Shown piece after piece: positions 1 to 64,000 of a stretch of DNA of 64,000 bases. The stretch is taken from positions 1,798,001 to 1,862,000 of the forward strand of contig NZ_CP121446.1 of NCBI RefSeq assembly GCF_030643905.1, in the 5' to 3' direction. The stretch is from Flavobacterium sp. IMCC34852. Lineage in GTDB: Bacteria; Bacteroidota; Bacteroidia; Flavobacteriales; Flavobacteriaceae. The translations under genes were made by a program, and so were the position numbers. How positions within the stretch are numbered: the first letter of the stretch is position 1; every line of letters begins with the position of its first letter. The notes below the pieces were generated by a model that was given only the letters and a program-made list of their open reading frames with translations, searched no databases and had not been told where the DNA came from.

Positions 1-482
1 AACAATTAATATTGGTCAGACATGCAAAATCCAGTTGGGATGCGCCTCTTCATGATTTTGACAGGCCTTTAACCGGACGTGGAATACAAGATGCTCATTT
101 GGTATCTTCTCATATTGCTGATCAAATTCCTAAGACGTTTTTGGTTTGGAGTAGTTCAGCCAAAAGAGCTGCAGAAACGGCTATGATTTTTGCCCAAAAT
201 TTATCATTCCCAATTGAAAGCATTGTTTTTAAAGACGATTTGTACACTTTTGATGAAAGAAAATTGGAGCAGGTGATTAAATCTTGCTCCGAGGATTGCG
301 ATCATTTAATTGTTTTCGGACATAACGAGGCTATTACAAATTTTGTCAATAAATTTGGAAATGTTATGATTGATAATGTGTCTACATCCGGTTTTGTTAA
401 CCTTTTTTTGGATAGTTCGAGTTGGATTAACATTCAAAGAGGCACAACCCAAAAAGTTATTTTCCCCAGAGATTTAAAATAA
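1..482 (+). CDS. sixA: SixA-type phosphohistidine phosphatase, 5' end cut by window edge
   Basis: Histidine-phosphatase family protein; the family removes phosphate from phosphohistidine on small phosphotransfer proteins. The frame is open to the left edge and reads Q-L-I-L just before the catalytic V-R-H-A-K-S-S-W motif, so only the first few codons are missing. A second family histidine is visible in F-G-H-N-E near the C-terminus. Only two bases separate its stop from the ppk1 ATG, so the two are very probably co-transcribed. Coupling to polyphosphate metabolism is inferred from that arrangement alone. Confidence 0.88.
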   Translation, partial: QLILVRHAKSSWDAPLHDFDRPLTGRGIQDAHLVSSHIADQIPKTFLVWSSSAKRAAETAMIFAQNLSFPIESIVFKDDLYTFDERKLEQVIKSCSEDCDHLIVFGHNEAITNFVNKFGNVMIDNVSTSGFVNLFLDSSSWINIQRGTTQKVIFPRDLK

Positions 483-484
483 TT

Positions 485-2620
485 ATGAGTACAGAAACAA
501 GTTTTCGATACATAGATAGAGAAAAAAGTTGGCTAGCATTCAATGCCAGAGTTTTACAAGAAGCAGCTGATGAATCAGTTCCTTTACTAGAAAGACTAAG
601 ATTTATAGGTATTTTTTCTAATAATTTAGACGAATTTTTTCGCGTCAGATTTGCCGCCGTTCGTCGTTTAAGTTTGTCCGGAGTTTCCGGTGAAAAAATA
701 TTAGGCGGTATTTCGGCACAAAAGTTGGTTAAAGAAATCACCGAAATTGTAATCAAACAACAAGCGGAAAGCCTTCGTGTCCTTCACAGTATAGAAAAAG
801 AATTGGTCAAACAAAATATCATTATTATTGATGAAACCGAAGTCTCCGGTGAGCATGAAAACTTTGTCAAAGATTTTTTTATCCAAAAAGTAAGCCCTGA
901 ATTGGTTACCATTATCTTAAATGATTTAGCCGAATTCCCTTTGTTAAAAGATACTTCCGGTTATTTGGCCATAAAATTGGTAATGAAAACAGAACTCAAA
1001 GCCAAAATGTTAGGACTAGTCAAGCCCAAGCCCGAAATAAGATATGCCATCATAGAAATTCCAAAGAATACCAATAGAATAGTTGAACTTCCCGTGAAAG
1101 ACGGTAAGCAATATTTGATGCTTTTGGATGATGTTATTCGCTATAATTTGAGTAGTATCTTCAATATTTTTGACTACGAAAGTATCTCAGCGCACATGAT
1201 TAAAATTACCCGTGACGCGCAGTTGGACATTGATAGTGACATGAGTAAAAGTATGCTCGAAAAGATTGCTTCTTCTGTAAAAGATCGAAGAATTGGCGAA
1301 CCGGTGCGTTTTGTCTACGACCAATCTATTGAAAAAGATACGCTGAATTTCTTCCTTAACAAACTCGAAATTGAAAAATCAGACGGAATCATACCCGGTG
1401 GCAGATACCACAATCGCCGTGATTATATGAATTTTCCAAACCTCGGTAGATTTGATTTGTTATACCAACCCAAAGCACCGCTTCCTGTTGATGGACTGTC
1501 ACTTGAAGGTAGTATTTTGAATAGAATTGCCCAAAAAGACTATCTTATTAATGCACCCTTTCAGTCATTTTCCTACTTGATTAAATTCTTAAGAGAAGCC
1601 GCTTTAGATCCCAAAGTGACCACCATAAAAATCACTTTATACCGCTTGGCTAAAAACTCGCAAATCATCAGTTCATTAATCAATGCCGCTAAAAACGGAA
1701 AGAAAGTTACGGTTCAAATTGAACTCCAAGCCCGATTCGATGAAGCCAGCAATATCTCTTATGCCGAACAAATGCAACAAGAAGGCATCGAGTTGATTTT
1801 TGGAATCAAAGGCTTAAAAGTACACAGCAAAATTTGTGTCATTGATAGAGTAGAAGAAGGAAAAGTAAAACGATACGGCTTTATTTCAACCGGAAATTTC
1901 AACGAAACGACGGCCAAAATTTATACCGATTTGACGTTGTTTACCAGTCACCAACAAATCCTGAAAGACGTGGCTAAAATCTTTGATTTCTTTGATGTTA
2001 ATTATCGAATTCACCGTTACAAACACTTAATCGTATCGCCACATTACACGCGTTCTAAGTTTTACAAACTGATTGACCGTGAGATTAATAACGCCATTGC
2101 CGGTCGACCTGCTTACATTAATTTAAAAATGAACAGCCTTTCGGATTACCCGATTATTGACAAACTATACGAAGCCAGCAATGCCGGTGTGAAAATCAAA
2201 TTGCAGGTTCGCGGTATTTGTTCGTTGATTCCCGGGGTAAAAGGCATGAGTGAAAATATTGAAGCGATTAGTATAGTAGATTATCTTTTGGAACACACGC
2301 GCTCCTATATTTTCTGCAATGATGACAATCCGGAAGTATTTATTTCTTCCGCCGATTTTATGACGAGAAACTTAGACGGTCGAGTAGAAGTGACTTGCCC
2401 GATTTACGATGAAGACATCAAAAAACAAATTATTGACACCTTTAATGTAGGCTGGAAAGGCAACGTGAAAGCCCGATTCCATTCTGAGAAATTTGAAAAC
2501 AAATACAGAGTCAGAAAAGAAGGAGAAGCCATTTTCCGTGCCCAATTTGAAACCTATAATTATTATCGTGACCGATTAGATTTTTGTGAATTAAATTCAA
2601 TAAAGCCCAGTAAAAAGTAG
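485..2620 (+). CDS. ppk1: Polyphosphate kinase 1
   Basis: PPK1 reversibly transfers the gamma phosphate of ATP to a growing polyphosphate chain. The 711 residues match the family length. The N-terminus carries the typical R-E-K-S-W-L-A-F-N-x-R-V-L-Q-E-A segment, followed by N-N-L-D-E-F-F-x-V-R. The autophosphorylated histidine is most likely His447 in K-V-H-S-K, and a second conserved histidine (about residue 520, S-P-H-Y-T-R) lies in the second phospholipase-D-like domain. F-I-S-T-G-N-F-N-E lies between them. The gene sits between sixA and ppx with tiny gaps, so enzymes that make and break polyphosphate share an operon. Confidence 0.97.
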   Translation: MSTETSFRYIDREKSWLAFNARVLQEAADESVPLLERLRFIGIFSNNLDEFFRVRFAAVRRLSLSGVSGEKILGGISAQKLVKEITEIVIKQQAESLRVLHSIEKELVKQNIIIIDETEVSGEHENFVKDFFIQKVSPELVTIILNDLAEFPLLKDTSGYLAIKLVMKTELKAKMLGLVKPKPEIRYAIIEIPKNTNRIVELPVKDGKQYLMLLDDVIRYNLSSIFNIFDYESISAHMIKITRDAQLDIDSDMSKSMLEKIASSVKDRRIGEPVRFVYDQSIEKDTLNFFLNKLEIEKSDGIIPGGRYHNRRDYMNFPNLGRFDLLYQPKAPLPVDGLSLEGSILNRIAQKDYLINAPFQSFSYLIKFLREAALDPKVTTIKITLYRLAKNSQIISSLINAAKNGKKVTVQIELQARFDEASNISYAEQMQQEGIELIFGIKGLKVHSKICVIDRVEEGKVKRYGFISTGNFNETTAKIYTDLTLFTSHQQILKDVAKIFDFFDVNYRIHRYKHLIVSPHYTRSKFYKLIDREINNAIAGRPAYINLKMNSLSDYPIIDKLYEASNAGVKIKLQVRGICSLIPGVKGMSENIEAISIVDYLLEHTRSYIFCNDDNPEVFISSADFMTRNLDGRVEVTCPIYDEDIKKQIIDTFNVGWKGNVKARFHSEKFENKYRVRKEGEAIFRAQFETYNYYRDRLDFCELNSIKPSKK

Positions 2621-2628
2621 TACCAAGA

Positions 2629-3519
2629 ATGATATCCATTAAAAAATATGCCGCAATTGATATTGGTTCCAATGCCATGCGATTGCTCATTACCAATATT
2701 GTAGAACAAAAAGACAAAGAAACCCAATTCAATAAAAGTGCCTTGATTCGGGTGCCAATTCGTCTCGGGCAAGATGCTTTCACCGTAGGCGAAATCTCAG
2801 AGGAAAATATAGATCGAATGGTAGATGCCATGAAGGCTTTTAAACTCTTGATGAAAGTTTACAAAGTGGAAAAATACAAAGCTTGTGCCACATCGGCCAT
2901 GCGTGAAGCCTATAATGGAAAAGAAGTTGCCAATACCATTCGTGAAAAATGCGATATCGATATTGACATCATCGACGGTAAAATCGAAGCTACCATTATC
3001 GCTTCTTCTGATTTACACAGTTTCCTGAAAACAGACCAAACTTATTTATATGTAGATGTTGGCGGCGGAAGCACCGAATTCTCTCTTTTCAGTGACGGAA
3101 AAATGATCGTTTCTAAATCTTTTAAAATCGGAACCGTTCGTTTGTTAAATAATATGGTAAGCGACATCGTTTGGGAAGAAATAGAAAAATGGATTAAAAC
3201 AAATACTGCCGAATACGAAAATGTTATTCTAATTGGTTCCGGTGGCAACATCAATAAGTTGTTCAAATTGTCAGGCAAGATGCAAGACAAACCGCTGTCT
3301 TATTTATACCTGAATTCTCAGTACCAATATTTAAACTCATTGACCTACGAGCAAAGAATCGCCGAGTTAGCTTTAAACACCGACCGTGCCGACGTAATTA
3401 TTCCGGCAACACGTGTGTATTTGAATGCTATGAAATGGAGCGGAGCGCGTCAATTGTTTGTACCGAAAATTGGTTTGGCCGACGGCATTGTAAAAGCAAT
3501 GTATCAGGAAACGATTTAA
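2629..3519 (+). CDS. ppx: Ppx/GppA family exopolyphosphatase
   Basis: Member of the actin-fold exopolyphosphatase / pppGpp phosphohydrolase family. Visible motifs are the phosphate-1 loop A-A-I-D-I-G-S-N-A-M-R near the N-terminus and the phosphate-2 loop D-V-G-G-G-S-T-E-F around residue 143, then I-G-S-G-G-N-I. At 296 residues it has the two core domains only and lacks the extra C-terminal HD-like domains of the E. coli enzyme. It starts 8 bases after ppk1, which favours polyphosphate over pppGpp as substrate, but sequence alone cannot settle that. Confidence 0.93.
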   Translation: MISIKKYAAIDIGSNAMRLLITNIVEQKDKETQFNKSALIRVPIRLGQDAFTVGEISEENIDRMVDAMKAFKLLMKVYKVEKYKACATSAMREAYNGKEVANTIREKCDIDIDIIDGKIEATIIASSDLHSFLKTDQTYLYVDVGGGSTEFSLFSDGKMIVSKSFKIGTVRLLNNMVSDIVWEEIEKWIKTNTAEYENVILIGSGGNINKLFKLSGKMQDKPLSYLYLNSQYQYLNSLTYEQRIAELALNTDRADVIIPATRVYLNAMKWSGARQLFVPKIGLADGIVKAMYQETI

Positions 3520-3521
3520 CT

Positions 3522-4511
3522 ATGAGAATCTTACTTGTTAGTATTTTATTGTTCTCTACATTTGCTTTTTCTCAGCAAAAGATTCCTAATTTAACTTCTA
3601 TAACGCTATACAAGACTTACAACGAATCGGATGATGGTCCTTGTAATGCTTTTAAAGATGAACAATTTGCTCAAATTATGTCAAGGACTATTAAAGACTG
3701 TGATGATTTGGTTATGGAATTAATTAATTTAAAACATAGCCAAAAATCTTCCAAAAGAATTGGAGTTCCTTGTAGTAAAGGTTGTATTGGTTGTTCAGAT
3801 ATAGAGAATATGATAGTCTATCAATACAATAAACTTATTGATACAATTTATTATATCAATAATGATTATGAAAAAATTATTATTGATTCATATCAGCAAA
3901 ATGCTTACACTGATGATGAAAGCAAATTACTTGATATTCTTTTTAAGAGTGAAGAATTTAAGGTTTTTTATCAGACTGATATTAATAAACTTTTTAATCA
4001 AATTTATTTTAACTCAAAAAAAGACTCAATAGCTGTTGAAAGTATTAAAATCAAGAATGTTCCAATATATGGCTTGCATAGAGAGGAAGTTGAAAAGCTA
4101 ATAGGAGGTTTTGATGGTATATATACTGAGGAAGAAAAATTCAATCATTGGAGTAAGAACATAAAATGTACATTGTTTGGATTTAACTCAGGAAATGAGT
4201 TTTATTTTAATGATAATGATCCAATTAATTGTTTTTCTGTAGAGTTTTTGCAAATGGATGAAGATGAAATTAAAGATTTGGAATTATATGATGTAGTTGG
4301 ATTATTTGTGGGAGATGACGAAATAAAATTTAATGAAAAGTTTCCAAGTATGGACAAAATACTATCTGTTCAAAAAGAGTATTTTAAAGAAAAAAACGGA
4401 GATTATTCAATTACAGTTATGATTGCAAATCATAAAGGAAGAATAGATTATGTTCTAAATAATTCAAAAATTAAACAGATTGTAGTAAATTTTCGTTACC
4501 CAACTAACTAA
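3522..4511 (+). CDS. Exported protein of unknown function
   Basis: 329 residues from the ATG two bases after the ppx stop; the same frame is open upstream inside ppx, but this ATG begins a clear signal peptide (M-R-I-L-L-V-S-I-L-L-F-S-T-F-A-F-S-Q). The mature part has a cysteine cluster C-S-K-G-C-I-G-C near residues 83-90, many acidic residues and no family I recognise. Base composition looks more AT-rich than the polyphosphate genes before it, so it may be a lineage-specific addition at the operon end. It converges on dnaX with a four-base overlap (4508-4511). Confidence 0.75.
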   Translation: MRILLVSILLFSTFAFSQQKIPNLTSITLYKTYNESDDGPCNAFKDEQFAQIMSRTIKDCDDLVMELINLKHSQKSSKRIGVPCSKGCIGCSDIENMIVYQYNKLIDTIYYINNDYEKIIIDSYQQNAYTDDESKLLDILFKSEEFKVFYQTDINKLFNQIYFNSKKDSIAVESIKIKNVPIYGLHREEVEKLIGGFDGIYTEEEKFNHWSKNIKCTLFGFNSGNEFYFNDNDPINCFSVEFLQMDEDEIKDLELYDVVGLFVGDDEIKFNEKFPSMDKILSVQKEYFKEKNGDYSITVMIANHKGRIDYVLNNSKIKQIVVNFRYPTN

Positions 4512-5219
4512 ACATCCAAATCAAACATCTTTTTCAACAACTCTAAATTCGGGTTGATTTCTACCAAACGATTGTATTTGTCTTGGTTGGTAAAAGCCCT
4601 TTTTACCACTAAAGTTTCGTTGACTTTCACATTAATAGTAATGTCATGGTTATGCAGTTTACCCCGCAAATAACCTAAAAGTTCCGGTTTTTCTTTTTCA
4701 AAATCTATTTTCGAACTCTCATTCGGCAACTCGTGAATGATAGTGGTTCCGTCCAATATCGGATCATTGATGGTCAAAAGTGAAGCCACAATGCGATACC
4801 CTTTATCTTCCATGCGCTGTGCATATTTCAACCATTGCTCGAGCATTTCGGTTTCTGTAAATGGTTCGCTAGGCAAATGCACCGTGTCTTTCACCACCGA
4901 TTTTTGCGCTTCAGCCATTTCTTTCTTCGCACGAATACTGGCAAGGGATAAGGCGGAAACTTTGGTTGTAGGTTGAGAATTCCGGGTTGTAGGTTCTACG
5001 TTCTCGGTTGTCGGTTGTTGGTTGTCGGTTGTCGGTTGTTGGTTGTCAGTTGTCGGTTGAACTACAACTTCTTCTGTATGCTGCGTTGTGCTTTCTGCTT
5101 TCTCAATTATTTTAGTAGTCTCCACACTTCGTACTTCCAACTTCGTACTTTGCACTTCGGCTATAGAATAATCATTCTTGCGATAATATGTGGGTGGAAT
5201 TATAAACTCAGCTTTTTTT
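4508..5219 (-). CDS. dnaX: DnaX tau-specific C-terminal extension, reached by -1 frameshift
   Basis: Continuation of DnaX in the -1 frame after the ten-A run; it cannot be read from the dnaX ATG without slippage. A stand-alone reading would have to begin at a GTG at 5155, but the frame is open back to the A run and encodes an unbroken join (K-A-E-F-I-I-P-P). Slippage would give a tau of 591 residues. The part beyond the gamma stop has a threonine/proline/glutamine-rich linker of near-repeats (Q-P-T-T-D-N-Q) and then a folded domain from about F-T-E-T-E-M-L-E-Q-W-L to the end. In other bacteria the tau-specific part binds the polymerase alpha subunit and the helicase; that role is inferred here. 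A homopolymer error in the assembly is the main alternative. Confidence 0.8.
4973..5063 (-). repeat. Short degenerate tandem repeats coding the DnaX tau linker
   Basis: On the plus strand this is a run of GGTTGT-CGGTTGT-TGGTTGT type units of seven to eight bases. In the tau frame it codes Q-P-T-T-D-N-Q repeated with small changes. A second degenerate block, CTTCGTACTT-like, lies at about 5125-5160. The array can vary in length while keeping a disordered linker, provided changes are multiples of three bases. Confidence 0.8.
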
Positions 5220-6282
5220 TTTCTCCATCAAAAGTGATAGAGCTTATTTGCATCAGCGTGAGTTCAACCAACAGGCGTTGGTTTTGGGAAACTTTGTATT
5301 TTAAATCACAATCATTCGCCAAGTCAATTCCTTTCAAAAGAAATTCTTGTGAAGCTTTTTGCGATTGTTGTCCGTAGAGTTGTTGTGCCGCTTCACCCAT
5401 TTCTAATAAAGAAAGTGTCGCCGGATTTTTGGCTACCAATAAATCCCTGAAATGCGAAGCCAATCCGGCAATAAAATGATGTCCGTCAAAACCTTTGGAT
5501 AAAATATCATTATACGCCAATAAAACTTCGGGAATTTTATTTTCCAAAATCAAATCGGTCATATTAATATAAGTCTCGTAATCCAGAACGTTCAAGTTCT
5601 CCGTAACGGCTTGTCTTGTCAAATTATTTCCGCAAAAAGAAACCACACGGTCAAAAATCGATAACGCATCACGCATCGCACCATCGGCTTTTTGCGCAAT
5701 AATGTGCAAAGCATCGTCTTCAAAAACTACGCCTTGACTGGTCGCCACTTCCGCCAAATGTTCTTTAGCATCTTTAACGGTTATGCGCTTGAAATCGAAA
5801 ATTTGACAACGCGATAAGATAGTCGGAATGATTTTGTGTTTTTCGGTCGTGGCCAAAATGAATATGGCATGCTTAGGCGGTTCTTCCAAGGTTTTCAAAA
5901 ACGCATTGAAAGCAGCCGAAGACAACATATGCACCTCGTCAATGATATACACTTTGTATTGTCCGGTTTGTGGCGGGATTCTAACTTGGTCAATCAGGTT
6001 TCGAATATCATCCACCGAGTTGTTAGAAGCAGCATCCAATTCGAAGACATTAAAAGCAAAATCCTCAAACGGATCATCATAACCGGGTTGGTTTATCTTT
6101 CGGGCCAAAATACGCGCACAAGTGGTTTTACCAACACCACGCGGACCGGTAAACAATAGGGCAGAAGCCAAGTGATTGTTTTCTATGGCATTGAGCAAAG
6201 TATTGGTAATAGCCTGTTGTCCAACAACGTCTTTAAACGTTTGCGGACGATACTTTCGGGCTGATACTACAAATTGTTCCAT
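5200..6282 (-). CDS. dnaX: DNA polymerase III clamp-loader subunit gamma (zero-frame DnaX)
   Basis: AAA+ clamp-loader ATPase: A-R-K-Y-R-P-Q-T-F at the N-terminus, Walker A G-P-R-G-V-G-K-T-T near residue 46, L-D-A-A-S-N-N-S-V-D-D-I-R, Walker B I-I-D-E-V-H-M-L, and sensor/arginine-finger T-I-L-S-R-C-Q-I-F-D-F. It ends four codons after the A run with K-L-S-L-stop, giving a 360-residue protein that covers the ATPase and oligomerisation domains. The four-cysteine zinc module usually found after Walker A is absent: K-I-N-Q runs through a short acidic loop straight into F-E-L-D-A-A-S. Together with the -1-frame product this gives the usual gamma/tau pair. Confidence 0.95.
   Translation of the reverse strand: MEQFVVSARKYRPQTFKDVVGQQAITNTLLNAIENNHLASALLFTGPRGVGKTTCARILARKINQPGYDDPFEDFAFNVFELDAASNNSVDDIRNLIDQVRIPPQTGQYKVYIIDEVHMLSSAAFNAFLKTLEEPPKHAIFILATTEKHKIIPTILSRCQIFDFKRITVKDAKEHLAEVATSQGVVFEDDALHIIAQKADGAMRDALSIFDRVVSFCGNNLTRQAVTENLNVLDYETYINMTDLILENKIPEVLLAYNDILSKGFDGHHFIAGLASHFRDLLVAKNPATLSLLEMGEAAQQLYGQQSQKASQEFLLKGIDLANDCDLKYKVSQNQRLLVELTLMQISSITFDGEKKKLSL
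5213..5222 (-). other. Ten-A slippery run in dnaX
   Basis: On the coding strand the sequence is GGAG followed by ten A and then GCTGAG. Zero frame reads GAA-AAA-AAA-AAG-CTG and stops at TAA (5200-5202); shifting back one base reads GAA-AAA-AAA-AAA-GCT and stays open for over 230 codons. In E. coli dnaX the slippery site is A-AAA-AAG with ribosomal slippage; in Thermus thermophilus dnaX a run of nine A causes slippage by RNA polymerase. A run of ten fits either mechanism. Confidence 0.8.
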
Positions 6283-6298
6283 AGAAAAATAGTGTTCA

Positions 6299-6306
6299 CA
6301 AATATA
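6299..6306 (-). promoter_or_regulatory. dnaX promoter -7 box TATATTTG
   Basis: Exact match to the Bacteroidota -7 consensus TAnnTTTG on the minus strand, 16 bases before the dnaX ATG. I see no clear -33 TTG at the expected distance, so this is a box-only call. Confidence 0.5.
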
Positions 6307-6386
6307 GATTAATAATTACGAATTCCAAATTACGAATTACGATAAATGTATCAATTTTTAATTCGTAATTCTTAATTCGTAATTGT
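6303..6386. repeat. AATTCGTAATT-type degenerate repeat cluster
   Basis: Between dnaX and rnpB the sequence is a cluster of AATTACGAATT / AATTCGTAATT units about 8-11 bases long, in both orientations, so the transcript could fold in several ways. Similar clusters occur at 19571-19604 and 51858-51930. Confidence 0.7.
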
Positions 6387-6394
6387 TACCTTTG
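6387..6394 (+). promoter_or_regulatory. rnpB promoter -7 box TACCTTTG
   Basis: Matches TAnnTTTG. The first paired base of RNase P RNA (6399) lies five bases after the final G, which fixes the offset from box to transcript start in this genome. The -33 region falls inside the AATTCGTAATT repeats and is not obvious. Confidence 0.65.
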
Positions 6395-6398
6395 CGCC

Positions 6399-6694
6399 GC
6401 AGACCGCCTTATCGTTCCGATTTATCGGGAAGGAAAGTCCGGACACCACAGAGTAGCATAGCGGGTAACGCCCGTCCGTCGAGAGATGAGGACAAGTGCA
6501 ACAGAAAGTATGTACAGGTAAGGCTGTAGTGAAACCAGGTAAACTCTATGCGGTGAAATTCCAAGTATATCGGCATTTAAGGGTTACTCGCCCGTTGTCG
6601 AAGGGTAGGAAGCTCGAGCCAATGAGCAATTGTTGGCCCAGATAAATGATAAGGGTTCGTTTCGATGAATACAGAATCCGGCTTATAGGTCTGC
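6399..6694 (+). ncRNA. rnpB: RNase P RNA
   Basis: The catalytic RNA that matures tRNA 5' ends. The outer P1 helix is perfect: GCAGACC at 6399-6405 pairs with GGTCTGC at 6688-6694. Conserved core blocks are present in order: GGAAAGTCCGGAC near the 5' end, then GGGTAACGCCCG, then CAGAAAG, AGGTAAGGCTG and GTGAAACCAGGTAAACTC in the middle, and ACAGAATCCGGCTTA just before P1 closes. A run of eight T follows at once (6695-6702), consistent with termination. Length 296 nt is normal for a bacterial type A RNA. Confidence 0.96.
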
Positions 6695-6726
6695 TTTTTT
6701 TTAAGTTGCTAAGTGGCTGAGTTTTC

Positions 6727-6831
6727 AGGAGCACACCAATAGGTTTTCTTTCACTAGTCGTCCCGCTATACATTGCAATCTTTGTCCTGAAATAAGTTCA
6801 GGCCAAAGGATTTCCATTCCTATCGGGGCTA
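6727..6831 (+). repeat. Dispersed structured repeat, copy A
   Basis: Begins AGGAGC, has CCCGCT in the middle (6762-6767) and ends ATCGGGGCTA. Between the last two blocks is an inner hairpin, with AATCTTTGTCCTGAA facing TTCAGGCCAAAGGATT. The same three blocks in the same order occur at 37249-37339 and, reversed, at 33853-33929, with different inner-hairpin sequence. Not coding. Lies between rnpB and rsmD. Confidence 0.75.
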
Positions 6832-6852
6832 TAAAAAACGTCGAGTAGTTCT

Positions 6853-7434
6853 TTACTCTTCTTCAGTTTCCATATCGTCTGACTCCTCGTCATTGCTTTC
6901 AAACTCAAAGAAAGTAAACACCGAACCGCCATAGTTTTTTTGGAACGAATAATTTGCCATGTGATCTAGTTTGGTGTATTTTGAATGTTCAACGACTAAC
7001 ATGCCTTCTTCATCCAGTAATTCTCTTTCAAAAATCAGTTCGATGATTGTTTCAAATTCTTTTTGAGACATGCCATAAGGCGGATCGGCAAAAATGATGT
7101 CATAGTTGCCTTTGTGTTTTTCTAAAAACTTAAACACATCGCTTTTAATAGCGGTAATATCAAAGTCAAATTCCTTAGCGGTTTTTTTGATGAAAGTCAC
7201 ACAACCCATATCGCCGTCAACACACAATATTGGGGAACAACCTCGCGAAGCAAACTCATAACTGATACTTCCCGTACCGGCAAAAAGTTCTAATATTTTT
7301 AGTTCAGAAAAGTTGAAATGATTGTTGAGCACATTAAACAACGCTTCCTTACTCATATCTGTAGTCGGACGAACCGGAAGGTTTTTCGGCGGTGCTATTC
7401 TGCGACCTTTGTATTTGCCCGAGATGATTCTCAT
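6853..7434 (-). CDS. rsmD: 16S rRNA m2G966 methyltransferase RsmD
   Basis: S-adenosylmethionine-dependent RNA methyltransferase, 193 residues. It starts M-R-I-I-S-G-K-Y-K-G-R-R-I, then V-R-P-T-T-D-x-S-K-E-A-L-F-N-V-L, the SAM loop L-E-L-F-A-G-T-G-S-I-S near residue 48 and the catalytic D-P-P-Y-G (a D/N-PP-Y motif). The tail is acidic (E-S-N-D-E-E-S-D-D). Its start overlaps the stop of the DUF3822 gene by four bases (ATGA-type junction), so the two are translationally coupled. Confidence 0.95.
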   Translation of the reverse strand: MRIISGKYKGRRIAPPKNLPVRPTTDMSKEALFNVLNNHFNFSELKILELFAGTGSISYEFASRGCSPILCVDGDMGCVTFIKKTAKEFDFDITAIKSDVFKFLEKHKGNYDIIFADPPYGMSQKEFETIIELIFERELLDEEGMLVVEHSKYTKLDHMANYSFQKNYGGSVFTFFEFESNDEESDDMETEEE

Positions 7435-8243
7435 GAGTGTAATAGGATAAAGTGCTCGCGGTTTTCAGCTTCGGTGAATTGATTTTGCATCGAACTCACC
7501 TCAAACAAAGCAACGTTGCGCACATATTTATAAACGATATCGTAAAGCGCATCGCCTTCGGTAATTTTGCCTAACAATTCCATTTTAAAATGTTCCGGAT
7601 TCAAATGCAGTTGTTCCGCAGCGAATAAGATGTAGTAAATAAAATCTTCAGGCGTTTTATAATCAAACGTATTGAAAAGCTGCAGCTTCTGATTTTGTAC
7701 AATCACAATTTCAAAATGGTTGTCGCTGACATGCACAAACATCTTGCGCTCTTCATTGTTTTTCGAAACTTCCAATAATTTTTGAACCAGAATACTGTTG
7801 GCATGTTTGTAATCAAAAGTCCCAAATTGATCAATAAAATAGTTGTTCATATTCACATACGGAATGTAAACGTTATTCATTTCAAAGTTCGCCAATTCGT
7901 CAAACGCAAAAAAATCGGTTTCAAAAACTTTGGTGTTGAATTGCAAATAACTGCCTAAATAGTCTTCGTCAAACAAAGCCGTTGGTACAAAAGTAGACAG
8001 ATTGTTACTGTGTACAACGACAATCTCGTCATAACCGGCTTTGAGTTCGGCATGCGTTTGAAAAGCTTCACCCAATAAATCTTCAATTTTAGAAGTCACA
8101 TTAACCTTTCCCATTGAAATGGTTTTCAGCGTCAAAGGTTTATGGAGAATAGTATCAAAAGTCGCAAACGACAAGCCATTCAAGGAAACTTGAATCGCCA
8201 GTTTTCGGTAAGTTTTGTCGGTAACGCTGGTGTTTTGATACAT
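7431..8243 (-). CDS. DUF3822 family protein
   Basis: 270 residues from ATG 8243; an in-frame TTG five codons upstream is less likely. Resembles the Bacteroidota-specific DUF3822 family, which I recall as having an actin/ASKHA-like fold and regularly sitting next to rsmD. Visible are a lysine/arginine-poor start with L-A-I-Q-V-S-L-N-G-L-S-F and a central segment F-V-H-V-S-D-N-H-F-E-I-V-I-V. No catalytic motif is apparent and the biochemical role is unknown. First gene of a two-gene unit with rsmD. Confidence 0.8.
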   Translation of the reverse strand: MYQNTSVTDKTYRKLAIQVSLNGLSFATFDTILHKPLTLKTISMGKVNVTSKIEDLLGEAFQTHAELKAGYDEIVVVHSNNLSTFVPTALFDEDYLGSYLQFNTKVFETDFFAFDELANFEMNNVYIPYVNMNNYFIDQFGTFDYKHANSILVQKLLEVSKNNEERKMFVHVSDNHFEIVIVQNQKLQLFNTFDYKTPEDFIYYILFAAEQLHLNPEHFKMELLGKITEGDALYDIVYKYVRNVALFEVSSMQNQFTEAENREHFILLHS

Positions 8244-8365
8244 AATAATTCCGTTCAAACGAACTTGGCAAACTTACAAATTTATACTGAACTTGTTTCA
8301 GTATCTGTAACATTTTACAACTAGCAGTCTATTTTCTTTTCTCTATTTTCTTTGCTCTAAATCAC

Positions 8366-8373
8366 TATATTTG
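8366..8373 (+). promoter_or_regulatory. Helicase promoter -7 box TATATTTG
   Basis: Exact TAnnTTTG match 28 bases before the helicase ATG at 8401; the predicted transcript start is near 8378. There is no TTG at the ideal -33 distance. Confidence 0.45.
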
Positions 8374-8400
8374 ACCTTCAAATTTGACTCCCAATTGTTT

Positions 8401-9825
8401 ATGACTTCCAGCCAGTTTTACAGCCTTTTACGCCAACAGTTTCCGTTTCAGCCGACTGTAAAACAGGATATTTTCTTTCAGCAGATTGCTAATTTTGTGA
8501 CCAACAGTAATAAAAACGAATTGTTTGTTTTAAAAGGTTACGCCGGAACCGGAAAAACTACAGTCATTTCAGCTATAGTTAATAATTTGGGTGCAGCCAA
8601 CAGAAAATATGTATTGTTGGCACCAACCGGCCGCGCCGCTAAAGTCATCGCTAATTATTCGAACAAGGCAGCTTTTACCATTCACAAGAAAATTTATTAT
8701 CCTAAAAAAGGGAAAAATGGCGGAATGTCTTTCACATTAAAGGAGAATAAACACACCAATACTATTTTTATAGTCGATGAATCTTCGATGATTTCTGATG
8801 TGAATACCGAAGCCAAATTGTATGAAAACGGTTCGTTGCTTGATGATTTAATGGCCTATGTTTATAACGGCAACAATTGTAAATTAATTCTTCTGGGCGA
8901 TACCGCTCAGTTGCCACCGGTACAGTTAGAGGTCAGTCCGGCACTCAATACCGATGCACTTTCCATGCATTACAATAAGGAAGTTTATTCAATTGAGTTG
9001 GACGAAGTAATGCGTCAGGAAGAAAAATCGGGAATTTTATTCAATGCTACCGAACTGCGAGAAATTTTGAAAAGCAGTTTTGTAGACACTTTTCAGTTCA
9101 ATCTAAAAGGTTTCAAAGACATTGTTCGTTTGAGCGATGGTTTTGATATTCAAGACGCCATTCAAAGCGCCTACAGTAATTACAGTATTGAAGACACTTG
9201 TTTTATAGTGCGTTCCAATAAAAGAGCAAACCAATACAACCAGCAAATTCGAACCAAAATACTCGATAAAGAAAGCGAACTTTCGGTAGGCGATTATTTG
9301 ATGGTGGTGAAGAACAATTATTTTTGGCTCAAAGAAACTGATGAAGCCGGATTTATTGCCAATGGCGATATAGTAGAAGTGTTGGAGATTTTCAATTTCA
9401 AAGAGTTGTACGGATTTAAATTTGCCAAAGTCAAACTCCGAATGGTTGATTATCCGAACCAAAGGCCTATTGAAACCATCTTATTGTTAGATACCATCAC
9501 CAGCGAATCGCCATCATTGACATACGAAGAAAGCAATCGTTTGTACCAAGAAGTAATGAAAGATTACGAAGGCGAAGCCCAATACCGCAAATTCTTGAAA
9601 GTCAAAAACAACGAGTATTTCAACGCACTGCAAGTGAAATTCTCTTATGCCATAACGTGTCACAAGTCGCAAGGCGGACAATGGAATACGGTTTTTATCG
9701 AACAACCTTATTTGCCCAACGGCATTGATGTTGATTATGTACGTTGGTTATACACTGCCGTTACTCGTGCGAAAGATAAGTTGTATTTGATTGGGTTTAA
9801 AGAGGAGAGTTTTCTGGAAAATTAA
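8401..9825 (+). CDS. RecD-like ATP-dependent DNA helicase (superfamily 1)
   Basis: 474 residues from ATG 8401; an upstream in-frame TTG overlaps the -7 box and is rejected. Motif I is L-K-G-Y-A-G-T-G-K-T-T near residue 57, motif Ia L-L-A-P-T-G-R-A-A-K-V-I, Walker B V-D-E-S-S-M-I-S-D, motif III L-L-G-D-T-A-Q-L-P-P-V, and a C-terminal UvrD_C_2 segment with C-H-K-S-Q-G-G-Q-W and Y-T-A-V-T-R-A-K-D-K-L. This is the short RecD-like family seen without RecB or RecC; role in DNA repair or recombination is inferred. It overlaps the convergent lipoprotein by four bases. Confidence 0.88.
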   Translation: MTSSQFYSLLRQQFPFQPTVKQDIFFQQIANFVTNSNKNELFVLKGYAGTGKTTVISAIVNNLGAANRKYVLLAPTGRAAKVIANYSNKAAFTIHKKIYYPKKGKNGGMSFTLKENKHTNTIFIVDESSMISDVNTEAKLYENGSLLDDLMAYVYNGNNCKLILLGDTAQLPPVQLEVSPALNTDALSMHYNKEVYSIELDEVMRQEEKSGILFNATELREILKSSFVDTFQFNLKGFKDIVRLSDGFDIQDAIQSAYSNYSIEDTCFIVRSNKRANQYNQQIRTKILDKESELSVGDYLMVVKNNYFWLKETDEAGFIANGDIVEVLEIFNFKELYGFKFAKVKLRMVDYPNQRPIETILLLDTITSESPSLTYEESNRLYQEVMKDYEGEAQYRKFLKVKNNEYFNALQVKFSYAITCHKSQGGQWNTVFIEQPYLPNGIDVDYVRWLYTAVTRAKDKLYLIGFKEESFLEN

Positions 9826-10622
9826 TAATAGGTAATCTCATATGTAGTCTTTTCGATTAGTTTTCCATTCAAATAACGGTCTCTTACCAAGATATTTCCG
9901 GTTTTGTCATAAGTGTTTTTATAGGTTGCCGTTTCAATGACGCTATCATCGTTTCGGTAAAAAGTTTTTTGGGTCAAGTTCCCTTTTTTGTCAATTTCCA
10001 GAGCAAAATATTCATTTTTATTCAAATTACTTAAAGGCTGACGTATGATATAACCCTTTTTGTTGAAGTGTTTTATTCCTATCATTTCGATCCCAAAAGT
10101 ATCTACAATAGTTTTTGAGGTCAAAACCCCATTTTTGTAATCGTATTCAATTTTTGTGATTCCTTTTTCTTTGCCAAAATAGGAAACCCTTTTTTCAATA
10201 GGATTCTTGAATTTATCAAAACGAAGTGATTTCAAGGCAAAAACTCTTTTGTTATCAAATGATTTTTCTTCTATCCGATTTTTATTTTCATCATACTTAT
10301 AAGTTGTAAACGATGTTTTGCTGTTGGAAACAGTCTCTGTTTCAACCAATAAACCATTATCATATTTATAATTGTGCTCATTTTGGTCAAATTCAGTCAC
10401 TATTTTTTCATAAATAATATTGTTATGACTATCAAATTGTAAGACAGTAGTTTTTGCTAAAATAGTTGTGTCTTTTTTGATGAATTTGTATTCATAGTTT
10501 TTGATTGTCATCGTTTTAACCTTACCAACCAAAACCTGCGTATAATCTTTCTCAAAATCTTTAATTTTGACAGGATTACACGAACAAAAAATGATTAGAA
10601 CAATGACACCTATTGACCTCAT
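9822..10622 (-). CDS. Lipoprotein with YD-like repeats, unknown function
   Basis: 266 residues with a lipoprotein signal: a hydrophobic stretch from residue 5, then I-F-C-S-C at about residues 11-15. The mature part is a ladder of short beta-hairpin units of the form Y-x-Y-D-x-x-G-x-L or Y-D-K-x-G-N (Y-K-Y-D-N-G, Y-K-Y-D-E-N-K-N-R, Y-D-Y-K-N-G, I-D-K-K-G-N-L, Y-D-K-T-G-N-I), which recalls RHS/YD repeats but is far too short for an RHS toxin. Probably surface or periplasmic; function unknown. Confidence 0.75.
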   Translation of the reverse strand: MRSIGVIVLIIFCSCNPVKIKDFEKDYTQVLVGKVKTMTIKNYEYKFIKKDTTILAKTTVLQFDSHNNIIYEKIVTEFDQNEHNYKYDNGLLVETETVSNSKTSFTTYKYDENKNRIEEKSFDNKRVFALKSLRFDKFKNPIEKRVSYFGKEKGITKIEYDYKNGVLTSKTIVDTFGIEMIGIKHFNKKGYIIRQPLSNLNKNEYFALEIDKKGNLTQKTFYRNDDSVIETATYKNTYDKTGNILVRDRYLNGKLIEKTTYEITYY

Positions 10623-10682
10623 AATGATTTTAGATTTGGTATAAAAATATATAAAATAAATGTAGAATAATATTTTTCAAAA

Positions 10683-10727
10683 CTTAGTACCTTAGCACCT
10701 CAGAACCTTAGTATCTCAGAACCTTAT
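10683..10727 (+). repeat. CTTAG/TCAGAACC degenerate repeats upstream of kdsB
   Basis: About five units of eight to nine bases (CTTAGTACC, TTAGCACC, TCAGAACC, TTAGTATC, TCAGAACC) run right up to the kdsB ATG, so they form its leader. A comparable array precedes pepD at 55074-55175. Confidence 0.7.
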
Positions 10728-11453
10728 ATGAAAATCATCGCCGTTATTCCAGCCCGTTATGCCTCCACCCGTTTTCCTGCCAAGTTGATGCAGGATTTAG
10801 GAGGGAAAACCGTTATTCTTCGCACTTATGAAGCGGCAGTTGGTACCGGTTTGTTTCAGGATGTTTTTGTGGTGACGGATTCGATTTTGATTTATGACGA
10901 AATCATCAACCACGGGGGTAAAGCCATTATGAGTGTTAAAGAGCACGAAAGTGGTAGTGACCGAATAGCAGAAGCGGTCGAACATTTAGATGTTGATATA
11001 GTAGTGAATGTTCAAGGAGATGAACCGTTCATTAACAAAGAACCTTTAGCCAAAGTGATTGAAGTTTTCAGAAATGATTTTGAGCAGAAAGTCGATTTGG
11101 CTTCTTTAATGTTTGAAATTACGGATCAAGATGAAATTAACAATCCGAATAACGTAAAAGTGGTAACCGACCAAAATGGTTTTGCCTTATACTTTTCGCG
11201 CTCGGTAATTCCGTATCCGCGTGAAGTAAATGTAGGCGTTCGTTATATGAAACACATTGGGATTTACGCCTTCCGCAAAGAAGCACTTTTGGCATTCTAT
11301 CATTTGCCTATGAAATCTTTAGAAGCTTCCGAAAAGTTGGAACAATTGCGCTATTTAGAATTCGGCAAAAGAATCAAAATGGTAGAAACCACGCACGTTG
11401 GTATCGGAATTGATACGCCCGAGGATTTAGAAAAAGCCAGAAAGATGCTTTAA
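10728..11453 (+). CDS. kdsB: 3-deoxy-manno-octulosonate cytidylyltransferase
   Basis: Activates Kdo as CMP-Kdo for lipid A/LPS inner-core synthesis, in the cytoplasm. 241 residues. Nucleotide-binding start [16 protein letters not shown], then S-G-S-D-R-I-A-E-A and the metal-binding N-V-Q-G-D-E-P-F-I, with F-S-R-S-V-I-P and H-I-G-I-Y-A-F later. Alone on the plus strand, convergent with the channel gene with only two bases between stops. Confidence 0.96.
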
Positions 11454-11455
11454 TT

Positions 11456-12163
11456 TTATTCAACTTCATCATTGTCAAAATAGCCTTTGTTTTTTACTTT
11501 GTTAGAAAAGAAATTCAGAAAAAGTACCACAAACGACAAGAAGAACAACGCTTGTAAACTCACCAAAACTTTTCCAAATGTTGTAATCGGATAATAATCG
11601 CCAAAACCAATTGAGTTTGAGCTTACGATACTAAAGTAAATGGCGTCAAACCAATGTTCGAAAGGCTTGTTCATATTATTACCATGCGTATACAAAACGG
11701 CAAACGAAATCACGATTTCCATATAATTGAAAAAAAGCAACAGCATTGAACGTTTGTAAGAACGAGGTTTGTTGAATAAATCTGAAGCAAAAATTAAGGT
11801 CGGAATGTAAAGCACGGTTTCCAATAACAAATAAACCATAATTCCCATAATGAATTGGTCGTATTGCCAATGGTTGACTAAAATTACTATTGGGAAAACA
11901 AATTTGGCCAATACATAAAAATCGAGTGCTAAGTCTTGGTATTCGTGACCTAATTTATTGGCAATGTATTTAATGTACAAACCGGGAAAGAGCAATTGTG
12001 AAGAAGAAAGCAATAACCGCACTATTTTTTCAAGGCCGTTGTCGTCCTGATGATCATTGTTCCAAATGGCGCGAATGTTCAAGATTCTGCGAACTATGGG
12101 ATTGTATTTGGGTTTGTCTCTTTGGGAAACTTTACCGATTAATAATTTTTTTAAGAATCCCAT
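11456..12163 (-). CDS. Two-pore-domain-type (Ion_trans_2) potassium channel protein
   Basis: 235 residues with several membrane segments in the central region and a C-terminal pore module: W-F-D-A-I-Y-F-S-I-V-S-S-N-S-I-G-F-G-D-Y-Y-P is the pore helix and selectivity filter (S-I-G-F-G-D, a variant of T-V-G-Y-G-D), followed by a last transmembrane helix. No C-terminal RCK/TrkA domain is present, so gating is not evident. Its ATG overlaps the stop of the upstream spermidine-synthase-like gene by one base. Confidence 0.85.
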   Translation of the reverse strand: MGFLKKLLIGKVSQRDKPKYNPIVRRILNIRAIWNNDHQDDNGLEKIVRLLLSSSQLLFPGLYIKYIANKLGHEYQDLALDFYVLAKFVFPIVILVNHWQYDQFIMGIMVYLLLETVLYIPTLIFASDLFNKPRSYKRSMLLLFFNYMEIVISFAVLYTHGNNMNKPFEHWFDAIYFSIVSSNSIGFGDYYPITTFGKVLVSLQALFFLSFVVLFLNFFSNKVKNKGYFDNDEVE

Positions 12164-12825
12164 TAGTTTAGTTTTTTGATGGTAAATAGTTCGTTGTGAG
12201 TCTCCACTTTCGGATACATACGAAGTGAAAAATTACCGCCGAATTTATTTTTATAAAGTAAATTTCGTTCTTCGTCTTTTTTAGTAATCACCATGGTGTT
12301 AAACAATATAAACCCATTAGTATTAAGTAAATCATTAATTCGGTTGATAAAAAAATCTTCAAATAAAAAGTTAGGCATAATGGTATCCTGAAAAATATCA
12401 ATAATTATCAAATCGTATTTCAATTTCGTTTTCAATACATACTCAAAAGCATCATCAATCACGATTTCCAAATTCGGAATTTCATTCAGTTTGAAATATT
12501 GATTGGCAATGTCCACAATGTTTTGATCAATTTCAACTCCCGTGATTTTACCTTTAAACTTGATTTCATCGGTCAAAGTTCGGATAACGCTTCCGCCGGC
12601 AACTCCAAGAACCAGTATGCTCTCAAACTTTTGGATACGGCTGTAACCTATGTATTTAAGCCCTTTGCGTAAAATTCGCTGCAAACTGCCAAAAGAATAA
12701 TTAGTGTTCTTACTGTCGAGTACCAACTGACCATTGTTCCAAGTCACTTCAAGGGTTTTGCTTACAGGCGAATTTTTCGTGTATATATTAATTGGAACAA
12801 AATAGCTGAACAGTCTTCGAAGCAT
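12163..12825 (-). CDS. Spermidine-synthase-like protein (methyltransferase fold)
   Basis: 220 residues of Rossmann fold: I-L-V-L-G-V-A-G-G-S-V-I-R (nucleotide loop), G-V-E-I-D-Q-N-I-V-D-I-A (acidic end of beta 2), V-I-D-D-A-F-E-Y and Y-D-L-I-I-I-D-I-F-Q-D-T. This matches the SpeE-like family, but the catalytic Asp expected in a true aminopropyltransferase lies in a variant context (D-I-F-Q-D), so I call it only SpeE-like. It is coupled to the potassium channel gene by a one-base overlap. Confidence 0.75.
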   Translation of the reverse strand: MLRRLFSYFVPINIYTKNSPVSKTLEVTWNNGQLVLDSKNTNYSFGSLQRILRKGLKYIGYSRIQKFESILVLGVAGGSVIRTLTDEIKFKGKITGVEIDQNIVDIANQYFKLNEIPNLEIVIDDAFEYVLKTKLKYDLIIIDIFQDTIMPNFLFEDFFINRINDLLNTNGFILFNTMVITKKDEERNLLYKNKFGGNFSLRMYPKVETHNELFTIKKLN

Positions 12826-12881
12826 TGCTAAATATTTTTCTCAAAAATAAGAGATTAATGTTAAATTTACGAAAAATAAAG

Positions 12882-13436
12882 GTCATGAAAAAGCGGCTGT
12901 ATAAATTTATTTTCTTCCGATTGATGGGCTGGAAAATAACCGGAACTATTGATGCTGGTTTAAAGAAATGTGTCATGATGGTTATGCCGCATACTTGTAA
13001 TTTTGACTTCTTTATAGGGTTGTTTTGCCGAGGGATTATTGGATTAGAAATGAATTTTGTGGGCAAAAAAGAATTGTTCACTTTTCCTTTTGGGTATTAT
13101 TTCAGAAGCATTGGCGGCGCGCCGTTAGACCGAAGTGGTGGGAAAAACAATGTTGATGCCACAGTAGAAGTGTTCAATTCCCGCGAAGTTTTCAGAATGG
13201 CTATTGCTCCGGAAGGTACGCGTAAGAAAGTAACCCAACTCAGAACCGGTTTTTATTATATTGCCTTAAAAGCAAATGTTCCGATAATCCCCATCGCTTT
13301 TGATTATGCTAAAAAAGAAGTGAAAATCGGGCAACCGGTGACACTTACCGGCAATTATGAGGAAGATATGAAGATAATTTTATCCCATTTTAAAGGCGTT
13401 CAAGGCAAATTTCCGGAAAGACAATTCCAAGTTTAA
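12882..13436 (+). CDS. 1-acyl-sn-glycerol-3-phosphate acyltransferase family protein
   Basis: 184 residues from ATG 12882 (M-K-K-R-L-Y-K-F); in-frame starts at 12858 and 12825 exist, the latter overlapping the divergent gene. PlsC-family motifs: block 1 P-H-T-C-N-F-D-F (H-x4-D catalytic pair), G-K-K-E-L-F, and block 3 A-P-E-G-T-R. Such short members acylate lysophospholipid-type acceptors at the membrane; the exact acceptor is unknown. Divergent from the spermidine-synthase-like gene. Confidence 0.85.
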   Translation, partial: VMKKRLYKFIFFRLMGWKITGTIDAGLKKCVMMVMPHTCNFDFFIGLFCRGIIGLEMNFVGKKELFTFPFGYYFRSIGGAPLDRSGGKNNVDATVEVFNSREVFRMAIAPEGTRKKVTQLRTGFYYIALKANVPIIPIAFDYAKKEVKIGQPVTLTGNYEEDMKIILSHFKGVQGKFPERQFQV

Positions 13437-13497
13437 AACCAAACTGTTTTTTTTCTCGTAGGTAGTTTTAGTCAATAATCAACAAAAACTATTTACA

Positions 13498-14508
13498 ATG
13501 AAAAAAACAATTTTTACCCTTGCCTTATTGTCTGTCGTGATGGTGTCATGTTCAGACGATACTAACAATGCTATGAACCAAGAACGTTCAGCCAACAAAG
13601 AGTTCATCCTTTTTACCACCAGTAACACCACAGGTAAAGTTTCGGTTACCGATTTAAACACAAACGGGATTAACAGCTTTACTGTAGCGTCTACAGATGC
13701 TGATGGTGCTTATTATTTTGATGACAGCGATGAACTTATTTTGGCTTCAAGAACCAACAACAGAGTTGAAGCTTACAGTGATGTTATGAATGCTGTGGCC
13801 ATGAACTCTACGACGTTATCATTAACAGCTATGAGTACTTCCGACTTTACCAATGCCAGAGAAATTGCTGTTTCCGGTGATAAAGTGGTGGTTACTCAAG
13901 ACCAAAGTGCCGCTAATAACAACACCAACAAGTTAATCGTTTACCAAAAAACAGCTTCCGGTTTTATGTTGTTAAACAGCTACACCGTGAATTTTAAAAC
14001 TTGGGGAATCCATTTAGAAGGTGACACTTTATACGCTGTTGCTGATTTGACCGGTGATTTGTTGTCGTTTGAAAATTTCTTTGCCAATGTTGATGGCACC
14101 ATTTTGCCGACCAAAAGAGTAACTGTCGAAGGATTGGTAAGAACTCACGGGATTACTTATTCAAAAAGAAGTAACACTATGGTTTTAACTGATGTTGGTT
14201 TAGCAGCTTCTGATTCAGATGGTGGTGTTATTGTACTTAAAGGGTTTACCGAGTTGTTTGCGGCTACGCCAAATATGGGAACGATTGCTATGAACAAACA
14301 AATCAGAATTTACGGTTCTAATACTTCTTTAGGCAATCCGGTGGATGTGGCTTATGACAATTTCACCAAAACCATTTACGTAGCCGAAAGGTTAAACGGC
14401 GGCGGCAAACTACTTACTTTTGATTTACCGAATTCCAATGTAAATGCTATGCCAACCGGTTCAAGACCTGAACCGGGCGTGAGTAGTGTTTACCTTTTCA
14501 GAGAATAA
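13498..14508 (+). CDS. Lipoprotein, probable beta-propeller, unknown function
   Basis: 336 residues. Lipoprotein signal M-K-K-T-I-F-T-L-A-L-L-S-V-V-M-V-S-C with Cys at residue 18, followed by S-D-D, the acidic-after-Cys pattern common in surface lipoproteins of this phylum. The mature protein has spaced blade-like segments (G-K-V-S-V-T-D-L, D-E-L-I-L-A-S-R, N-K-L-I-V-Y-Q, G-D-T-L-Y-A-V-A-D, K-T-I-Y-V-A-E-R) that suggest a beta-propeller. No enzyme motif seen. A strong terminator follows, so it is a one-gene unit. Confidence 0.75.
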   Translation: MKKTIFTLALLSVVMVSCSDDTNNAMNQERSANKEFILFTTSNTTGKVSVTDLNTNGINSFTVASTDADGAYYFDDSDELILASRTNNRVEAYSDVMNAVAMNSTTLSLTAMSTSDFTNAREIAVSGDKVVVTQDQSAANNNTNKLIVYQKTASGFMLLNSYTVNFKTWGIHLEGDTLYAVADLTGDLLSFENFFANVDGTILPTKRVTVEGLVRTHGITYSKRSNTMVLTDVGLAASDSDGGVIVLKGFTELFAATPNMGTIAMNKQIRIYGSNTSLGNPVDVAYDNFTKTIYVAERLNGGGKLLTFDLPNSNVNAMPTGSRPEPGVSSVYLFRE

Positions 14509-14531
14509 TGTTGTTTAGGTTATAATTGGTT

Positions 14532-14567
14532 AAAAACCTTCGGTACTCAAGTATCGAAGGTTTTTTT
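14532..14567 (+). terminator. Intrinsic terminator of the propeller lipoprotein
   Basis: Stem AACCTTCGGTAC / GTATCGAAGGTT with loop TCAA (one G-U pair), then seven or more T. Confidence 0.9.
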
Positions 14568-14610
14568 ATAGGGTTGAATTTGGAGTTTTCTTTTTGCTTA
14601 AATTTGGCAC

Positions 14611-15753
14611 ATGAATTATTTACACCTGCATCAGCAATACAAAGCCGAAAGTCTTTTCGGAAGATATATTACATTAAAACATATTGAACCGCTATTAGCA
14701 AAACATCCAACGTCCATAGTAGGTCATTCTGTTTTGGGAAAACCTATTTACCAGCTGCTTTTAGGTTCGGGTAAAACCAAAGTTTTGATGTGGTCGCAAA
14801 TGCACGGTAATGAAAGCACTACGACCAAAGCTTTATTCGATTTTATTAATTTTCTCCATTCTGATACTAAAGAAAGTCGGGAGATTTTAAATTCGTTTAC
14901 TTTTTGTTTGTTACCCATGCTAAACCCGGATGGATCCGAATTATATACTCGTGAAAACGCCAATGGTATTGACTTAAACCGTGATGCCCAAGATTTATCC
15001 CAACCGGAAAGCCAAGTCTTGCGACAAGTTTTTGAAAATTTCCAACCTGATTTTTGCTATAATTTGCACGATCAACGTACTATATACGGAGTTGCGGATT
15101 CGGGCAAGCCTGCCACAGTTTCGTTTTTGGCACCGGCTTATAATGAGAATAGAGACATTAATGTTGTTCGAACCAAAGCCATGAGCGTTATTGTTGCTAT
15201 GAATCAAACTTTGCAAACTTTGATTCCCAATCAAGTCGGAAGATTTGATGATTCCTTCAATTTTAATTGTGTTGGAGATACGTTTCAGTTTTTAAAAGTA
15301 CCGACCATTTTATTTGAAGCCGGGCATTTTCCTGAAGATTATGAACGCGAAGAGACTAGAAAATACATTTTTATAGCCTTACTATCCGGAATTCAATATT
15401 TATACGAAAACGATATAGTTGACAATAAAAACGAGGATTATTTAAAAATTCCGCAAAATAAAGTCATTTTTTACGATTTTGTTTATAAAAATGTTAAAAT
15501 AAATTATGATGATAAAGAAAAAATTATCAATTTTGCAGCGCAATACAATGAAGTTCTGAATAAAGGTAAAGTTACTTTTGAAGCAAGAATAGCTCAAATA
15601 GACAATTTAGATAATTATTTCGGTCACAAGATACTAGACGCAAAAGGCGAAGTATATCATGATAACGATGCTGATTTTCCGAATATCGAACAAAATGCTG
15701 ACTTTTATTTAGGAAAGAATATAAAAATCGTTAATGGCTTGATAAATAATTAA
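14611..15753 (+). CDS. M14 family zinc carboxypeptidase-like protein
   Basis: 380 residues, no signal peptide, so probably cytoplasmic. M14 zinc ligands are visible: His65 and Glu68 in M-H-G-N-E-S and His153 in N-L-H-D-Q-R. The catalytic glutamate is probably Glu236 in F-E-A-G-H-F. N-G-I-D-L-N-R-D (substrate-binding Asn-Arg pair) is also present. The C-terminal third is not recognised and may be a lid or partner domain. Substrate unknown; peptidoglycan peptides or small amidated peptides are possibilities only. Confidence 0.87.
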   Translation: MNYLHLHQQYKAESLFGRYITLKHIEPLLAKHPTSIVGHSVLGKPIYQLLLGSGKTKVLMWSQMHGNESTTTKALFDFINFLHSDTKESREILNSFTFCLLPMLNPDGSELYTRENANGIDLNRDAQDLSQPESQVLRQVFENFQPDFCYNLHDQRTIYGVADSGKPATVSFLAPAYNENRDINVVRTKAMSVIVAMNQTLQTLIPNQVGRFDDSFNFNCVGDTFQFLKVPTILFEAGHFPEDYEREETRKYIFIALLSGIQYLYENDIVDNKNEDYLKIPQNKVIFYDFVYKNVKINYDDKEKIINFAAQYNEVLNKGKVTFEARIAQIDNLDNYFGHKILDAKGEVYHDNDADFPNIEQNADFYLGKNIKIVNGLINN

Positions 15754-15825
15754 CAATTAACTTTTTTTATTGAAAAAAATGTATTTTTTTTGTGTAGTTT
15801 TTTAAATAAACCAATAAATAGTTTT

Positions 15826-16308
15826 ATGAGTAAGTTTCGCTTAGATGAAGTAGACCACCAAATCTTGGATATGTTGATTGACAACACCAGAATTCCATTT
15901 ACAGATATCGCCAAAAAATTATTGATTTCTGCCGGAACCGTTCACGTAAGAGTGAAGAAAATGGAAGATTCAGGAATCATTATGGGTTCGTCATTGTCTT
16001 TGGATTATGAAAAATTAGGGTATTCTTTCATCGCTTATGTTGGAGTATTCTTAAACAACACTTCACAAACTAAATTCGTTTTAGAAAGAATCAACGAAAT
16101 CCCATATGTAACTGTGGCTCACGTAACTACAGGTAAATTCAATATCTTCTGTAAAATCAGAGCTAAAGATACCAAACACGCGAAAGACGTAATCTTTATG
16201 ATTGATGACATCGAAGGCGTTTACAGAACAGAAACGATGATTTCACTGGAAGAAAGTATCAATGATAAAAAACGTTTGATGCACACTATCTTCCAAGAGT
16301 TAGACTAG
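15826..16308 (+). CDS. Lrp/AsnC family transcriptional regulator
   Basis: 160 residues from ATG 15826; an upstream TTG in frame adds an unlikely N-terminus. N-terminal winged helix with L-D-E-V-D-H-Q-I-L-D-M-L, F-T-D-I-A-K-K-L-L-I-S-A-G-T-V-H-V-R-V-K-K-M, then the ligand-binding RAM domain (F-I-A-Y-V-G-V through V-A-H-V-T-T-G-K-F-N-I-F). Family members sense amino acids; the ligand here is not readable. Monocistronic, with its own terminator. Confidence 0.92.
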   Translation: MSKFRLDEVDHQILDMLIDNTRIPFTDIAKKLLISAGTVHVRVKKMEDSGIIMGSSLSLDYEKLGYSFIAYVGVFLNNTSQTKFVLERINEIPYVTVAHVTTGKFNIFCKIRAKDTKHAKDVIFMIDDIEGVYRTETMISLEESINDKKRLMHTIFQELD

Positions 16309-16329
16309 TCAGAACCAAAATAAATTTAA

Positions 16330-16358
16330 GACCTCAAGTGAAAGCTTGAGGTTTTTTT
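16330..16358 (+). terminator. Intrinsic terminator after the Lrp-type regulator
   Basis: Stem ACCTCAAG / CTTGAGGT around a six-base loop, followed by seven T. Confidence 0.9.
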
Positions 16359-16385
16359 ATTAATTTAAGCCAAAATTCCCGCGCC

Positions 16386-18971
16386 ATGTACACCTTACCC
16401 AAAATTGAGCGTTTCAACCAAAATGTATTGTCAAAGTACCACATTTACAACAGTGTGTTTATTACGTTACCATTTGATGCCATTGACAATACCGGTGTTT
16501 TATTGCCTTTGTTTTCTGAGGTCTGCGATAGCGGTTTTAAAAACAATTGGTCGCCTAAACAAATTGTCGATTTCTTTGCCGACAAGTATTTGGACCAAGC
16601 GACCGAAGACCAAAAAATAGATTTGATGTTTCGCTTTATTCAGTATGTTGAGCGTCAGATTGTACTGTTTGATGCCATAGAAGATGCCGCATTTCCGATA
16701 GTGAATAATTTGGAAGGTCGAGGTTCATTGCGCGATATCAAAGAAAAGACTGAAGCCAAAGACAAGCGCAAAGAACTGATTGATTTTTTGGAAAGTTTTA
16801 ATGTGCGTACTGTTTTAACAGCCCATCCAACACAGTTTTATCCGGGTTCGGTATTGGGTATTATCACCGATTTGACCGAAGCCGTTCGCGTTAATGATTT
16901 GATTAAAATCAAGCAATTGTTGGCCCAACTCGGGAAAACGCCATTTATTAAAAAAGAAAAACCGACGCCTTTTGATGAAGCGGTGAGCCTGATTTGGTAC
17001 CTCGAAAATGTATTTTACCAAACGATAGGCGAGATGATGCAGTATTTGCAAAAGAACATCTTTGAAGGCAATATTATTGAGAATCCAATTGTCAACTTAG
17101 GCTTTTGGCCTGGTGGCGACCGAGACGGAAATCCGTTTGTAACTCCGGAAATTACTGAGAAAGTTGCCAAGCGTTTGCGCACCTCAATCTTAAAATGTTA
17201 CTATTTTGATATTCGAAATTTAAAAAGAAAACTGACGTTTAACGAAGTTGATAAAATTATAGCGAGTTTAGAATACAAACTTTACCGCTCCGTATTTTAT
17301 TCACAAGGTGAAGTGTTTATTTCTCTGGAAGAATTGAAAAACGAATTAAATATTATCAAGCAAATCATTATCGAAAAACACCAATCGTTGTATTTGGATG
17401 AAATCAATTTGCTGTTGCAAAAAATCACGCAGTTTGGTTTTCACTTTGCGTCGTTAGACATTCGCCAAAACAGTAAAATTCACAATCAGGTTTTTGATGA
17501 TATAGTTTCGGTGTTAAAAAAAGAGAAGGAATTGTATTTTCCGGATGATTTTGAGACCATGACTGAAGCGGATAAAATGGAAGTGGTGTCTAAATTAAAG
17601 TTTGATTTTAGCAATCATTTCTTTGAAAATGAGTTGACGCGTTCTACTTTAGACACTATTAAATTGATGCGTGAAATCCAAAATGACAATGGTGAAAAAG
17701 GGTGTAATCGATACATCATCAGCAATAATGAAAGTGCCTTAAATGTGATGGAAACCTTTGCGATGTTCCGACTTTTGAATTGGGAAAATCCAACGGTAGA
17801 TATTATTCCGTTATTTGAATCGGTTGATGATTTGCAAAATGCTCATGAAATTATGGAGCAACTGTATCAAAATACCATCTATAGAAATCATTTAAAAGAA
17901 CGAAAAGACAAGCAAACCGTAATGTTGGGTTTCTCTGACGGAACGAAAGATGGCGGTTATTTGATGGCGAATTGGAGTATTTTCAAAGCCAAAGAAATGA
18001 TTACCAAAATATCTCGCGAATACGGAATCAAGGTGATTTTCTTTGATGGTCGTGGCGGACCGCCGGCGCGTGGCGGTGGCAAAACGCATAAGTTTTATGC
18101 ATCATTGGGTTCAACCATTGAAAATCAAGCGATACAAGTTACAGTACAAGGACAAACGATAAGTTCCAATTTTGGCACCTTAGATTCTTGTCGGTACAAT
18201 TTAGAAAACCTTTTAAGTGCCGGAGTCGCCAATCAGATATTTAATAAAGACGAAAACAATTTGTCTGAATCTGAAAAAGCGATTATAGATTCTTTGGCGG
18301 AATTGGGTTACCAAAAATACATCGACTTTAAAAACCATCCGAAGTTTATTCCGTATTTGGAACAAATGAGTACGTTGAAATATTATTCCAAAGCCAATAT
18401 TGGTAGCCGACCTTCTAAACGCAATACAGATGATAAATTAAATTTCGCCGATTTGCGTGCGATTCCGTTTGTAAGTTCGTGGAGCCAATTAAAACAAAAC
18501 GTTCCCGGATTTTTTGGTGTCGGAACTGCTTTGAAATATTTTGAAACTAACCATCGTTGGGAAGAAGTACAAGACTTATACAACAACTCTTTATTCTTTA
18601 GAACATTGCTGGAAAACAGTATGATGTCGTTGGCCAAATGTTATTTTCCGTTGACAGCTTATATGAAGAATGACGCGGAGTTTGGTGCTTTTTGGCAAAT
18701 CATTTTCGACGAATTTCAAGAAACCAAACGCTTGCTTTTAAAAATCGCCGGACATACAGAACTGATGCAAAATTATCCCGATGGTAAAGCTTCAATCGCT
18801 ATGCGTGAACAGATAGTGTTGCCGTTATTGACCATCCAACAATATGCTTCCTCACAAATCAATGCGTTGAAAAAGCAAACGACGTTTGATGAGAAATTGG
18901 TAGCAACTTATGAAAAATTAGTCACACGATCGTTGTTTGGGAATACAAATGCGAGTCGGAATTCGGCTTAA
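16386..18971 (+). CDS. ppc: Phosphoenolpyruvate carboxylase (divergent form)
   Basis: Carboxylates PEP to oxaloacetate, replenishing the TCA cycle. 861 residues. Conserved V-L-T-A-H-P-T-Q (catalytic His near residue 146) and G-F-W-P-G-G-D-R-D-G-N-P-F-V-T are intact. The usual F-H-G-R-G-G-x-x-G-R-G-G loop reads F-F-D-G-R-G-G-P-P-A-R-G-G-G, placing Asp where E. coli has His579, and the C-terminus ends R-N-S-A rather than the usual x-N-T-G. Both look like a lineage variant rather than damage, since the frame is full length. Single-gene unit between two terminators. Confidence 0.93.
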   Translation: MYTLPKIERFNQNVLSKYHIYNSVFITLPFDAIDNTGVLLPLFSEVCDSGFKNNWSPKQIVDFFADKYLDQATEDQKIDLMFRFIQYVERQIVLFDAIEDAAFPIVNNLEGRGSLRDIKEKTEAKDKRKELIDFLESFNVRTVLTAHPTQFYPGSVLGIITDLTEAVRVNDLIKIKQLLAQLGKTPFIKKEKPTPFDEAVSLIWYLENVFYQTIGEMMQYLQKNIFEGNIIENPIVNLGFWPGGDRDGNPFVTPEITEKVAKRLRTSILKCYYFDIRNLKRKLTFNEVDKIIASLEYKLYRSVFYSQGEVFISLEELKNELNIIKQIIIEKHQSLYLDEINLLLQKITQFGFHFASLDIRQNSKIHNQVFDDIVSVLKKEKELYFPDDFETMTEADKMEVVSKLKFDFSNHFFENELTRSTLDTIKLMREIQNDNGEKGCNRYIISNNESALNVMETFAMFRLLNWENPTVDIIPLFESVDDLQNAHEIMEQLYQNTIYRNHLKERKDKQTVMLGFSDGTKDGGYLMANWSIFKAKEMITKISREYGIKVIFFDGRGGPPARGGGKTHKFYASLGSTIENQAIQVTVQGQTISSNFGTLDSCRYNLENLLSAGVANQIFNKDENNLSESEKAIIDSLAELGYQKYIDFKNHPKFIPYLEQMSTLKYYSKANIGSRPSKRNTDDKLNFADLRAIPFVSSWSQLKQNVPGFFGVGTALKYFETNHRWEEVQDLYNNSLFFRTLLENSMMSLAKCYFPLTAYMKNDAEFGAFWQIIFDEFQETKRLLLKIAGHTELMQNYPDGKASIAMREQIVLPLLTIQQYASSQINALKKQTTFDEKLVATYEKLVTRSLFGNTNASRNSA

Positions 18972-19005
18972 ATCAATTAAATAGTAATATACTTAAAAAA
19001 TCATC

Positions 19006-19527
19006 ATGAGAAAATCACAACTCCATACCGATGAATATGCTCCTTATTACGGCACTTATATCGATACAGTTACCGAAGAATACAACTTAATCGAAGAACT
19101 GGAAATTTCGGTTCATCGCCTAGTGAAATTTGTGCAAAACATTCCACTGGATAAATTTGATTACCGCTACGCCGAGGGCAAATGGACGATTAAAGATATT
19201 TTGTTACACCTTATTGATGCCGAAAGAATTTTTGCTTACAGAGCGTTGCGTTTTGCCCGAAAGGACGAAACACCTTTGGCCAGTTTTGATGAAAATACTT
19301 ATGTAGACGAAGCAAATGCTAACAATAGAAGCATTCAAGATTTATTGAGTGAAATGCTGGTAGTAAGACAATCGACATTAGCATTATACAAATCTTTTTC
19401 AGAAGAACAGTTATTGCGTAAAGGCATCGCTTCAAATAATCCTATGTCGGTAAGAGCTTTAGGCTTTACGATTATTGGGCATCAAAATCACCATCAGCGT
19501 ATATTTCAAGAGCGATATTTAGATTAA
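19006..19527 (+). CDS. DinB family (DinB_2) protein
   Basis: 173 residues, four-helix-bundle DinB-like fold. Candidate metal-binding histidines are in L-L-H-L-I-D-A-E-R and in the C-terminal G-H-Q-N-H-H-Q-R-I. K-W-T-I-K-D-I-L-L-H is the typical opening motif. Family members include bacillithiol- or mycothiol-dependent transferases. The presence of bshC elsewhere in the window makes a bacillithiol transferase plausible, but that is an inference. Confidence 0.83.
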   Translation: MRKSQLHTDEYAPYYGTYIDTVTEEYNLIEELEISVHRLVKFVQNIPLDKFDYRYAEGKWTIKDILLHLIDAERIFAYRALRFARKDETPLASFDENTYVDEANANNRSIQDLLSEMLVVRQSTLALYKSFSEEQLLRKGIASNNPMSVRALGFTIIGHQNHHQRIFQERYLD

Positions 19528-19532
19528 AAGCA

Positions 19533-19569
19533 AAATCCCAAATTCACATTTGAACTTGGGATTTTTTTT
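19533..19569 (+). terminator. Intrinsic terminator after the DinB gene
   Basis: Stem AAATCCCAA / TTGGGATTT (imperfect inner part), then eight or more T. Confidence 0.85.
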
Positions 19570-19570
19570 A

Positions 19571-19604
19571 TTTCGTAATTCGTAATTTCTAATTCATAAT
19601 TCTA
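19571..19604. repeat. AATTCGTAATT-type degenerate repeats
   Basis: Four AATT-centred units in 34 bases between the DinB terminator and the stop of the acidic-tail gene, of the same kind as 6303-6386 and 51858-51930. Confidence 0.6.
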
Positions 19605-20027
19605 TTACTCTTCATCATCATCTTCTTCAAAGTTGTCTGAATCGGCAAAATCATCATCATCAATATCATCGTCATCGTCGTCATCAGAACCGCCTTTGTC
19701 TTTTAGAGGATCGATTTCTACATCGTCATCTTCGGATGGTAAATCATCATCATCAAGATCTAAACCTTTGATTGGTTCAATTGGTTCAACTACAGCATCG
19801 ATGTCGTCTTCTTCATCATACTTTTCCATGCGGCTAGCTAATTTGGTACTTACTTTAACCAAATAAATGGTATCTTCAGTTCGTACTTCCACTGCTTCAA
19901 TCAACTCGTTTTGAGCATTTCTGAAACGAATAATGTCGGTATCATCATAGCCTTCAGGAAACTTCTCTACTAAAAGGTTTAGGATGTCTCCGGTTAGTTT
20001 GGCATAGTCTACAATAATTCTTCTCAT
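19605..20027 (-). CDS. Small protein with highly acidic C-terminal tail
   Basis: 140 residues: a folded N-terminal part of about 75 residues (M-R-R-I-I-V-D-Y-A-K-L-T-G-D-I-L, E-G-Y-D-D-T-D-I-I-R-F-R-N) followed by a tail made almost only of Asp and Glu. The tail DNA is a GAT/GAC/GAA codon repeat, and its antisense forms a spurious serine-rich ORF. I recall similar genes in flavobacteria being labelled as DNA primase, but no primase motif is present, so I leave the function open. It begins 11 bases after the deoxyhypusine-synthase-like gene and is probably in the same transcript. Confidence 0.8.
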   Translation of the reverse strand: MRRIIVDYAKLTGDILNLLVEKFPEGYDDTDIIRFRNAQNELIEAVEVRTEDTIYLVKVSTKLASRMEKYDEEDDIDAVVEPIEPIKGLDLDDDDLPSEDDDVEIDPLKDKGGSDDDDDDDIDDDDFADSDNFEEDDDEE

Positions 20028-20038
20028 AAAAAAATCTT

Positions 20039-21013
20039 TTATAAATCCAGTAAGTAAGCAAAAATTAGTGGAGCAACGATAGTTGCATCCGATTCAATAA
20101 TAAATTTTGGGGTATTAATGTCAAGTTTTCCCCAAGTGATTTTCTCATTTGGGACAGCTCCTGAATAAGAACCGTAACTTGTAGTGGAATCTGAAATTTG
20201 GCAGAAATAACTCCAAAACGGAACGTCGTGCATTTCCATGTCTTGGTATAACATCGGTACCACACAAATAGGGAAGTCACCTGCAATTCCGCCGCCAATT
20301 TGGAAGAAGCCAACGCCTCTGCCCGAAGAGTTTTTAGGATACCAATCGGCTAACCACATCATATATTCGATGCCGCTTTTCATGGTAGTAGGTTTGAAGG
20401 TGCCTTTGATACAATAGGAAGCAAAAATGTTTCCCATGGTACTGTCTTCCCAACCCGGTACTACAATCGGTAAGTTTTTCTCAGCCGCTGCTACCATCCA
20501 AGAATCTTTCGGGTCAATTTCGTAGTATTGTTTTAAAACGCCTGAATTGATCATTTGGTACATAAATTCATGCGGAAAATAACGTTCTCCTTTTGAATCG
20601 GCATTGTGCCAAATGTCGTATAAGTGTGATTGTAATCTGCGGAAAGCTTCTTCTTCAGGAATACAAGTATCGGTTACTCTGTTGAAATGGTTTTCTAATA
20701 AATCCCACTCTTCTTGTGGTGATAAATCGCGGTAGTTTGGTACTCTTTTATAAGAGTTGTGCGCTACCAAATTCATAATGTCTTCTTCCAAATTGGCGCC
20801 GGTACAAGAAATAATATGCACTTTGTCTTGACGAATCATTTCGGCTAATGATTTTCCTAATTCGGCTGTACTCATCGCACCGGCCAAGGTTATCATCATT
20901 TTTCCGTTGTCAAGTAAGTGTTCTTCGTAACCTTTTGCAGCATCAACTAAAGCGGCTGCATTGAAGTGAAGGTAGTTTTTTTCTATAAACTGACTAATTG
21001 GTCCTTTACTCAT
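20039..21013 (-). CDS. Deoxyhypusine-synthase-family protein
   Basis: 324 residues, NAD-dependent aminobutyl-transferase family. In eukaryotes and archaea the family modifies eIF5A using spermidine; bacterial homologues are often homospermidine-synthase-like or uncharacterised. The catalytic lysine context W-G-K-L is present near residue 296, and T-L-A-G-A-M-S-T-A-E-L-G, I-S-C-T-G-A-N-L-E-E-D and G-G-G-I-A-G-D-F-P match NAD/spermidine-site blocks. It follows arginine decarboxylase on the same strand, supporting a polyamine role. Substrate not determinable from sequence. Confidence 0.9.
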   Translation of the reverse strand: MSKGPISQFIEKNYLHFNAAALVDAAKGYEEHLLDNGKMMITLAGAMSTAELGKSLAEMIRQDKVHIISCTGANLEEDIMNLVAHNSYKRVPNYRDLSPQEEWDLLENHFNRVTDTCIPEEEAFRRLQSHLYDIWHNADSKGERYFPHEFMYQMINSGVLKQYYEIDPKDSWMVAAAEKNLPIVVPGWEDSTMGNIFASYCIKGTFKPTTMKSGIEYMMWLADWYPKNSSGRGVGFFQIGGGIAGDFPICVVPMLYQDMEMHDVPFWSYFCQISDSTTSYGSYSGAVPNEKITWGKLDINTPKFIIESDATIVAPLIFAYLLDL

Positions 21014-21136
21014 TGTTGTTTGTTGTTTGTTTGTAGTTTACCTGTCAAAGAAAAACTTTTTTTCTCTGACGGCAAACACTTTTTTAAAAAATTATTATAA
21101 ATATAAAATTGCTTTTTTAATCTGATTATCAGGCGT

Positions 21137-22537
21137 TTATTTTTTATCGTAGCCTAATATTTTTAAGACATCCTCTGAACTTTGTTGTTCCGAGAATACT
21201 TCGGTAGCCAAAATACCGTTTTCATCACGGTCAATCAAAATGTGTTTTGGTTGTGGAATCAAACAGTGGTGTAGTCCGCCAAAACCACCAATAGTTTCTT
21301 GGTATGCTCCGGTGTTAAAGAATCCTATGTAAAGGGGTTTTTCTTTGTTGTATTTAGGCAAATACACCGCATTCATGTGTTGTTCGGAATTGTAATAGTC
21401 ATCGCTGTCGCAAGTCATCCCACCTAAAAGAACTCTTTCATAAGTGTCATTCCAACGGTTAACGGCCAACATTACGAAGCGTTTGTTAATCGCCCAAGTA
21501 TCCGGTAAAGTGGTGATGAAAGAGGAATCAATCATATTCCAGTTTTCACGGTCATTTTGTTTCTTTTGGTACAAAACTTGGTAGATGGCACCGCCTGATT
21601 CTCCTACGGTAAACGAGCCGAATTCGGTGAAAATGTGTGGTACGTCTACTTCTGCTTCGTCACAAGCTATTTTGATTTGGTTGAGTATTTCATCAATCAT
21701 GTATTGATAATCGTATTCAAAAGCCAAGGAGTTTTTGATGGGAAAACCACCGCCAATATTCAAACTGTCGAGCGTAGGGCATTCTCTTTTCAAGGCAATG
21801 TAAACTTTCATACATTTTAACAACTCATTCCAATAGTAAGCTGTGTCGCGAATACCGGTATTGATAAAGAAGTGCAACATTTTAAGCTCCACTTGTTTGT
21901 TCTCCTGAATTTGTTTTCTGTAAAACGGTACTATGTCTTTGTAACCAATGCCCAAACGAGAAGTATAAAACTCAAATTTGGGTTCTTCCTCAGCGGCAAT
22001 ACGAATACCGATTTTGAATTTTCCTTTAATTTGTTCCTGAAGCAAATCCAATTCTTCATAGTTGTCTATAACCGGGATGGTCTTGTTATGACCATTGTTC
22101 ATCAAACGGGCAATATTCGAAACATATTCATCGCGTTTGAAGCCATTGCACACTACATAAGTATTTTTGTTGATTTTGCCTTCTTCCATCAATTTTTCTA
22201 CAATATTGATGTCATAAGCAGACGAAGTTTCGATATGGATATTGTTTTTAAAAGCTTCGTTCATGATAAACTTGAAGTGAGAGCTTTTGGTGCAATAGCA
22301 ATAATAGTATTTGCCTTCGTAACCGTTTTTTTCCATCGCTTTTCTAAACCAACCTTTGGCTTTATTAATATTATTAGAGATAGCCGGCAGATAAGTAAAT
22401 TTTAACGGTGTACCGTATTGCTCAACCAGTTTCATCAAATCGATATTGTGAAACTGAAGGTTGTCTTTGTTTAAGGTAAATTCTTCTTGCGGGAAGTAGA
22501 AAGTTTGGTTAATTAAGTCGTAATATTTAGTGTTCAT
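21137..22537 (-). CDS. speA: Arginine decarboxylase (PLP, alanine-racemase-fold type)
   Basis: 466 residues. Makes agmatine from arginine, first step of the agmatine route to putrescine. Fold type III PLP enzyme: Y-C-Y-C-T-K-S-S-H (PLP-binding Lys), H-I-E-T-S-S-A-Y-D, N-I-G-G-G-F-P, E-F-G-S-F-T-V-G-E-S-G, and near the C-terminus C-D-S-D-D-Y-Y, with the decarboxylase-type Cys-Asp. Shorter than the E. coli SpeA (about 650). The usual neighbour agmatinase (speB) is not in this window. A 59-codon ORF with a good promoter lies directly upstream. Confidence 0.92.
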   Translation of the reverse strand: MNTKYYDLINQTFYFPQEEFTLNKDNLQFHNIDLMKLVEQYGTPLKFTYLPAISNNINKAKGWFRKAMEKNGYEGKYYYCYCTKSSHFKFIMNEAFKNNIHIETSSAYDINIVEKLMEEGKINKNTYVVCNGFKRDEYVSNIARLMNNGHNKTIPVIDNYEELDLLQEQIKGKFKIGIRIAAEEEPKFEFYTSRLGIGYKDIVPFYRKQIQENKQVELKMLHFFINTGIRDTAYYWNELLKCMKVYIALKRECPTLDSLNIGGGFPIKNSLAFEYDYQYMIDEILNQIKIACDEAEVDVPHIFTEFGSFTVGESGGAIYQVLYQKKQNDRENWNMIDSSFITTLPDTWAINKRFVMLAVNRWNDTYERVLLGGMTCDSDDYYNSEQHMNAVYLPKYNKEKPLYIGFFNTGAYQETIGGFGGLHHCLIPQPKHILIDRDENGILATEVFSEQQSSEDVLKILGYDKK

Positions 22538-22591
22538 TTAGGATACAGAATTTCAGATTAAATTATTTTTAAAGACAAAATAATCTCCGAT

Positions 22592-22771
22592 TCAAACCCT
22601 GATGTTGGCATAAATAATAGGTAATTTTTCTTGGAATAAAAAAGTAATCGGGGAACACAAAGCAGTAGGGTCATTTTTTTGATTTAAAAAATGGGAATCA
22701 AAAGCTAAGAAATGATGGGTAATTTCTTGACTGTAAATACTGTAGTTAGTAGTGTTGACACTTTTTTTCAT
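22592..22771 (-). CDS. Small ORF (59 aa) upstream of arginine decarboxylase
   Basis: ATG at 22771, TGA at 22592-22594, 55 bases before the speA ATG, same strand. The peptide begins M-K-K-S-V-N-T-T-N-Y and ends P-I-I-Y-A-N-I-R-V; it is neither a signal peptide nor low complexity, and has two adjacent His (19-20) and one Cys (39). A consensus promoter (TTG, 21 bases, TACATTTG at 22777-22808) places the transcript start within a base or so of the ATG, using the rnpB offset, so the message would be almost leaderless. It could be a regulatory upstream ORF for polyamine synthesis or a small protein in its own right. Not recognised as any family. Confidence 0.55.
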   Translation of the reverse strand: MKKSVNTTNYSIYSQEITHHFLAFDSHFLNQKNDPTALCSPITFLFQEKLPIIYANIRV

Positions 22772-22776
22772 TAGGG

Positions 22777-22808
22777 CAAATGTAAAAAATTATATTCTCG
22801 AAATACAA
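22777..22808 (-). promoter_or_regulatory. Promoter of the small ORF / arginine decarboxylase
   Basis: Minus-strand TTG (22806-22808), 21-base spacer, TACATTTG (22777-22784): both halves of the Bacteroidota sigma-factor consensus at good spacing. It is the only strong promoter I see between aroB and speA. Confidence 0.7.
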
Positions 22809-22828
22809 CTATTGTTGTGAAAAAAATA

Positions 22829-23896
22829 TTAGTTTTTATAATCTTTGAAAGATTCTATAATTAATTCATTATCAACTTCTTGATTGATTTTAATTTTGCC
22901 GATACCTTCAAGCAAAGCAAATTGTATTTTGCCGTACTCATTTTTTTTGTCGTGAATCAATAAATCAAGTATGGGTTGAAGGTCATTTTCTTCAAAAATA
23001 ATAGGGTCAAAAATGGCCGTAATGGCCGTTTTTATTTCTTGGTATTCTGCAGCAGAAAGTAGTCCTTTTTGCCTGGAAATAAAACTCTCTAATATCATTC
23101 CAACAGCAATGGCTTCACCATGCAACAAAGTTTTTTTATTTTGGTTTTCAAGAAAATAGCTCTCAATGGCATGGCCTAAAGTATGTCCGAAATTCAGGGC
23201 TTTGCGAATCCCGTTCTCGGTTGGGTCTTGCATTACGATTTCATTTTTGATTTCAATAGAGCGGTGAATTAATTCATCGAAATCGGCAAAATCGGTTTGG
23301 CTCAAATCGCTAAATTGTGACCAATAACTCGCGTCAAAAATCAATCCGTGTTTGAGCATTTCAGCCAAGCCTGAACGCATTTCGTTTTGTGGTAAAGTGG
23401 ATAAGAATTCTGTATCGATTAAAACCATTTTAGGAACATTAATGACACCGATTTGGTTTTTCAAATTGCCTAAATCTACTCCGTTTTTACCTCCTATAGA
23501 AGCATCAACCATGGCCAATAATGTAGTAGGAATATTGATAAAATCGATACCTCTTTTAAAAGTTGAAGCTACAAATCCACCGATATCGGTAATTACGCCG
23601 CCACCAATGTTGATCAAAAGGGTTTTTCTGTCGGCACCTAATTCGGTCAGGATATTCCAAATCTCAACACAAGTATGGATGTTTTTTTCGGCTTCGCCCG
23701 ATTCAATTTCAATGATTTCGATGGTTTTGTCGGTGACTAAAAAGGATAAAAAGCGCAATAAACACAATTCGTTAGTGTGGCTGTCCACTAAAATAAACAA
23801 GTTGGAATAGTTGTTATTTTTAATGAAAGCATTGAGGGTTTCGTATTCTTTTTCTCCGAATAAAACCGGGTAACCGTTGGCTTGAATGGTTTGCAT
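22829..23896 (-). CDS. aroB: 3-dehydroquinate synthase
   Basis: Second step of the shikimate pathway, NAD- and metal-dependent. 355 residues from ATG 23896; the frame is open 30 codons further but M-Q-T-I-Q-A-N-G-Y-P-V is the natural start. Blocks seen: N-I-G-G-G-V-I-T-D-I-G-G-F-V-A-S-T-F-K-R-G, P-T-T-L-L-A-M-V-D-A-S-I-G-G-K-N-G-V-D, and metal ligands in N-F-G-H-T-L-G-H-A-I-E and L-L-H-G-E-A-I-A-V-G. Divergent from proline dehydrogenase across 89 bp. Confidence 0.96.
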   Translation of the reverse strand: MQTIQANGYPVLFGEKEYETLNAFIKNNNYSNLFILVDSHTNELCLLRFLSFLVTDKTIEIIEIESGEAEKNIHTCVEIWNILTELGADRKTLLINIGGGVITDIGGFVASTFKRGIDFINIPTTLLAMVDASIGGKNGVDLGNLKNQIGVINVPKMVLIDTEFLSTLPQNEMRSGLAEMLKHGLIFDASYWSQFSDLSQTDFADFDELIHRSIEIKNEIVMQDPTENGIRKALNFGHTLGHAIESYFLENQNKKTLLHGEAIAVGMILESFISRQKGLLSAAEYQEIKTAITAIFDPIIFEENDLQPILDLLIHDKKNEYGKIQFALLEGIGKIKINQEVDNELIIESFKDYKN

Positions 23897-23959
23897 TTTT
23901 TTGTCAAATTGTGCCCCAAAAATAAGGTAAAAATTAATATATAATCGCTTAAGACTATT

Positions 23960-23967
23960 TATATTTG
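23960..23967 (+). promoter_or_regulatory. Proline dehydrogenase -7 box TATATTTG
   Basis: TAnnTTTG match 18 bases before the ATG; transcript start expected near 23972, leaving a leader of about 14 bases. Confidence 0.5.
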
Positions 23968-23985
23968 TGGCATTAATACAATACA

Positions 23986-25158
23986 ATGGAAAAAATTTTC
24001 AACAACACTAAAGTGGCTTTCGCCCTAAAGACAGATACTGAATTAGACAGGGCTTATTTTTTATTTAAAATGATTGACAGCGAACCATTAGTTCGCATTG
24101 GAACAGCGGTTACTAATTTTGCTTTAAAGGCTCATTTGCCCGTTGAAGGATTAATCAGAGCCACAGTTTTTGACCATTTTTGCGGCGGAACCACAGAAGA
24201 TGATTGCTTGACAGTTGTGGATAAAATGTTTACTAAAGGTGTTTCTTCGGTTTTGGATTATTCAGTAGAAGGCAAAGAAGAAGAAGAACAATTTGATGCC
24301 GCTTTGGAGATGACTTTAAAAACCATTGAATTTGCTAAAGAAAGAGCGGCCATTCCGTTTGCAGTTTTTAAGCCAACAGGTTTTGGGCGTTTTTATTTAT
24401 ATGAAAAAATAGGGGAAAAGCAACCTTTAACTGCTGAAGAACAAAAGGAATGGGATAGAGTTGTAGAACGTTTTGATCTGGTTTGCAAAGCAGCCCATGA
24501 AAAAGATGTGGCTTTGTTGATTGACGGTGAAGAAAGCTGGATGCAAGACGCCGCAGATGCAATTGTGACTGATATGATGCGCAAATACAACAAGGAGAAA
24601 GCGATTGTTTTTAATACATTACAATTGTACCGTCACGATCGATTGGATTATTTGAAAAAATTGCACCAGCAAGCCAATGCTGAAGGGTTTTATATCGGAA
24701 TGAAATTGGTTCGCGGCGCTTACATGGAAAAAGAAAACAAACGAGCGGAAGAAAAGGGTTATCCAACGCCTATTTGTGAAAGTAAAGAGGCAACCGATAT
24801 CAATTACGATACAACGGTAGTTTACATGATGGAACATCTAGACAGAATGTCCATATTTGCAGGAACGCACAATGAATTAAGTTCATACAAGTTGATCGAA
24901 TTGATGGAGGCTAAAGGCGTTTTGAAAAGTGATCCCAGAATTTGGTTCGGTCAGTTATATGGAATGAGTGATAATATCAGCTATAATTTGGCCGAACACG
25001 GTTATAATGTAGCCAAATATTTGCCTTTCGGACCTGTTCGAGACGTGATGCCTTATTTAATTCGCAGAGCGGAAGAGAATACCTCAGTAGCCGGTCAAAC
25101 CAGTAGGGAACTGAATTTGTTAAAGACTGAAAGAGATCGAAGAAAGATTGAAAAATAG
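23986..25158 (+). CDS. Proline dehydrogenase (stand-alone PRODH)
   Basis: FAD enzyme oxidising proline to pyrroline-5-carboxylate, first step of proline use. 390 residues with the (beta/alpha)8 barrel only, no P5C-dehydrogenase part. Motifs include F-A-V-F-K-P-T-G-F-G-R, L-L-I-D-G-E-E-S-W, K-L-V-R-G-A-Y-M-E-K-E, F-A-G-T-H-N-E, F-G-Q-L-Y-G-M-S-D and the C-terminal Y-L-I-R-R-A-E-E-N-T with the paired arginines that bind proline carboxylate. Followed by a terminator. Confidence 0.94.
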   Translation: MEKIFNNTKVAFALKTDTELDRAYFLFKMIDSEPLVRIGTAVTNFALKAHLPVEGLIRATVFDHFCGGTTEDDCLTVVDKMFTKGVSSVLDYSVEGKEEEEQFDAALEMTLKTIEFAKERAAIPFAVFKPTGFGRFYLYEKIGEKQPLTAEEQKEWDRVVERFDLVCKAAHEKDVALLIDGEESWMQDAADAIVTDMMRKYNKEKAIVFNTLQLYRHDRLDYLKKLHQQANAEGFYIGMKLVRGAYMEKENKRAEEKGYPTPICESKEATDINYDTTVVYMMEHLDRMSIFAGTHNELSSYKLIELMEAKGVLKSDPRIWFGQLYGMSDNISYNLAEHGYNVAKYLPFGPVRDVMPYLIRRAEENTSVAGQTSRELNLLKTERDRRKIEK

Positions 25159-25160
25159 AA

Positions 25161-25190
25161 AAAACACCTCATTAGCGTGAGGTTTTTTTA
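25161..25190 (+). terminator. Intrinsic terminator after proline dehydrogenase
   Basis: Stem ACCTCA / TGAGGT with six-base loop, followed by seven T. Confidence 0.85.
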
Positions 25191-25269
25191 TTAAAAGATT
25201 AAAAATCAATATATTTGAATATTGTTTATAAGCAATAAATAAGCCAAATCTACTTTAAAGTTGTTGTGT

Positions 25270-28200
25270 ATGAAGATTATTACTCGTATTAAAAATACAT
25301 TATTAGTTGTCCTAGCTTTATTTACGTTTCAGGGATTTTCTCAAAATTTACTCAATAATGGAGATTTTGAGACAGGAAGTGTAGTAGGCTTTTTTTGTAA
25401 CGGTGCCGGATATGTTAGAATATTCCCGCCATTTTCTGGTACCACAAACACCGGGAATTGGGCATTAACCACCAATCCGCAGCCGATGAATACGGCATCT
25501 TTTGTAACGTCCGGAGATCACACCACGGGGTCAGGCTTTATGATGATAATTGATGGTAATACAACCGGAGGACAACAAAATTTTTGGGAAGCCGGAAATG
25601 GAGGAGGAGGTGTATGTAGCTTAACCATTGGTGCCACTTATACTTTCAGTTATTGGATTAGATCAGTTTATGGTGCTGTAGCCGGTTCACCAACTCCAGC
25701 GAACATTAATACTCAAATCTTAAATGCAACTGCTGTAACTTTGGTTTCGGGAAATACCGTTGCACCTCTTACTGCCAACGGATGGCAACAAGTGGTTTAT
25801 ACCTTTGTTCCGACAAGCGCTTGTGTTAACATTAAGTTATCTAACAATAACACTAATGCAGTGGGTAATGATTTTGCCATTGATGATCTTTCGGTTACAG
25901 CAGCACCATTGGCTTTGACCATAAGTTACTCAGCTAGTAATCCTAATTGCCCGAATACAGCAACCGGATCAATAGTAGCCACCGGTAATGATGGTGTTGT
26001 TCCCTACACAATCTATAATTTGACCGGAGCGATAACTCAAACGAATACTACCGGAGTTTTCACCGGGCTTCCGGCAGGAACCTATTCGGTAAGCGTTACA
26101 GATAGTAGTGGTGCTACCGCAACACAAACAAATATTGTTCTTACTAATCCAACCGGTTTGATTACCAGTGCCAATACCTCTATCTGTTCAGGAGCCACAA
26201 CTACCTTATCAGTTTCGGGAAGTTCATCCGGTTACACTTGGACAGCCAGTCCGGCCGATACAAGTTTGACCACACCAAATATTCCAAATCCTGTTGTGAG
26301 TCCAACTCAAACAACAACATATACCGTCAATTCAACCAGTACTTCTTCCATTAATTTAGTTACTAACGGAAGTTTCTCTTCGGGGAATGTTGGGTTCTTA
26401 ACTGACTATACTTATTATTCTCCTGCCAATACAACGTTTGTTCAGCGGGCATATGGTATAGTGACTAATCCAAATACTTGGGAAGTAGGATTTTCAGCTG
26501 CTTGTGTTGATCATACAACAGGCACCGGTCTTATGATGGTAGTTGACGGATCAATATACAACGCAGGGAACGATTTAGTTTGGGGACAAAATATAGTTGT
26601 AAACCCGGGGCAGAATTATACATTTTCTTATTGGTTACAAACGGTGTCAGCTGGTAGCCCTGCCGTTTTGAGAACGTTAATCAATGGTGTTTTAATTGGA
26701 ACTGCTACAGCTTCTGCTACAGTTTGTGGTTGGACACAATACACTTATGTATGGAATTCAGGGGCAAGTACTCTGGCTCAAATAGAGTTATTTGATACTA
26801 ATACTAATGCCGGCGGAAATGATTTTGCTTTAGATGATATTGCCTTCACAACTACCAATGTTTGTAATTTATCGTCTAGTGTTACAATAACTGTTAATCC
26901 ATCACTTGCACCAACTATTTCTTGTGGTACTCCGACTTCGAGTTCGGTTACTTTTAATTGGGGTGCGGTAACAGGAGCAACAAATTATTCAATATTATAC
27001 TCCATTAATAGTGGTCCAAATGTTAATGCGGGTACTATAAATTTAACTTCTTTTACTGTAAACGCATTAAGTCCGGGTGACTCTGTTAGTATAAATGTTA
27101 TTCCCGGAGGCGCTAGTGGTAGTGCTTGTTTTACAGCTTCCACTCAAACTTGTGTTGCCACAGCAGCGGTTGTCTGTCCGACACCTACAGTTTCTGTAAC
27201 GCAACAACCAACTTGTACAATCAATACCGGAACGATAGTTTTTACAAGCCCATTAAATACAGGACCATTACCAATTCCTTCAGATTTATTTATTTCTGAA
27301 GTAACTGATGAGAGTACAGGTGCTCTATCATATGTAGAAATCTTTAATGGAACAGGAGCACCTAAGAATTTAGCCAATTATAAATTGAAGATCTATAATA
27401 ACGGAAATACATTCACCTCTCCAAATTGTGATATACCACTCTCAGGAATATTGAATAATAATTCGGTCTATGTGGTCTCTTTAGGAAGTGTTACCAATCA
27501 GGGTAGTGTAGTGCCAAATCTTGTTGTTGCTTCGTGTGCCGGTTTTAATATTGATGATACCGTACGCTTGGCCACAAGCGGAGATGTTGAGTTTGATTTA
27601 TGGGGAACAAATGGAGTTCCTTTTACACCCTTAAATCAACCGGGATATACCTATAGAAGACTTGCCACTGCACCACATCCGACAATGACTTGGAATCCTA
27701 CAGATTGGACAGCTTTGGATCCACAAGATTATACCAACATTGGTTCTTATTCTTATGCGTCGACTAATTATCAGTATAGTGTTAATGGAGTGAATTACCA
27801 ATCGAGTCCTGTTTTTACTGGTTTGGCACCGGGAACATATAATGTTACTATCAGAGATTTAGTATCAGGTTGTATTTCAACACCAATTACTTTAACAGTA
27901 AATCCGGTTCAGGTTCCACCATCTTCGCCTTCCATTTTATTTTGTGATGCGGCTAATACCACTCCCACTCAAGTAGGTTTTGATTTCAATAGTATCGGGC
28001 AAAATAGTTTTGATTTTACTTACACCATTGATGGAGGAACACCGGTAAGCGGGACAATTCCATTCTCTCCTTCCAGTTATTTTGTAACAGGTGTTACCCA
28101 AGGACAGGCTGTTACTTTAACAATAAATTGGAATGGGGTTTGTACACCTCCAATGACTCTTACTTGTTATCCGGATTGTGTAACACCGGTAACGCCAACA

Positions 28201-31200
28201 TTTACCCAAGTTGCACCTATTTGTTCAGGAGCTTCCTTAGCTGCTTTGCCAACAACCTCGTTAAACGGCGTGACGGGTACTTGGTCTCCGGCTTTAAATA
28301 ACACCGCCACTACAACTTACACTTTTACTCCAATAGATCCGGGTGAGTGTGGCACCACCACCACAATGACCATCGTAGTTAATGCTCCGGTTTTAAATAT
28401 AACCAATCCTCCGGCAGCATGTGCTCCTGCTACAGTAAATTTAACTTTACCGGCAGTCACAGCCGGAAGTACGGGCGGAGGAACTTTAACTTATTGGACT
28501 GATGCTTCAGCTACCACAGCATTAGCAAATCCTACAGCAGTGTCAGTTAGCGGAACTTATTATATCAAAAGTACCGTCGGTTCGTGTACTGACATTGAGC
28601 CGGTAACAGTCACCATAAATCCATCACCGGTTTTAAGTATTACCAATCCAGCAGCGGTTTGTGCTCCTGCTACAGTAAATTTAACTTTGCCAGCAGTCAC
28701 AGCCGGAAGTACAGGTGGAGGAACTTTAAGTTATTGGACCAATGCCGCAGCTACTACAGCATTGGCAAATCCAACAGCGGTAGCAACGAGTGGAACTTAC
28801 TATATCAAAAGTACGCTCGGTTCGTGTTCTGACATAGAGCCGGTAACGGTCACCATAAATCCATCACCGGTTTTAAGTATTACCAATCCTCCGGCAGCAT
28901 GTGCTCCTGCTACAGTAAATTTAACTTTACCGGCGGTCACTGCGGGAAGTACGGGCGGAGGAACTTTAACTTATTGGACCAATGCCGCAGCTACCACAGC
29001 ATTAGCAAATCCAACAGCAGTAGCAGTTAGCGGAACTTATTATATCAAAAGTACCGTCGGTTCGTGTACTGACATTGAGCCGGTAACAGTCACCATAAAT
29101 CCATCACCGGTTTTAAGTATTACCAATCCAGCAGCGGTTTGTTCCCCTTCCACGGTAAATTTGACTTTGCCAGCAGTCACAGCCGGAAGTACAGGTGGAG
29201 GAACTTTAAGTTATTGGACCAATGCCGCAGCTACTACAGCATTGGCAAATCCAACAGCGGTAGCAACCAGTGGAACTTATTATATCAAAAGTACGCTCGG
29301 TTCGTGTTCTGACATAGAGCCGGTAACGGTCACCATAAATCCATCACCGGTTTTAAGTATTACCAATCCAGCAGCGGTTTGCGCTCCTGCTACAGTAAAT
29401 TTAACTTTACCGGCAGTCACAGCGGGAAGTACGGGCGGAGGAATATTAACTTATTGGACCAATGCCGCAGCTACCACAGCATTAGCAAATCCAACAGCGG
29501 TAGCAACCAGTGGAACTTATTATATCAAAATCACGCTCGGTTCGTGTATTGACATTGAGCCGGTAACGGTCACCATAAATCCATCACCGGTTTTAAGTAT
29601 TACCAATCCAGCAGCGGTTTGTGCTCCTGCTACAGTAAATTTAACTTTGCCAGCAGTTACAGCCGGAAGTACAGGAGGAGGAACTTTAAGTTATTGGACC
29701 AATTCCGCAGCTACCATTGCATTGGCAAATCCTACAGCGGTAGCAACCAGTGGAACTTACTATATCAAAAGTACGCTTGGTTCCTGTTCTGACATTGAGC
29801 CGGTAACGGTAACTATAAACCCAACGGTAACACCAACATTCAATATATCTCAATCAGTTGTTTGTTCAGGGGCAACCATTGCACCTTTACCAACAACTTC
29901 CTTAAATGGAATTTCGGGATCTTGGTCGCCTGCTTTGAATAACACCGCAACTACAACTTATACTTTCACACCTGTGGCCGGTGTTGCTGTTCCTTGTCCG
30001 GTTTCAGTGACTTTTCAAATTCAAGTTGTTCCTCAGTTTGACCCTGTTGTTTCGATAGTTGAATCTTGTAATTCAAATTCGGTTACGGTAACCAATCCAA
30101 TCGGACTTAATTACCAATATTCATTAGACGGAGGTGCCTTTCAATCAAATCCTATTTTTTATAATTTATCGGCAGGAAATCACTCCATAGTTGCCCAGCA
30201 GACTTTAGCTAATTGTATTTCTAATGCAACTAGCTTTACAATTAACACAATTACTAATGATGTAGTTGTTACTATTCCCCAACCTTTGCATTATTGTGAC
30301 CCAAGTAATGATGGGTTTGTTACTTTTAATTTGTCACAAATTATCAATTCGGTAACCGGCGGTAATTTGTATTCGGTTACTTTTCATGAGACTTTAACCG
30401 ATGCCAATATTGGTGGAACTGCTATTCCGGATATTGTTAATTATGATAACATTAATCCGTGGACGCAACTTATTTATATTAGAGTTGAATCAAATATGTC
30501 AAGTTGTTTTGAAATAGTCCCTCTTCAATTAATAGTTGACCCAACCCCTGAGGCGACTGAGCCGGATGATTATGCGCTTTGTGATTACACAGGCCAGACT
30601 GGTTTTGAGAGTTTTGATTTAACTACAACGATACCACAGGTTTTAGGGTCTATTGATCCTACTACGGTTACGGTTACTTTCCATACGACTTTTGCCAATG
30701 CGCAAGACGATGCTAATGCTATTGGCGGTGTGACGAATTACATCAACCAAACGCAGTGGAACCAAACAGTGTATGTTAGAGTAGAATTTAATACCACAGG
30801 TTGTTATGACATAGTGGAGTTAGACTTGATAGTGAATCCGCTACCGAATGCTACCCAGCCTAATTATGCTCAATACACTTTGTGTGATTACAATGGTGCC
30901 GTAGGATTTGAGACCTTTGATTTAGCCTCGCAAGTAGCTTCTGTTTTATTAGGTCAGACCGGAATGGCGGTAACTTTCTATCCGAGTTTGACAGATGCGC
31001 AGAATGATACTAATGCCATTAATGTTTCTCATGCTGATTTACAGTATCCGAACCAAATTATTTATGTACAGACTTTAGGAATTCGAATCACCAATAGCAT
31101 AACGGGATGTTACAGCATCTCAACGATGGATATCAGAGTAGTTCCATTACCTTCACCAATTCCACCAACAGAGCCTTTCACGATTTGTGATGAGAACCAA

Positions 31201-33786
31201 GATGGCTTTTCCGGATTTGATTTAACGAGCTTAACAACGGACATTTTACAAGGCGCACCTTATATTTTGAGTTTCCATGAGACCTTAACCGATGCGCAAC
31301 AAGGTAATACCCCAATTGATACGAGTGTTCTTTATTACAACATCAATCCTTTTGTACAAATATTGTACGTAAGAGCCGTTGACCCATTAACGGGATGTTG
31401 GAGCGTTATTCCGATAGAACTAAACGTTAATCCAAGCCCAATAGCACCGATTGATTTAGATGATATCGTGGTTTGTGATGATGATAACAACACCCAAAAT
31501 GCCATTACCAGCATTGATTTGACAGTCAACACAGCTAGTGTCTTGGCGCAACAACCCTTGGCTGCAAGTAATTATACCGTTGAGTATTACACCTCTCAAA
31601 CGGCTGCTCAAGACGGCATTGCTCCGATTATCAATGTGACCAATTATACGGCTATGAACAACCAAACGATTTGGGTTAGAGTCGAAGATAATACCACAGG
31701 TTGTTTCAATATAGGTTCATTTGATGTTATCATCAATATCCCATTGTTACTAATCACACCGGCACCACTAAGTGTTTGTGATAATGATACCACTCCGAAT
31801 AATCAATACCACAGTTTTGATTTAACGGTAAAAGATGCCGAGATTACTCAAAACCTAGCAGGTTATACAGTGACTTATTACCCATCATTATCAGAAGCCC
31901 AAGCCGGAGGCGCAACCACCATAACTGATTTTACGGCTTATACCAATATATATCCGGCGGTTCAAACCTTAGGGGTTGTGGTAACCAGCGCAGCGGGATG
32001 TCAAAGTATTACGACTTTAGATATTAGAGTATTGCCGGTACCAACACCAAACACTAATCCAAGCCCGTTAGCACCACTATGTGATGACAACAATCCGGGA
32101 GACATGGTTGAAGTTTTTGATGTAACGGTCAATGCGGCTTATATCATTAACGGCGCCACGAATGTTACCTTGACTTACTATACCAATGAGGCCGATGCCC
32201 ATGCTGCTCAGTTCCCGATAGCCGACCCGACACAGGCTTTGGTAGGAGATAATGTATGGATTAGAGTAGAGAACAACCAAGTGGATTATTTGGGTAATAA
32301 CTGTTATGTACTGGTGGAACAACCCTTAACGGTTAATCCGCTACCGGAAGTTATCCAACCTTTGGCGCCATACAGAATGTGTGATGACAATACCGATGGT
32401 ATTGCCCAGTTTGATTTGAACAATCCAATCTTGGCCACTGCTATCTTGGGCGCAAACCAAAGCCCTGCTGATTTTACCATTACGTATTACTTAACGGCAG
32501 CAGGAGCCAATCCGTTTACCAATACAGGCGAGACACCACTGGTATCTCCGTATACTAATGTTACCCCTGATGCACAGGATATTTACATCAGAGTAGTGAA
32601 CAATGCTACAGGTTGTGTTAATGCAACGGGAGTACTGACTTTGGCAGTAGAGGAATATGCTACGGCAACAGGAGCGCAAGAGTTTTCAAGTTGTGATGAT
32701 TACAATGACCCGTATGATGGGGTATTCCAATTGGATTTAACGCAGTTCAACACGGACATTTTAAACGGACAAGACCCTAATGTTTTCTTGATTAGTTACT
32801 ACCACAGTCAGGCAGATGCAGAGGCAGGGATTAATGCTATTCCACTAGCGGAAGCACAAGCTTACATTACCCAACCCGATACAGATCAGATTTGGGTTAA
32901 GGTAGAGAACAGCAGCAACAGCATTGTACCATTCTGTTATGCGCTGACGACTATTGATATAGAGATAGAGCGTTATCCTAATCCGGTTATTGATACCCAG
33001 AATGATGTCACAACGATATGTGTTAACTTTGCAACAGGAGAAGTAGTTAGACCATTAGTTTTAGATAGTGGCATCACCAATGCTTCGGATTATACCTTTG
33101 AGTGGTATGAAGACGGCAACTTAATAACAGATGCAACGGGTTCAACGTATACGGTGAACACTTCATCACCAACGGGTGCAACCAGAAACTACCATGTAAG
33201 AGTGATAAGCAATAGTGATTTGTTGTGTGAGACTACCTCGGCAGATTTTGCGGTGATACAATCAGGTCAGGCGGTTATAGCAGCAGGCACAGCAGGTTAT
33301 ACAGTAACCAATGCCTTTACGGATAGTCAAATTATTACGGTGACTGTAGAAGGATGGGGAACGTATGAATACAGTTTGGATGACGGACCAAGACAAGCGA
33401 GTAACATTTTTGAAGGAGTGTCACTGGGAACACACACAATTCATGTTTGGGATACCGAAGGCGGCGTAGCGTTTAGTTGTGAAGAATTAACAATATATGA
33501 AGTGATGGTGATAGATTATCCTCGTTACTTTACACCAAACGCGGATGGATTCCATGATACATGGAATATTGTTGGGTTGTCTAATTTTGCGGAACAAACC
33601 ACGATATACATCTTTGACCGTTACGGTAAGTTGTTGAAACAATTGAGTGCGAGTGACCAAAGCGAAGGATGGGACGGAACTTACAATGGAAAGTTATTGC
33701 CTTCGGATGATTATTGGTTCACGGTAGATTTCCCTGAACAAGGCAAGATGAAGCAGTTTAAAGCGCATTTCACATTGAAACGATAG
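25270..33786 (+). CDS. Giant T9SS type B cargo protein, adhesin-like
   Basis: 2,838 residues from ATG 25270 (an in-frame TTG lies three codons upstream). Signal peptide ends near F-Q-G-F-S-Q. Order: galactose-binding-like domain (N-N-G-D-F-E-T-G ... F-A-I-D-D-L, about 25-215), SprB-type repeat, second such domain (N-G-S-F-S-S-G ... F-A-L-D-D-I, about 365-540), fibronectin-like segment, lamin-tail-like domain (F-I-S-E-V-T-D ... G-F-N-I-D-D-T-V-R-L, about 670-840), Ig-like units, six near-identical 80-residue repeats (about 1040-1519), another Ig-like unit, and nine cadherin-like units each opening with x-x-C-D and F-D-L. The end (F-T-P-N-A-D-G-F-H-D-T-W) is the CHU_C / type B sorting domain. 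Secreted through the T9SS to the surface, with a likely adhesive role. No PorP/SprF partner gene follows, unlike many such proteins. Confidence 0.93.
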   Translation: MKIITRIKNTLLVVLALFTFQGFSQNLLNNGDFETGSVVGFFCNGAGYVRIFPPFSGTTNTGNWALTTNPQPMNTASFVTSGDHTTGSGFMMIIDGNTTGGQQNFWEAGNGGGGVCSLTIGATYTFSYWIRSVYGAVAGSPTPANINTQILNATAVTLVSGNTVAPLTANGWQQVVYTFVPTSACVNIKLSNNNTNAVGNDFAIDDLSVTAAPLALTISYSASNPNCPNTATGSIVATGNDGVVPYTIYNLTGAITQTNTTGVFTGLPAGTYSVSVTDSSGATATQTNIVLTNPTGLITSANTSICSGATTTLSVSGSSSGYTWTASPADTSLTTPNIPNPVVSPTQTTTYTVNSTSTSSINLVTNGSFSSGNVGFLTDYTYYSPANTTFVQRAYGIVTNPNTWEVGFSAACVDHTTGTGLMMVVDGSIYNAGNDLVWGQNIVVNPGQNYTFSYWLQTVSAGSPAVLRTLINGVLIGTATASATVCGWTQYTYVWNSGASTLAQIELFDTNTNAGGNDFALDDIAFTTTNVCNLSSSVTITVNPSLAPTISCGTPTSSSVTFNWGAVTGATNYSILYSINSGPNVNAGTINLTSFTVNALSPGDSVSINVIPGGASGSACFTASTQTCVATAAVVCPTPTVSVTQQPTCTINTGTIVFTSPLNTGPLPIPSDLFISEVTDESTGALSYVEIFNGTGAPKNLANYKLKIYNNGNTFTSPNCDIPLSGILNNNSVYVVSLGSVTNQGSVVPNLVVASCAGFNIDDTVRLATSGDVEFDLWGTNGVPFTPLNQPGYTYRRLATAPHPTMTWNPTDWTALDPQDYTNIGSYSYASTNYQYSVNGVNYQSSPVFTGLAPGTYNVTIRDLVSGCISTPITLTVNPVQVPPSSPSILFCDAANTTPTQVGFDFNSIGQNSFDFTYTIDGGTPVSGTIPFSPSSYFVTGVTQGQAVTLTINWNGVCTPPMTLTCYPDCVTPVTPTFTQVAPICSGASLAALPTTSLNGVTGTWSPALNNTATTTYTFTPIDPGECGTTTTMTIVVNAPVLNITNPPAACAPATVNLTLPAVTAGSTGGGTLTYWTDASATTALANPTAVSVSGTYYIKSTVGSCTDIEPVTVTINPSPVLSITNPAAVCAPATVNLTLPAVTAGSTGGGTLSYWTNAAATTALANPTAVATSGTYYIKSTLGSCSDIEPVTVTINPSPVLSITNPPAACAPATVNLTLPAVTAGSTGGGTLTYWTNAAATTALANPTAVAVSGTYYIKSTVGSCTDIEPVTVTINPSPVLSITNPAAVCSPSTVNLTLPAVTAGSTGGGTLSYWTNAAATTALANPTAVATSGTYYIKSTLGSCSDIEPVTVTINPSPVLSITNPAAVCAPATVNLTLPAVTAGSTGGGILTYWTNAAATTALANPTAVATSGTYYIKITLGSCIDIEPVTVTINPSPVLSITNPAAVCAPATVNLTLPAVTAGSTGGGTLSYWTNSAATIALANPTAVATSGTYYIKSTLGSCSDIEPVTVTINPTVTPTFNISQSVVCSGATIAPLPTTSLNGISGSWSPALNNTATTTYTFTPVAGVAVPCPVSVTFQIQVVPQFDPVVSIVESCNSNSVTVTNPIGLNYQYSLDGGAFQSNPIFYNLSAGNHSIVAQQTLANCISNATSFTINTITNDVVVTIPQPLHYCDPSNDGFVTFNLSQIINSVTGGNLYSVTFHETLTDANIGGTAIPDIVNYDNINPWTQLIYIRVESNMSSCFEIVPLQLIVDPTPEATEPDDYALCDYTGQTGFESFDLTTTIPQVLGSIDPTTVTVTFHTTFANAQDDANAIGGVTNYINQTQWNQTVYVRVEFNTTGCYDIVELDLIVNPLPNATQPNYAQYTLCDYNGAVGFETFDLASQVASVLLGQTGMAVTFYPSLTDAQNDTNAINVSHADLQYPNQIIYVQTLGIRITNSITGCYSISTMDIRVVPLPSPIPPTEPFTICDENQDGFSGFDLTSLTTDILQGAPYILSFHETLTDAQQGNTPIDTSVLYYNINPFVQILYVRAVDPLTGCWSVIPIELNVNPSPIAPIDLDDIVVCDDDNNTQNAITSIDLTVNTASVLAQQPLAASNYTVEYYTSQTAAQDGIAPIINVTNYTAMNNQTIWVRVEDNTTGCFNIGSFDVIINIPLLLITPAPLSVCDNDTTPNNQYHSFDLTVKDAEITQNLAGYTVTYYPSLSEAQAGGATTITDFTAYTNIYPAVQTLGVVVTSAAGCQSITTLDIRVLPVPTPNTNPSPLAPLCDDNNPGDMVEVFDVTVNAAYIINGATNVTLTYYTNEADAHAAQFPIADPTQALVGDNVWIRVENNQVDYLGNNCYVLVEQPLTVNPLPEVIQPLAPYRMCDDNTDGIAQFDLNNPILATAILGANQSPADFTITYYLTAAGANPFTNTGETPLVSPYTNVTPDAQDIYIRVVNNATGCVNATGVLTLAVEEYATATGAQEFSSCDDYNDPYDGVFQLDLTQFNTDILNGQDPNVFLISYYHSQADAEAGINAIPLAEAQAYITQPDTDQIWVKVENSSNSIVPFCYALTTIDIEIERYPNPVIDTQNDVTTICVNFATGEVVRPLVLDSGITNASDYTFEWYEDGNLITDATGSTYTVNTSSPTGATRNYHVRVISNSDLLCETTSADFAVIQSGQAVIAAGTAGYTVTNAFTDSQIITVTVEGWGTYEYSLDDGPRQASNIFEGVSLGTHTIHVWDTEGGVAFSCEELTIYEVMVIDYPRYFTPNADGFHDTWNIVGLSNFAEQTTIYIFDRYGKLLKQLSASDQSEGWDGTYNGKLLPSDDYWFTVDFPEQGKMKQFKAHFTLKR
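28387..29826 (+). repeat. Six tandem 240-bp repeats inside the giant gene
   Basis: Copies start at 28387, 28627, 28867, 29107, 29347 and 29587, each exactly 240 bp (80 codons) and beginning CCGGTTTTAA. Copies 1 and 3 share P-P-A-A-C and T-V-G-S-C-T-D, while copies 2 and 4 share P-A-A-V-C and T-L-G-S-C-S-D, so a 480-bp dimer was duplicated. Confidence 0.95.
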
Positions 33787-33800
33787 ACCAACAGATATAT

Positions 33801-33827
33801 AAGCCACTTAAACGAGTGGCTTTTTTT
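33801..33827 (+). terminator. Intrinsic terminator after the giant gene
   Basis: Stem AAGCCACT / AGTGGCTT, loop TAAACG, then seven T. Confidence 0.9.
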
Positions 33828-33852
33828 ATGATAGAAAATCAATGCGTCTAAT

Positions 33853-33929
33853 TAGCCCCGATTGCAGTGGCACCTTGTAGAGCGGAAAGCGGGAGCAGGA
33901 GTGTAAGAAAGCAGTATAGGTGTGCTCCT
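33853..33929 (-). repeat. Dispersed structured repeat, copy C (reversed)
   Basis: Read on the minus strand it has AGGAGC, CCCGCT and ATCGGGGCTA in the same order as copies A and B, but is shorter (77 bp). An outer CAGGAG / CTCCTG inverted repeat is also visible. It lies between two terminators, so it is in no gene's coding or leader sequence. Confidence 0.7.
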
Positions 33930-33933
33930 GATA

Positions 33934-33967
33934 ATAAAAAAAAACGCCTCAATAAATTGAAGCGTTT
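33934..33967 (-). terminator. Intrinsic terminator of the aminotransferase
   Basis: On the minus strand AAACGCTTCAA / TTGAGGCGTTT with a four-base loop (one mismatch), then a long T run. Confidence 0.85.
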
Positions 33968-33989
33968 GTATTGATTGCGAAGTTGTAAT

Positions 33990-35183
33990 TTATGAGTTAT
34001 ACACTTTTAAAGCCTCTTTTAGGATGGCTACAGAGCGGACTAAATCTTCTTTTTTGAGTACGTAAGCAATGCGCACTTCATTTAAACCAACACCCGGAGT
34101 TGAGTAGAAACCTGCGGCCGGAGCGACCATGACTGTTTCGCCGTTGTTGTCATAGGATTCTAACAACCATTGGGCAAAATCGTCGGCATTTTTTACCGGC
34201 AATTGGGCGATGCAATAGAAAGCACCTTTTGGGGTAGCCACCTTTACGCCATCAATTTTTTGGAGTTCTGCGATTAATGTATCTCTACGGTCTTTGTACT
34301 CAGAAATCACATCATTGAAATAGCTTTGCGGGGTTTCTAAAGCGGCTTCGCTGGCGATTTGGGCATAAGTTGGTGGACTCAAACGCGCTTGGGCAAACTT
34401 CATAGCTGTGGCCATCACTTCTTTGTTTTTGGACACGATACAACCGATGCGAGCGCCACACATACTGTATCTTTTAGAAACCGAATCAATCATGATGGCG
34501 TGTTCTTCCAAGCCCGGAACGTTCATTACAGAGAAGTGTTTTTCGTTTTCATCATAAATAAACTCTCTGTAAACTTCATCGGCAATTAGGAACAAATCAT
34601 GTTTTTTAACGATTTCCGCCAATTGCATGATTTCTTCTTTAGAATATAAATAACCAGTTGGATTACCAGGATTACAAATCAAAATGGCTTTGGTTTTTGG
34701 CGTAATCAGTTTTTCAAAAGCGGCAATCGGCGGTAAGGCAAAACCTTCATCGATGGTTGAGATTACAGGAACCACTTTTACACCTGATGCAGTTGAAAAC
34801 CCATTGTAGTTAGCATAAAACGGTTCGGGAATAATAATTTCATCACCCGAATCCATAGTACTTCCCATAGCAAAAAGCAAAGCTTCTGAACCACCGGTGG
34901 TGATAATGATATCGGCTACTTCAATGGGCAAGCCGTGTGATTTGTAGTAAGCGGATAACTTGGTTCTGTAGCTTTCAAATCCGGCAGAGTGGCTGTATTC
35001 CAGTACGCTGATGTCGGCATTTTTTACGGCATTGAGTGCTACCTCCGGAGTTTTGATGTCGGGTTGACCAATATTTAAATGGTATACTTTATGTCCTTTT
35101 TTCTTAGCAATTTCGGAATACGGCACCAACTTTCTGATGGGCGATTCAGGCATTTGCTGACCTTTTAAAGATATCTTAGGCAT
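33990..35183 (-). CDS. Pyridoxal-phosphate aminotransferase, class I/II (aspartate aminotransferase family)
   Basis: 397 residues, fold type I. Seen: L-N-I-G-Q-P-D-I-K-T-P near the N-terminus, I-I-T-T-G-G-S-E-A-L (phosphate cradle), C-N-P-G-N-P-T-G-Y-L, A-D-E-V-Y-R-E-F, and the Schiff-base lysine in D-S-V-S-K-R-Y-S-M-C-G-A-R-I-G. The final Arg that binds substrate carboxylate is in E-V-R-I-A-Y-V. Amino-acid specificity cannot be read from these motifs. Confidence 0.92.
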   Translation of the reverse strand: MPKISLKGQQMPESPIRKLVPYSEIAKKKGHKVYHLNIGQPDIKTPEVALNAVKNADISVLEYSHSAGFESYRTKLSAYYKSHGLPIEVADIIITTGGSEALLFAMGSTMDSGDEIIIPEPFYANYNGFSTASGVKVVPVISTIDEGFALPPIAAFEKLITPKTKAILICNPGNPTGYLYSKEEIMQLAEIVKKHDLFLIADEVYREFIYDENEKHFSVMNVPGLEEHAIMIDSVSKRYSMCGARIGCIVSKNKEVMATAMKFAQARLSPPTYAQIASEAALETPQSYFNDVISEYKDRRDTLIAELQKIDGVKVATPKGAFYCIAQLPVKNADDFAQWLLESYDNNGETVMVAPAAGFYSTPGVGLNEVRIAYVLKKEDLVRSVAILKEALKVYNS

Positions 35184-35312
35184 GTTGTTGAATTTAGTGG
35201 TGCAAATTTGCGACTTTTTTAGCTTGAAAACAATTCATTTTTTGCATTAAAAATTGTTAAAAAATATTTTTTGACAACCTAATTTTACTAAATTTATAAA
35301 AATTCATGCTTG

Positions 35313-36647
35313 ATGCGATTTCTTTGCACTTTACTATTTTTTTTCACTACCGTTGTCCCTTGTTTTTGCCAGTCGGGTTTTCAATTTGAAAAGCTTAAAA
35401 AAAAAGCGGTAATTCCTTTCCAATTGATTAATAATTTGATTTTTATTCCCATTGATGTTAATGGAGAAACACTGACTTTTTTATTGGATACCGGTGTCGA
35501 GGAAACCGTACTTTTTAGTTTAGACGAAAAGGAACAAGTGGAATTTTTTCATTTAGAAAAAATTATGCTTAAAGGTTTGGGCAGCAACGAAGCGGTAGCC
35601 GCTTATAAGTCGTCTAAAAATAAGTTGAATGCTAATGGTTTTGTTGATTTAGAACATGAAATCTATTTGGTTCTCGACCAAGAGTTTAATTTTTCTTCTC
35701 AAGTTGGTATACCGGTAAACGGTATTATAGGGTATCATTTTTTTAAGGATCATTTGGTGGAGATTGACTACGACCGAAAAAAGGTCATTGTTTATGATAG
35801 TACCTATCAAAAAATAAGAAAGCGTCTCCGCAAAAATTATCATAAATCGCCCATAACTATTGAAAATAATAAACCCTATTATTTCACCAATGTTCTAACG
35901 GCAGAAGAACCACGTCCGTCCAAAATGCTCATAGATACCGGTAACAGCGATGCTATTTGGTTATTTTTGACCGAAGCGGAAGATATAAAATTACCCTCTA
36001 AAACTATTCAATGTTTTTTAGGAAGGGGTTTCAGTGGTAATGTTTATGGAAAAAGAGCCCGAATTATCAGCTTCACTTTTGGCGAAAAAACATTTCAAAA
36101 TCCCATCAGTACTTTCCCTGATTCAACTTCCATAAAAAGTGTCAACTTTGTCAAAGACCGAGTAGGTTCCTTAGGAGGAGAAGTGCTTTCCAGGTTTTCC
36201 GTTTTTTTTGATTACCCAAACAATTGTCTTTATTCAAAACCCGGTTCTAAAATAGATAATCCTTTTAATTTTAATATGAGCGGACTCGAAGTCCAACACG
36301 ATGGTTTAGAATGGGTAACCCAAACCTACCAAGACCGAAGTAGTACAGCAGCTGTTTTCAAAGCTACACAAGGTAGCGACGGCAGAGTACAAGACAATAT
36401 GAAAGTGAAGTTTGAACTAAAACCGGTGTTCAGAATATTCAATGTAAGAGAAGGATCAACCGCAGCTGATGCCGGACTACAAAAAGACGACCGTATTATT
36501 AGTATCAACGGCAGAAATGCGCACAATTTGACTATCGAAAGGATTAATGAACTGCTTAAGTCGGAAGAAGGAAGAACTATTGAAATAGAGATAGAACGCA
36601 AAGGCGTACTTCATACCTATAAATTCAAACTCAAAAGTATTTTATAA
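35313..36647 (+). CDS. Exported retropepsin-like aspartyl protease with PDZ domain
   Basis: 444 residues from ATG 35313 with a signal peptide (M-R-F-L-C-T-L-L-F-F-F-T-T-V-V-P-C-F-C-Q). Two pepsin-like half sites are visible, F-L-L-D-T-G-V-E and M-L-I-D-T-G-N-S-D, each with hydrophobic-Asp-Thr-Gly. A C-terminal PDZ domain follows (V-R-E-G-S-T-A-A-D-A-G-L-Q-K-D-D-R-I-I-S-I-N-G). Probably a periplasmic or outer-membrane-facing peptidase; substrate unknown. Confidence 0.88.
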   Translation: MRFLCTLLFFFTTVVPCFCQSGFQFEKLKKKAVIPFQLINNLIFIPIDVNGETLTFLLDTGVEETVLFSLDEKEQVEFFHLEKIMLKGLGSNEAVAAYKSSKNKLNANGFVDLEHEIYLVLDQEFNFSSQVGIPVNGIIGYHFFKDHLVEIDYDRKKVIVYDSTYQKIRKRLRKNYHKSPITIENNKPYYFTNVLTAEEPRPSKMLIDTGNSDAIWLFLTEAEDIKLPSKTIQCFLGRGFSGNVYGKRARIISFTFGEKTFQNPISTFPDSTSIKSVNFVKDRVGSLGGEVLSRFSVFFDYPNNCLYSKPGSKIDNPFNFNMSGLEVQHDGLEWVTQTYQDRSSTAAVFKATQGSDGRVQDNMKVKFELKPVFRIFNVREGSTAADAGLQKDDRIISINGRNAHNLTIERINELLKSEEGRTIEIEIERKGVLHTYKFKLKSIL

Positions 36648-36680
36648 AAAAACGTCCCGAAATTTCGGGACGTTTTTTTT
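36645..36680. terminator. Bidirectional terminator
   Basis: Perfect 24-base palindrome (36651-36674) with CGTCCCGAAATTTCGGGACG as core, A run before and T run after. It serves the PDZ protease on plus and the DUF1573 gene on minus, whose stop codon lies just at its edge. Confidence 0.93.
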
Positions 36681-37113
36681 ATTGCATCATTGGACTTTTA
36701 ATTTTCTTTTCTAAGAGATTTTCTACCGGTTTTACAACCACTTCTCCTTTAATTTTTAATACCACTCGACCTTCTTCCGCATTTACTGCATTGGTTTCAA
36801 CCGTAATGGTTTTTCGAATAGGACCGGTATTCATATTGTACTTTACCTCAATTTTACCGGTTTTTCCTGGCGCAATCGGCTCAGTTGGCTTTGACGGCAC
36901 CGTACAACCGCAGCTCGATTGAACATTGGTAATGATTAACGGCGCATCGCCCGTATTGGTAAATTCAAAAACGCGAATTCCATTGTCATCCTCCTTGTTT
37001 ACTTTACCGTAGTCTATAGTATTGTCTTTGTCCTTGAACTCAATTTTTGGACCCGTTTGGGCAAAAATCACAGCATTTACAAGGATAGTCGCGATAAGTA
37101 TAAATTTTTTCAT
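36679..37113 (-). CDS. DUF1573 domain exported protein
   Basis: 144 residues: signal peptide to about A-V-I-F-A-Q, then an Ig-like DUF1573 domain with the hallmark F-E-F-T-N-T-G-D-A-P-L-I-I-T-N-V-Q-S-S-C-G-C-T-V-P and P-I-A-P-G-K-T-G-K-I. The paired Cys in S-C-G-C is the family signature. Periplasmic or surface; function of the family is not defined. Confidence 0.92.
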   Translation of the reverse strand: MKKFILIATILVNAVIFAQTGPKIEFKDKDNTIDYGKVNKEDDNGIRVFEFTNTGDAPLIITNVQSSCGCTVPSKPTEPIAPGKTGKIEVKYNMNTGPIRKTITVETNAVNAEEGRVVLKIKGEVVVKPVENLLEKKIKSPMMQ

Positions 37114-37206
37114 AGGTCAAAATTTGATATTTGGTTAGTAAAAATACTTCGTTTAAATTAATACACAAAAATTTAATTCTTAATTTTTTCTAAAGTCTTT
37201 ATTAAT

Positions 37207-37214
37207 TACTTTTG
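37207..37214 (+). promoter_or_regulatory. -7 box TACTTTTG upstream of repeat copy B and valS
   Basis: TAnnTTTG match 35 bases before repeat copy B. A transcript from it would include the whole structured repeat and then valS as a leader of about 190 bases. Confidence 0.45.
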
Positions 37215-37248
37215 CAGTTCAGTTTACAAAAGGCGTGCCATTATGTGT

Positions 37249-37339
37249 AGGAGCGGATGGTCAGTGATTATCAGCCATCCATATTCCCGCTTTACGAGTT
37301 ACTCCGAAGTGTCGGAGGTAACTTCTTCAATCGGGGCTA
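37249..37339 (+). repeat. Dispersed structured repeat, copy B
   Basis: AGGAGC at its start, CCCGCT at 37286-37291, ATCGGGGCTA at its end. Two hairpins: GGATGG facing CCATCC, and AGTTACTCCGA facing TCGGAGGTAACT. Lies 68 bases before the valS ATG. Confidence 0.75.
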
Positions 37340-37406
37340 AAAGGGTTTCGTACTGCACATTTGTAAACAAATAACCAAATTAACAAATCAACGAATTACC
37401 TAATAT

Positions 37407-40034
37407 ATGATTCCAGCTCAATTCAACGCCAAAGAAGTAGAAAAAAAATGGTACGACTACTGGATGAAAAACAACTATTTTCATTCCAAACCCGATCATA
37501 GAACGCCTTATACGATAACCATTCCGCCACCCAACGTGACCGGAGTGTTGCACATGGGACACATGTTGAACAACACTATTCAAGATGTATTAATCCGTCG
37601 TGCGCGTTTAAAAGGTTTTAATGCTTGTTGGGTACCGGGAACTGACCACGCCTCGATAGCAACTGAAGCAAAGGTCGTGGCTAAGTTGAAAAGCGAAGGC
37701 ATCAATAAAAACGACTTAACCCGAGAAGAATTCCTCAAACACGCTTGGGATTGGACTAACAAATATGGCGGTACTATCTTAGAACAGTTAAAACAATTAG
37801 GCTGTTCTTGTGATTGGGACCGAACTAAGTTTACCATGGATCCGGACATGTCGGCTTCTGTAATTCGTTCGTTTGTAGATTTGTACAATAAGGGACTTAT
37901 ATACCGCGGTTACCGTATGGTCAACTGGGATCCGGAAGCCAAAACTACCTTATCTGACGAAGAAGTAATTTATGAAGAAAGACAGGGTAAACTCTATCAT
38001 TTAAAATACGCTATCGAGGGTTCTAATGAATTTGTAACCATAGCGACCACGCGTCCGGAAACTATTTTGGGAGATACTGCCATTTGTATTCACCCCGAAG
38101 ATGAGCGTTATTCACACTTAAAAGGCAAAAAAGCCATCGTGCCAATATGCAACCGAGTGATTCCGATTATTTTCGACGAATATGTTGATATGGAATTCGG
38201 AACCGGTTGTTTAAAAGTAACACCGGCACACGATATAAACGATAAAACTCTTGGCGAAAAACACAATCTGGAAATCATCGATATCTTTAATGAAGATGCC
38301 ACGTTGAATTCTTATGGCTTGCACTATCAAGGCAAAGACCGTTTCGTAGTACGTGAAGAAATCGCAGTTGAGTTAGAGAAAATAGGCGCTTTGGCCAAAA
38401 CAGAAAACCACTTGAATAAAGTAGGTACATCAGAACGTACCAAAGCCGTAATTGAACCACGCTTGTCTGACCAATGGTTCCTAAGCATGGAAGAATTGGT
38501 AAAACCGGCCATCAAAGCGGTATTGGAAACCGAAGAAATAAAATTGTATCCGTCGCGTTTCAACAATACATACCGTCATTGGTTGGAAAACATCCGTGAC
38601 TGGAATATTTCACGTCAATTGTGGTGGGGACAACAAATTCCGGCTTATTATTACGGGGATGGAAAAGAGGATTTTGTGGTAGCGGAAAATATTGAAACGG
38701 CACTAGAGCTTGCGAAAGTTAAAACGGCCAACTCATCTCTGACCACTGAACACTTGCGTCAGGACGCCGATGCTCTAGACACTTGGTTCTCCTCATGGTT
38801 ATGGCCAATGGCTGTATTTGGGGGGATTATGGAACCTGAAAATGAAGACTTCAAATATTACTATCCAACTAACGACTTGGTAACCGGTCCGGACATTTTG
38901 TTCTTTTGGGTAGCGCGAATGATTATTGCTGGTTACGAATATGCCGGCGAAAAACCATTCACCAATGTTTATTTAACGGGATTGGTTCGTGATAAGCAAC
39001 GTCGCAAAATGTCGAAGTCGTTAGGAAATTCGCCTGAACCTTTGGAATTAATTGAAAAATTCGGGGCCGATGGCGTTAGGGTAGGATTGTTGTTGAGTGC
39101 TTCAGCCGGAAATGATATTTTGTTTGACGAAGAATTGTGCAACAACGGTAAAGCCTTTGCCAATAAAATTTGGAACGCGTTCCGATTGATTAAAGGTTGG
39201 GAAGTGGTTGATATAGCACAACCGGAGAGTTCTAAAGTGGCCATCGAATGGTACGAAGCCAAGTTGCAACAAACTTTAGTTGAAATTGAAGACCATTTTG
39301 AAAAATACCGTTTATCTGATGCTTTGATGAGTATTTATAAATTGGTTTGGGACGATTTCTGTTCGTGGTTCTTAGAAATGATTAAACCGGCTTACCAACA
39401 ACCTATCGATCGTGCTACGTTTGACAAAGCCATCGAGATGTTAGAAGCCAACTTAAAGCTGTTGCATCCGTTTATGCCGTTCTTAACAGAGGAAATTTGG
39501 CAGCACATCGCTGAAAGAACTCCGGAACAAGCGTTAATTATAGCGGAATATCCGAAAATGACTTCGTTTAATGAAAAACTAATTGTCGATTTTGATTTTG
39601 CAGCCGAAGTTATTGCCGGTGTTAGAACCATTCGTAAAGATAAAAACATCGCTATGAAAGATGCAGTCGATTTGAAAGTAGTAAACAACGAAAAAGCTTC
39701 GACTTATTTTGATAGCGTGATTACTAAATTAGGAAATATTACATCCTTAGAATATATTGCGGATAAAGTTGACGGAGCACTGACTTACCGTGTAAAGTCA
39801 AACGAATACTTTATTCCTGTTTCCGGAAATATTGATATTGAGGCTGAGATTGCTAAGCTGACCGAAGAGTTGAAATACACCCAAGGTTTCTTGCGTAGTG
39901 TACAAGGCAAGCTGGCTAACGAAAAATTCGTCTCCGGAGCACCGCCACAAGTCATCGACAACGAACGTAAAAAAGAAGCTGATGCTTTGGCGAAGATTGC
40001 CACAATAGAGCAGAGTTTAGCTAGTTTAAAATAA
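37407..40034 (+). CDS. valS: Valyl-tRNA synthetase
   Basis: Class I aminoacyl-tRNA synthetase, 875 residues. HIGH-type motif P-P-P-N-V-T-G-V-L-H-M-G-H near residue 40, editing-domain T-T-R-P-E-T-I-L-G-D-T, W-F-S-S-W-L-W-P before the KMSKS loop R-R-K-M-S-K-S-L-G-N-S-P, an anticodon-binding domain and a C-terminal coiled-coil arm (about the last 65 residues). Monocistronic; leader contains repeat copy B; terminator follows. Confidence 0.98.
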   Translation: MIPAQFNAKEVEKKWYDYWMKNNYFHSKPDHRTPYTITIPPPNVTGVLHMGHMLNNTIQDVLIRRARLKGFNACWVPGTDHASIATEAKVVAKLKSEGINKNDLTREEFLKHAWDWTNKYGGTILEQLKQLGCSCDWDRTKFTMDPDMSASVIRSFVDLYNKGLIYRGYRMVNWDPEAKTTLSDEEVIYEERQGKLYHLKYAIEGSNEFVTIATTRPETILGDTAICIHPEDERYSHLKGKKAIVPICNRVIPIIFDEYVDMEFGTGCLKVTPAHDINDKTLGEKHNLEIIDIFNEDATLNSYGLHYQGKDRFVVREEIAVELEKIGALAKTENHLNKVGTSERTKAVIEPRLSDQWFLSMEELVKPAIKAVLETEEIKLYPSRFNNTYRHWLENIRDWNISRQLWWGQQIPAYYYGDGKEDFVVAENIETALELAKVKTANSSLTTEHLRQDADALDTWFSSWLWPMAVFGGIMEPENEDFKYYYPTNDLVTGPDILFFWVARMIIAGYEYAGEKPFTNVYLTGLVRDKQRRKMSKSLGNSPEPLELIEKFGADGVRVGLLLSASAGNDILFDEELCNNGKAFANKIWNAFRLIKGWEVVDIAQPESSKVAIEWYEAKLQQTLVEIEDHFEKYRLSDALMSIYKLVWDDFCSWFLEMIKPAYQQPIDRATFDKAIEMLEANLKLLHPFMPFLTEEIWQHIAERTPEQALIIAEYPKMTSFNEKLIVDFDFAAEVIAGVRTIRKDKNIAMKDAVDLKVVNNEKASTYFDSVITKLGNITSLEYIADKVDGALTYRVKSNEYFIPVSGNIDIEAEIAKLTEELKYTQGFLRSVQGKLANEKFVSGAPPQVIDNERKKEADALAKIATIEQSLASLK

Positions 40035-40035
40035 G

Positions 40036-40060
40036 AAAAGCCCCGTTTTGGGGCTTTTTT
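40036..40060 (+). terminator. Intrinsic terminator of valS
   Basis: Stem AAAGCCCC / GGGGCTTT around GTTTT, then T run. Confidence 0.92.
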
Positions 40061-40082
40061 ATGACAATAGCTTTTGGTCAAT

Positions 40083-40111
40083 AAAAAAGCCGATCTTCAA
40101 AAGACCGGCTT
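40083..40111 (-). terminator. Intrinsic terminator of the cold-shock gene
   Basis: Minus-strand stem AAGCCGGTCTT / AAGATCGGCTT (one mismatch), then six T. Confidence 0.88.
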
Positions 40112-40133
40112 AGTTGGTAAAGGTAAATATATC

Positions 40134-40325
40134 TTAGATAACGTTTACATTAACTGCGTGTGGGCCTTTCTGACCATTTTCAACAGAGAAAGTCACTGCG
40201 TCATTTTCGCGTACCGGACCATTTAGGCCAGTAACGTGAACAAAAACATCTTGACTACCGTTGTTAGGTGTGATAAAACCGAAGCCTTTTGCTTCATTGA
40301 AAAATTTAATTGTTCCTTCGTTCAT
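40134..40325 (-). CDS. Cold-shock-domain protein (CspA family)
   Basis: 63 residues, single OB fold that binds single-stranded RNA/DNA. RNP1 G-F-G-F-I-T-P and RNP2 D-V-F-V-H-V are both intact; starts M-N-E-G-T-I-K-F-F-N-E-A-K. A long AT-rich region upstream may hold a cold-responsive leader, as is common in the family, but I see no clear stem there. Confidence 0.95.
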   Translation of the reverse strand: MNEGTIKFFNEAKGFGFITPNNGSQDVFVHVTGLNGPVRENDAVTFSVENGQKGPHAVNVNVI

Positions 40326-40472
40326 GATAAATATTGTATTAATAAAGTGTAAAGATACTCTTTATTATTGAATTTTTAATAAAAAATAAAAAATATTAAA
40401 AAAATAACATTAAAATTAAAATTATTTTGAATATTTTTCAAAAAATTACTGCTAAAATATCCTGTAGTCTGA

Positions 40473-40615
40473 TTGTCTAACTAAAATATAAAAATTCATT
40501 ACATAACCCTTAACTCAATCAAAAACCACTTATCCGTAAAACTATAATCCTCCGGAGTTTTCGAGCTGGTTGTAAGTTCATCGTTATATGTTTACTGTTG
40601 TCTTTAGTTAGACAA
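40473..40615. repeat. 13-bp perfect inverted repeats bounding 117 bp
   Basis: TTGTCTAACTAAA at 40473-40485 and its exact complement TTTAGTTAGACAA at 40603-40615. Could be the ends of a tiny decayed mobile element, or a long-range stem. Confidence 0.6.
40499..40591 (-). pseudogene. Possible 3' remnant of an unknown gene
   Basis: Within the inverted repeats the minus strand has a 30-codon open stretch ending in TAA that reads like real protein (P-E-D-Y-S-F-T-D-K-W-F-L-I-E-L-R-V-M) and is closed by a stop upstream. No start and no recognisable family. It is better explained as the end of a lost gene than as a functional ORF, but it is short. Confidence 0.3.
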
Positions 40616-40633
40616 CAAACAATTGTCAACAAA

Positions 40634-40664
40634 AAATCCCGCTTCCAAAAGAAACGGGATTTTT
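40634..40664 (-). terminator. Intrinsic terminator of ndk
   Basis: Stem AATCCCG / CGGGATT plus inner pairs, minus-strand T run after. Confidence 0.88.
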
Positions 40665-40703
40665 AATATTATAAAGTGCCCACTGAACACTGAGTACTTG
40701 CTA

Positions 40704-41123
40704 CTAGAATTGCTCTCTTCCGGCAAAGTGGAAAGCACCTTCGATAGCGGCATTCTCGTCAGAGTCTGAACCGTGAACAGCGTTTTCTCCGATAGAAGTA
40801 GCATATTTTTTACGGATAGTTCCTTCTGCAGCTTCAGCCGGATTGGTAGCACCAATTAAAGTTCTGAAATCTTCTACAGCATTGTCTTTTTCTAAGATAG
40901 CCGCTACGATTGGTCCGCGAGTCATAAATTCAACCAATTCACCAAAGAACGGACGAGCCGAGTGAACTGCATAGAATTTCTGAGCGTCAGCTACAGTCAA
41001 CTGTGTTAATTTCATTGCTACAATTCTGAAACCACCTTCAGTAATCATATTTAATATTCCACCGATGTGTCCGTTTTCCACAGCATCCGGTTTAATCATG
41101 GTAAAAGTTCTGTTTGTTGCCAT
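40704..41123 (-). CDS. ndk: Nucleoside-diphosphate kinase
   Basis: Balances NTP pools through a phosphohistidine intermediate. 139 residues; [12 protein letters not shown] at the start, [10 protein letters not shown] and the active-site histidine (His117) in N-A-V-H-G-S-D-S. Complete, single-gene unit. Confidence 0.98.
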
Positions 41124-41152
41124 TTTGATATAAATGATTTTAAATTCGCGTG

Positions 41153-41160
41153 CAAAAGTA
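41153..41160 (-). promoter_or_regulatory. ndk -7 box TACTTTTG
   Basis: TAnnTTTG match 29 bases before the ATG; a TTG lies 25 bases further upstream, a little beyond the ideal spacing. Confidence 0.5.
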
Positions 41161-41194
41161 ACGTTTTTAAATCATTATATAAAAACAACTGTTA

Positions 41195-42352
41195 TCAATT
41201 TTTGATAATTTTCTGCCAACCAAAATCGGCTCCCGATTTTACTTTTACAAAGTACACTCCGCTTGGTAATTCAATGCCCGACATCTTAAATTCCGTAGCG
41301 TTTGGCACAATTGTTTGCAATTTTTTTCCGTTGATATCAAACAATTCAATCGATTCGATTGGTGCAGAGTGAGAGAATGTCCAATCGTTTGACGTTGGAT
41401 TCGGATATATTTTTAAATTGGTCAATCGGTTTTCCGGTGCGGTTAAGGTTGAAGTAAAAACATAGTTCCCTGAAGTGCGTTCAAAAGTAATATCATAGTT
41501 TCCGGCAGTCACCGGTATATCTGGGCCACCTTGTGTTCCTGTTCCGGTAGGAAAATCGGTGCTACCCCAATTGACTGTCCAACTGTTGTCTTTTCTGAAT
41601 TTTACCGAACCGTTAGACAGTGTTAAATTTGAAATGACATAAGTAAAGCCATTGGTAGTTGCCAAGTCAATATCATCGTTCCAACCATTTAAAGCATCGC
41701 CCAAGATACCGATACTCGGATAATCAAAACTATAAGCACCGGAGTTTCGATTAAAAGTTACAAAAAATTCACCACCATTCACCGGAATTGACGGTCCGCT
41801 CAAAACTGCTACACCGCTCGGAAAAGCATTACTTCCCCAAACAAAGTTGGTGGCATTGTCCTGACGAAAATAAGCATTACCGCTGCTAAAATTAAAGCCC
41901 GATAGGGTATAAGTGATCCCATCGCTAGTAATCATATCCACATCGGGTCCGGCATAACCATTTTGTGAATCAACTGCCGGTCCCCAAATTCCGATACTCG
42001 GAAAAGCTGCAGTGCCAATAAAGGTATAAGTTCCGTTAAGACGATTAAAAGTCACATCGTAAGTACCGGCAACCGTTGGAATATCCGGTCCGTTTTGCAC
42101 CCCTTGACCGTTGGGAAATGTGCTGCCACCCCAATTGGTAGTCCAATTGTAATCTTGACGAAACTTCACCGCACCACTCGTAACTGTTAAATTTGTAATG
42201 GTGTAAGTAATATTGTCGGTGGTTGAAAGTGTTATTTCCGGACCATTAGTAGGTGGCCAGCCATTAACACCCGTTCCTACAATTGAGATGGTTTGCGCGT
42301 TGGTTTGCCATCCCAAAAACATACAGAATAAATAGAGTAGCTTTCTTTTCAT
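41195..42352 (-). CDS. SusE/SusF-like secreted protein with T9SS type A sorting domain
   Basis: 385 residues: signal peptide (to Q-T-N-A-Q), three repeats of about 95 residues of the SusE/SusF starch-binding type (I-G-x-x-x-x-G-W, D-x-x-L-x-T-x-D-x-x-T-Y, K-F-R-x-D/N-W-x-x-N-W-G, G-x-Y-D-V-T-F-x-R), and a C-terminal type A signal N-L-K-I-Y-P-N-P-T through G-V-Y-F-V-K-V. Predicted to bind polysaccharide at the cell surface. Unusually it carries a T9SS signal instead of being a lipoprotein. No SusC/SusD pair nearby. A perfect palindrome lies upstream at 42423-42438. Confidence 0.88.
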   Translation of the reverse strand: MKRKLLYLFCMFLGWQTNAQTISIVGTGVNGWPPTNGPEITLSTTDNITYTITNLTVTSGAVKFRQDYNWTTNWGGSTFPNGQGVQNGPDIPTVAGTYDVTFNRLNGTYTFIGTAAFPSIGIWGPAVDSQNGYAGPDVDMITSDGITYTLSGFNFSSGNAYFRQDNATNFVWGSNAFPSGVAVLSGPSIPVNGGEFFVTFNRNSGAYSFDYPSIGILGDALNGWNDDIDLATTNGFTYVISNLTLSNGSVKFRKDNSWTVNWGSTDFPTGTGTQGGPDIPVTAGNYDITFERTSGNYVFTSTLTAPENRLTNLKIYPNPTSNDWTFSHSAPIESIELFDINGKKLQTIVPNATEFKMSGIELPSGVYFVKVKSGADFGWQKIIKN

Positions 42353-42422
42353 ATTTAAAGGTTTTAGAGTTATTAGAAACTAAAATTAATCAATGTTTGT
42401 TTACGAAAAGAAAAGATAGTTT

Positions 42423-42438
42423 ACGAAAACGTTTTCGT
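42423..42438. promoter_or_regulatory. LacI-type operator-like palindrome
   Basis: Perfect 16-bp palindrome ACGAAAACGTTTTCGT with a central CG, the form of LacI/MalR-family operators. It sits 71 bp before the SusE/F-like start, with an extra half-site TTTACGAAAA about 20 bp nearer the gene. Regulation by a sugar-responsive LacI protein is inferred; no such regulator is in the window. Confidence 0.5.
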
Positions 42439-42457
42439 GTTAAAAACTTCTGCTTAT

Positions 42458-44044
42458 TTACAGACAGATAGTAGTAAAATTGGTTTGTAGCGGTTTTAAT
42501 TCATTAAAGATTTTGTTGAGTAGTTCCTCACCGTATTCTAAATAAAATTCCGAGAAATTGTTGCGTCTTTCTTGCAAGGATTGGTTTGGAAAGATTTCGT
42601 TTTGCAATTGAATCATGCGCTCTAATATATCGGCATGTTGTCGTTTTTCGGCTTTTAGCAAACGCTTCTCAAGATTTTCTAAGCCTTTAATTTGCTTAAC
42701 TTCTTGAGCTTTTACGGCGTTGCCAAATGACTTATCGGTTTGCACCGCCATATTGTGTAAAGCAGCAAACTGTTGTTTGAGGTGTTCTTTTTGTACACTA
42801 AAATCCAAGTTGAATTGCGACAGTTCTTGTGTTTTCTGATTGAATAACACTTGTTGGTTGCTGAATAAATCAGCCCAAGATAGGCCTAGTTTATCCGCTT
42901 TTTTCGATTGCTTTTGGGTGACCAAAACAGCAGAGTTTCTAACCAAAAGTAGGGGAAAGCTAACCTGATTGGCTTCAAAATTTGATTTTAATTGTAACCA
43001 ATAAGCAATCTCACCGCCGCCGCCAATGTAACAAAGATTGGGCAAAATAACTTCTTGATATAGCGGTCGCAAAATGACATTAGGACTGAATTTTTCAGGA
43101 TTTGAAGCTAAAAGCGATAAGATTTCGGTTTCGGTAAAAACCAAATCGGTGTGGTTAACTTTGTAAATATTGTTCTCCAAGACAATACGCTCTCGGATAT
43201 TATCTTCTATATAAAATAAATTAATCTCTCGCGGATTAACCTGTATGGTATAATCTTTTAAAAGCTCGTTGGTTTCCATGACTTTTTGAAAAGCCGTTTG
43301 GTGTAACAATTCTTGCTTCACATAGGGAACAAACAAGTCTTTGAGCGCTTTATCGTCACCATCTAAAACAACCAAACCTTTATTGCCAAACAATTCGTTG
43401 GCCAAATATCTTGTAGCATCAGCCAAATTGGAATGTTTCAGGTAGCTGTTGTCAAATAAAGATTTTAAATATGTTGCGTTATCACCCAAGCCTAGTTCTT
43501 TGGCAAAAACTTCATAAACTTCAGTCAAACCAGCTGTTGACAATCGGCCAACCGGTCCTTGACTTTCATGATTCCATTGGATTTTGGTGTGTTTGAAATG
43601 AAAGTAATTGATTTCCTCAAAATCGTGGTCTTCTGTTGCCATCCAATAAATTGGAACGAAATTGTATTCAGGATAAGCTTGTTTAAGTTCGTTACAAAGG
43701 TTAATAGTAGAAACAATTTTATACAAAAAATACAATGGTCCTGTAAACAAATTCAACTGATGACCGGTAGTAACAGTAAAGGTTTTATCGTCAGATAGAA
43801 GTGAGATATTAGATTTAGTAAATTCTGAAGCTTCAAGACCTTGGTATTGTTTTTCTAAAGCAGAGACTAAAACTTTTCTGTTGCTATTGTTATTTTTTCC
43901 TTTTTCTTCTATTTGTAATTGAAAGTTTTCAATACTGGGAAACCGATTGTACAAGTTTTTCAATTCTGATTTTTCCTCTAAATAATCAACGATTAGCTTA
44001 GAGAAATAACCCGATTTTTGATAACTGATACAGTCGTTTGGCAT
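42458..44044 (-). CDS. bshC: Bacillithiol biosynthesis cysteine-adding enzyme BshC
   Basis: 528 residues, the family's usual length. Adds cysteine to glucosaminyl-malate in the last step of bacillithiol synthesis. Characteristic segments: T-G-H-Q-L-N-L-F-T-G-P-L-Y-F-L-Y-K, P-I-Y-W-M-A-T-E-D-H-D-F-E-E-I-N, R-P-L-Y-Q-E-V-I-L-P-N-L-C-Y-I-G-G-G-G-E and a long C-terminal coiled coil. Complete. Confidence 0.95.
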   Translation of the reverse strand: MPNDCISYQKSGYFSKLIVDYLEEKSELKNLYNRFPSIENFQLQIEEKGKNNNSNRKVLVSALEKQYQGLEASEFTKSNISLLSDDKTFTVTTGHQLNLFTGPLYFLYKIVSTINLCNELKQAYPEYNFVPIYWMATEDHDFEEINYFHFKHTKIQWNHESQGPVGRLSTAGLTEVYEVFAKELGLGDNATYLKSLFDNSYLKHSNLADATRYLANELFGNKGLVVLDGDDKALKDLFVPYVKQELLHQTAFQKVMETNELLKDYTIQVNPREINLFYIEDNIRERIVLENNIYKVNHTDLVFTETEILSLLASNPEKFSPNVILRPLYQEVILPNLCYIGGGGEIAYWLQLKSNFEANQVSFPLLLVRNSAVLVTQKQSKKADKLGLSWADLFSNQQVLFNQKTQELSQFNLDFSVQKEHLKQQFAALHNMAVQTDKSFGNAVKAQEVKQIKGLENLEKRLLKAEKRQHADILERMIQLQNEIFPNQSLQERRNNFSEFYLEYGEELLNKIFNELKPLQTNFTTICL

Positions 44045-44103
44045 AGTAGTTTTTGTGTAAAAATAAGAAAATTGAAACCCTTGAAAAGTGTTTTAACTTT
44101 CAA

Positions 44104-45075
44104 TTAAGGAGTGATTATGGTTCCGTATAAATAATCATCACCCAAGTAAAAATCGCTGTTTCCTCGGCTCATTGTTACTTTTTTCAATCGAATAGTATGC
44201 TGAAAAAATCCGGGGGTAGAGGTAGTTGTAGTCACTTCAATAATACCGGTTCCCAAAGCGGAATCACCGTTGTTAGCGGTCCATTCTTGATTTAAAACCG
44301 GGGTTGTTGGTATCGGAGTGGTACAAAAATAGTCATTGTCTATTGTAGAAGAAAACAGCTTATAGGTAACTTTATTACTAGTACTGATGAATGCCGTTCT
44401 GGGCGTAGTTGTTACTTCCTCTTGGAATAAAGTCGCAAAATCGGCTAAATCCAAAACAAAAGCTTCGCTACTGCTGAAGTTAAAAATTCTGTTGTCACCG
44501 GCACAAGTGCTTTTGGCTGCTTCATCATTGAAACCAAAGGCTAACGGACTTTGAGTAGCGTTGTAATTTCCAAATACAAAAGAGTTTCCGGCATAAGTTT
44601 GTGTCGTACCGTCGGGTTTTAAAAAGACGATATCTTCAAAAACTATGTAATGTCTGTAACCCGTAATTTGGGTAATTCCGGTGGTTGCATTTACGGTCTT
44701 TATGGCAGTAGAAGTAATTTGTATGGTTCCCGAAGTGGCTGTCCATTCCTCAGTCAGATTGGGCGTTGCATCGGTTATAATATCACAAATATTAGCATCG
44801 GTCGGTGTTCCGTTATATTGTCTGTAAACCACATCGATGTTGCCGCTGATTTGTACTTCAATAGGATTGTTATCAGGGGTTTCATCATTAACAAAAGTCG
44901 TTGCCGGAATAGCTAAGATTAACATTTTGTTGTCGCTGATTTTATAGAGAATGTCTTTTTGAGGACATTTTTGAACCGCTACATCGACGAAGTCAATGGT
45001 GTCAACAGTCAAATCACCATCATCGCAGGCATTGATAAATAAAACTACGGCTAATAACCCTAAAATTCGTTTCAT
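44104..45075 (-). CDS. Lipoprotein of unknown function
   Basis: 323 residues from ATG 45075 (the frame opens 20 codons earlier, but this ATG begins the signal). Lipobox L-F-I-N-A-C-D-D at residues 11-18. The rest is beta-rich, with two parallel halves each containing a C-x-I/P-I ... W-T-A-x-x-G/N segment and an I-x-T/V-T-T strand followed by H-x-I-x-L/F; possibly an internal duplication. Family not recognised. Confidence 0.75.
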   Translation of the reverse strand: MKRILGLLAVVLFINACDDGDLTVDTIDFVDVAVQKCPQKDILYKISDNKMLILAIPATTFVNDETPDNNPIEVQISGNIDVVYRQYNGTPTDANICDIITDATPNLTEEWTATSGTIQITSTAIKTVNATTGITQITGYRHYIVFEDIVFLKPDGTTQTYAGNSFVFGNYNATQSPLAFGFNDEAAKSTCAGDNRIFNFSSSEAFVLDLADFATLFQEEVTTTPRTAFISTSNKVTYKLFSSTIDNDYFCTTPIPTTPVLNQEWTANNGDSALGTGIIEVTTTTSTPGFFQHTIRLKKVTMSRGNSDFYLGDDYLYGTIITP

Positions 45076-45154
45076 TGGTTTGGAAATTTTTAGCAAAAAT
45101 AAGTTTTTTATACTATTAAATTTATCTTTTATCATTTAATTAGGATAGTCGTTT

Positions 45155-45162
45155 TATATTTG
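45155..45162 (+). promoter_or_regulatory. Cysteine desulfurase -7 box TATATTTG
   Basis: TAnnTTTG match ending four bases before the ATG. With the rnpB offset the transcript would begin at the A of the ATG itself. Confidence 0.55.
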
Positions 45163-45166
45163 CAAT

Positions 45167-46288
45167 ATGCAAAAAGTATATCTAGATAATGCCGCTACAA
45201 CGCCCATTCGTCAAGAAGTTATCGACGAAATGGTGAACGTTATGCAAACTGATTTTGGCAATCCTTCTTCCACTCACAGTATCGGGAGAAGTGCTAAAGC
45301 CGTCATAGAAACTTCCCGAAAAACAATAGCCAAATATTTGCATTGTAATGCTCAGGAAATCATTTTTACTTCCAGCGCAACGGAAGCTACCAACTGGATT
45401 TTGAGAAGTTCGGTTAAAGACTTTGGTGTCAAAAGAATCATTACTTCCAAAGTTGAACACCATGCTACTTTGTACACTGTGCAAGCTTTACAAACTGAAT
45501 TCGGTATCACTGTTGAATTTGTAAAAGTATTGCAAGACGGAAGCTTAGATTACGAACAGCTAACCGATTTACTTTCAACTGAAGTAAAAACTTTAGTCAC
45601 TTTAATGCATGTCAATAACGAAACCGGAGTCATTCATGATATTGTCAAAATAGGATTGTTGTGCCAACAAAATAAAGCTTTATTTCATTGTGACACTGTG
45701 CAATCAATAGGCAAAACCGAATTGGATTTGCAACAGTTACCTGTAGATTTTTTGGTAGCCGCTGCGCATAAATTTCATGGCCCGAAAGGAATTGGGTTTG
45801 CTTTTGTTCGTAAAAATTTGGTTTTGCAACCCATGTTATTTGGTGGCGAACAAGAAAAAGGTTGGCGTGCCGGAACGGAATCGGTGCATCAAATTGCCGG
45901 AATGGCCAAAGCTTTACAGTTATCGTATGACCATTTGGAAACCGAGAGAAATTATATAGCTAACTTAAAGCAATATTGCTTTGATGAGTTGCAGCTTGCT
46001 TTTCCAACCCTGAAACAAAACGGTAAAAATACGCTTTATAACATACTGAATGTAGTGCTCCCTTTGTCGCCTGAAAAGACCACGATGATTTTATTCAATC
46101 TTGATATGAAAGGCATTGCGGTTTCTCGTGGCAGTGCTTGTCAAAGCGGCAGTATTAAACCTTCACATGTTTTGGCGGAAATGCTTTCGGATGAAGATTT
46201 GTTAAAACCGAGTTTGCGTATTTCTTTCAGTCATTACAATACTAAAGCTGAAATTGACTATTTGGTTAAAGTTTTAAAAGAAATTTAA
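45167..46288 (+). CDS. Cysteine desulfurase, NifS/IscS-like family
   Basis: 373 residues. Removes sulfur from cysteine for Fe-S clusters, tRNA thiolation or other uses. N-terminus Y-L-D-N-A-A-T-T-P, PLP lysine Lys202 in A-A-H-K-F-H-G-P-K-G, catalytic cysteine near residue 325 in S-R-G-S-A-C-Q-S-G. No iscU, iscA or suf gene is next to it, so its sulfur acceptor is unclear. The start is fixed by the conserved N-terminus. Confidence 0.93.
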   Translation: MQKVYLDNAATTPIRQEVIDEMVNVMQTDFGNPSSTHSIGRSAKAVIETSRKTIAKYLHCNAQEIIFTSSATEATNWILRSSVKDFGVKRIITSKVEHHATLYTVQALQTEFGITVEFVKVLQDGSLDYEQLTDLLSTEVKTLVTLMHVNNETGVIHDIVKIGLLCQQNKALFHCDTVQSIGKTELDLQQLPVDFLVAAAHKFHGPKGIGFAFVRKNLVLQPMLFGGEQEKGWRAGTESVHQIAGMAKALQLSYDHLETERNYIANLKQYCFDELQLAFPTLKQNGKNTLYNILNVVLPLSPEKTTMILFNLDMKGIAVSRGSACQSGSIKPSHVLAEMLSDEDLLKPSLRISFSHYNTKAEIDYLVKVLKEI

Positions 46289-46343
46289 AAGGCTTTATAT
46301 TTTTCTCTAAAAAGAGTAATTTTGAGTAATCAAAAAAAATAAT

Positions 46344-46958
46344 ATGAAAAAGATTGTAATAGCAACGTTAATTGCATTAGGATTAACCCAACCAATTTCT
46401 GCCCAGAAAAAAGGTGATGTTGAGTTTGGAGTGAATATAGGATACAATAATTTTTCGGTTTCTGATGCGCATGAATCTTCGGATACCGGAAGCGGATTTA
46501 ATCTTGGTGGTTCTATTGATTATTATGTATCTAATACTTGGAGTATTAAGGGAAAATTAATCTATGATCAAAAAGGTTGGGATAACGGCTACATTGAAAA
46601 TGGCGTGGGTTCTTATATAACTGATTTCAGATTGAATTATATTACTATTCCTGTTACAGCCAGTTGGCATTTTGGGAATAATAGGAATTGGTATTTGCAT
46701 TTTGGTCCCTATTTCGGATTTCTTTTGAATGCCGAAGAAACCAGATTTAGTCAAGATATTACTGATGGTTTTAATGGGAATGATTTTGGTTTTGATTTGG
46801 GTATTGGAGTTAAAATTCCGGTTTCCAATAAATTGAAGTTATTTTTTGAGCTTGACGGACAAGGCGGTTTGACCGATATTTTTCAGCAGAATAATTATTC
46901 AGCAGTTACGAATAGCAGAACAAGTTTTAACGTTGGACTGAATTTTTTGATGAAATAG
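46344..46958 (+). CDS. Outer-membrane beta-barrel protein (PorT-like)
   Basis: 204 residues: signal peptide to P-I-S-A-Q, then about eight amphipathic strands with aromatic ends (G-V-N-I-G-Y-N-N-F, Y-Y-V-S-N-T-W-S-I-K-G-K-L-I-Y-D, L-H-F-G-P-Y-F-G-F-L, F-G-F-D-L-G-I-G-V-K-I). Typical of the small barrel family common in this phylum. Specific role unknown. Confidence 0.85.
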   Translation: MKKIVIATLIALGLTQPISAQKKGDVEFGVNIGYNNFSVSDAHESSDTGSGFNLGGSIDYYVSNTWSIKGKLIYDQKGWDNGYIENGVGSYITDFRLNYITIPVTASWHFGNNRNWYLHFGPYFGFLLNAEETRFSQDITDGFNGNDFGFDLGIGVKIPVSNKLKLFFELDGQGGLTDIFQQNNYSAVTNSRTSFNVGLNFLMK

Positions 46959-46972
46959 ATATTGGTAAATGA

Positions 46973-47007
46973 AAAAAAAAATCTGCCCGAAAGCAGATTT
47001 TTTTTTT
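46973..47007. terminator. Bidirectional terminator
   Basis: AAATCTGC / GCAGATTT stem with long A run before and T run after; shared by the barrel gene (plus) and mlaD (minus). Confidence 0.9.
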
Positions 47008-47012
47008 GGGAC

Positions 47013-47993
47013 TTATTTTTTTGCTTCCGCTTTCTTTTTGGCTTTGGCTTGTTTTTTAAAGTAACCTCTAAACAAGAAATTGCTTTTTAAGGCTTCTAAA
47101 TTTTCATTGAGTTTTTTACTGGCTTCGTTGATATTGGTCATAGTCGAATCGATTTTTTTTACCAGTTTCGGGTCATTTGACAAATAGTTTATAGCACCTT
47201 TTCCTTCTTTGATATTCAAAATTGTAGCATTGAGATTGCTGACAACTTTATTGATTTCCTGACTGGAAGCATCCAAATTGGTGACTACTTTTCTGATTTT
47301 ATTACCAACAACCGTGTCTTTTAAAACGCCAATCACGTTGTCTTTATTGTCTAAAGCTGCAATTTGTTTGTTCAAATGGTCCATGGTTTGACTCGTTTTT
47401 TCACTGGTAACTCTCAGGTTGTGGATGGTTGCTTTTAAATCTTTGGCCATGACTGTATCTCTAAGTAAAACACCAATAGTTCCTTTTCCTTGATTGATTT
47501 CATTGGTGATTTTGAGTAAATCTACGGTGAGTTGGGCCGCATTTTGATTGGTTACATTTAAGGTGGTTAGCATATCGTCTGTACGGACTCTGTTTTGGGA
47601 TTGAATGGTGTCACCCGGACTAACAGCAGCCAAATTTCCTTTCCCCGGAATGATATTGATTATGACACTGCCTACCAAACCATCTGAACCAATAGTGGCT
47701 ACTGCATCTTTTTTGATGTGAGGAAATATTTCTTGGTCAATTTGCATGTCAACACTAATGGTAGAATCATTGATAATTTCAATTCCTCTGACAGTACCGA
47801 CATTAATTCCCGAAAAACGAACATTATTGCCCAATTGTAGTCCGCCTACATTATTGAATACGGCTGTAAGATGCTCGGTTTTACCAAACATTTGCTGTTT
47901 GTTGCCAATAAAATAAATGGCTAAGACAAAAAAAGTAAGTCCGATAATGACAAAGATGCCAAGGCGAATTTTTTGAGCGGCTGTTTTTTCCAT
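47013..47993 (-). CDS. mlaD: MlaD/MCE-domain lipid transport protein
   Basis: 326 residues: one N-terminal transmembrane helix (I-R-L-G-I-F-V-I-I-G-L-T-F-F-V-L), then the MCE domain (L-T-A-V-F-N-N-V-G-G-L-Q-L-G-N-N-V-R-F-S-G-I-N-V-G-T-V) and a long helical/coiled-coil tail with basic end. Substrate-binding part of a Mla-type phospholipid transporter. Last gene of mlaE-mlaF-mlaD, eight bases after mlaF. Confidence 0.92.
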   Translation of the reverse strand: MEKTAAQKIRLGIFVIIGLTFFVLAIYFIGNKQQMFGKTEHLTAVFNNVGGLQLGNNVRFSGINVGTVRGIEIINDSTISVDMQIDQEIFPHIKKDAVATIGSDGLVGSVIINIIPGKGNLAAVSPGDTIQSQNRVRTDDMLTTLNVTNQNAAQLTVDLLKITNEINQGKGTIGVLLRDTVMAKDLKATIHNLRVTSEKTSQTMDHLNKQIAALDNKDNVIGVLKDTVVGNKIRKVVTNLDASSQEINKVVSNLNATILNIKEGKGAINYLSNDPKLVKKIDSTMTNINEASKKLNENLEALKSNFLFRGYFKKQAKAKKKAEAKK

Positions 47994-48001
47994 AGGCTAA
48001 T

Positions 48002-48739
48002 TTACTTAAAAAAGGCTTTGATTTTTGGATCTTCTGAAGCCGAAAGTTTTTCGAAAGTACCTTCGGCATAATTGATGTTATCAATCAGTAAAATCATTCG
48101 GTTGGCAATCACTCTTGCACAATCCACATCGTGAGTAATGATGATGGATGAAGTGTTGTATTTTTTCTGAATTGACATCATCAATAAAATAATTTCTTTA
48201 GATGTAATAGGGTCTAAACCGGTTGTAGGTTCGTCGTAAAGGATAATTTTCGGTTGCAGAATTAAAGTTCGTGCCAAAGCAATTCTGCGTTTCATTCCAC
48301 CTGATAATTCACTCGGCATTAAATCGATGGCGTGTGCCAAACCTACATTTTCGAGCGCTTCCATGACCATAGGAGTGGTATCTTCAATAACACCGAACTT
48401 TTTGGTGTGTCTTCGCAACGGAAACTCTAAATTTTCCCGAACCGACATCGAATCATACAAAGCGCTGCCTTGGAACAAGAAACCGATTTCAGTGCGCAAT
48501 TCATCCAACTCCCAATGTTCAAGTTGGTTAATGTTTTTGCCCATAACGGTAATGGTACCGCTGTCGGGTTCTTCCAAACCAATGAGGCATTTAATCATTA
48601 CTGATTTACCGGAACCCGATTTGCCCATGATGACCAAGTTTTCGCCTTCATATAATTCCATATTAAAGCCATCTAAGACATGGTTGTCTCCAAAGCTTTT
48701 TCTCAGGTTTTTGATTTCTATGATAGGTTTTTGATTCAT
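48002..48739 (-). CDS. mlaF: ABC transporter ATP-binding protein (MlaF-like)
   Basis: 245 residues. Walker A G-K-S-G-S-G-K-S-V near residue 38, Q-loop F-L-F-Q-G-S-A-L-Y-D, signature L-S-G-G-M-K-R-R-I-A-L-A-R, Walker B I-I-L-Y-D-E-P-T-T-G-L-D-P and H-loop I-I-T-H-D. L-S-G-G-M is the variant usual in Mla-type ATPases. Drives lipid movement with MlaE. Confidence 0.95.
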   Translation of the reverse strand: MNQKPIIEIKNLRKSFGDNHVLDGFNMELYEGENLVIMGKSGSGKSVMIKCLIGLEEPDSGTITVMGKNINQLEHWELDELRTEIGFLFQGSALYDSMSVRENLEFPLRRHTKKFGVIEDTTPMVMEALENVGLAHAIDLMPSELSGGMKRRIALARTLILQPKIILYDEPTTGLDPITSKEIILLMMSIQKKYNTSSIIITHDVDCARVIANRMILLIDNINYAEGTFEKLSASEDPKIKAFFK

Positions 48740-48742
48740 CGG

Positions 48743-49522
48743 TTAACCATAAAAAATATTAGTAACAAATACGGCTATGAAATCTATAATAAACAATAAC
48801 ATGGAAGTGTAAACTACCGCAGAATTGGCGGCCAAGCCTACGCCGGCAGTTCCTTTTTTGCAATTGTAACCTTTGTAGCAACCTACCAATCCAATGGCAA
48901 AACCAAAAAAGAAAGTCTTGAACGTGGTGGGAATCAAATCACTGAATTGTAAACTATCAAAAACCTGATTGAAGTAAAGTAAATAGGAGACATTTCCCTT
49001 CATATTTTCCACCATAGCCGAACCAAATATGGCTATAGCATCGCCAAAGAAAACCAAAATCGGCAGCATCATGGTTGTGGCTAAAATTCGGGTTACAACC
49101 AAATATTTAAAAGGATTGGTGCCCGATACTTCCATGGCGTCGATTTGTTCGGTAACACGCATTGAACCCAATTCGGCACCAATGCCCGAACCGATTCTTC
49201 CGGCGCAAATTAACGCAGTGATTATCGGTCCGATTTCCCTAATGATAGAAATACTCACCATAGACGGCATCCAAGAAACGGCTCCAAATTCTTCCAAGGT
49301 TGGACGAGATTGTAAAGTAAAAACCAATCCGATGATAAATCCAGTTACGCTCACCAGTAAAAGCGAACGATTGCCCATATTGTAGCATTGTCGCAAAAAT
49401 TCTTTGAGTTCGAAAGGAGGATTGAAAAGTTCTTTGAAAAAACGAGCGGTGAAATAGGAGAGTTCACCAATTTCAATTAAAAAATTCTTAAATGAAGTTA
49501 CCACTTTGGAATCGTTTTCCAT
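48743..49522 (-). CDS. mlaE: ABC transporter permease (MlaE-like)
   Basis: 259 residues, several membrane helices, MlaE family: G-P-I-I-T-A-L-I-C-A-G-R-I-G-S-G-I-G-A-E-L-G-S-M-R-V-T-E-Q-I-D-A-M is the family core. First gene of the operon; three bases to mlaF. Confidence 0.95.
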   Translation of the reverse strand: MENDSKVVTSFKNFLIEIGELSYFTARFFKELFNPPFELKEFLRQCYNMGNRSLLLVSVTGFIIGLVFTLQSRPTLEEFGAVSWMPSMVSISIIREIGPIITALICAGRIGSGIGAELGSMRVTEQIDAMEVSGTNPFKYLVVTRILATTMMLPILVFFGDAIAIFGSAMVENMKGNVSYLLYFNQVFDSLQFSDLIPTTFKTFFFGFAIGLVGCYKGYNCKKGTAGVGLAANSAVVYTSMLLFIIDFIAVFVTNIFYG

Positions 49523-49549
49523 AGATTGAAATTAAGCAAAAATCCTTAT

Positions 49550-49557
49550 CAAATATA
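49550..49557 (-). promoter_or_regulatory. mla operon -7 box TATATTTG
   Basis: TAnnTTTG match 27 bases before the mlaE ATG. Confidence 0.5.
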
Positions 49558-49593
49558 AGGAATTATACTGAGAATGACTACTTTTTTACCCAC

Positions 49594-49629
49594 AAAAAAT
49601 CCACTCTGTCAATAAGATAAAGTGGATTT
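49594..49629 (-). terminator. Intrinsic terminator of the amylase gene
   Basis: Stem AAATCCACT / AGTGGATTT with a 15-base loop, minus-strand T run. Confidence 0.75.
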
Positions 49630-49651
49630 GTTTTGTTGTTGAAAAAAGAGG

Positions 49652-51037
49652 TTATTTTTCTAGAATCAAATATTGCCAAGGTTTGAGTGTAAACACATCA
49701 TCACCTTTTAAGGAGATTTTTTTACCTGAAAAAACTTCGGTGTAATCGCCTTTTAAATATTTTGAGTTCAATTTTACCGTTACCGGTTGATCACTATAAT
49801 TAATTATTGGAATTACTCTGTCTTTGTCTTTGGTTCGTGAAAAGGAAATGACTTGTTCCATTTTATCGTTGTAAACCCTAACCATAACGCCACCTTCTTT
49901 ACCATTCCACAAGGCATGATTGCGGTGTTTTAAATCGAATAGTTTTCGGAACAAACCTTCATAAGGCATTTTACTCCAATCTATTAAATCTTTTTCGAAA
50001 AAGGCAAGCGAGCGATCTAAACCGGCTTCTTGTCCGCCGTAAACCAATGACATTCCGTTAACGGTTCCGGTTAAAACTATGGAAGCTTCTAAGCCGTTGC
50101 CAAAATTAAAGACCATGTTTTTATTCCAAGAATTCATGTCATGGTTGTCGGTAAAAAGCATGCGGTAACCGTCACGCGGAAAAGTGCTTACATCGTGCGC
50201 CATGTATTCTACTAAACCGCCAATGCTTTTTTTGTCGCGGGTAACCGCTGCCATTTTATCCCAAAAAGTCCAGGAGTAAGTCATGTCAAAAGCTTTCTGA
50301 TGCAAGTCTCTTGATTCCCATTCAGCCAACATGAAAACGGGTTTTACAGCATCCATTTCGGCTCGAGCATTGTTCCAAAAATCGGTAGGAATAAAACCGG
50401 CTGTATCACAGCGATAACCGTCGATATTGAAATCTTTCACCCAATACACTAAGGCTTCGGTCATATATTTACGAATGCCGGGATTGTCATAATCAAAGTC
50501 GATTACATCATCCCAATCATACCAAGGCGTGGGTTGAAAATTTCCTTCTTCGGTTTTGGTGTACCAATCCGGATGTTCTTTGGCCAACGGATTGTCCCAA
50601 GAAGAGTGATTGGCTACCCAATCTACAATGACATACATGCCCATACTGTGGATTTTGTCAACCAAGTGTTTGAAATCGGCTTTGGTGCCAAACTCCGGAT
50701 TGATGCCGTAATAATCTTTCACCGAATAATAGCTTCCCAAAGTACCTTTTCTTTTTTCAACGCCTATCGGATGGATAGGCATGAGCCAAATAATGTCGAT
50801 TCCCATTTTTTTTATTCTGGGCAAATGAGCTTCAAAAGCTTTGAAAGTACCTTCGGGTGTAAACTGTCGAATGTTGGCTTCATAAATCGTTGCATTTTTA
50901 CTCCACTCAGGATGTTTAATTTCAACGAATTCTTTGGGTTGGTAACGTTCTTCAGTGGTTTCATCATTTTTTTCTTTTAAACAACTTACTAAAAGTAAAC
51001 TGAGGACAAGAATTGAAATTTTATGAATTGATTTCAT
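49652..51037 (-). CDS. GH13 alpha-amylase-family lipoprotein
   Basis: 461 residues from ATG 51037. Lipobox L-L-L-V-S-C-L-K-E. GH13 regions in order: V-I-V-D-W-V-A-N-H-S (I), G-Y-R-C-D-T-A-G (II, nucleophile Asp211), F-M-L-A-E-W-E-S (III, acid/base Glu239), F-T-D-N-H-D-M-N (IV, Asp300). The catalytic triad is complete. Likely acts on alpha-glucans at the cell envelope. The SusE/F-like protein 7 kb away may serve the same substrate. Confidence 0.94.
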   Translation of the reverse strand: MKSIHKISILVLSLLLVSCLKEKNDETTEERYQPKEFVEIKHPEWSKNATIYEANIRQFTPEGTFKAFEAHLPRIKKMGIDIIWLMPIHPIGVEKRKGTLGSYYSVKDYYGINPEFGTKADFKHLVDKIHSMGMYVIVDWVANHSSWDNPLAKEHPDWYTKTEEGNFQPTPWYDWDDVIDFDYDNPGIRKYMTEALVYWVKDFNIDGYRCDTAGFIPTDFWNNARAEMDAVKPVFMLAEWESRDLHQKAFDMTYSWTFWDKMAAVTRDKKSIGGLVEYMAHDVSTFPRDGYRMLFTDNHDMNSWNKNMVFNFGNGLEASIVLTGTVNGMSLVYGGQEAGLDRSLAFFEKDLIDWSKMPYEGLFRKLFDLKHRNHALWNGKEGGVMVRVYNDKMEQVISFSRTKDKDRVIPIINYSDQPVTVKLNSKYLKGDYTEVFSGKKISLKGDDVFTLKPWQYLILEK

Positions 51038-51063
51038 TTGCAAGGGTTTAGAAAACTAATGTA

Positions 51064-51093
51064 ATAAAAAAAACCAAAACTTTGTTTTGGTTT
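51064..51093 (-). terminator. Intrinsic terminator of the NlpC/P60 gene
   Basis: Perfect stem AAACCAAAAC / GTTTTGGTTT with a three-base loop; eight-base T run on the minus strand. Confidence 0.88.
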
Positions 51094-51853
51094 ATATAAT
51101 TTTCTTGATTACTCGCAGTCGATGGGTATGTCGGTTTTGTTCCGCATTGTAAATCCCTAAATGGTCTAAGCGGTCAATTCTGACTTTACCACTAGCGTGA
51201 ATGATGTAATTGTTTTCCATCATGATACCAACGTGTATAATCTTGCCTTCATCGTTGTCAAAGAAAGCTAAATCTCCGGGTTCACTTTCTTCAATAAAAC
51301 TCAAAGCATCGCCTTGGGTAGATTGTTGAGATGCATCGCGCAGCAAATGATATCCGTTTAGTTTGTAAACCATTTGGGTAAATCCTGAGCAATCTATTCC
51401 AAACGGTGTTTTACCGCCCCAAAGATAGGGTGCGTTTAAGTATTGATAAGCAGTGGTAATTAAATCGGATTTAGATTTAACACCGCTGGTTTTCAAGCCT
51501 TCAAACTCAAAGCCTTCCGTATTGATTTCGCTGTGATTCAGAAAAGATAACGATGCGCCAAGCGGAATAGGCAAAAGCATATTTTTGGCATTGGTTACAT
51601 ATTCTACCAAATCCGCATTCAAAATAATAGCTTCTTTGGATAAATCGTTGAAGTTTTTTTCGGAAATGACTTGGTATTGTTTAGAATCAACCCATCCTTC
51701 ATAATCGTCGTATTGGAGTTTGATTTTGGCCCATTGGTTTTGTCTTTCCAAAATTTCAAAATGCTCGCCAAACAAGACTTGTGAAACGATTTCGCTTCGA
51801 TCACTCGGTTCGGCTCTGAGAGGAATTATGGCAAGGTTACAAATGGCAAACAT
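51092..51853 (-). CDS. NlpC/P60 family peptidoglycan hydrolase with SH3 domains
   Basis: 253 residues. Bacterial SH3-type N-terminus (P-L-R-A-E-P-S-D-R-S-E-I-V, W-A-K-I-K-L-Q-Y-D-D-Y-E-G-W-V) and C40 peptidase domain: Cys155 in F-G-I-D-C-S-G-F-T-Q-M-V-Y, His in I-H-V-G-I-M and a second polar residue in I-I-H-A-S-G-K-V-R-I-D. Cleaves peptide stems in cell wall. No clear signal peptide at the chosen start. Confidence 0.92.
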   Translation of the reverse strand: MFAICNLAIIPLRAEPSDRSEIVSQVLFGEHFEILERQNQWAKIKLQYDDYEGWVDSKQYQVISEKNFNDLSKEAIILNADLVEYVTNAKNMLLPIPLGASLSFLNHSEINTEGFEFEGLKTSGVKSKSDLITTAYQYLNAPYLWGGKTPFGIDCSGFTQMVYKLNGYHLLRDASQQSTQGDALSFIEESEPGDLAFFDNDEGKIIHVGIMMENNYIIHASGKVRIDRLDHLGIYNAEQNRHTHRLRVIKKII

Positions 51854-51857
51854 CTAA

Positions 51858-51930
51858 GTCAATTATGAATTATAAATCATGAATTATGAATTAATCAAAC
51901 CGTAATTCATAATTCATAATTCGTAATTTT
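51858..51930. repeat. AATTCATAATT-type degenerate repeats
   Basis: Seven or more AATTATGAATT / AATTCATAATT / AATTCGTAATT units, in both orientations, fill nearly all the space between the NlpC gene and the thiolase stop. Confidence 0.7.
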
Positions 51931-51931
51931 T

Positions 51932-53110
51932 TTAAATTCTTTCTATTACTATGGCTGAAGCGCCACCGCCACCGTTACAGATAGCTGCAGCTCCGATTTT
52001 AGCATTGTTTTGTTCCAAAACGTTAATCAAAGTTACGATGATTCTCGCTCCCGAACAGCCTAGCGGATGTCCTAAAGAAACCGCTCCACCATTTACATTA
52101 ATTTTATTGTTGTCTAAGCCTAAGATTTTTGCGTTAGCCAAACCAACTACTGCAAAGGCTTCGTTGAATTCGAAATAGTCTACATCAGCTACAGAAATTC
52201 CGGCTTTGTCTAAGGCTTTTGGTAAAGCTTTGGCCGGTGCAGTGGTAAACCATTTTGGTTCTTGAGCGGCATCCGCGTATGATTTGATGTAAGCTAATGG
52301 TTTTAATCCTAAAGTTTGTGCTTTCTCTTCACTCATTAAGACCAAAGCAGCAGCACCATCGTTGATGGTTGAAGCATTGGCAGCAGTTACCGTTCCGTCT
52401 TTAGTAAAGACAGGGTTTAAAGCCGGGATTTTATCTAATTTTACATTAGTAAATTCTTCATCTTTAGAAAAAACAATCGGTTCACCTCGACGTTGCGGAA
52501 TTTCTACCGGAACGACTTCGTTGTCAAACTTGCCTTCAGACCAAGCTTTAGCCGAGCGCTCGTAAGATTGAATAGCAAAAGCATCTTGTTCTTCACGGCT
52601 GATTCCGTATTCTGAAGCACATAAATCGGCACAAACACCCATGGCGTTTCCGTCATAAGCATCGGTTAAACCATCTTTTTGCATGCCGTCGACCATAGTG
52701 GTTGGGCCAAATTTCACTCCGTTTCTCAAATGAACATAATGCGGAATCAAACTCATGTTTTCCATCCCTCCGGCTACTACAATTTCGGCATCACCGGTCA
52801 TAATGGCTTGAGCTCCTTGCATTACGGCTTTCATACCGGAAGCACATACTTTATTTACGGTTGTCGTTGGAACGGTATTCGGTAATCCGGCAAAAATGGC
52901 AGCTTGGGTAGCAGGTGCCTGACCAACGCCGGCTTGTACTACGTTACCCATTAATACTTCATCTACTAGATTGGGATCTAGATTAATTTTATTCAAAGCA
53001 CCTTTAATGGCAGCGGCACCTAATTGTGTTGCAGTAACAGTAGATAAACTCCCCATGAAACTTCCTATAGGTGTTCTTACAGCTGATACGATAACTACTT
53101 TTTTACTCAT
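51932..53110 (-). CDS. Acetyl-CoA C-acyltransferase (thiolase)
   Basis: 392 residues. Nucleophile Cys89 in V-N-K-V-C-A-S-G-M-K-A-V; second Cys in G-A-A-A-I-C-N-G-G-G-G; catalytic His in S-L-G-H-P-L-G-C-S-G-A-R; N-E-A-F-A-V. Thus a complete thiolase, either biosynthetic (acetoacetyl-CoA) or degradative; no beta-oxidation partner is adjacent to decide. Confidence 0.95.
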   Translation of the reverse strand: MSKKVVIVSAVRTPIGSFMGSLSTVTATQLGAAAIKGALNKINLDPNLVDEVLMGNVVQAGVGQAPATQAAIFAGLPNTVPTTTVNKVCASGMKAVMQGAQAIMTGDAEIVVAGGMENMSLIPHYVHLRNGVKFGPTTMVDGMQKDGLTDAYDGNAMGVCADLCASEYGISREEQDAFAIQSYERSAKAWSEGKFDNEVVPVEIPQRRGEPIVFSKDEEFTNVKLDKIPALNPVFTKDGTVTAANASTINDGAAALVLMSEEKAQTLGLKPLAYIKSYADAAQEPKWFTTAPAKALPKALDKAGISVADVDYFEFNEAFAVVGLANAKILGLDNNKINVNGGAVSLGHPLGCSGARIIVTLINVLEQNNAKIGAAAICNGGGGASAIVIERI

Positions 53111-53135
53111 GATATTCTGTTGTTTGTTTGTATTG

Positions 53136-53143
53136 CAAAACTA
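53136..53143 (-). promoter_or_regulatory. Thiolase -7 box TAGTTTTG
   Basis: TAnnTTTG match 25 bases before the thiolase ATG; no clear -33 box. Confidence 0.45.
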
Positions 53144-53275
53144 ATCTTTTCTTGGAAAATTAATGAATTTGTGTCATAATAAATGTTGATTTGAAGATAA
53201 ATGGGAAAATGTTATTTCCTACTTGATTGAAAGAGAAGCGGTTTTAATTAAAATTTAAAAAAAGAAATGAAATAG

Positions 53276-53306
53276 TTGTAAATTATAGAATGATAAATTA
53301 CATTTG
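53276..53306 (+). promoter_or_regulatory. Promoter of the tRNA cluster
   Basis: TTG (53276-53278), 20-base spacer, TACATTTG (53299-53306): full match to the Bacteroidota promoter. Transcript start near 53311, about 39 bases before tRNA-Ser. Confidence 0.8.
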
Positions 53307-53349
53307 CAACCGCTTAAAGAAAATGTTCTTTTACAGTATTGAAAATTTA

Positions 53350-53433
53350 GGAGAGGTGCCGGAGTGGTAACGGAGCAGATTGCTAATCTGTCGACGGGTA
53401 ACCGTCGCCAGGGTTCGAGTCCCTGTCTCTCCG
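53350..53433 (+). tRNA. tRNA-Ser (anticodon GCT)
   Basis: 84 nt with a long variable arm (CGACGGGTAACCGTCG). Acceptor GGAGAGG pairs with TCTCTCC, discriminator G as expected for Ser. Anticodon loop TTGCTAA; T loop GGTTCGAGTCC. No encoded CCA. Confidence 0.97.
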
Positions 53434-53437
53434 CTCT

Positions 53438-53512
53438 CGGGGTGTAGCGTAGCCCGGTTATCGCGCCTGGTTTGGGACCAGGAGGTCGCAGGTTCGAATC
53501 CTGCCACCCCGA
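53438..53512 (+). tRNA. tRNA-Pro (anticodon TGG)
   Basis: 75 nt. Acceptor CGGGGTG / CACCCCG, discriminator A, anticodon loop TTTGGGA flanked by CCTGG / CCAGG, T arm GCAGGTTCGAATCCTGC. CCA is not encoded. Confidence 0.97.
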
Positions 53513-53538
53513 CAATTTTCAAGACATTTTCTTTGCAT

Positions 53539-53612
53539 GGTCTCATAGCTCAGCTGGATAGAGCAACTGCCTTCTAAGCAGTAGGTCGAAGGTTCGAATC
53601 CTTCTGAGATCA
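53539..53612 (+). tRNA. tRNA-Arg (anticodon TCT)
   Basis: 74 nt. Acceptor GGTCTCA / TGAGATC, D arm AGCTCAGCTGGATAGAGC, anticodon stem CTGCC / AGCAG-type with loop TTCTAAG centred on TCT, T arm AAGGTTCGAATCCTT. No encoded CCA. Confidence 0.96.
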
Positions 53613-53619
53613 CGAATAA

Positions 53620-53683
53620 AACAAAAAACCAGAATAAAAAATCCAAGTTCACTTGAGTTTTTTATTCGGGTTTTTTGTTTTTC
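53620..53683 (+). terminator. Long hairpin after tRNA-Arg
   Basis: Nearly perfect inverted repeat: AAAACAAAAAACCAGAATAA and following bases face TTATTCGGGTTTTTTGTTTT, with AAGTTCACTT at the tip. Ends in a T-rich run, so probably the terminator of the tRNA transcript. Confidence 0.75.
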
Positions 53684-53930
53684 AAAGCGGAGCTTTGAAG
53701 GATGTTGCGCAGCAAAATCCTATTCGGTTTCTAGTTATTATCCAAGTTCACTTGAGTTTTTTATTCTGGTTTTTTGTTTTTCAAAGCGGAGCTTTGAAGG
53801 ATGTTGCGCAGCAAAATCCTATTCGGTTTCTAGTTAATATCCAAGTTCACTTGAGTTTTTTATTCTGGTTTTTTGTTTTTCAAAGCGGAGCTTTGAAGGA
53901 TGTTGCGCAGCAAAATCCTATTCTTAATTT
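53641..53930 (+). repeat. Three 99-bp tandem repeats downstream of the tRNAs
   Basis: Units start at 53641, 53740 and 53839, all beginning ATCCAAGTTCACTTGAG; the last is cut short. Each holds the right arm of the terminator hairpin plus two hairpins, CAAAGCGGAGCTTTG and AGGAT-GTTGCGCAGCAAA-ATCCT. Copies differ at a handful of bases. The 99-bp length leaves a frame open through all three, giving an artefact ORF. Confidence 0.93.
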
Positions 53931-53941
53931 ACAAAATGAAG

Positions 53942-54997
53942 TTACTTTATTTCCTTTCCTTTGTAATAATTCACCAACAAATCCACAAACTTACTGTAAC
54001 TGTCAATACCGTCTTCTTGTTGATTTGACTTTAAGTATTGGTCGTAAAAAGTGTGAAAAGCTTTGTCAATGAAGGTATCATATTGTTTCCAAAAGGCTTC
54101 GCTCTCCTGATAATTTTTGAGAATTCCTGGATTTATTTGTTGCTTCAAACGATTGAATTCTTTTTCGTTTTTCATTCCTATGTTCGACATACAATAACGC
54201 AGAGCACTGGATAAAGCCGAGTACTGACAATACAAATCATTATTTTTGAGTCCGGCTAAGAAACCGATAAAATTACATTCGCTTTCACTGCCATAACCTA
54301 TTTGGTGTGCCATTTCGTGACAAACCACATTTGGAAAACCGTACATAGGCAACTTGTCATTGACTTGAGCTTCATTTGAAAACGGATTGAGATAGCCACC
54401 AAATCCCATATAAGTCAGAGGTAAACTCATTAAAGATTTCTTCCGACTTGGGATTTCGTAAGTGAACATTGGGTATTGTTTGGCCAAATTATCGTAGCCG
54501 TTTTGAGTCAATTTAAAAATACTGTCTTGGGTGTACGGATTGTTGACTTTTTTTAAGCTGTCTTTGGTTATGGCAAATTGAACGGCATTGGTTTTAATAA
54601 TGAGTTTTTCGGTAAAAGAGACTAACGCTGCTTCCGTATATTCTCGTTTGATGGTCATTTTTTCAAATAACGGCACGCGATAATAATTGAATGCCCATAA
54701 AAAGTGAAACAAAAAATAGGCTACAGAGATAAAACTCAAAATTGTCCAAACTTTGTCTTTCCAGGGTTTCTTTCGATACTTGAAAAGCCAGTATATACAA
54801 TAAAAAATCACTATTCCATAAAGAATATCGCCAACCGAAAAAGGAATTTTTCCCAACAGTGTACGTGAAAAATGTGAAATCCAAACATACAAGCTATTAC
54901 TGTAAAAGCGCTCAACCGTTTCAGGAAAAAAAGCGAGAAGTTTAAGCAGTACTATCTGAATCAATAAAAATAAAGGAAGAATATGTTTGCGTTTCAA
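53942..54997 (-). CDS. DUF3810 family membrane protein with HExxH motif
   Basis: 351 residues. Three membrane segments in the first 120 residues (L-F-L-L-I-Q-I-V-L-L-K-L; I-L-Y-G-I-V-I-F-Y-C-I-Y-W; F-I-S-V-A-Y-F-L-F-H-F-L-W), then a soluble domain with V-V-C-H-E-M-A-H-Q-I-G-Y-G-S-E-S-E-C-N-F. H-E-x-x-H with downstream Glu is the gluzincin-type zinc peptidase pattern, so it is probably a membrane metallopeptidase. The family is otherwise uncharacterised. Confidence 0.88.
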   Translation of the reverse strand: MKRKHILPLFLLIQIVLLKLLAFFPETVERFYSNSLYVWISHFSRTLLGKIPFSVGDILYGIVIFYCIYWLFKYRKKPWKDKVWTILSFISVAYFLFHFLWAFNYYRVPLFEKMTIKREYTEAALVSFTEKLIIKTNAVQFAITKDSLKKVNNPYTQDSIFKLTQNGYDNLAKQYPMFTYEIPSRKKSLMSLPLTYMGFGGYLNPFSNEAQVNDKLPMYGFPNVVCHEMAHQIGYGSESECNFIGFLAGLKNNDLYCQYSALSSALRYCMSNIGMKNEKEFNRLKQQINPGILKNYQESEAFWKQYDTFIDKAFHTFYDQYLKSNQQEDGIDSYSKFVDLLVNYYKGKEIK

Positions 54998-55073
54998 AGT
55001 ATCTTTTTAAAATGTAAATATAATCACAATTCAATTTCTAAAGTAGTTAAACTTTGTAACTTTGCCAAGCTGA

Positions 55074-55175
55074 GTGACTGAGTCGCTGAGTCGCTGAGTA
55101 ACTAAGTTATTTATCGGCTAATGACGAGACAAAACTCAGCTACTTAGTAACTCAATAACTTAGCAACTTAAAAAA
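55074..55175 (+). repeat. CTGAGT/ACTTAG degenerate repeats upstream of pepD
   Basis: Left part: GAGTGACT-GAGTCGCT-GAGTCGCT-GAGTAACT units of eight bases. Right part: CTCAGCTACTTAGTAACTCAATAACTTAGCAACTTA of the same theme. The two halves are partly complementary (GAGTNNCT versus AGTAACTC), so the pepD leader could fold. Confidence 0.75.
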
Positions 55176-55179
55176 TAAT

Positions 55180-56643
55180 ATGAGCCAAGACATCAGAAAC
55201 CTGGAACCCAAAGCCCTTTGGAACAAGTTTGCCGATTTAAATGCGGTACCGCGTCCATCCAAAAAAGAAGAGCGTGTAATTGAATTCATGAAAAACTTCG
55301 GAAACAGTTTAGGATTAGAAACTTTTGAAGATGATATCCGAAATGTAATTATCCGTAAGCCGGCAACTCCGGGTATGGAAAACCGCAAAACCGTTGTATT
55401 GCAAGGGCATTTAGATATGGTTCATCAAAAAAATAACGATACCAATTTCGACTTTTTAACGCAAGGTATCGATATGTATGTGGATGGCGATTGGGTTCGT
55501 GCCAAAGGAACTACTTTAGGTGCTGACAACGGTTTGGGTGTAGCCGCGATTATGGCTATTTTGGAAAGCAAAGACATTCCGCATCCTGCCATTGACGCCT
55601 TGTTTACCATAGATGAAGAAACCGGAATGACCGGTGCTTTGAACTTGAAAGGCGGCATTTTAAAAGGAGAAATTTTACTGAATTTAGATACCGAAGAAGA
55701 TGACGAAATCGACATCGGTTGTGCCGGCGGTATTGACGTAACGGCGACCAGAAAGTATAACCAAGAAGAAACACCGGAAGGTTCTGTAGGTTACACCATC
55801 ACTGTAAAGGGGTTGAATGGCGGACATTCGGGAATGGATATCAACAAAGGTTTGGGGAATGCCAATAAAATTATGAACCGTTTGTTGTTTGACGGATTTG
55901 AAAATTTTGGTTTACAAATAGCCGAGATTAATGGTGGTAGTTTGCGCAATGCGATTCCGCGTGAAAGTGTGGCCAAAGTGATTGTAGCCGGCATGTATGA
56001 TGAGGCATTTGTGTTTGATATGCAGGAAATCATCAATGACATCAAAACCGAATACAAAACGACGGAACCTAATTTGACCATTGAAATTGTAAAAAGCGAT
56101 TTGCCTTCGAAAGTAATGGATTTAGGTGTTCAGGAAGGTTTGTTGCGTTCGATTTATGCTGCTCATAACGGCGTATATCGTATGAGTGCCGATATGGAAG
56201 ATTTGGTAGAAACCTCCAATAATATTGCCCGTGTGATTGTAAAAGACGGCGATATTTCAATCCAAAATTTAACGCGTTCCTCAGTGGAAACTTCTAAAAT
56301 GGATTTGGCCAATGGTTTGCGTTCGGCGTATGAATTGTTTGGTTGCGAAGTCGAATTTGGCGGCAGTTATCCGGGTTGGACACCAAATGTGAATTCAGAA
56401 ATCTTAGACGTTTTGGTCAATATTTACGAAAAACAAAACGGCGCCAAACCCAATGTAGTGGCTTGTCATGCCGGATTGGAATGTGGTATTTTAGGAACGA
56501 ATTATCCGGGTATGGATATGATTTCTTTTGGACCAACCATTCACGGAGCACACAGTCCCGACGAAAGAGCTTCGATTAAATCTTCTCAAAAATTTTGGAA
56601 GTTTTTCTTGGAGATTTTGGCGAATATCCCGGAGAGAAAATAG
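55180..56643 (+). CDS. pepD: Aminoacyl-histidine dipeptidase (PepD), M20 family
   Basis: 487 residues, zinc dipeptidase. Metal-site blocks: V-L-Q-G-H-L-D-M-V-H, T-L-G-A-D-N-G-L-G-V-A, I-D-E-E-T-G-M-T-G-A, N-L-D-T-E-E-D and a C-terminal I-H-G-A-H-S-P-D-E-R. C-terminal lid region G-G-H-S-G-M-D-I-N-K-G matches the PepD subgroup. Cytoplasmic; releases His from X-His dipeptides. Confidence 0.95.
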   Translation: MSQDIRNLEPKALWNKFADLNAVPRPSKKEERVIEFMKNFGNSLGLETFEDDIRNVIIRKPATPGMENRKTVVLQGHLDMVHQKNNDTNFDFLTQGIDMYVDGDWVRAKGTTLGADNGLGVAAIMAILESKDIPHPAIDALFTIDEETGMTGALNLKGGILKGEILLNLDTEEDDEIDIGCAGGIDVTATRKYNQEETPEGSVGYTITVKGLNGGHSGMDINKGLGNANKIMNRLLFDGFENFGLQIAEINGGSLRNAIPRESVAKVIVAGMYDEAFVFDMQEIINDIKTEYKTTEPNLTIEIVKSDLPSKVMDLGVQEGLLRSIYAAHNGVYRMSADMEDLVETSNNIARVIVKDGDISIQNLTRSSVETSKMDLANGLRSAYELFGCEVEFGGSYPGWTPNVNSEILDVLVNIYEKQNGAKPNVVACHAGLECGILGTNYPGMDMISFGPTIHGAHSPDERASIKSSQKFWKFFLEILANIPERK

Positions 56644-56661
56644 AGTAGAGACTATAGGAAA

Positions 56662-56697
56662 AAGAACCTCGTTTAGCAATAGACGAGGTTTTTTAGT
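56662..56697. terminator. Terminator between pepD and the AraC-type regulator
   Basis: Stem AACCTCGT / ACGAGGTT with T run on the plus strand; the minus strand has only a short T run. Confidence 0.85.
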
Positions 56698-57556
56698 TTA
56701 GGGTTTTCCGGAACTCACTTGGGGTTATTCCGGTTTGTTTTTTAAATAGCCGCGTGAAATAAGAATAATTGTCAAATCCCAAATTATCAGCGACTTGATT
56801 TACGGTTTTTGAAGCATTGGTTAAAAGTCTTTTGGCTTCCAGAATGACTCTGTTTGTTATCAATTCGGTGACGGTTTGGTTTAAGATATCTTTGCAAATT
56901 CGGTTGAGATGCTTGAGTGTGATGTTCATTTTATCAGCATAAAATGATGGCGATTTTTGGGTTTGAAAGTATTGTTCCAAAAGCTGTTCTAACCGATGAA
57001 TTTTGTAGTTGTAAGAATGCGTTTTATGATTCTCCGTTGAAAGATATTTTCGGGAGATTTCGATGTGGATGCAATCGAGTAAGTTCAATAATTTTTCTTC
57101 TTTTCTCTGAGTATTACTTTGGCTTTCGGTAACCATTAAATCAAAATAGGGCAGAAGTAGTTTCAATTCTTCTATTTCAAAAACAATTTCCGGTTGGTTC
57201 ATTACTGATTGGTAAAATGGATAATCTTCTATTTTTTTGTTGCCAAAATAGAGGTTGTAAACTTCCTGTGAGTAAAAGAAAATATATCCTTCAATATCTG
57301 CAGACAATTGCCAATTATGGATTTGTCCCGGTTGGAGCACAAACAAACTTCCGGGTTTGATGTCGTATCGGGTGAAATCAATTTCGTGCGTGCCGTTACC
57401 ATTCGTAAATAAAACCAGCAGGTAGAAGTTGTGCCGATGCGGTTTTTCAATAAAACTGTGTGCTTTCAAATGGTTTTTAAAAGTGTTGATGTACAACTCT
57501 TTTTTGCCCAAATCAGCTTTAAAATGATCAATATTGTAAATCGGATGTTTTTTCAA
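56693..57556 (-). CDS. AraC family transcriptional regulator
   Basis: 287 residues. N-terminal cupin sensor (P-H-R-H-N-F-Y-L-L-V-L-F, I-K-P-G-S-L-F-V-L-Q-P-G-Q-I-H) and C-terminal double helix-turn-helix (V-N-Q-V-A-D-N-L-G-F-D-N-Y-S-Y-F-T-R-L-F-K-K-Q-T-G-I-T-P-S-E-F-R). Effector unknown. Divergent from the DUF983 gene; a local target is not established. Confidence 0.93.
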   Translation of the reverse strand: MKKHPIYNIDHFKADLGKKELYINTFKNHLKAHSFIEKPHRHNFYLLVLFTNGNGTHEIDFTRYDIKPGSLFVLQPGQIHNWQLSADIEGYIFFYSQEVYNLYFGNKKIEDYPFYQSVMNQPEIVFEIEELKLLLPYFDLMVTESQSNTQRKEEKLLNLLDCIHIEISRKYLSTENHKTHSYNYKIHRLEQLLEQYFQTQKSPSFYADKMNITLKHLNRICKDILNQTVTELITNRVILEAKRLLTNASKTVNQVADNLGFDNYSYFTRLFKKQTGITPSEFRKTLN

Positions 57557-57639
57557 AATGTCTTTATTGTGCTATAATTAGCGAAGATACCAAACAATTG
57601 ATAACTATCTCTGCTTTACCTTTGTCAAAAAAATAAATC

Positions 57640-58002
57640 ATGTTAAATAGCTTGTATCATATTTTTCGAAATGAATGTCCCAATTGTCACAAAGGGAAAG
57701 TCTTTGCCGACAAGAGTTTCTTTTTTAGCTTTGGGTTTCCTAAAATGCATGAACACTGTAGTCACTGTAATTTTAAATTTGAAAAAGAACCGGGTTATTT
57801 TTTTGGTGCCATGTTTGTCAATTACGCTTTAACAGTTGGACAAGGCATCATCACTTATCTTATTGCGAGTCCGTTTTTTGACAAGACTTTCGATTTGAGA
57901 ATCATCCCCATTATTGCAACGGTAATTATTTTGCTGAGTTGTTTTAATATTAGGCTTTCGCGGATGATTTGGATTTATATGTTTAAGAATTATTCGATGT
58001 AA
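57640..58002 (+). CDS. DUF983 family small membrane protein
   Basis: 120 residues. N-terminal zinc-ribbon-like cysteines C-P-N-C-H-K-G and C-S-H-C-N-F-K-F, then F-E-K-E-P-G-Y-F-F-G-A-M-F-V-N-Y and two membrane helices. Matches DUF983, thought to be cofactor/metal related in some bacteria (often near cytochrome oxidase); no such neighbour here. Confidence 0.9.
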   Translation: MLNSLYHIFRNECPNCHKGKVFADKSFFFSFGFPKMHEHCSHCNFKFEKEPGYFFGAMFVNYALTVGQGIITYLIASPFFDKTFDLRIIPIIATVIILLSCFNIRLSRMIWIYMFKNYSM

Positions 58003-58005
58003 AAT

Positions 58006-58034
58006 AAAAAAGCTCCTAAATCGGGAGCTTTTTT
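58006..58034. terminator. Bidirectional terminator
   Basis: Stem AAGCTCC / GGAGCTT around a seven-base loop, A run before and T run after; between DUF983 (plus) and a TonB receptor (minus). Confidence 0.88.
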
Positions 58035-58058
58035 GTATGCAAAAATGTTTTTAACAAA

Positions 58059-60269
58059 TTAGAATCGCGCCATTATTCCGGCATTGATAGCAAAAGGATG
58101 TCCCGGACGCAAGCCGGCAGGAACTCTGGAAACAGCATATTTACTATCGAATAAGTTGATAATATTGCTCATCAAAGCTACTTTTTTTGTTAAGAAGTAT
58201 TTAGCAGAAGCATCAAAGATAAAGTTACTGTCAACCTTGGCATTCGGAGCAATCTCTCCTTGACCGGCCAATGTCCTGAACGCATCTACATATTTACCAC
58301 TGAGCGCAGCGTCCCATTTTTTATATTTAAAGCCTAAAGATAAAGCAAATTGATTCCTTGCGATATAAGGTATTTCATCGCCGTTGGTAACTGTTCCCCA
58401 AATTGGACTGTTGAAGTTGGATTGAAGTTTTGTATCAGTCAAAGTATAAGAAAAAGTCAGTGGAAGTTCAACGTTTTTGCTTTTTAGTAATTGATAAGAA
58501 GCTAGTAACTCAATTCCTTTTACGGTTGCTTTTCCGGCATTGAATAAATCACCGGTCCCGGAACCGCCCCCCGACATATTATCTGAGCCTTGTAAATTTG
58601 AAAACCCGTTATAGTAACCTATAAACTCCCCTGAGAAACGATTTTTATTAACACGAATACCAATTTCAGTGTTGAAACTGCTCTCTGCATCTTCTCCAAC
58701 AGTTGTACCTGGAGGTGAGAAACCTTTGTGTGCACTTGCGAAGAAATTATATGAATCATTGTGTGAATATAAAATACCAAACCCCGGAATCCATACATCG
58801 GTTTTGTTTTCAGTTTCAACCAAATTGGCTCCGCTTCTTGTAATATCGTTGGTGCCATAATTTTGAGAAATTAGTTTAATGTTTTCATAACGAATACCGG
58901 GACTAAAAGTAAATTTGTCATAAGCTAAATTCCATAATGCATGTGCCGCAGTTGCTTTAGCAGTTACGATACGATTGGCGTCTGTTCCCGGTGTACCAAA
59001 AGCGGTTTGGATTAAGCTTCCATTCTGAATGGCATAGCCGTCAACCCATTGGAAACGATCTTCAAAATCTTCATGATAACGAATTCCGAAATCCAGTTCA
59101 TTAGCAGTTTTTCCTAAATTGAATTTGTAATTCCCAACTGTTTGAATTCCTTTGGCTTCGTATTTTCTATTGTTGGCTTTTACGCCCAAAGCGTTGTCTA
59201 CGGTGTTGTTTTGTCCGGTTATGGCTAAGTATTCCGCTTGAAAAGTATTTGGGTCTTCTAAAATAGTATTGATTGAAACTTTGGTTGAACCCAAACGAAC
59301 ATAATCCAGTTTGTACCAGTTTCTGGCGAAATCATTGCGGTATGCTTTTGTTGTAAAACTTAAACCTGCTGAAGGTTTGATTAAGTGTGTTAGCATGATT
59401 TGTTTGTGCTCAGTATCAATATAATCTTCATTAGAACCAACATATCTTCTGTATGGATTTGCCTCAAAGTCATTTTGTGTCAATCCTAAGTATGTTTCGT
59501 TAGACAAATCCTCTGAAAATTGTAATTTCATGGTTAAGGATTGGTATATTTTAGCATCCGGATTTGAATTGATTTTGAATTTTGCCACGTAGTCATTTCC
59601 ACTAAAGCCGGTTTTTTTCGAACTGTTGTCAATAGTTTTAAATCCGTCAGAATTTCTATTATTATATTCAACTAAGTAACCAAAGTTTTTAAAACTATCA
59701 CCCAAATTAACGTAAGTTTTTTTGGTGTTAAATTGTCCAACACTTCCTATGAAGTTTCCCGAAAGTCTACCTGGGATTTGAGATGAAACCATGTTAACGG
59801 CACCACCTGTAGTGTAAGGACCGTATTGAATTTGACTACCACCTTTCAAGATTTCAAAAGATTGCATGCGATTTACGGTAGGAAAATAATAAGCAGCGGG
59901 AGCGGCATAAGGAGCCGGGGCAATCAACACACCGTCTTCCATAACGGTGATTTTTTCGGTACGATTCGGACTGGTCCCGCGCATTCCAATATTAGGTCGC
60001 AAACCAAAACCTTCTTCTTCTTGTATAGAAACCCCCGGAACGGTTCTGAAGATTCTTGAAACATCATCGTAATTGAAAGTTTTTAACTCAGCCGGTGATA
60101 TAAAATAGGTTGAACCGGCTCTGTTTTTGGCTTTAAATTTACTTCCTACTAATGCGTCAGTAGAAATGGCAATTTCGTCTAAGTTTAATGTGTCTTTTTG
60201 GGTTTTTTGTGCAAAACTAAGGTTAGATGCTGTAAATGTTAGGGCTAAAATGGAAATATATTTATACAT
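58059..60269 (-). CDS. TonB-dependent receptor, FecA-like (iron uptake)
   Basis: 736 residues: signal peptide to N-L-S-F-A-Q, plug domain with V-S-R-I-F-R-T-V-P-G-V-S-I-Q-E-E-E-G, L-R-P-N-I-G-M-R-G-T-S-P-N-R and I-L-K-G-G-S-Q-I-Q-Y-G-P-Y-T-T-G-G-A-V-N, then a 22-strand-type barrel ending in aromatic F (G-I-M-A-R-F). The plug resembles ferric-dicitrate-type receptors. Its promoter carries two Fur-like palindromes (60270-60292, 60331-60353), supporting an iron role. Ligand not readable. Confidence 0.93.
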   Translation of the reverse strand: MYKYISILALTFTASNLSFAQKTQKDTLNLDEIAISTDALVGSKFKAKNRAGSTYFISPAELKTFNYDDVSRIFRTVPGVSIQEEEGFGLRPNIGMRGTSPNRTEKITVMEDGVLIAPAPYAAPAAYYFPTVNRMQSFEILKGGSQIQYGPYTTGGAVNMVSSQIPGRLSGNFIGSVGQFNTKKTYVNLGDSFKNFGYLVEYNNRNSDGFKTIDNSSKKTGFSGNDYVAKFKINSNPDAKIYQSLTMKLQFSEDLSNETYLGLTQNDFEANPYRRYVGSNEDYIDTEHKQIMLTHLIKPSAGLSFTTKAYRNDFARNWYKLDYVRLGSTKVSINTILEDPNTFQAEYLAITGQNNTVDNALGVKANNRKYEAKGIQTVGNYKFNLGKTANELDFGIRYHEDFEDRFQWVDGYAIQNGSLIQTAFGTPGTDANRIVTAKATAAHALWNLAYDKFTFSPGIRYENIKLISQNYGTNDITRSGANLVETENKTDVWIPGFGILYSHNDSYNFFASAHKGFSPPGTTVGEDAESSFNTEIGIRVNKNRFSGEFIGYYNGFSNLQGSDNMSGGGSGTGDLFNAGKATVKGIELLASYQLLKSKNVELPLTFSYTLTDTKLQSNFNSPIWGTVTNGDEIPYIARNQFALSLGFKYKKWDAALSGKYVDAFRTLAGQGEIAPNAKVDSNFIFDASAKYFLTKKVALMSNIINLFDSKYAVSRVPAGLRPGHPFAINAGIMARF

Positions 60270-60292
60270 TTATTTAGAATAATTTAAAATAA
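60270..60292 (-). promoter_or_regulatory. Fur-like box, downstream copy, first TonB receptor
   Basis: TTATTTA, nine bases, AAAATAA. Covers the stretch from the predicted transcript start (60293) to the ATG. Would block initiation if bound. Confidence 0.6.
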
Positions 60293-60297
60293 TAGTG

Positions 60298-60305
60298 CAA
60301 AGATA
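60298..60305 (-). promoter_or_regulatory. First TonB receptor -7 box TATCTTTG
   Basis: TAnnTTTG match six bases before the downstream Fur-like box. Confidence 0.55.
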
Positions 60306-60330
60306 TATACGTGAAATCAAATAAAAAAGT

Positions 60331-60353
60331 TTATTTAGATTAAATATAAATAA
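60331..60353 (-). promoter_or_regulatory. Fur-like box, upstream copy, first TonB receptor
   Basis: TTATTTA, nine bases, TAAATAA; almost a perfect inverted repeat. Starts 61 bp from the downstream box. Confidence 0.6.
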
Positions 60354-60419
60354 TTTTCAACAGCCTCAATTTAAAACTTTGATTTACTGAATTATAACAT
60401 TAAAAAAAAAACTACTAAA

Positions 60420-61565
60420 CTAATTTAGGTGTCTTTTATTTCTTTTTCCATGCCAAATTAGAAAGCCTGTGATAGGCAAACTCGCAATCAACAAACTAAT
60501 CAAAAAGGCAAAAACTTTTCCCGGTAAACCTACTATAGCTCCGGTGTGGATGTCATAGTTCATACGGATTAGTTTGTCTGAAGCTGTAGCGTTAGCTAAT
60601 TTTCCGTAAATGTGATTCACTTCTTTTTCCTGCAAAGTATATTGGTCAAAATAACGATAGTCTGTTTTCCAGTAAGTGCCTTTGTTTAAATTGGCGTTAG
60701 CAGCAATCGAACTGGTATCGGTTTCGGGTGGATGCACTTCAATCGATTGGGCATTGGGATAGTCTTTTTGCATGAGGAACCACACTTTATCCAGCGGTTT
60801 CTCAACTGCGGTCATCGATATTTCTTTTTTAGAAATAGGATCTCCATAAACTAGCGATTTTTCGCCGCCGATTAAAGTATAATAGCTGTAAGCAAACCAC
60901 GGAAATCCCCAAACCAATCCTGTAATGGCGAATATCAAAGCGATAGCCATCACGTAAAATCCGGTAATATTGTGCAAATCGTAGTTTTTGCGCTTCCATT
61001 TTATCCCATCTTTCCAGCGAAACCAAAAGCGTTGTTTGGCGGCTTTTTTGTTTTTAGGATACCAAAGAATCAAGCCTGTAATTAACATTAACAGAAAGAT
61101 TAAGGTTGCCGAAGCAATTACTGTTTGCCCGATTTCATGTGGCAACCAAAGGTAAAAATGACCGTCCAAAACCCATCGAAAAAAGCCCGAATACATATTG
61201 GCAACTTCCAAAATTTCTCCGGTGTACGGATTGAGGTAAATGATGTTGTAATAATCGTTTTGTTTATTTTGGTCGTCGTGACTGAAAAAGATGGCTTCTG
61301 CCGACTGACTCTGACCATTGTATTTGATGGCGTGGAGCGATTGCTGCGGCAATTCGGCACGGGCTATTTTTTCTAACTCAGACGGTAGGAGGAACGCCTT
61401 GTTTTGTTTTTCCACAAAGCGATACTTCTCGGTGATGTTCTGAATTTCTTCCTGAAAGGCATACAAACAGCCGGTTATGGCGATGATAAAAACAATACTG
61501 CCGGAAGCCAATCCCAACCAAAGATGGATATTTCTGATGATTTTTTTAAAGCCTACTTTTTTCAT
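60420..61565 (-). CDS. PepSY-associated membrane protein (iron-reductase-like)
   Basis: 381 residues with PepSY_TM features: N-terminal helix (G-L-A-S-G-S-I-V-F-I-I-A-I-T-G-C-L-Y-A-F-Q-E-E), helices near A-S-A-T-L-I-F-L-L-M-L-I-T-G-L-I-L-W, Y-V-M-A-I-A-L-I-F-A-I-T-G-L-V-W-G and the C-terminal L-I-A-S-L-P-I-T-G-F-L-I-W-H-G-K-R. Histidines in L-D-G-H-F-Y-L-W-L-P-H-E and N-I-T-G-F-Y could bind haem. The family often accompanies siderophore receptors and is thought to reduce or release iron. It lies between the two TonB receptors on the same strand. Confidence 0.88.
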   Translation of the reverse strand: MKKVGFKKIIRNIHLWLGLASGSIVFIIAITGCLYAFQEEIQNITEKYRFVEKQNKAFLLPSELEKIARAELPQQSLHAIKYNGQSQSAEAIFFSHDDQNKQNDYYNIIYLNPYTGEILEVANMYSGFFRWVLDGHFYLWLPHEIGQTVIASATLIFLLMLITGLILWYPKNKKAAKQRFWFRWKDGIKWKRKNYDLHNITGFYVMAIALIFAITGLVWGFPWFAYSYYTLIGGEKSLVYGDPISKKEISMTAVEKPLDKVWFLMQKDYPNAQSIEVHPPETDTSSIAANANLNKGTYWKTDYRYFDQYTLQEKEVNHIYGKLANATASDKLIRMNYDIHTGAIVGLPGKVFAFLISLLIASLPITGFLIWHGKRNKRHLN

Positions 61566-61575
61566 TGACTAAGAT

Positions 61576-61603
61576 TAAAAACTCCTCACCGAAATGAGGA
61601 GTT
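61576..61603 (-). terminator. Terminator-like hairpin between second TonB receptor and PepSY gene
   Basis: Stem AACTCCTCA / TGAGGAGTT, loop CCGAAA, minus-strand T run of five. Read-through would be needed to place the PepSY gene in the same transcript as the receptor. Confidence 0.75.
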
Positions 61604-61637
61604 CATTAAACAAACAAAAACCAAATTTTAATAAGGA

Positions 61638-63788
61638 TTAAAATTTATACGTTAATCCGGCGGTTAAACTTCTCAAACGTTGCGGTGTAACGGTTGACCA
61701 ACCGGTATAATATTTTTCGTTGAACAAATTGTTCACTTTTAAAGTAATGTTGAATTTATCGTTGTTATAGGATAGCGCCGAGTTCAAGATAGTGTAATCC
61801 GGTAAGGCAAAAGTCCCGATATTGGATCTGTTCAAAGTTTTGTGCTCGCTCGCATGGTTCCCGCCGATTCCCAAACCAAAACCTTTCAATTTTCCTTCAG
61901 TAAAGAAGTAATTGGCCCACAAATTTACTAAGGTTTTCGGACCGGCTTCTTCCGGACGTAAGCCTAAATAGCCGCTATCGGTATTGTCTTTAGTTACTTC
62001 GCTGTCATTGTAACTGTAACCACCGATAATGTTGAAACCTTTAATTGGGTTTACCGTTACACTCAATTCTACTCCTTTACTTTCTACTTCACCACCTTGT
62101 ACAGAAGCATTCGGATTAGTAGCATCGGCCATTAGTCGATTTTTAACGTTGATGTCGTAATAGCTTAGGGAAGCGGAAATAATTTCTTTGTACAAATTGG
62201 TTTTCAAACCGAATTCGTATTGGTTGGCTTGTTCCGGATCGAAAGTAGTGGCTACAGTATTGGTTGGTCCGTCAGCTCTTTGTCCGGGTTCGATATTTTT
62301 AAAACCATTCATGTAATTCCCGAAAACCGACACTTTGTTTTCAATAATTTGATACACGGCTCCGAATTTGGGTGAAACTGCAATCTGACTTTTCACTTCC
62401 TCAGCTGCATAAGCTGAAGTTTTACCTCTGAATTCATCCACACGCAAACTCGCCATTACCGATAGTTTATTGGTAATATTGATAACATCTGATACATAAG
62501 CACTCACCACTTGCGATTCGGTATCCGAATTAGGTTCAAAACTTCCGGCCAATAAGTTGTCGATACCGGCTTGAGTCAAATTGGCTGCACCCGAATCAGT
62601 TTGGTTGACCAAAGAAATCGTTCCGGCGCCTACCCAGTTATTACTGGCGTTTAGAATATTTTGAGCGTAAAAATCCACACCAATAACCATTCGGTTTCTC
62701 AAACCGCCAATTTTGAAATCACCAATAAAATTTTGCTGAATGTCGGTGCCTAAGGTTTGCCCGTTTCTTTTAGAAATATATCGGGTAAATTCATCACCGT
62801 TGGCCGAATCCCATAAATAGGAGTAATACCCATCGGTTTTGCTGTTGCTTCTGGATAAAACGGTTTGCGAAGTCCAGTTGTCCGACAATTTGTAAAGCAT
62901 TTGCGCTTGTAAATTGAAGGTCGGATTGCTGATTGTCAATTCGTTTGAAGTGTATGATTTTTTATAATTCTGTTCGAATAAGTCGATTGAACTGAATGAT
63001 AGAGGTGAGTAACGACTCAAGAAAATCATGGGTGCATTGGCCGAAGTTCTGTTGGTGAATTCCGTATTAATTAAAAATGATAGCTTATCGTTTACCTTAT
63101 AGCTTAATGATGGCGCTACGAAAATGGATTTAGAAAATCCGGCATCTTGAAAAGAGTTTTCGTTTTGGTAAGCCGAAGTAATGCGCACTGCAACATCTTT
63201 ATTCAGAGGCACATTGACATCGGCTGTAATGCGGTCCATACCGTAAGTTCCGGCATTGTAGCCGATTTCACCGGTGAAGTTTTGGTGCGGTTTTTTAGTT
63301 ACGATATTGATTAAACCACCGTAAGAAATTAAACTGCTGCCAAATAAAGTTCCCGACGGACCTTTGATGATTTCGATATTGTCGACATTAATCGGGTCGA
63401 TGCTTCCATTATTGATGCCCGGCAATCCGTTCACCATAGTAGGCTGTACCGAAAATCCTCTCAAGGTGTAAAATTCGGCACCATCGCCGCCACGACCGGT
63501 GGATTCCCAAAGACGAGTTACTCCGGTGGCATTTTTCAAAGCGTCGTTAAAGTTGGTGACTACTTGTTCTTTCAGCAATTCGCTCGTAACGGTATTGTAC
63601 ACTTGCGGATTCTCGATGTTGTTGAGAGGCATTTTGGAGACTGTTGTGCTTTTCTCTCTCTTGTACTTGTATTTGTTGGTGTTGATTTCAACTTCTTTTA
63701 AAGCATTGATGGTATCTTTTTTGGTTTCTTGTCCAAAAGATGCCATCGACACTAAAAAAGCAGTAGCTAGGATTGTTATCTCTTTCAT
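61638..63788 (-). CDS. TonB-dependent siderophore receptor
   Basis: 716 residues: signal peptide to A-S-F-G-Q, plug with A-L-K-N-A-T-G-V-T-R-L-W, F-Y-T-L-R-G-F-S-V-Q-P-T-M-V-N-G-L and I-I-K-G-P-S-G-T-L-F-G-S-S, and a full barrel ending T-A-G-L-T-Y-K-F. The plug resembles the TonB-siderophore class (FhuE/FpvA-like). Promoter has the same two-box Fur arrangement as the other receptor. Siderophore not readable; no siderophore synthesis genes in the window, so it may scavenge foreign siderophores. Confidence 0.95.
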   Translation of the reverse strand: MKEITILATAFLVSMASFGQETKKDTINALKEVEINTNKYKYKREKSTTVSKMPLNNIENPQVYNTVTSELLKEQVVTNFNDALKNATGVTRLWESTGRGGDGAEFYTLRGFSVQPTMVNGLPGINNGSIDPINVDNIEIIKGPSGTLFGSSLISYGGLINIVTKKPHQNFTGEIGYNAGTYGMDRITADVNVPLNKDVAVRITSAYQNENSFQDAGFSKSIFVAPSLSYKVNDKLSFLINTEFTNRTSANAPMIFLSRYSPLSFSSIDLFEQNYKKSYTSNELTISNPTFNLQAQMLYKLSDNWTSQTVLSRSNSKTDGYYSYLWDSANGDEFTRYISKRNGQTLGTDIQQNFIGDFKIGGLRNRMVIGVDFYAQNILNASNNWVGAGTISLVNQTDSGAANLTQAGIDNLLAGSFEPNSDTESQVVSAYVSDVINITNKLSVMASLRVDEFRGKTSAYAAEEVKSQIAVSPKFGAVYQIIENKVSVFGNYMNGFKNIEPGQRADGPTNTVATTFDPEQANQYEFGLKTNLYKEIISASLSYYDINVKNRLMADATNPNASVQGGEVESKGVELSVTVNPIKGFNIIGGYSYNDSEVTKDNTDSGYLGLRPEEAGPKTLVNLWANYFFTEGKLKGFGLGIGGNHASEHKTLNRSNIGTFALPDYTILNSALSYNNDKFNITLKVNNLFNEKYYTGWSTVTPQRLRSLTAGLTYKF

Positions 63789-63790
63789 TC

Positions 63791-63813
63791 TTATTTAGAT
63801 TAAATTAAAATAA
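63791..63813 (-). promoter_or_regulatory. Fur-like box, downstream copy, siderophore receptor
   Basis: TTATTTA, nine bases, AAAATAA, between the predicted transcript start (63814) and the ATG. Confidence 0.6.
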
Positions 63814-63818
63814 TATTG

Positions 63819-63848
63819 CAAATCTATAAAGTTGAAAACAAACAACAA
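63819..63848 (-). promoter_or_regulatory. Siderophore receptor promoter
   Basis: Minus-strand TTG (63846-63848), 19-base spacer, TAGATTTG (63819-63826). Confidence 0.65.
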
Positions 63849-63851
63849 AAC

Positions 63852-63874
63852 TTATTTAGACTAAATATAAATAA
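63852..63874 (-). promoter_or_regulatory. Fur-like box, upstream copy, siderophore receptor
   Basis: TTATTTA, nine bases, TAAATAA; one base different from the upstream box of the other receptor and also 61 bp from its partner. Confidence 0.6.
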
Positions 63875-63911
63875 TAATTTTTATCCGTTTGATTTACTTG
63901 GTTTTAAGCAT

Positions 63912-63941
63912 AAAAAAATCTCGCGGATTAGGCGAGATTTT
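63912..63941 (-). terminator. Terminator for a gene entering from the right
   Basis: Stem AAATCTCGC / GCGAGATTT around a seven-base loop; minus-strand T run of seven. Confidence 0.8.
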
Positions 63942-63966
63942 GGGTGTTTTATTAAGAATAATTGGG

Positions 63967-64000
63967 TTATTTTTTTTGCATAGGATAGCTTTCAGTACTG
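63967..64000 (-). CDS. Possible C-terminal end of a gene entering from the right
   Basis: Minus-strand frame from the window edge reads S-T-E-S-Y-P-M-Q-K-K and a TAA at 63967-63969. The terminator just beyond supports a gene ending here. Too short to identify. Confidence 0.4.
   Translation of the reverse strand, partial: STESYPMQKK

Follow-up and report, generated by a model that had tools for sequence, protein, structure and literature searches.

How can a dnaX gene supply both the gamma and the tau subunit of the clamp loader when its reading frame closes almost immediately behind a run of ten A residues? This question is raised by the dnaX gene of Flavobacterium sp. IMCC34852, which lies on the minus strand, from 6282 to 4508, in a stretch of 64,000 nucleotides (hereafter the window; G000:C1:1798001-1862000) of a complete, single-contig 3.17-Mb genome. 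Across the run the zero frame reads GAT GGA GAA AAA AAA AAG CTG AGT TTA TAA, and the gene has the two-ORF layout, in which the zero frame stops just past the run as gamma and tau continues in the -1 frame (Table 1). By arithmetic, a product joined at the run comprises 357 + 234 = 591 aa. The frames recomputed from the sequence agree with the original prediction in their coordinates, in the lengths of gamma (360 aa) and tau (591 aa), and in the count of ten A residues.

Table 1. Features of the dnaX locus in window coordinates
Feature	Position	Strand	Basis or detail
dnaX zero frame, gamma subunit, 360 aa	5200..6282	-	ATG 6282, stop TAA 5202-5200
A10 run (T10 on the plus strand), candidate slippage site	5213..5222	-	starts inside codon 354
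Heptamer A_AAA_AAG in zero-frame phase, letters identical to the E. coli dnaX ribosomal shift site	5212..5218	-	sequence
TGA closing the +1 frame (9-A mRNA), 0 codons after the run	5208..5210	-	sequence
TAA closing the zero frame, 3 codons after the run; arises from tau-frame ATA-ATT (Ile-Ile)	5200..5202	-	sequence
Tau C-terminal part, -1 frame, 234 codons, stop 4510-4508	4511..5212	-	open frame, NF011531, dN/dS
Variable linker between the run and the tau C-terminal domain	4916..5212	-	low conservation, low pLDDT, short tandem repeats at ~5006-5038
Tau C-terminal domain, folded, from about residue 100 of the tail	4511..4915	-	

The gamma part contains the DnaX clamp-loader ATPase domains, as seen from its matches to TIGR02397 (dnaX_nterm; 382 bits, cut-off 250) and, above their cut-offs, to PF13177 and PF22608. 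When searched with NF011531, the NCBIfam DnaX model of 614 positions, gamma covers positions 1 to 369 and the -1-frame tail separately covers positions 402 to 613 (E = 1.4e-26); the whole-protein cut-off of 685 bits is reached by neither piece alone (614.4 and 93.5). Because each piece has its own match to this model, gamma and the -1-frame tail are halves of one protein. For the tail, comparison of the window with the three closest relatives that share its arrangement gives dN/dS values of 0.14 (L003), 0.10 (L033), and 0.13 (L009), and the median over 119 Flavobacterium tails is 0.23 (range 0.05 to 0.80; 334 pairs with pS <0.6). Such low values imply that the tail is translated and useful. 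The C-terminal domain in the -1 frame, which had been described as conserved-looking, is thus a real coding frame by both the NF011531 match and the dN/dS of 0.10 to 0.14. In the tau frame, conservation is seen right behind the run (FIIPP in the window); it then drops to 0.16 to 0.18 in tail residues 21 to 80, and the pLDDT of the predicted structure is 51 to 69 in tail residues 1 to 90.

The gamma-tau linker of the window carries short tandem repeats (5006-5038) with the word GGTTGTCGGTTG at three sites. This word occurs 22 times in the genome, compared with 3 occurrences of a reversed control, and the linker seems to have acquired or amplified a dispersed repeat; the linkers of relatives contain other repeat-like sequence. 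A search of the tau tail against Pfam returned no family, and in the protein database the tail carries a precomputed PF28557 annotation. A profile of 49 tau tails gave nothing convincing among PDB sequences (best E = 0.19). Fold comparison of the modeled tail points to a possible resemblance to DnaA domain I and DciA, with no tau domain structure among the matches listed. Tails are also stored in databases as separate proteins (P0001-P0120; the 120 listed of 1697 matches, proteins near the tail length), several of them named “hypothetical protein” and one, P0050, “Holliday junction ATP-dependent helicase RuvB.”

To place the A run in its phylogenetic context, 376 dnaX loci were collected, of which 360 are distinct after the removal of 14 duplicates and 2 loci cut at contig ends. 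Flavobacterium, in which dnaX was found in 199 genomes, is represented by 139 distinct loci (73 plus 66 named ones, the latter drawn from the best 80 matches of a search and hence leaning to near relatives), and the rest of Flavobacteriaceae by every full-length match (127 loci). The sample from the class consists of 62 loci (22 listed class members and 40 picked by hand for spread over families) and that from the phylum of 30 loci picked likewise; these distant picks preceded any look at the runs, yet they are no random draw, and related loci throughout are not independent of one another. The 139 Flavobacterium loci form one side of a gene-tree branch, including five with MAG names of other genera. 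These five (L036, L039, L056, L077, and L081) come from MAG contigs named Sphingobacterium, Rhizobium, Chitinophaga, or Bdellovibrio, with a dnaX that falls inside Flavobacterium; they are cases of wrong names or mixed bins.

A run of 9 to 12 A residues is present at the junction in 339 of the 360 distinct loci: in all 139 of Flavobacterium, in 126 of 127 of other Flavobacteriaceae, in 2 of 2 from another family of the order, and, with these two included, in 74 of 94 more distant Bacteroidota (55 of 62 in the class and 17 of 30 in the phylum), where the stretch examined for a run was longer (110 codons), making a chance run slightly likelier. Ten A residues are found in 292 of the 339 runs, nine in 23, eleven in 23, and twelve in 1. 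Not one of the 360 loci has a run of 8, and the other 21 have at most 7. In the rest of the coding strand of these genes, runs of at least 9 A residues occur in only 3 of 337, so the run at the junction is not a product of chance. Retention of a homopolymer of at least 9 A residues among orthologues is a mark of Thermus-type dnaX genes. The bases directly after A10 are far less constant, the commonest base making up 34 to 46% in six of eight columns and 59% and 70% in the other two (290 A10 loci). Of 265 Flavobacteriaceae loci, 256 have the first A of the run at the second codon position, mostly encoding Glu-Lys-Lys; the distant loci are spread over all three phases (30, 28, and 16 of 74) and encode 55 different pentapeptides. 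Three loci with a GC3 of 0.92 to 0.94 (L336, L394, and L403) keep an intact A10, although elsewhere in their gamma part lysine is never encoded by AAA; among all loci with a GC3 of at least 0.7, the run is present in 8 of 15 and absent in 7. As judged by comparison of these loci, the conserved unit is the nucleotide run, not the amino acids that it encodes.

In the window genome, 27 distinct A10 runs were inspected (30 of 38 pattern matches, with three doubles). Two of them, L341 and L355, lie well inside stop-to-stop frames of at least 150 codons, two others, L364 and L351, lie at most 7 codons into frames of 282 and 310 codons, respectively, and the remaining runs are in frames shorter than 150 codons. 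Among the 27, only that of dnaX is found far inside a frame exceeding 350 codons.

Several loci depart from the common arrangement. One member of Flavobacteriaceae, L249 (G213:C3), has only four A residues at the junction, followed by TAA, and its -1 frame nevertheless encodes the tau tail; the cause is another mechanism of shifting, a misassembly, or a gene that is broken. No run of at least 8 A residues was found in the searched stretch of L299, L301, L372, L380, L386, L390, L401, and 13 phylum loci. In these 20 class and phylum loci tau is in the zero frame wherever it could be resolved; they are probable losses, or else they never had the run, and they could serve as negative controls. The class member L385 has two A10 runs in the stretch searched after codon 345.

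A further mark of the Thermus type, nearby stops in both non-tau frames, is present in the window and is widespread among the relatives. For the frame counts, 7 loci without a resolved tau frame were omitted, leaving 337 that have both a run and a resolved frame. Both non-tau frames stop within 5 codons past the run in 311 of these 337 (15 to 16% at control positions of the same genes) and within 8 codons in 322 (28 to 29% at controls). Closure of both frames is retained after thinning at 80% identity (197 of 222 loci), is absent within 5 codons at 26 of the 337 loci, and exceeds the controls for each off-frame in every group. The tau+1 frame bears on the mechanism because a -1 ribosomal shift from a gene with tau as the default product would not use it; at such tau-default loci it is nonetheless closed in 98 of 107 other Flavobacteriaceae (control 0.36) and in 39 of 48 more distant loci (control 0.29). 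Codon choice behind the run is likewise skewed. Among the 132 Flavobacterium loci with the motif (6 of 138 are without it), ATA serves as the first Ile codon in 129, as compared with an ATA share of 16% among the Ile codons of the gamma part, a bias suggestive of selection favoring a stop in a frame unused by tau.

The frame in which tau is encoded has not been constant. Relative to the gamma reading, tau is in the -1 frame in 160 of the 337 loci, in the zero frame in 168, and in the +1 frame in 9; when only A10 loci are considered, for which homopolymer miscounts matter less, the numbers are 146, 141, and 3. Gamma is the default product in Flavobacterium (122 of 138 resolved loci, with tau in -1), and tau is the default in other Flavobacteriaceae (107 of 126 resolved loci). 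The original prediction called for a comparison of flavobacterial dnaX genes, and this bears out the run at every Flavobacterium locus and the -1 frame at most of them; the run is no peculiarity of the genus, since it is kept by the wider family and by most of the distant phylum loci. Among near relatives, L003, L004, L005, L009, and L033 have A10 and the -1 arrangement as in the window, L006, L007, L008, and L032 have A10 and one extra spacer base behind the run that brings tau into frame, and L020 has 11 A residues. The gene of L006 reads A10-GCCTGA where that of the window reads A10-GCTGA, a one-base difference in spacing between near-identical sister genes.

Supported branches of a 26-row tree of near relatives force at least two frame changes. 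In a 360-row FastTree tree they force at least 17 switches, and parsimony on the same topology gives 47, numbers that come from a single gene with long branches and from a tool that itself advises caution. We consider it likely that in Bacteroidota dnaX selection maintains slippage itself and not the frame, and that indels behind the run have repeatedly swapped the default product. An ancestral site of 9 to 11 A residues with stops in both other frames would have yielded some mRNAs for gamma and some for tau whatever the encoded length, and single-base indels right behind the run would then have exchanged the default product, at least 17 times on the supported branches. Relatives with one continuous frame, which the original prediction had named as grounds for its own refutation, are in fact many. 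They do not overturn it, however, because those within the family nearly all keep the run and both near stops, so that slippage in them would make gamma instead of tau.

The RNA-DNA hybrid held in RNA polymerase spans about ten bases, which in this case would consist wholly of rA:dT. On a T10 template the polymerase could therefore realign and release mRNAs with 9, 10, 11, or more A residues. In the window, both the unslipped mRNA with 10 A residues and that with 9 would reach a stop no more than four codons past the run, yielding gamma of about 360 aa, while an mRNA with 11 (or 8, or 14) would join the frames and give tau of about 591 aa with its C-terminal replisome-binding domain. We assign a probability of roughly 80% to the reading that A10 is a programmed slippage site through which one dnaX gene provides both clamp-loader subunits. 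The original prediction of gamma and tau by slippage gains strong support from the comparative evidence, namely, the conserved run, the closed frames, and the switching. From these patterns we infer slippage that is predominantly transcriptional and supplies useful amounts of both products.

The most substantial rival holds that tau arises mainly by -1 programmed ribosomal frameshifting in the manner of E. coli, with ribosomes slipping back on A_AAA_AAG in a uniform 10-A mRNA. The heptamer is indeed in the correct phase in the window, the -1 direction prevails in Flavobacterium, and one review describes the reversed dnaX type as a derivative of ribosomal frameshifting (PMC5009743). Further points against slippage on the run are L249, which keeps tau in the -1 frame with only four A residues, the 21 of 360 loci without a run of at least 8, the lack of a run in 7 of the 15 loci with a GC3 of at least 0.7, and the 26 of 337 loci at which closure of both other frames within 5 codons is missing. 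The tRNA-Lys genes found, two copies, have the anticodon UUU only, as given for E. coli in PMC5009743; the list may be incomplete, as 150 of 289 candidates were scored and one tRNA-Leu or more went undetected. None of its 40 tRNA matches was a tRNA-Lys with the anticodon CUU, and the one match of an extra pattern search for it was no tRNA. Against this route, the direction of the shift is not conserved: tau requires a +1 shift at 9 loci and none at 168, all with the run kept. A ribosomal site spans seven bases and has no need of 9 or more A residues, so the lower limit of nine is hard to reconcile with it. An SD-like word 5 to 16 nt upstream is found in 0 of 138 Flavobacterium loci; GGAG-like words abut the run itself, within the Asp-Gly-Glu codons, in 121 of 138 Flavobacterium loci, 86 of 125 other Flavobacteriaceae, and 8 of 74 distant loci. 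Nor is there an excess of downstream structure, with a median z in Flavobacterium of 0.15 at the site and -0.21 at controls in a test of low power (E. coli dnaX itself scores -0.64). The 60 nt behind the run fold with an MFE of -3.1 kcal/mol in the window (z = +0.8) and -23.2 kcal/mol in E. coli (z = -0.64), the low value of this positive control marking the z test as weak. F. johnsoniae is moreover reported to frameshift poorly at its prfB site and to use SD sequences rarely (PMC12421855). Variable direction among orthologues was taken by Antonov et al. as a sign of transcriptional realignment (PMC3711429), and closure of both off-frames is the Thermus pattern (PMC5009743). Together with the 9-A threshold, these two features appear to fit RNA-polymerase slippage of the Thermus type better than -1 ribosomal frameshifting, which we regard as unlikely to be the main route. 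Ribosomal slippage may add to the long product. The join peptide KAEFIIPP cannot separate the addition of one A by RNA polymerase from a -1 slip of the ribosome, because both routes give Glu-Lys-Lys-Lys-Ala-Glu-Phe.

Alternatively, the tau tail could be a separate protein made by internal initiation and never fused to gamma, in keeping with a GTG-started 215-aa ORF within the tail and with the separate database entries for tail proteins; we judge this very improbable, as 168 loci with the run encode the fused protein in one frame and the conserved residues after the run (FIIPP) lie in the tau frame upstream of that GTG. Phase variation, in which the genomic run grows and shrinks and so turns tau on and off, is more doubtful still. 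A10 tracts are mutable, and 47 of the 339 runs are 9, 11, or 12 long, but length 10 is kept in 292 across the phylum, and many relatives already have tau as an in-frame product. As dnaX is a core replication gene, a state with tau off is implausible. Phase variation was dropped as the main reading. The faintest prospect is that of an assembly error or a pseudogene, where the true sequence would have 11 A residues and one frame, or tau would be dead. Homopolymers are error-prone. The same A10 and -1 arrangement recurs, however, in the five near relatives named above, and the four in-frame ones owe their frame to an extra base after A10 and not to an eleventh A, although L020 does have 11; purifying selection on the tail speaks against a pseudogene. 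Sequencing error and pseudogene were rejected on the basis of these relatives and of the dN/dS values.

Slippage at A10, our preferred reading, has counterparts among known systems. The dnaX gene of Thermus thermophilus, with transcriptional slippage on 9 A residues, resembles that of the window in having at least 9 A residues, close stops in both other frames, and gamma and tau from one gene (PMC1088944, PMC5009743). The zero frame of Thermus encodes tau, however, whereas in the window it encodes gamma and slippage would make the long product; slippage has been measured in Thermus, and in the window we infer it from sequence (PMC1088944, PMC5009743). E. coli dnaX (L408), with its -1 ribosomal frameshift at A_AAA_AAG, shares with the window the in-frame heptamer, the two products, and a single kind of tRNA-Lys (PMC5009743 for the tRNA), but it has only six A residues, an SD-like word upstream, and a stem-loop downstream, and its shift makes gamma. 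Shigella mxiE, a case of transcriptional slippage in an unrelated gene, is similar in that the longer product requires slippage (PMC1088944). The two-ORF dnaX type itself was described in 2013 by Antonov et al., who reported 17 genes from 12 genera, nine of them with 10 A residues, for which they suggest transcriptional realignment (PMC3711429). As in the window, the zero frame of that type terminates as gamma, and a -1 shift is required for tau (PMC3711429); in Bacteroidota, by comparison, this arrangement is one of the states taken by a site that spans the phylum and has a repeatedly switching default frame. A review notes that one nucleotide can reverse the roles of gamma and tau (PMC5009743). 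Apart from these two sources (PMC3711429, PMC5009743), the open-access papers searched contained no account of dnaX slippage across Bacteroidota, nor any of phylum-wide retention with repeated role reversal. The two-ORF type is thus already known, and the phylum-wide retention with repeated reversal is the part worth pursuing.

According to a 2012 review, enterobacteria and Thermus apart, a frameshift signature is not retained in the dnaX gene of most bacteria, and these may lack gamma (PMC3290774). In contrast, the signature is kept by a whole family and by 74 of 94 distant phylum loci, in the form either of a single ORF, in which the short product goes unseen, or of two ORFs that gene finders split. 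Near-identical sister genes such as those of the window and L006 are suited to measuring slippage, and the repeated role reversal constitutes a natural experiment on the purpose of gamma. The retention of the signature by the family and by most of the distant phylum loci speaks for the importance of a short DnaX to these bacteria.
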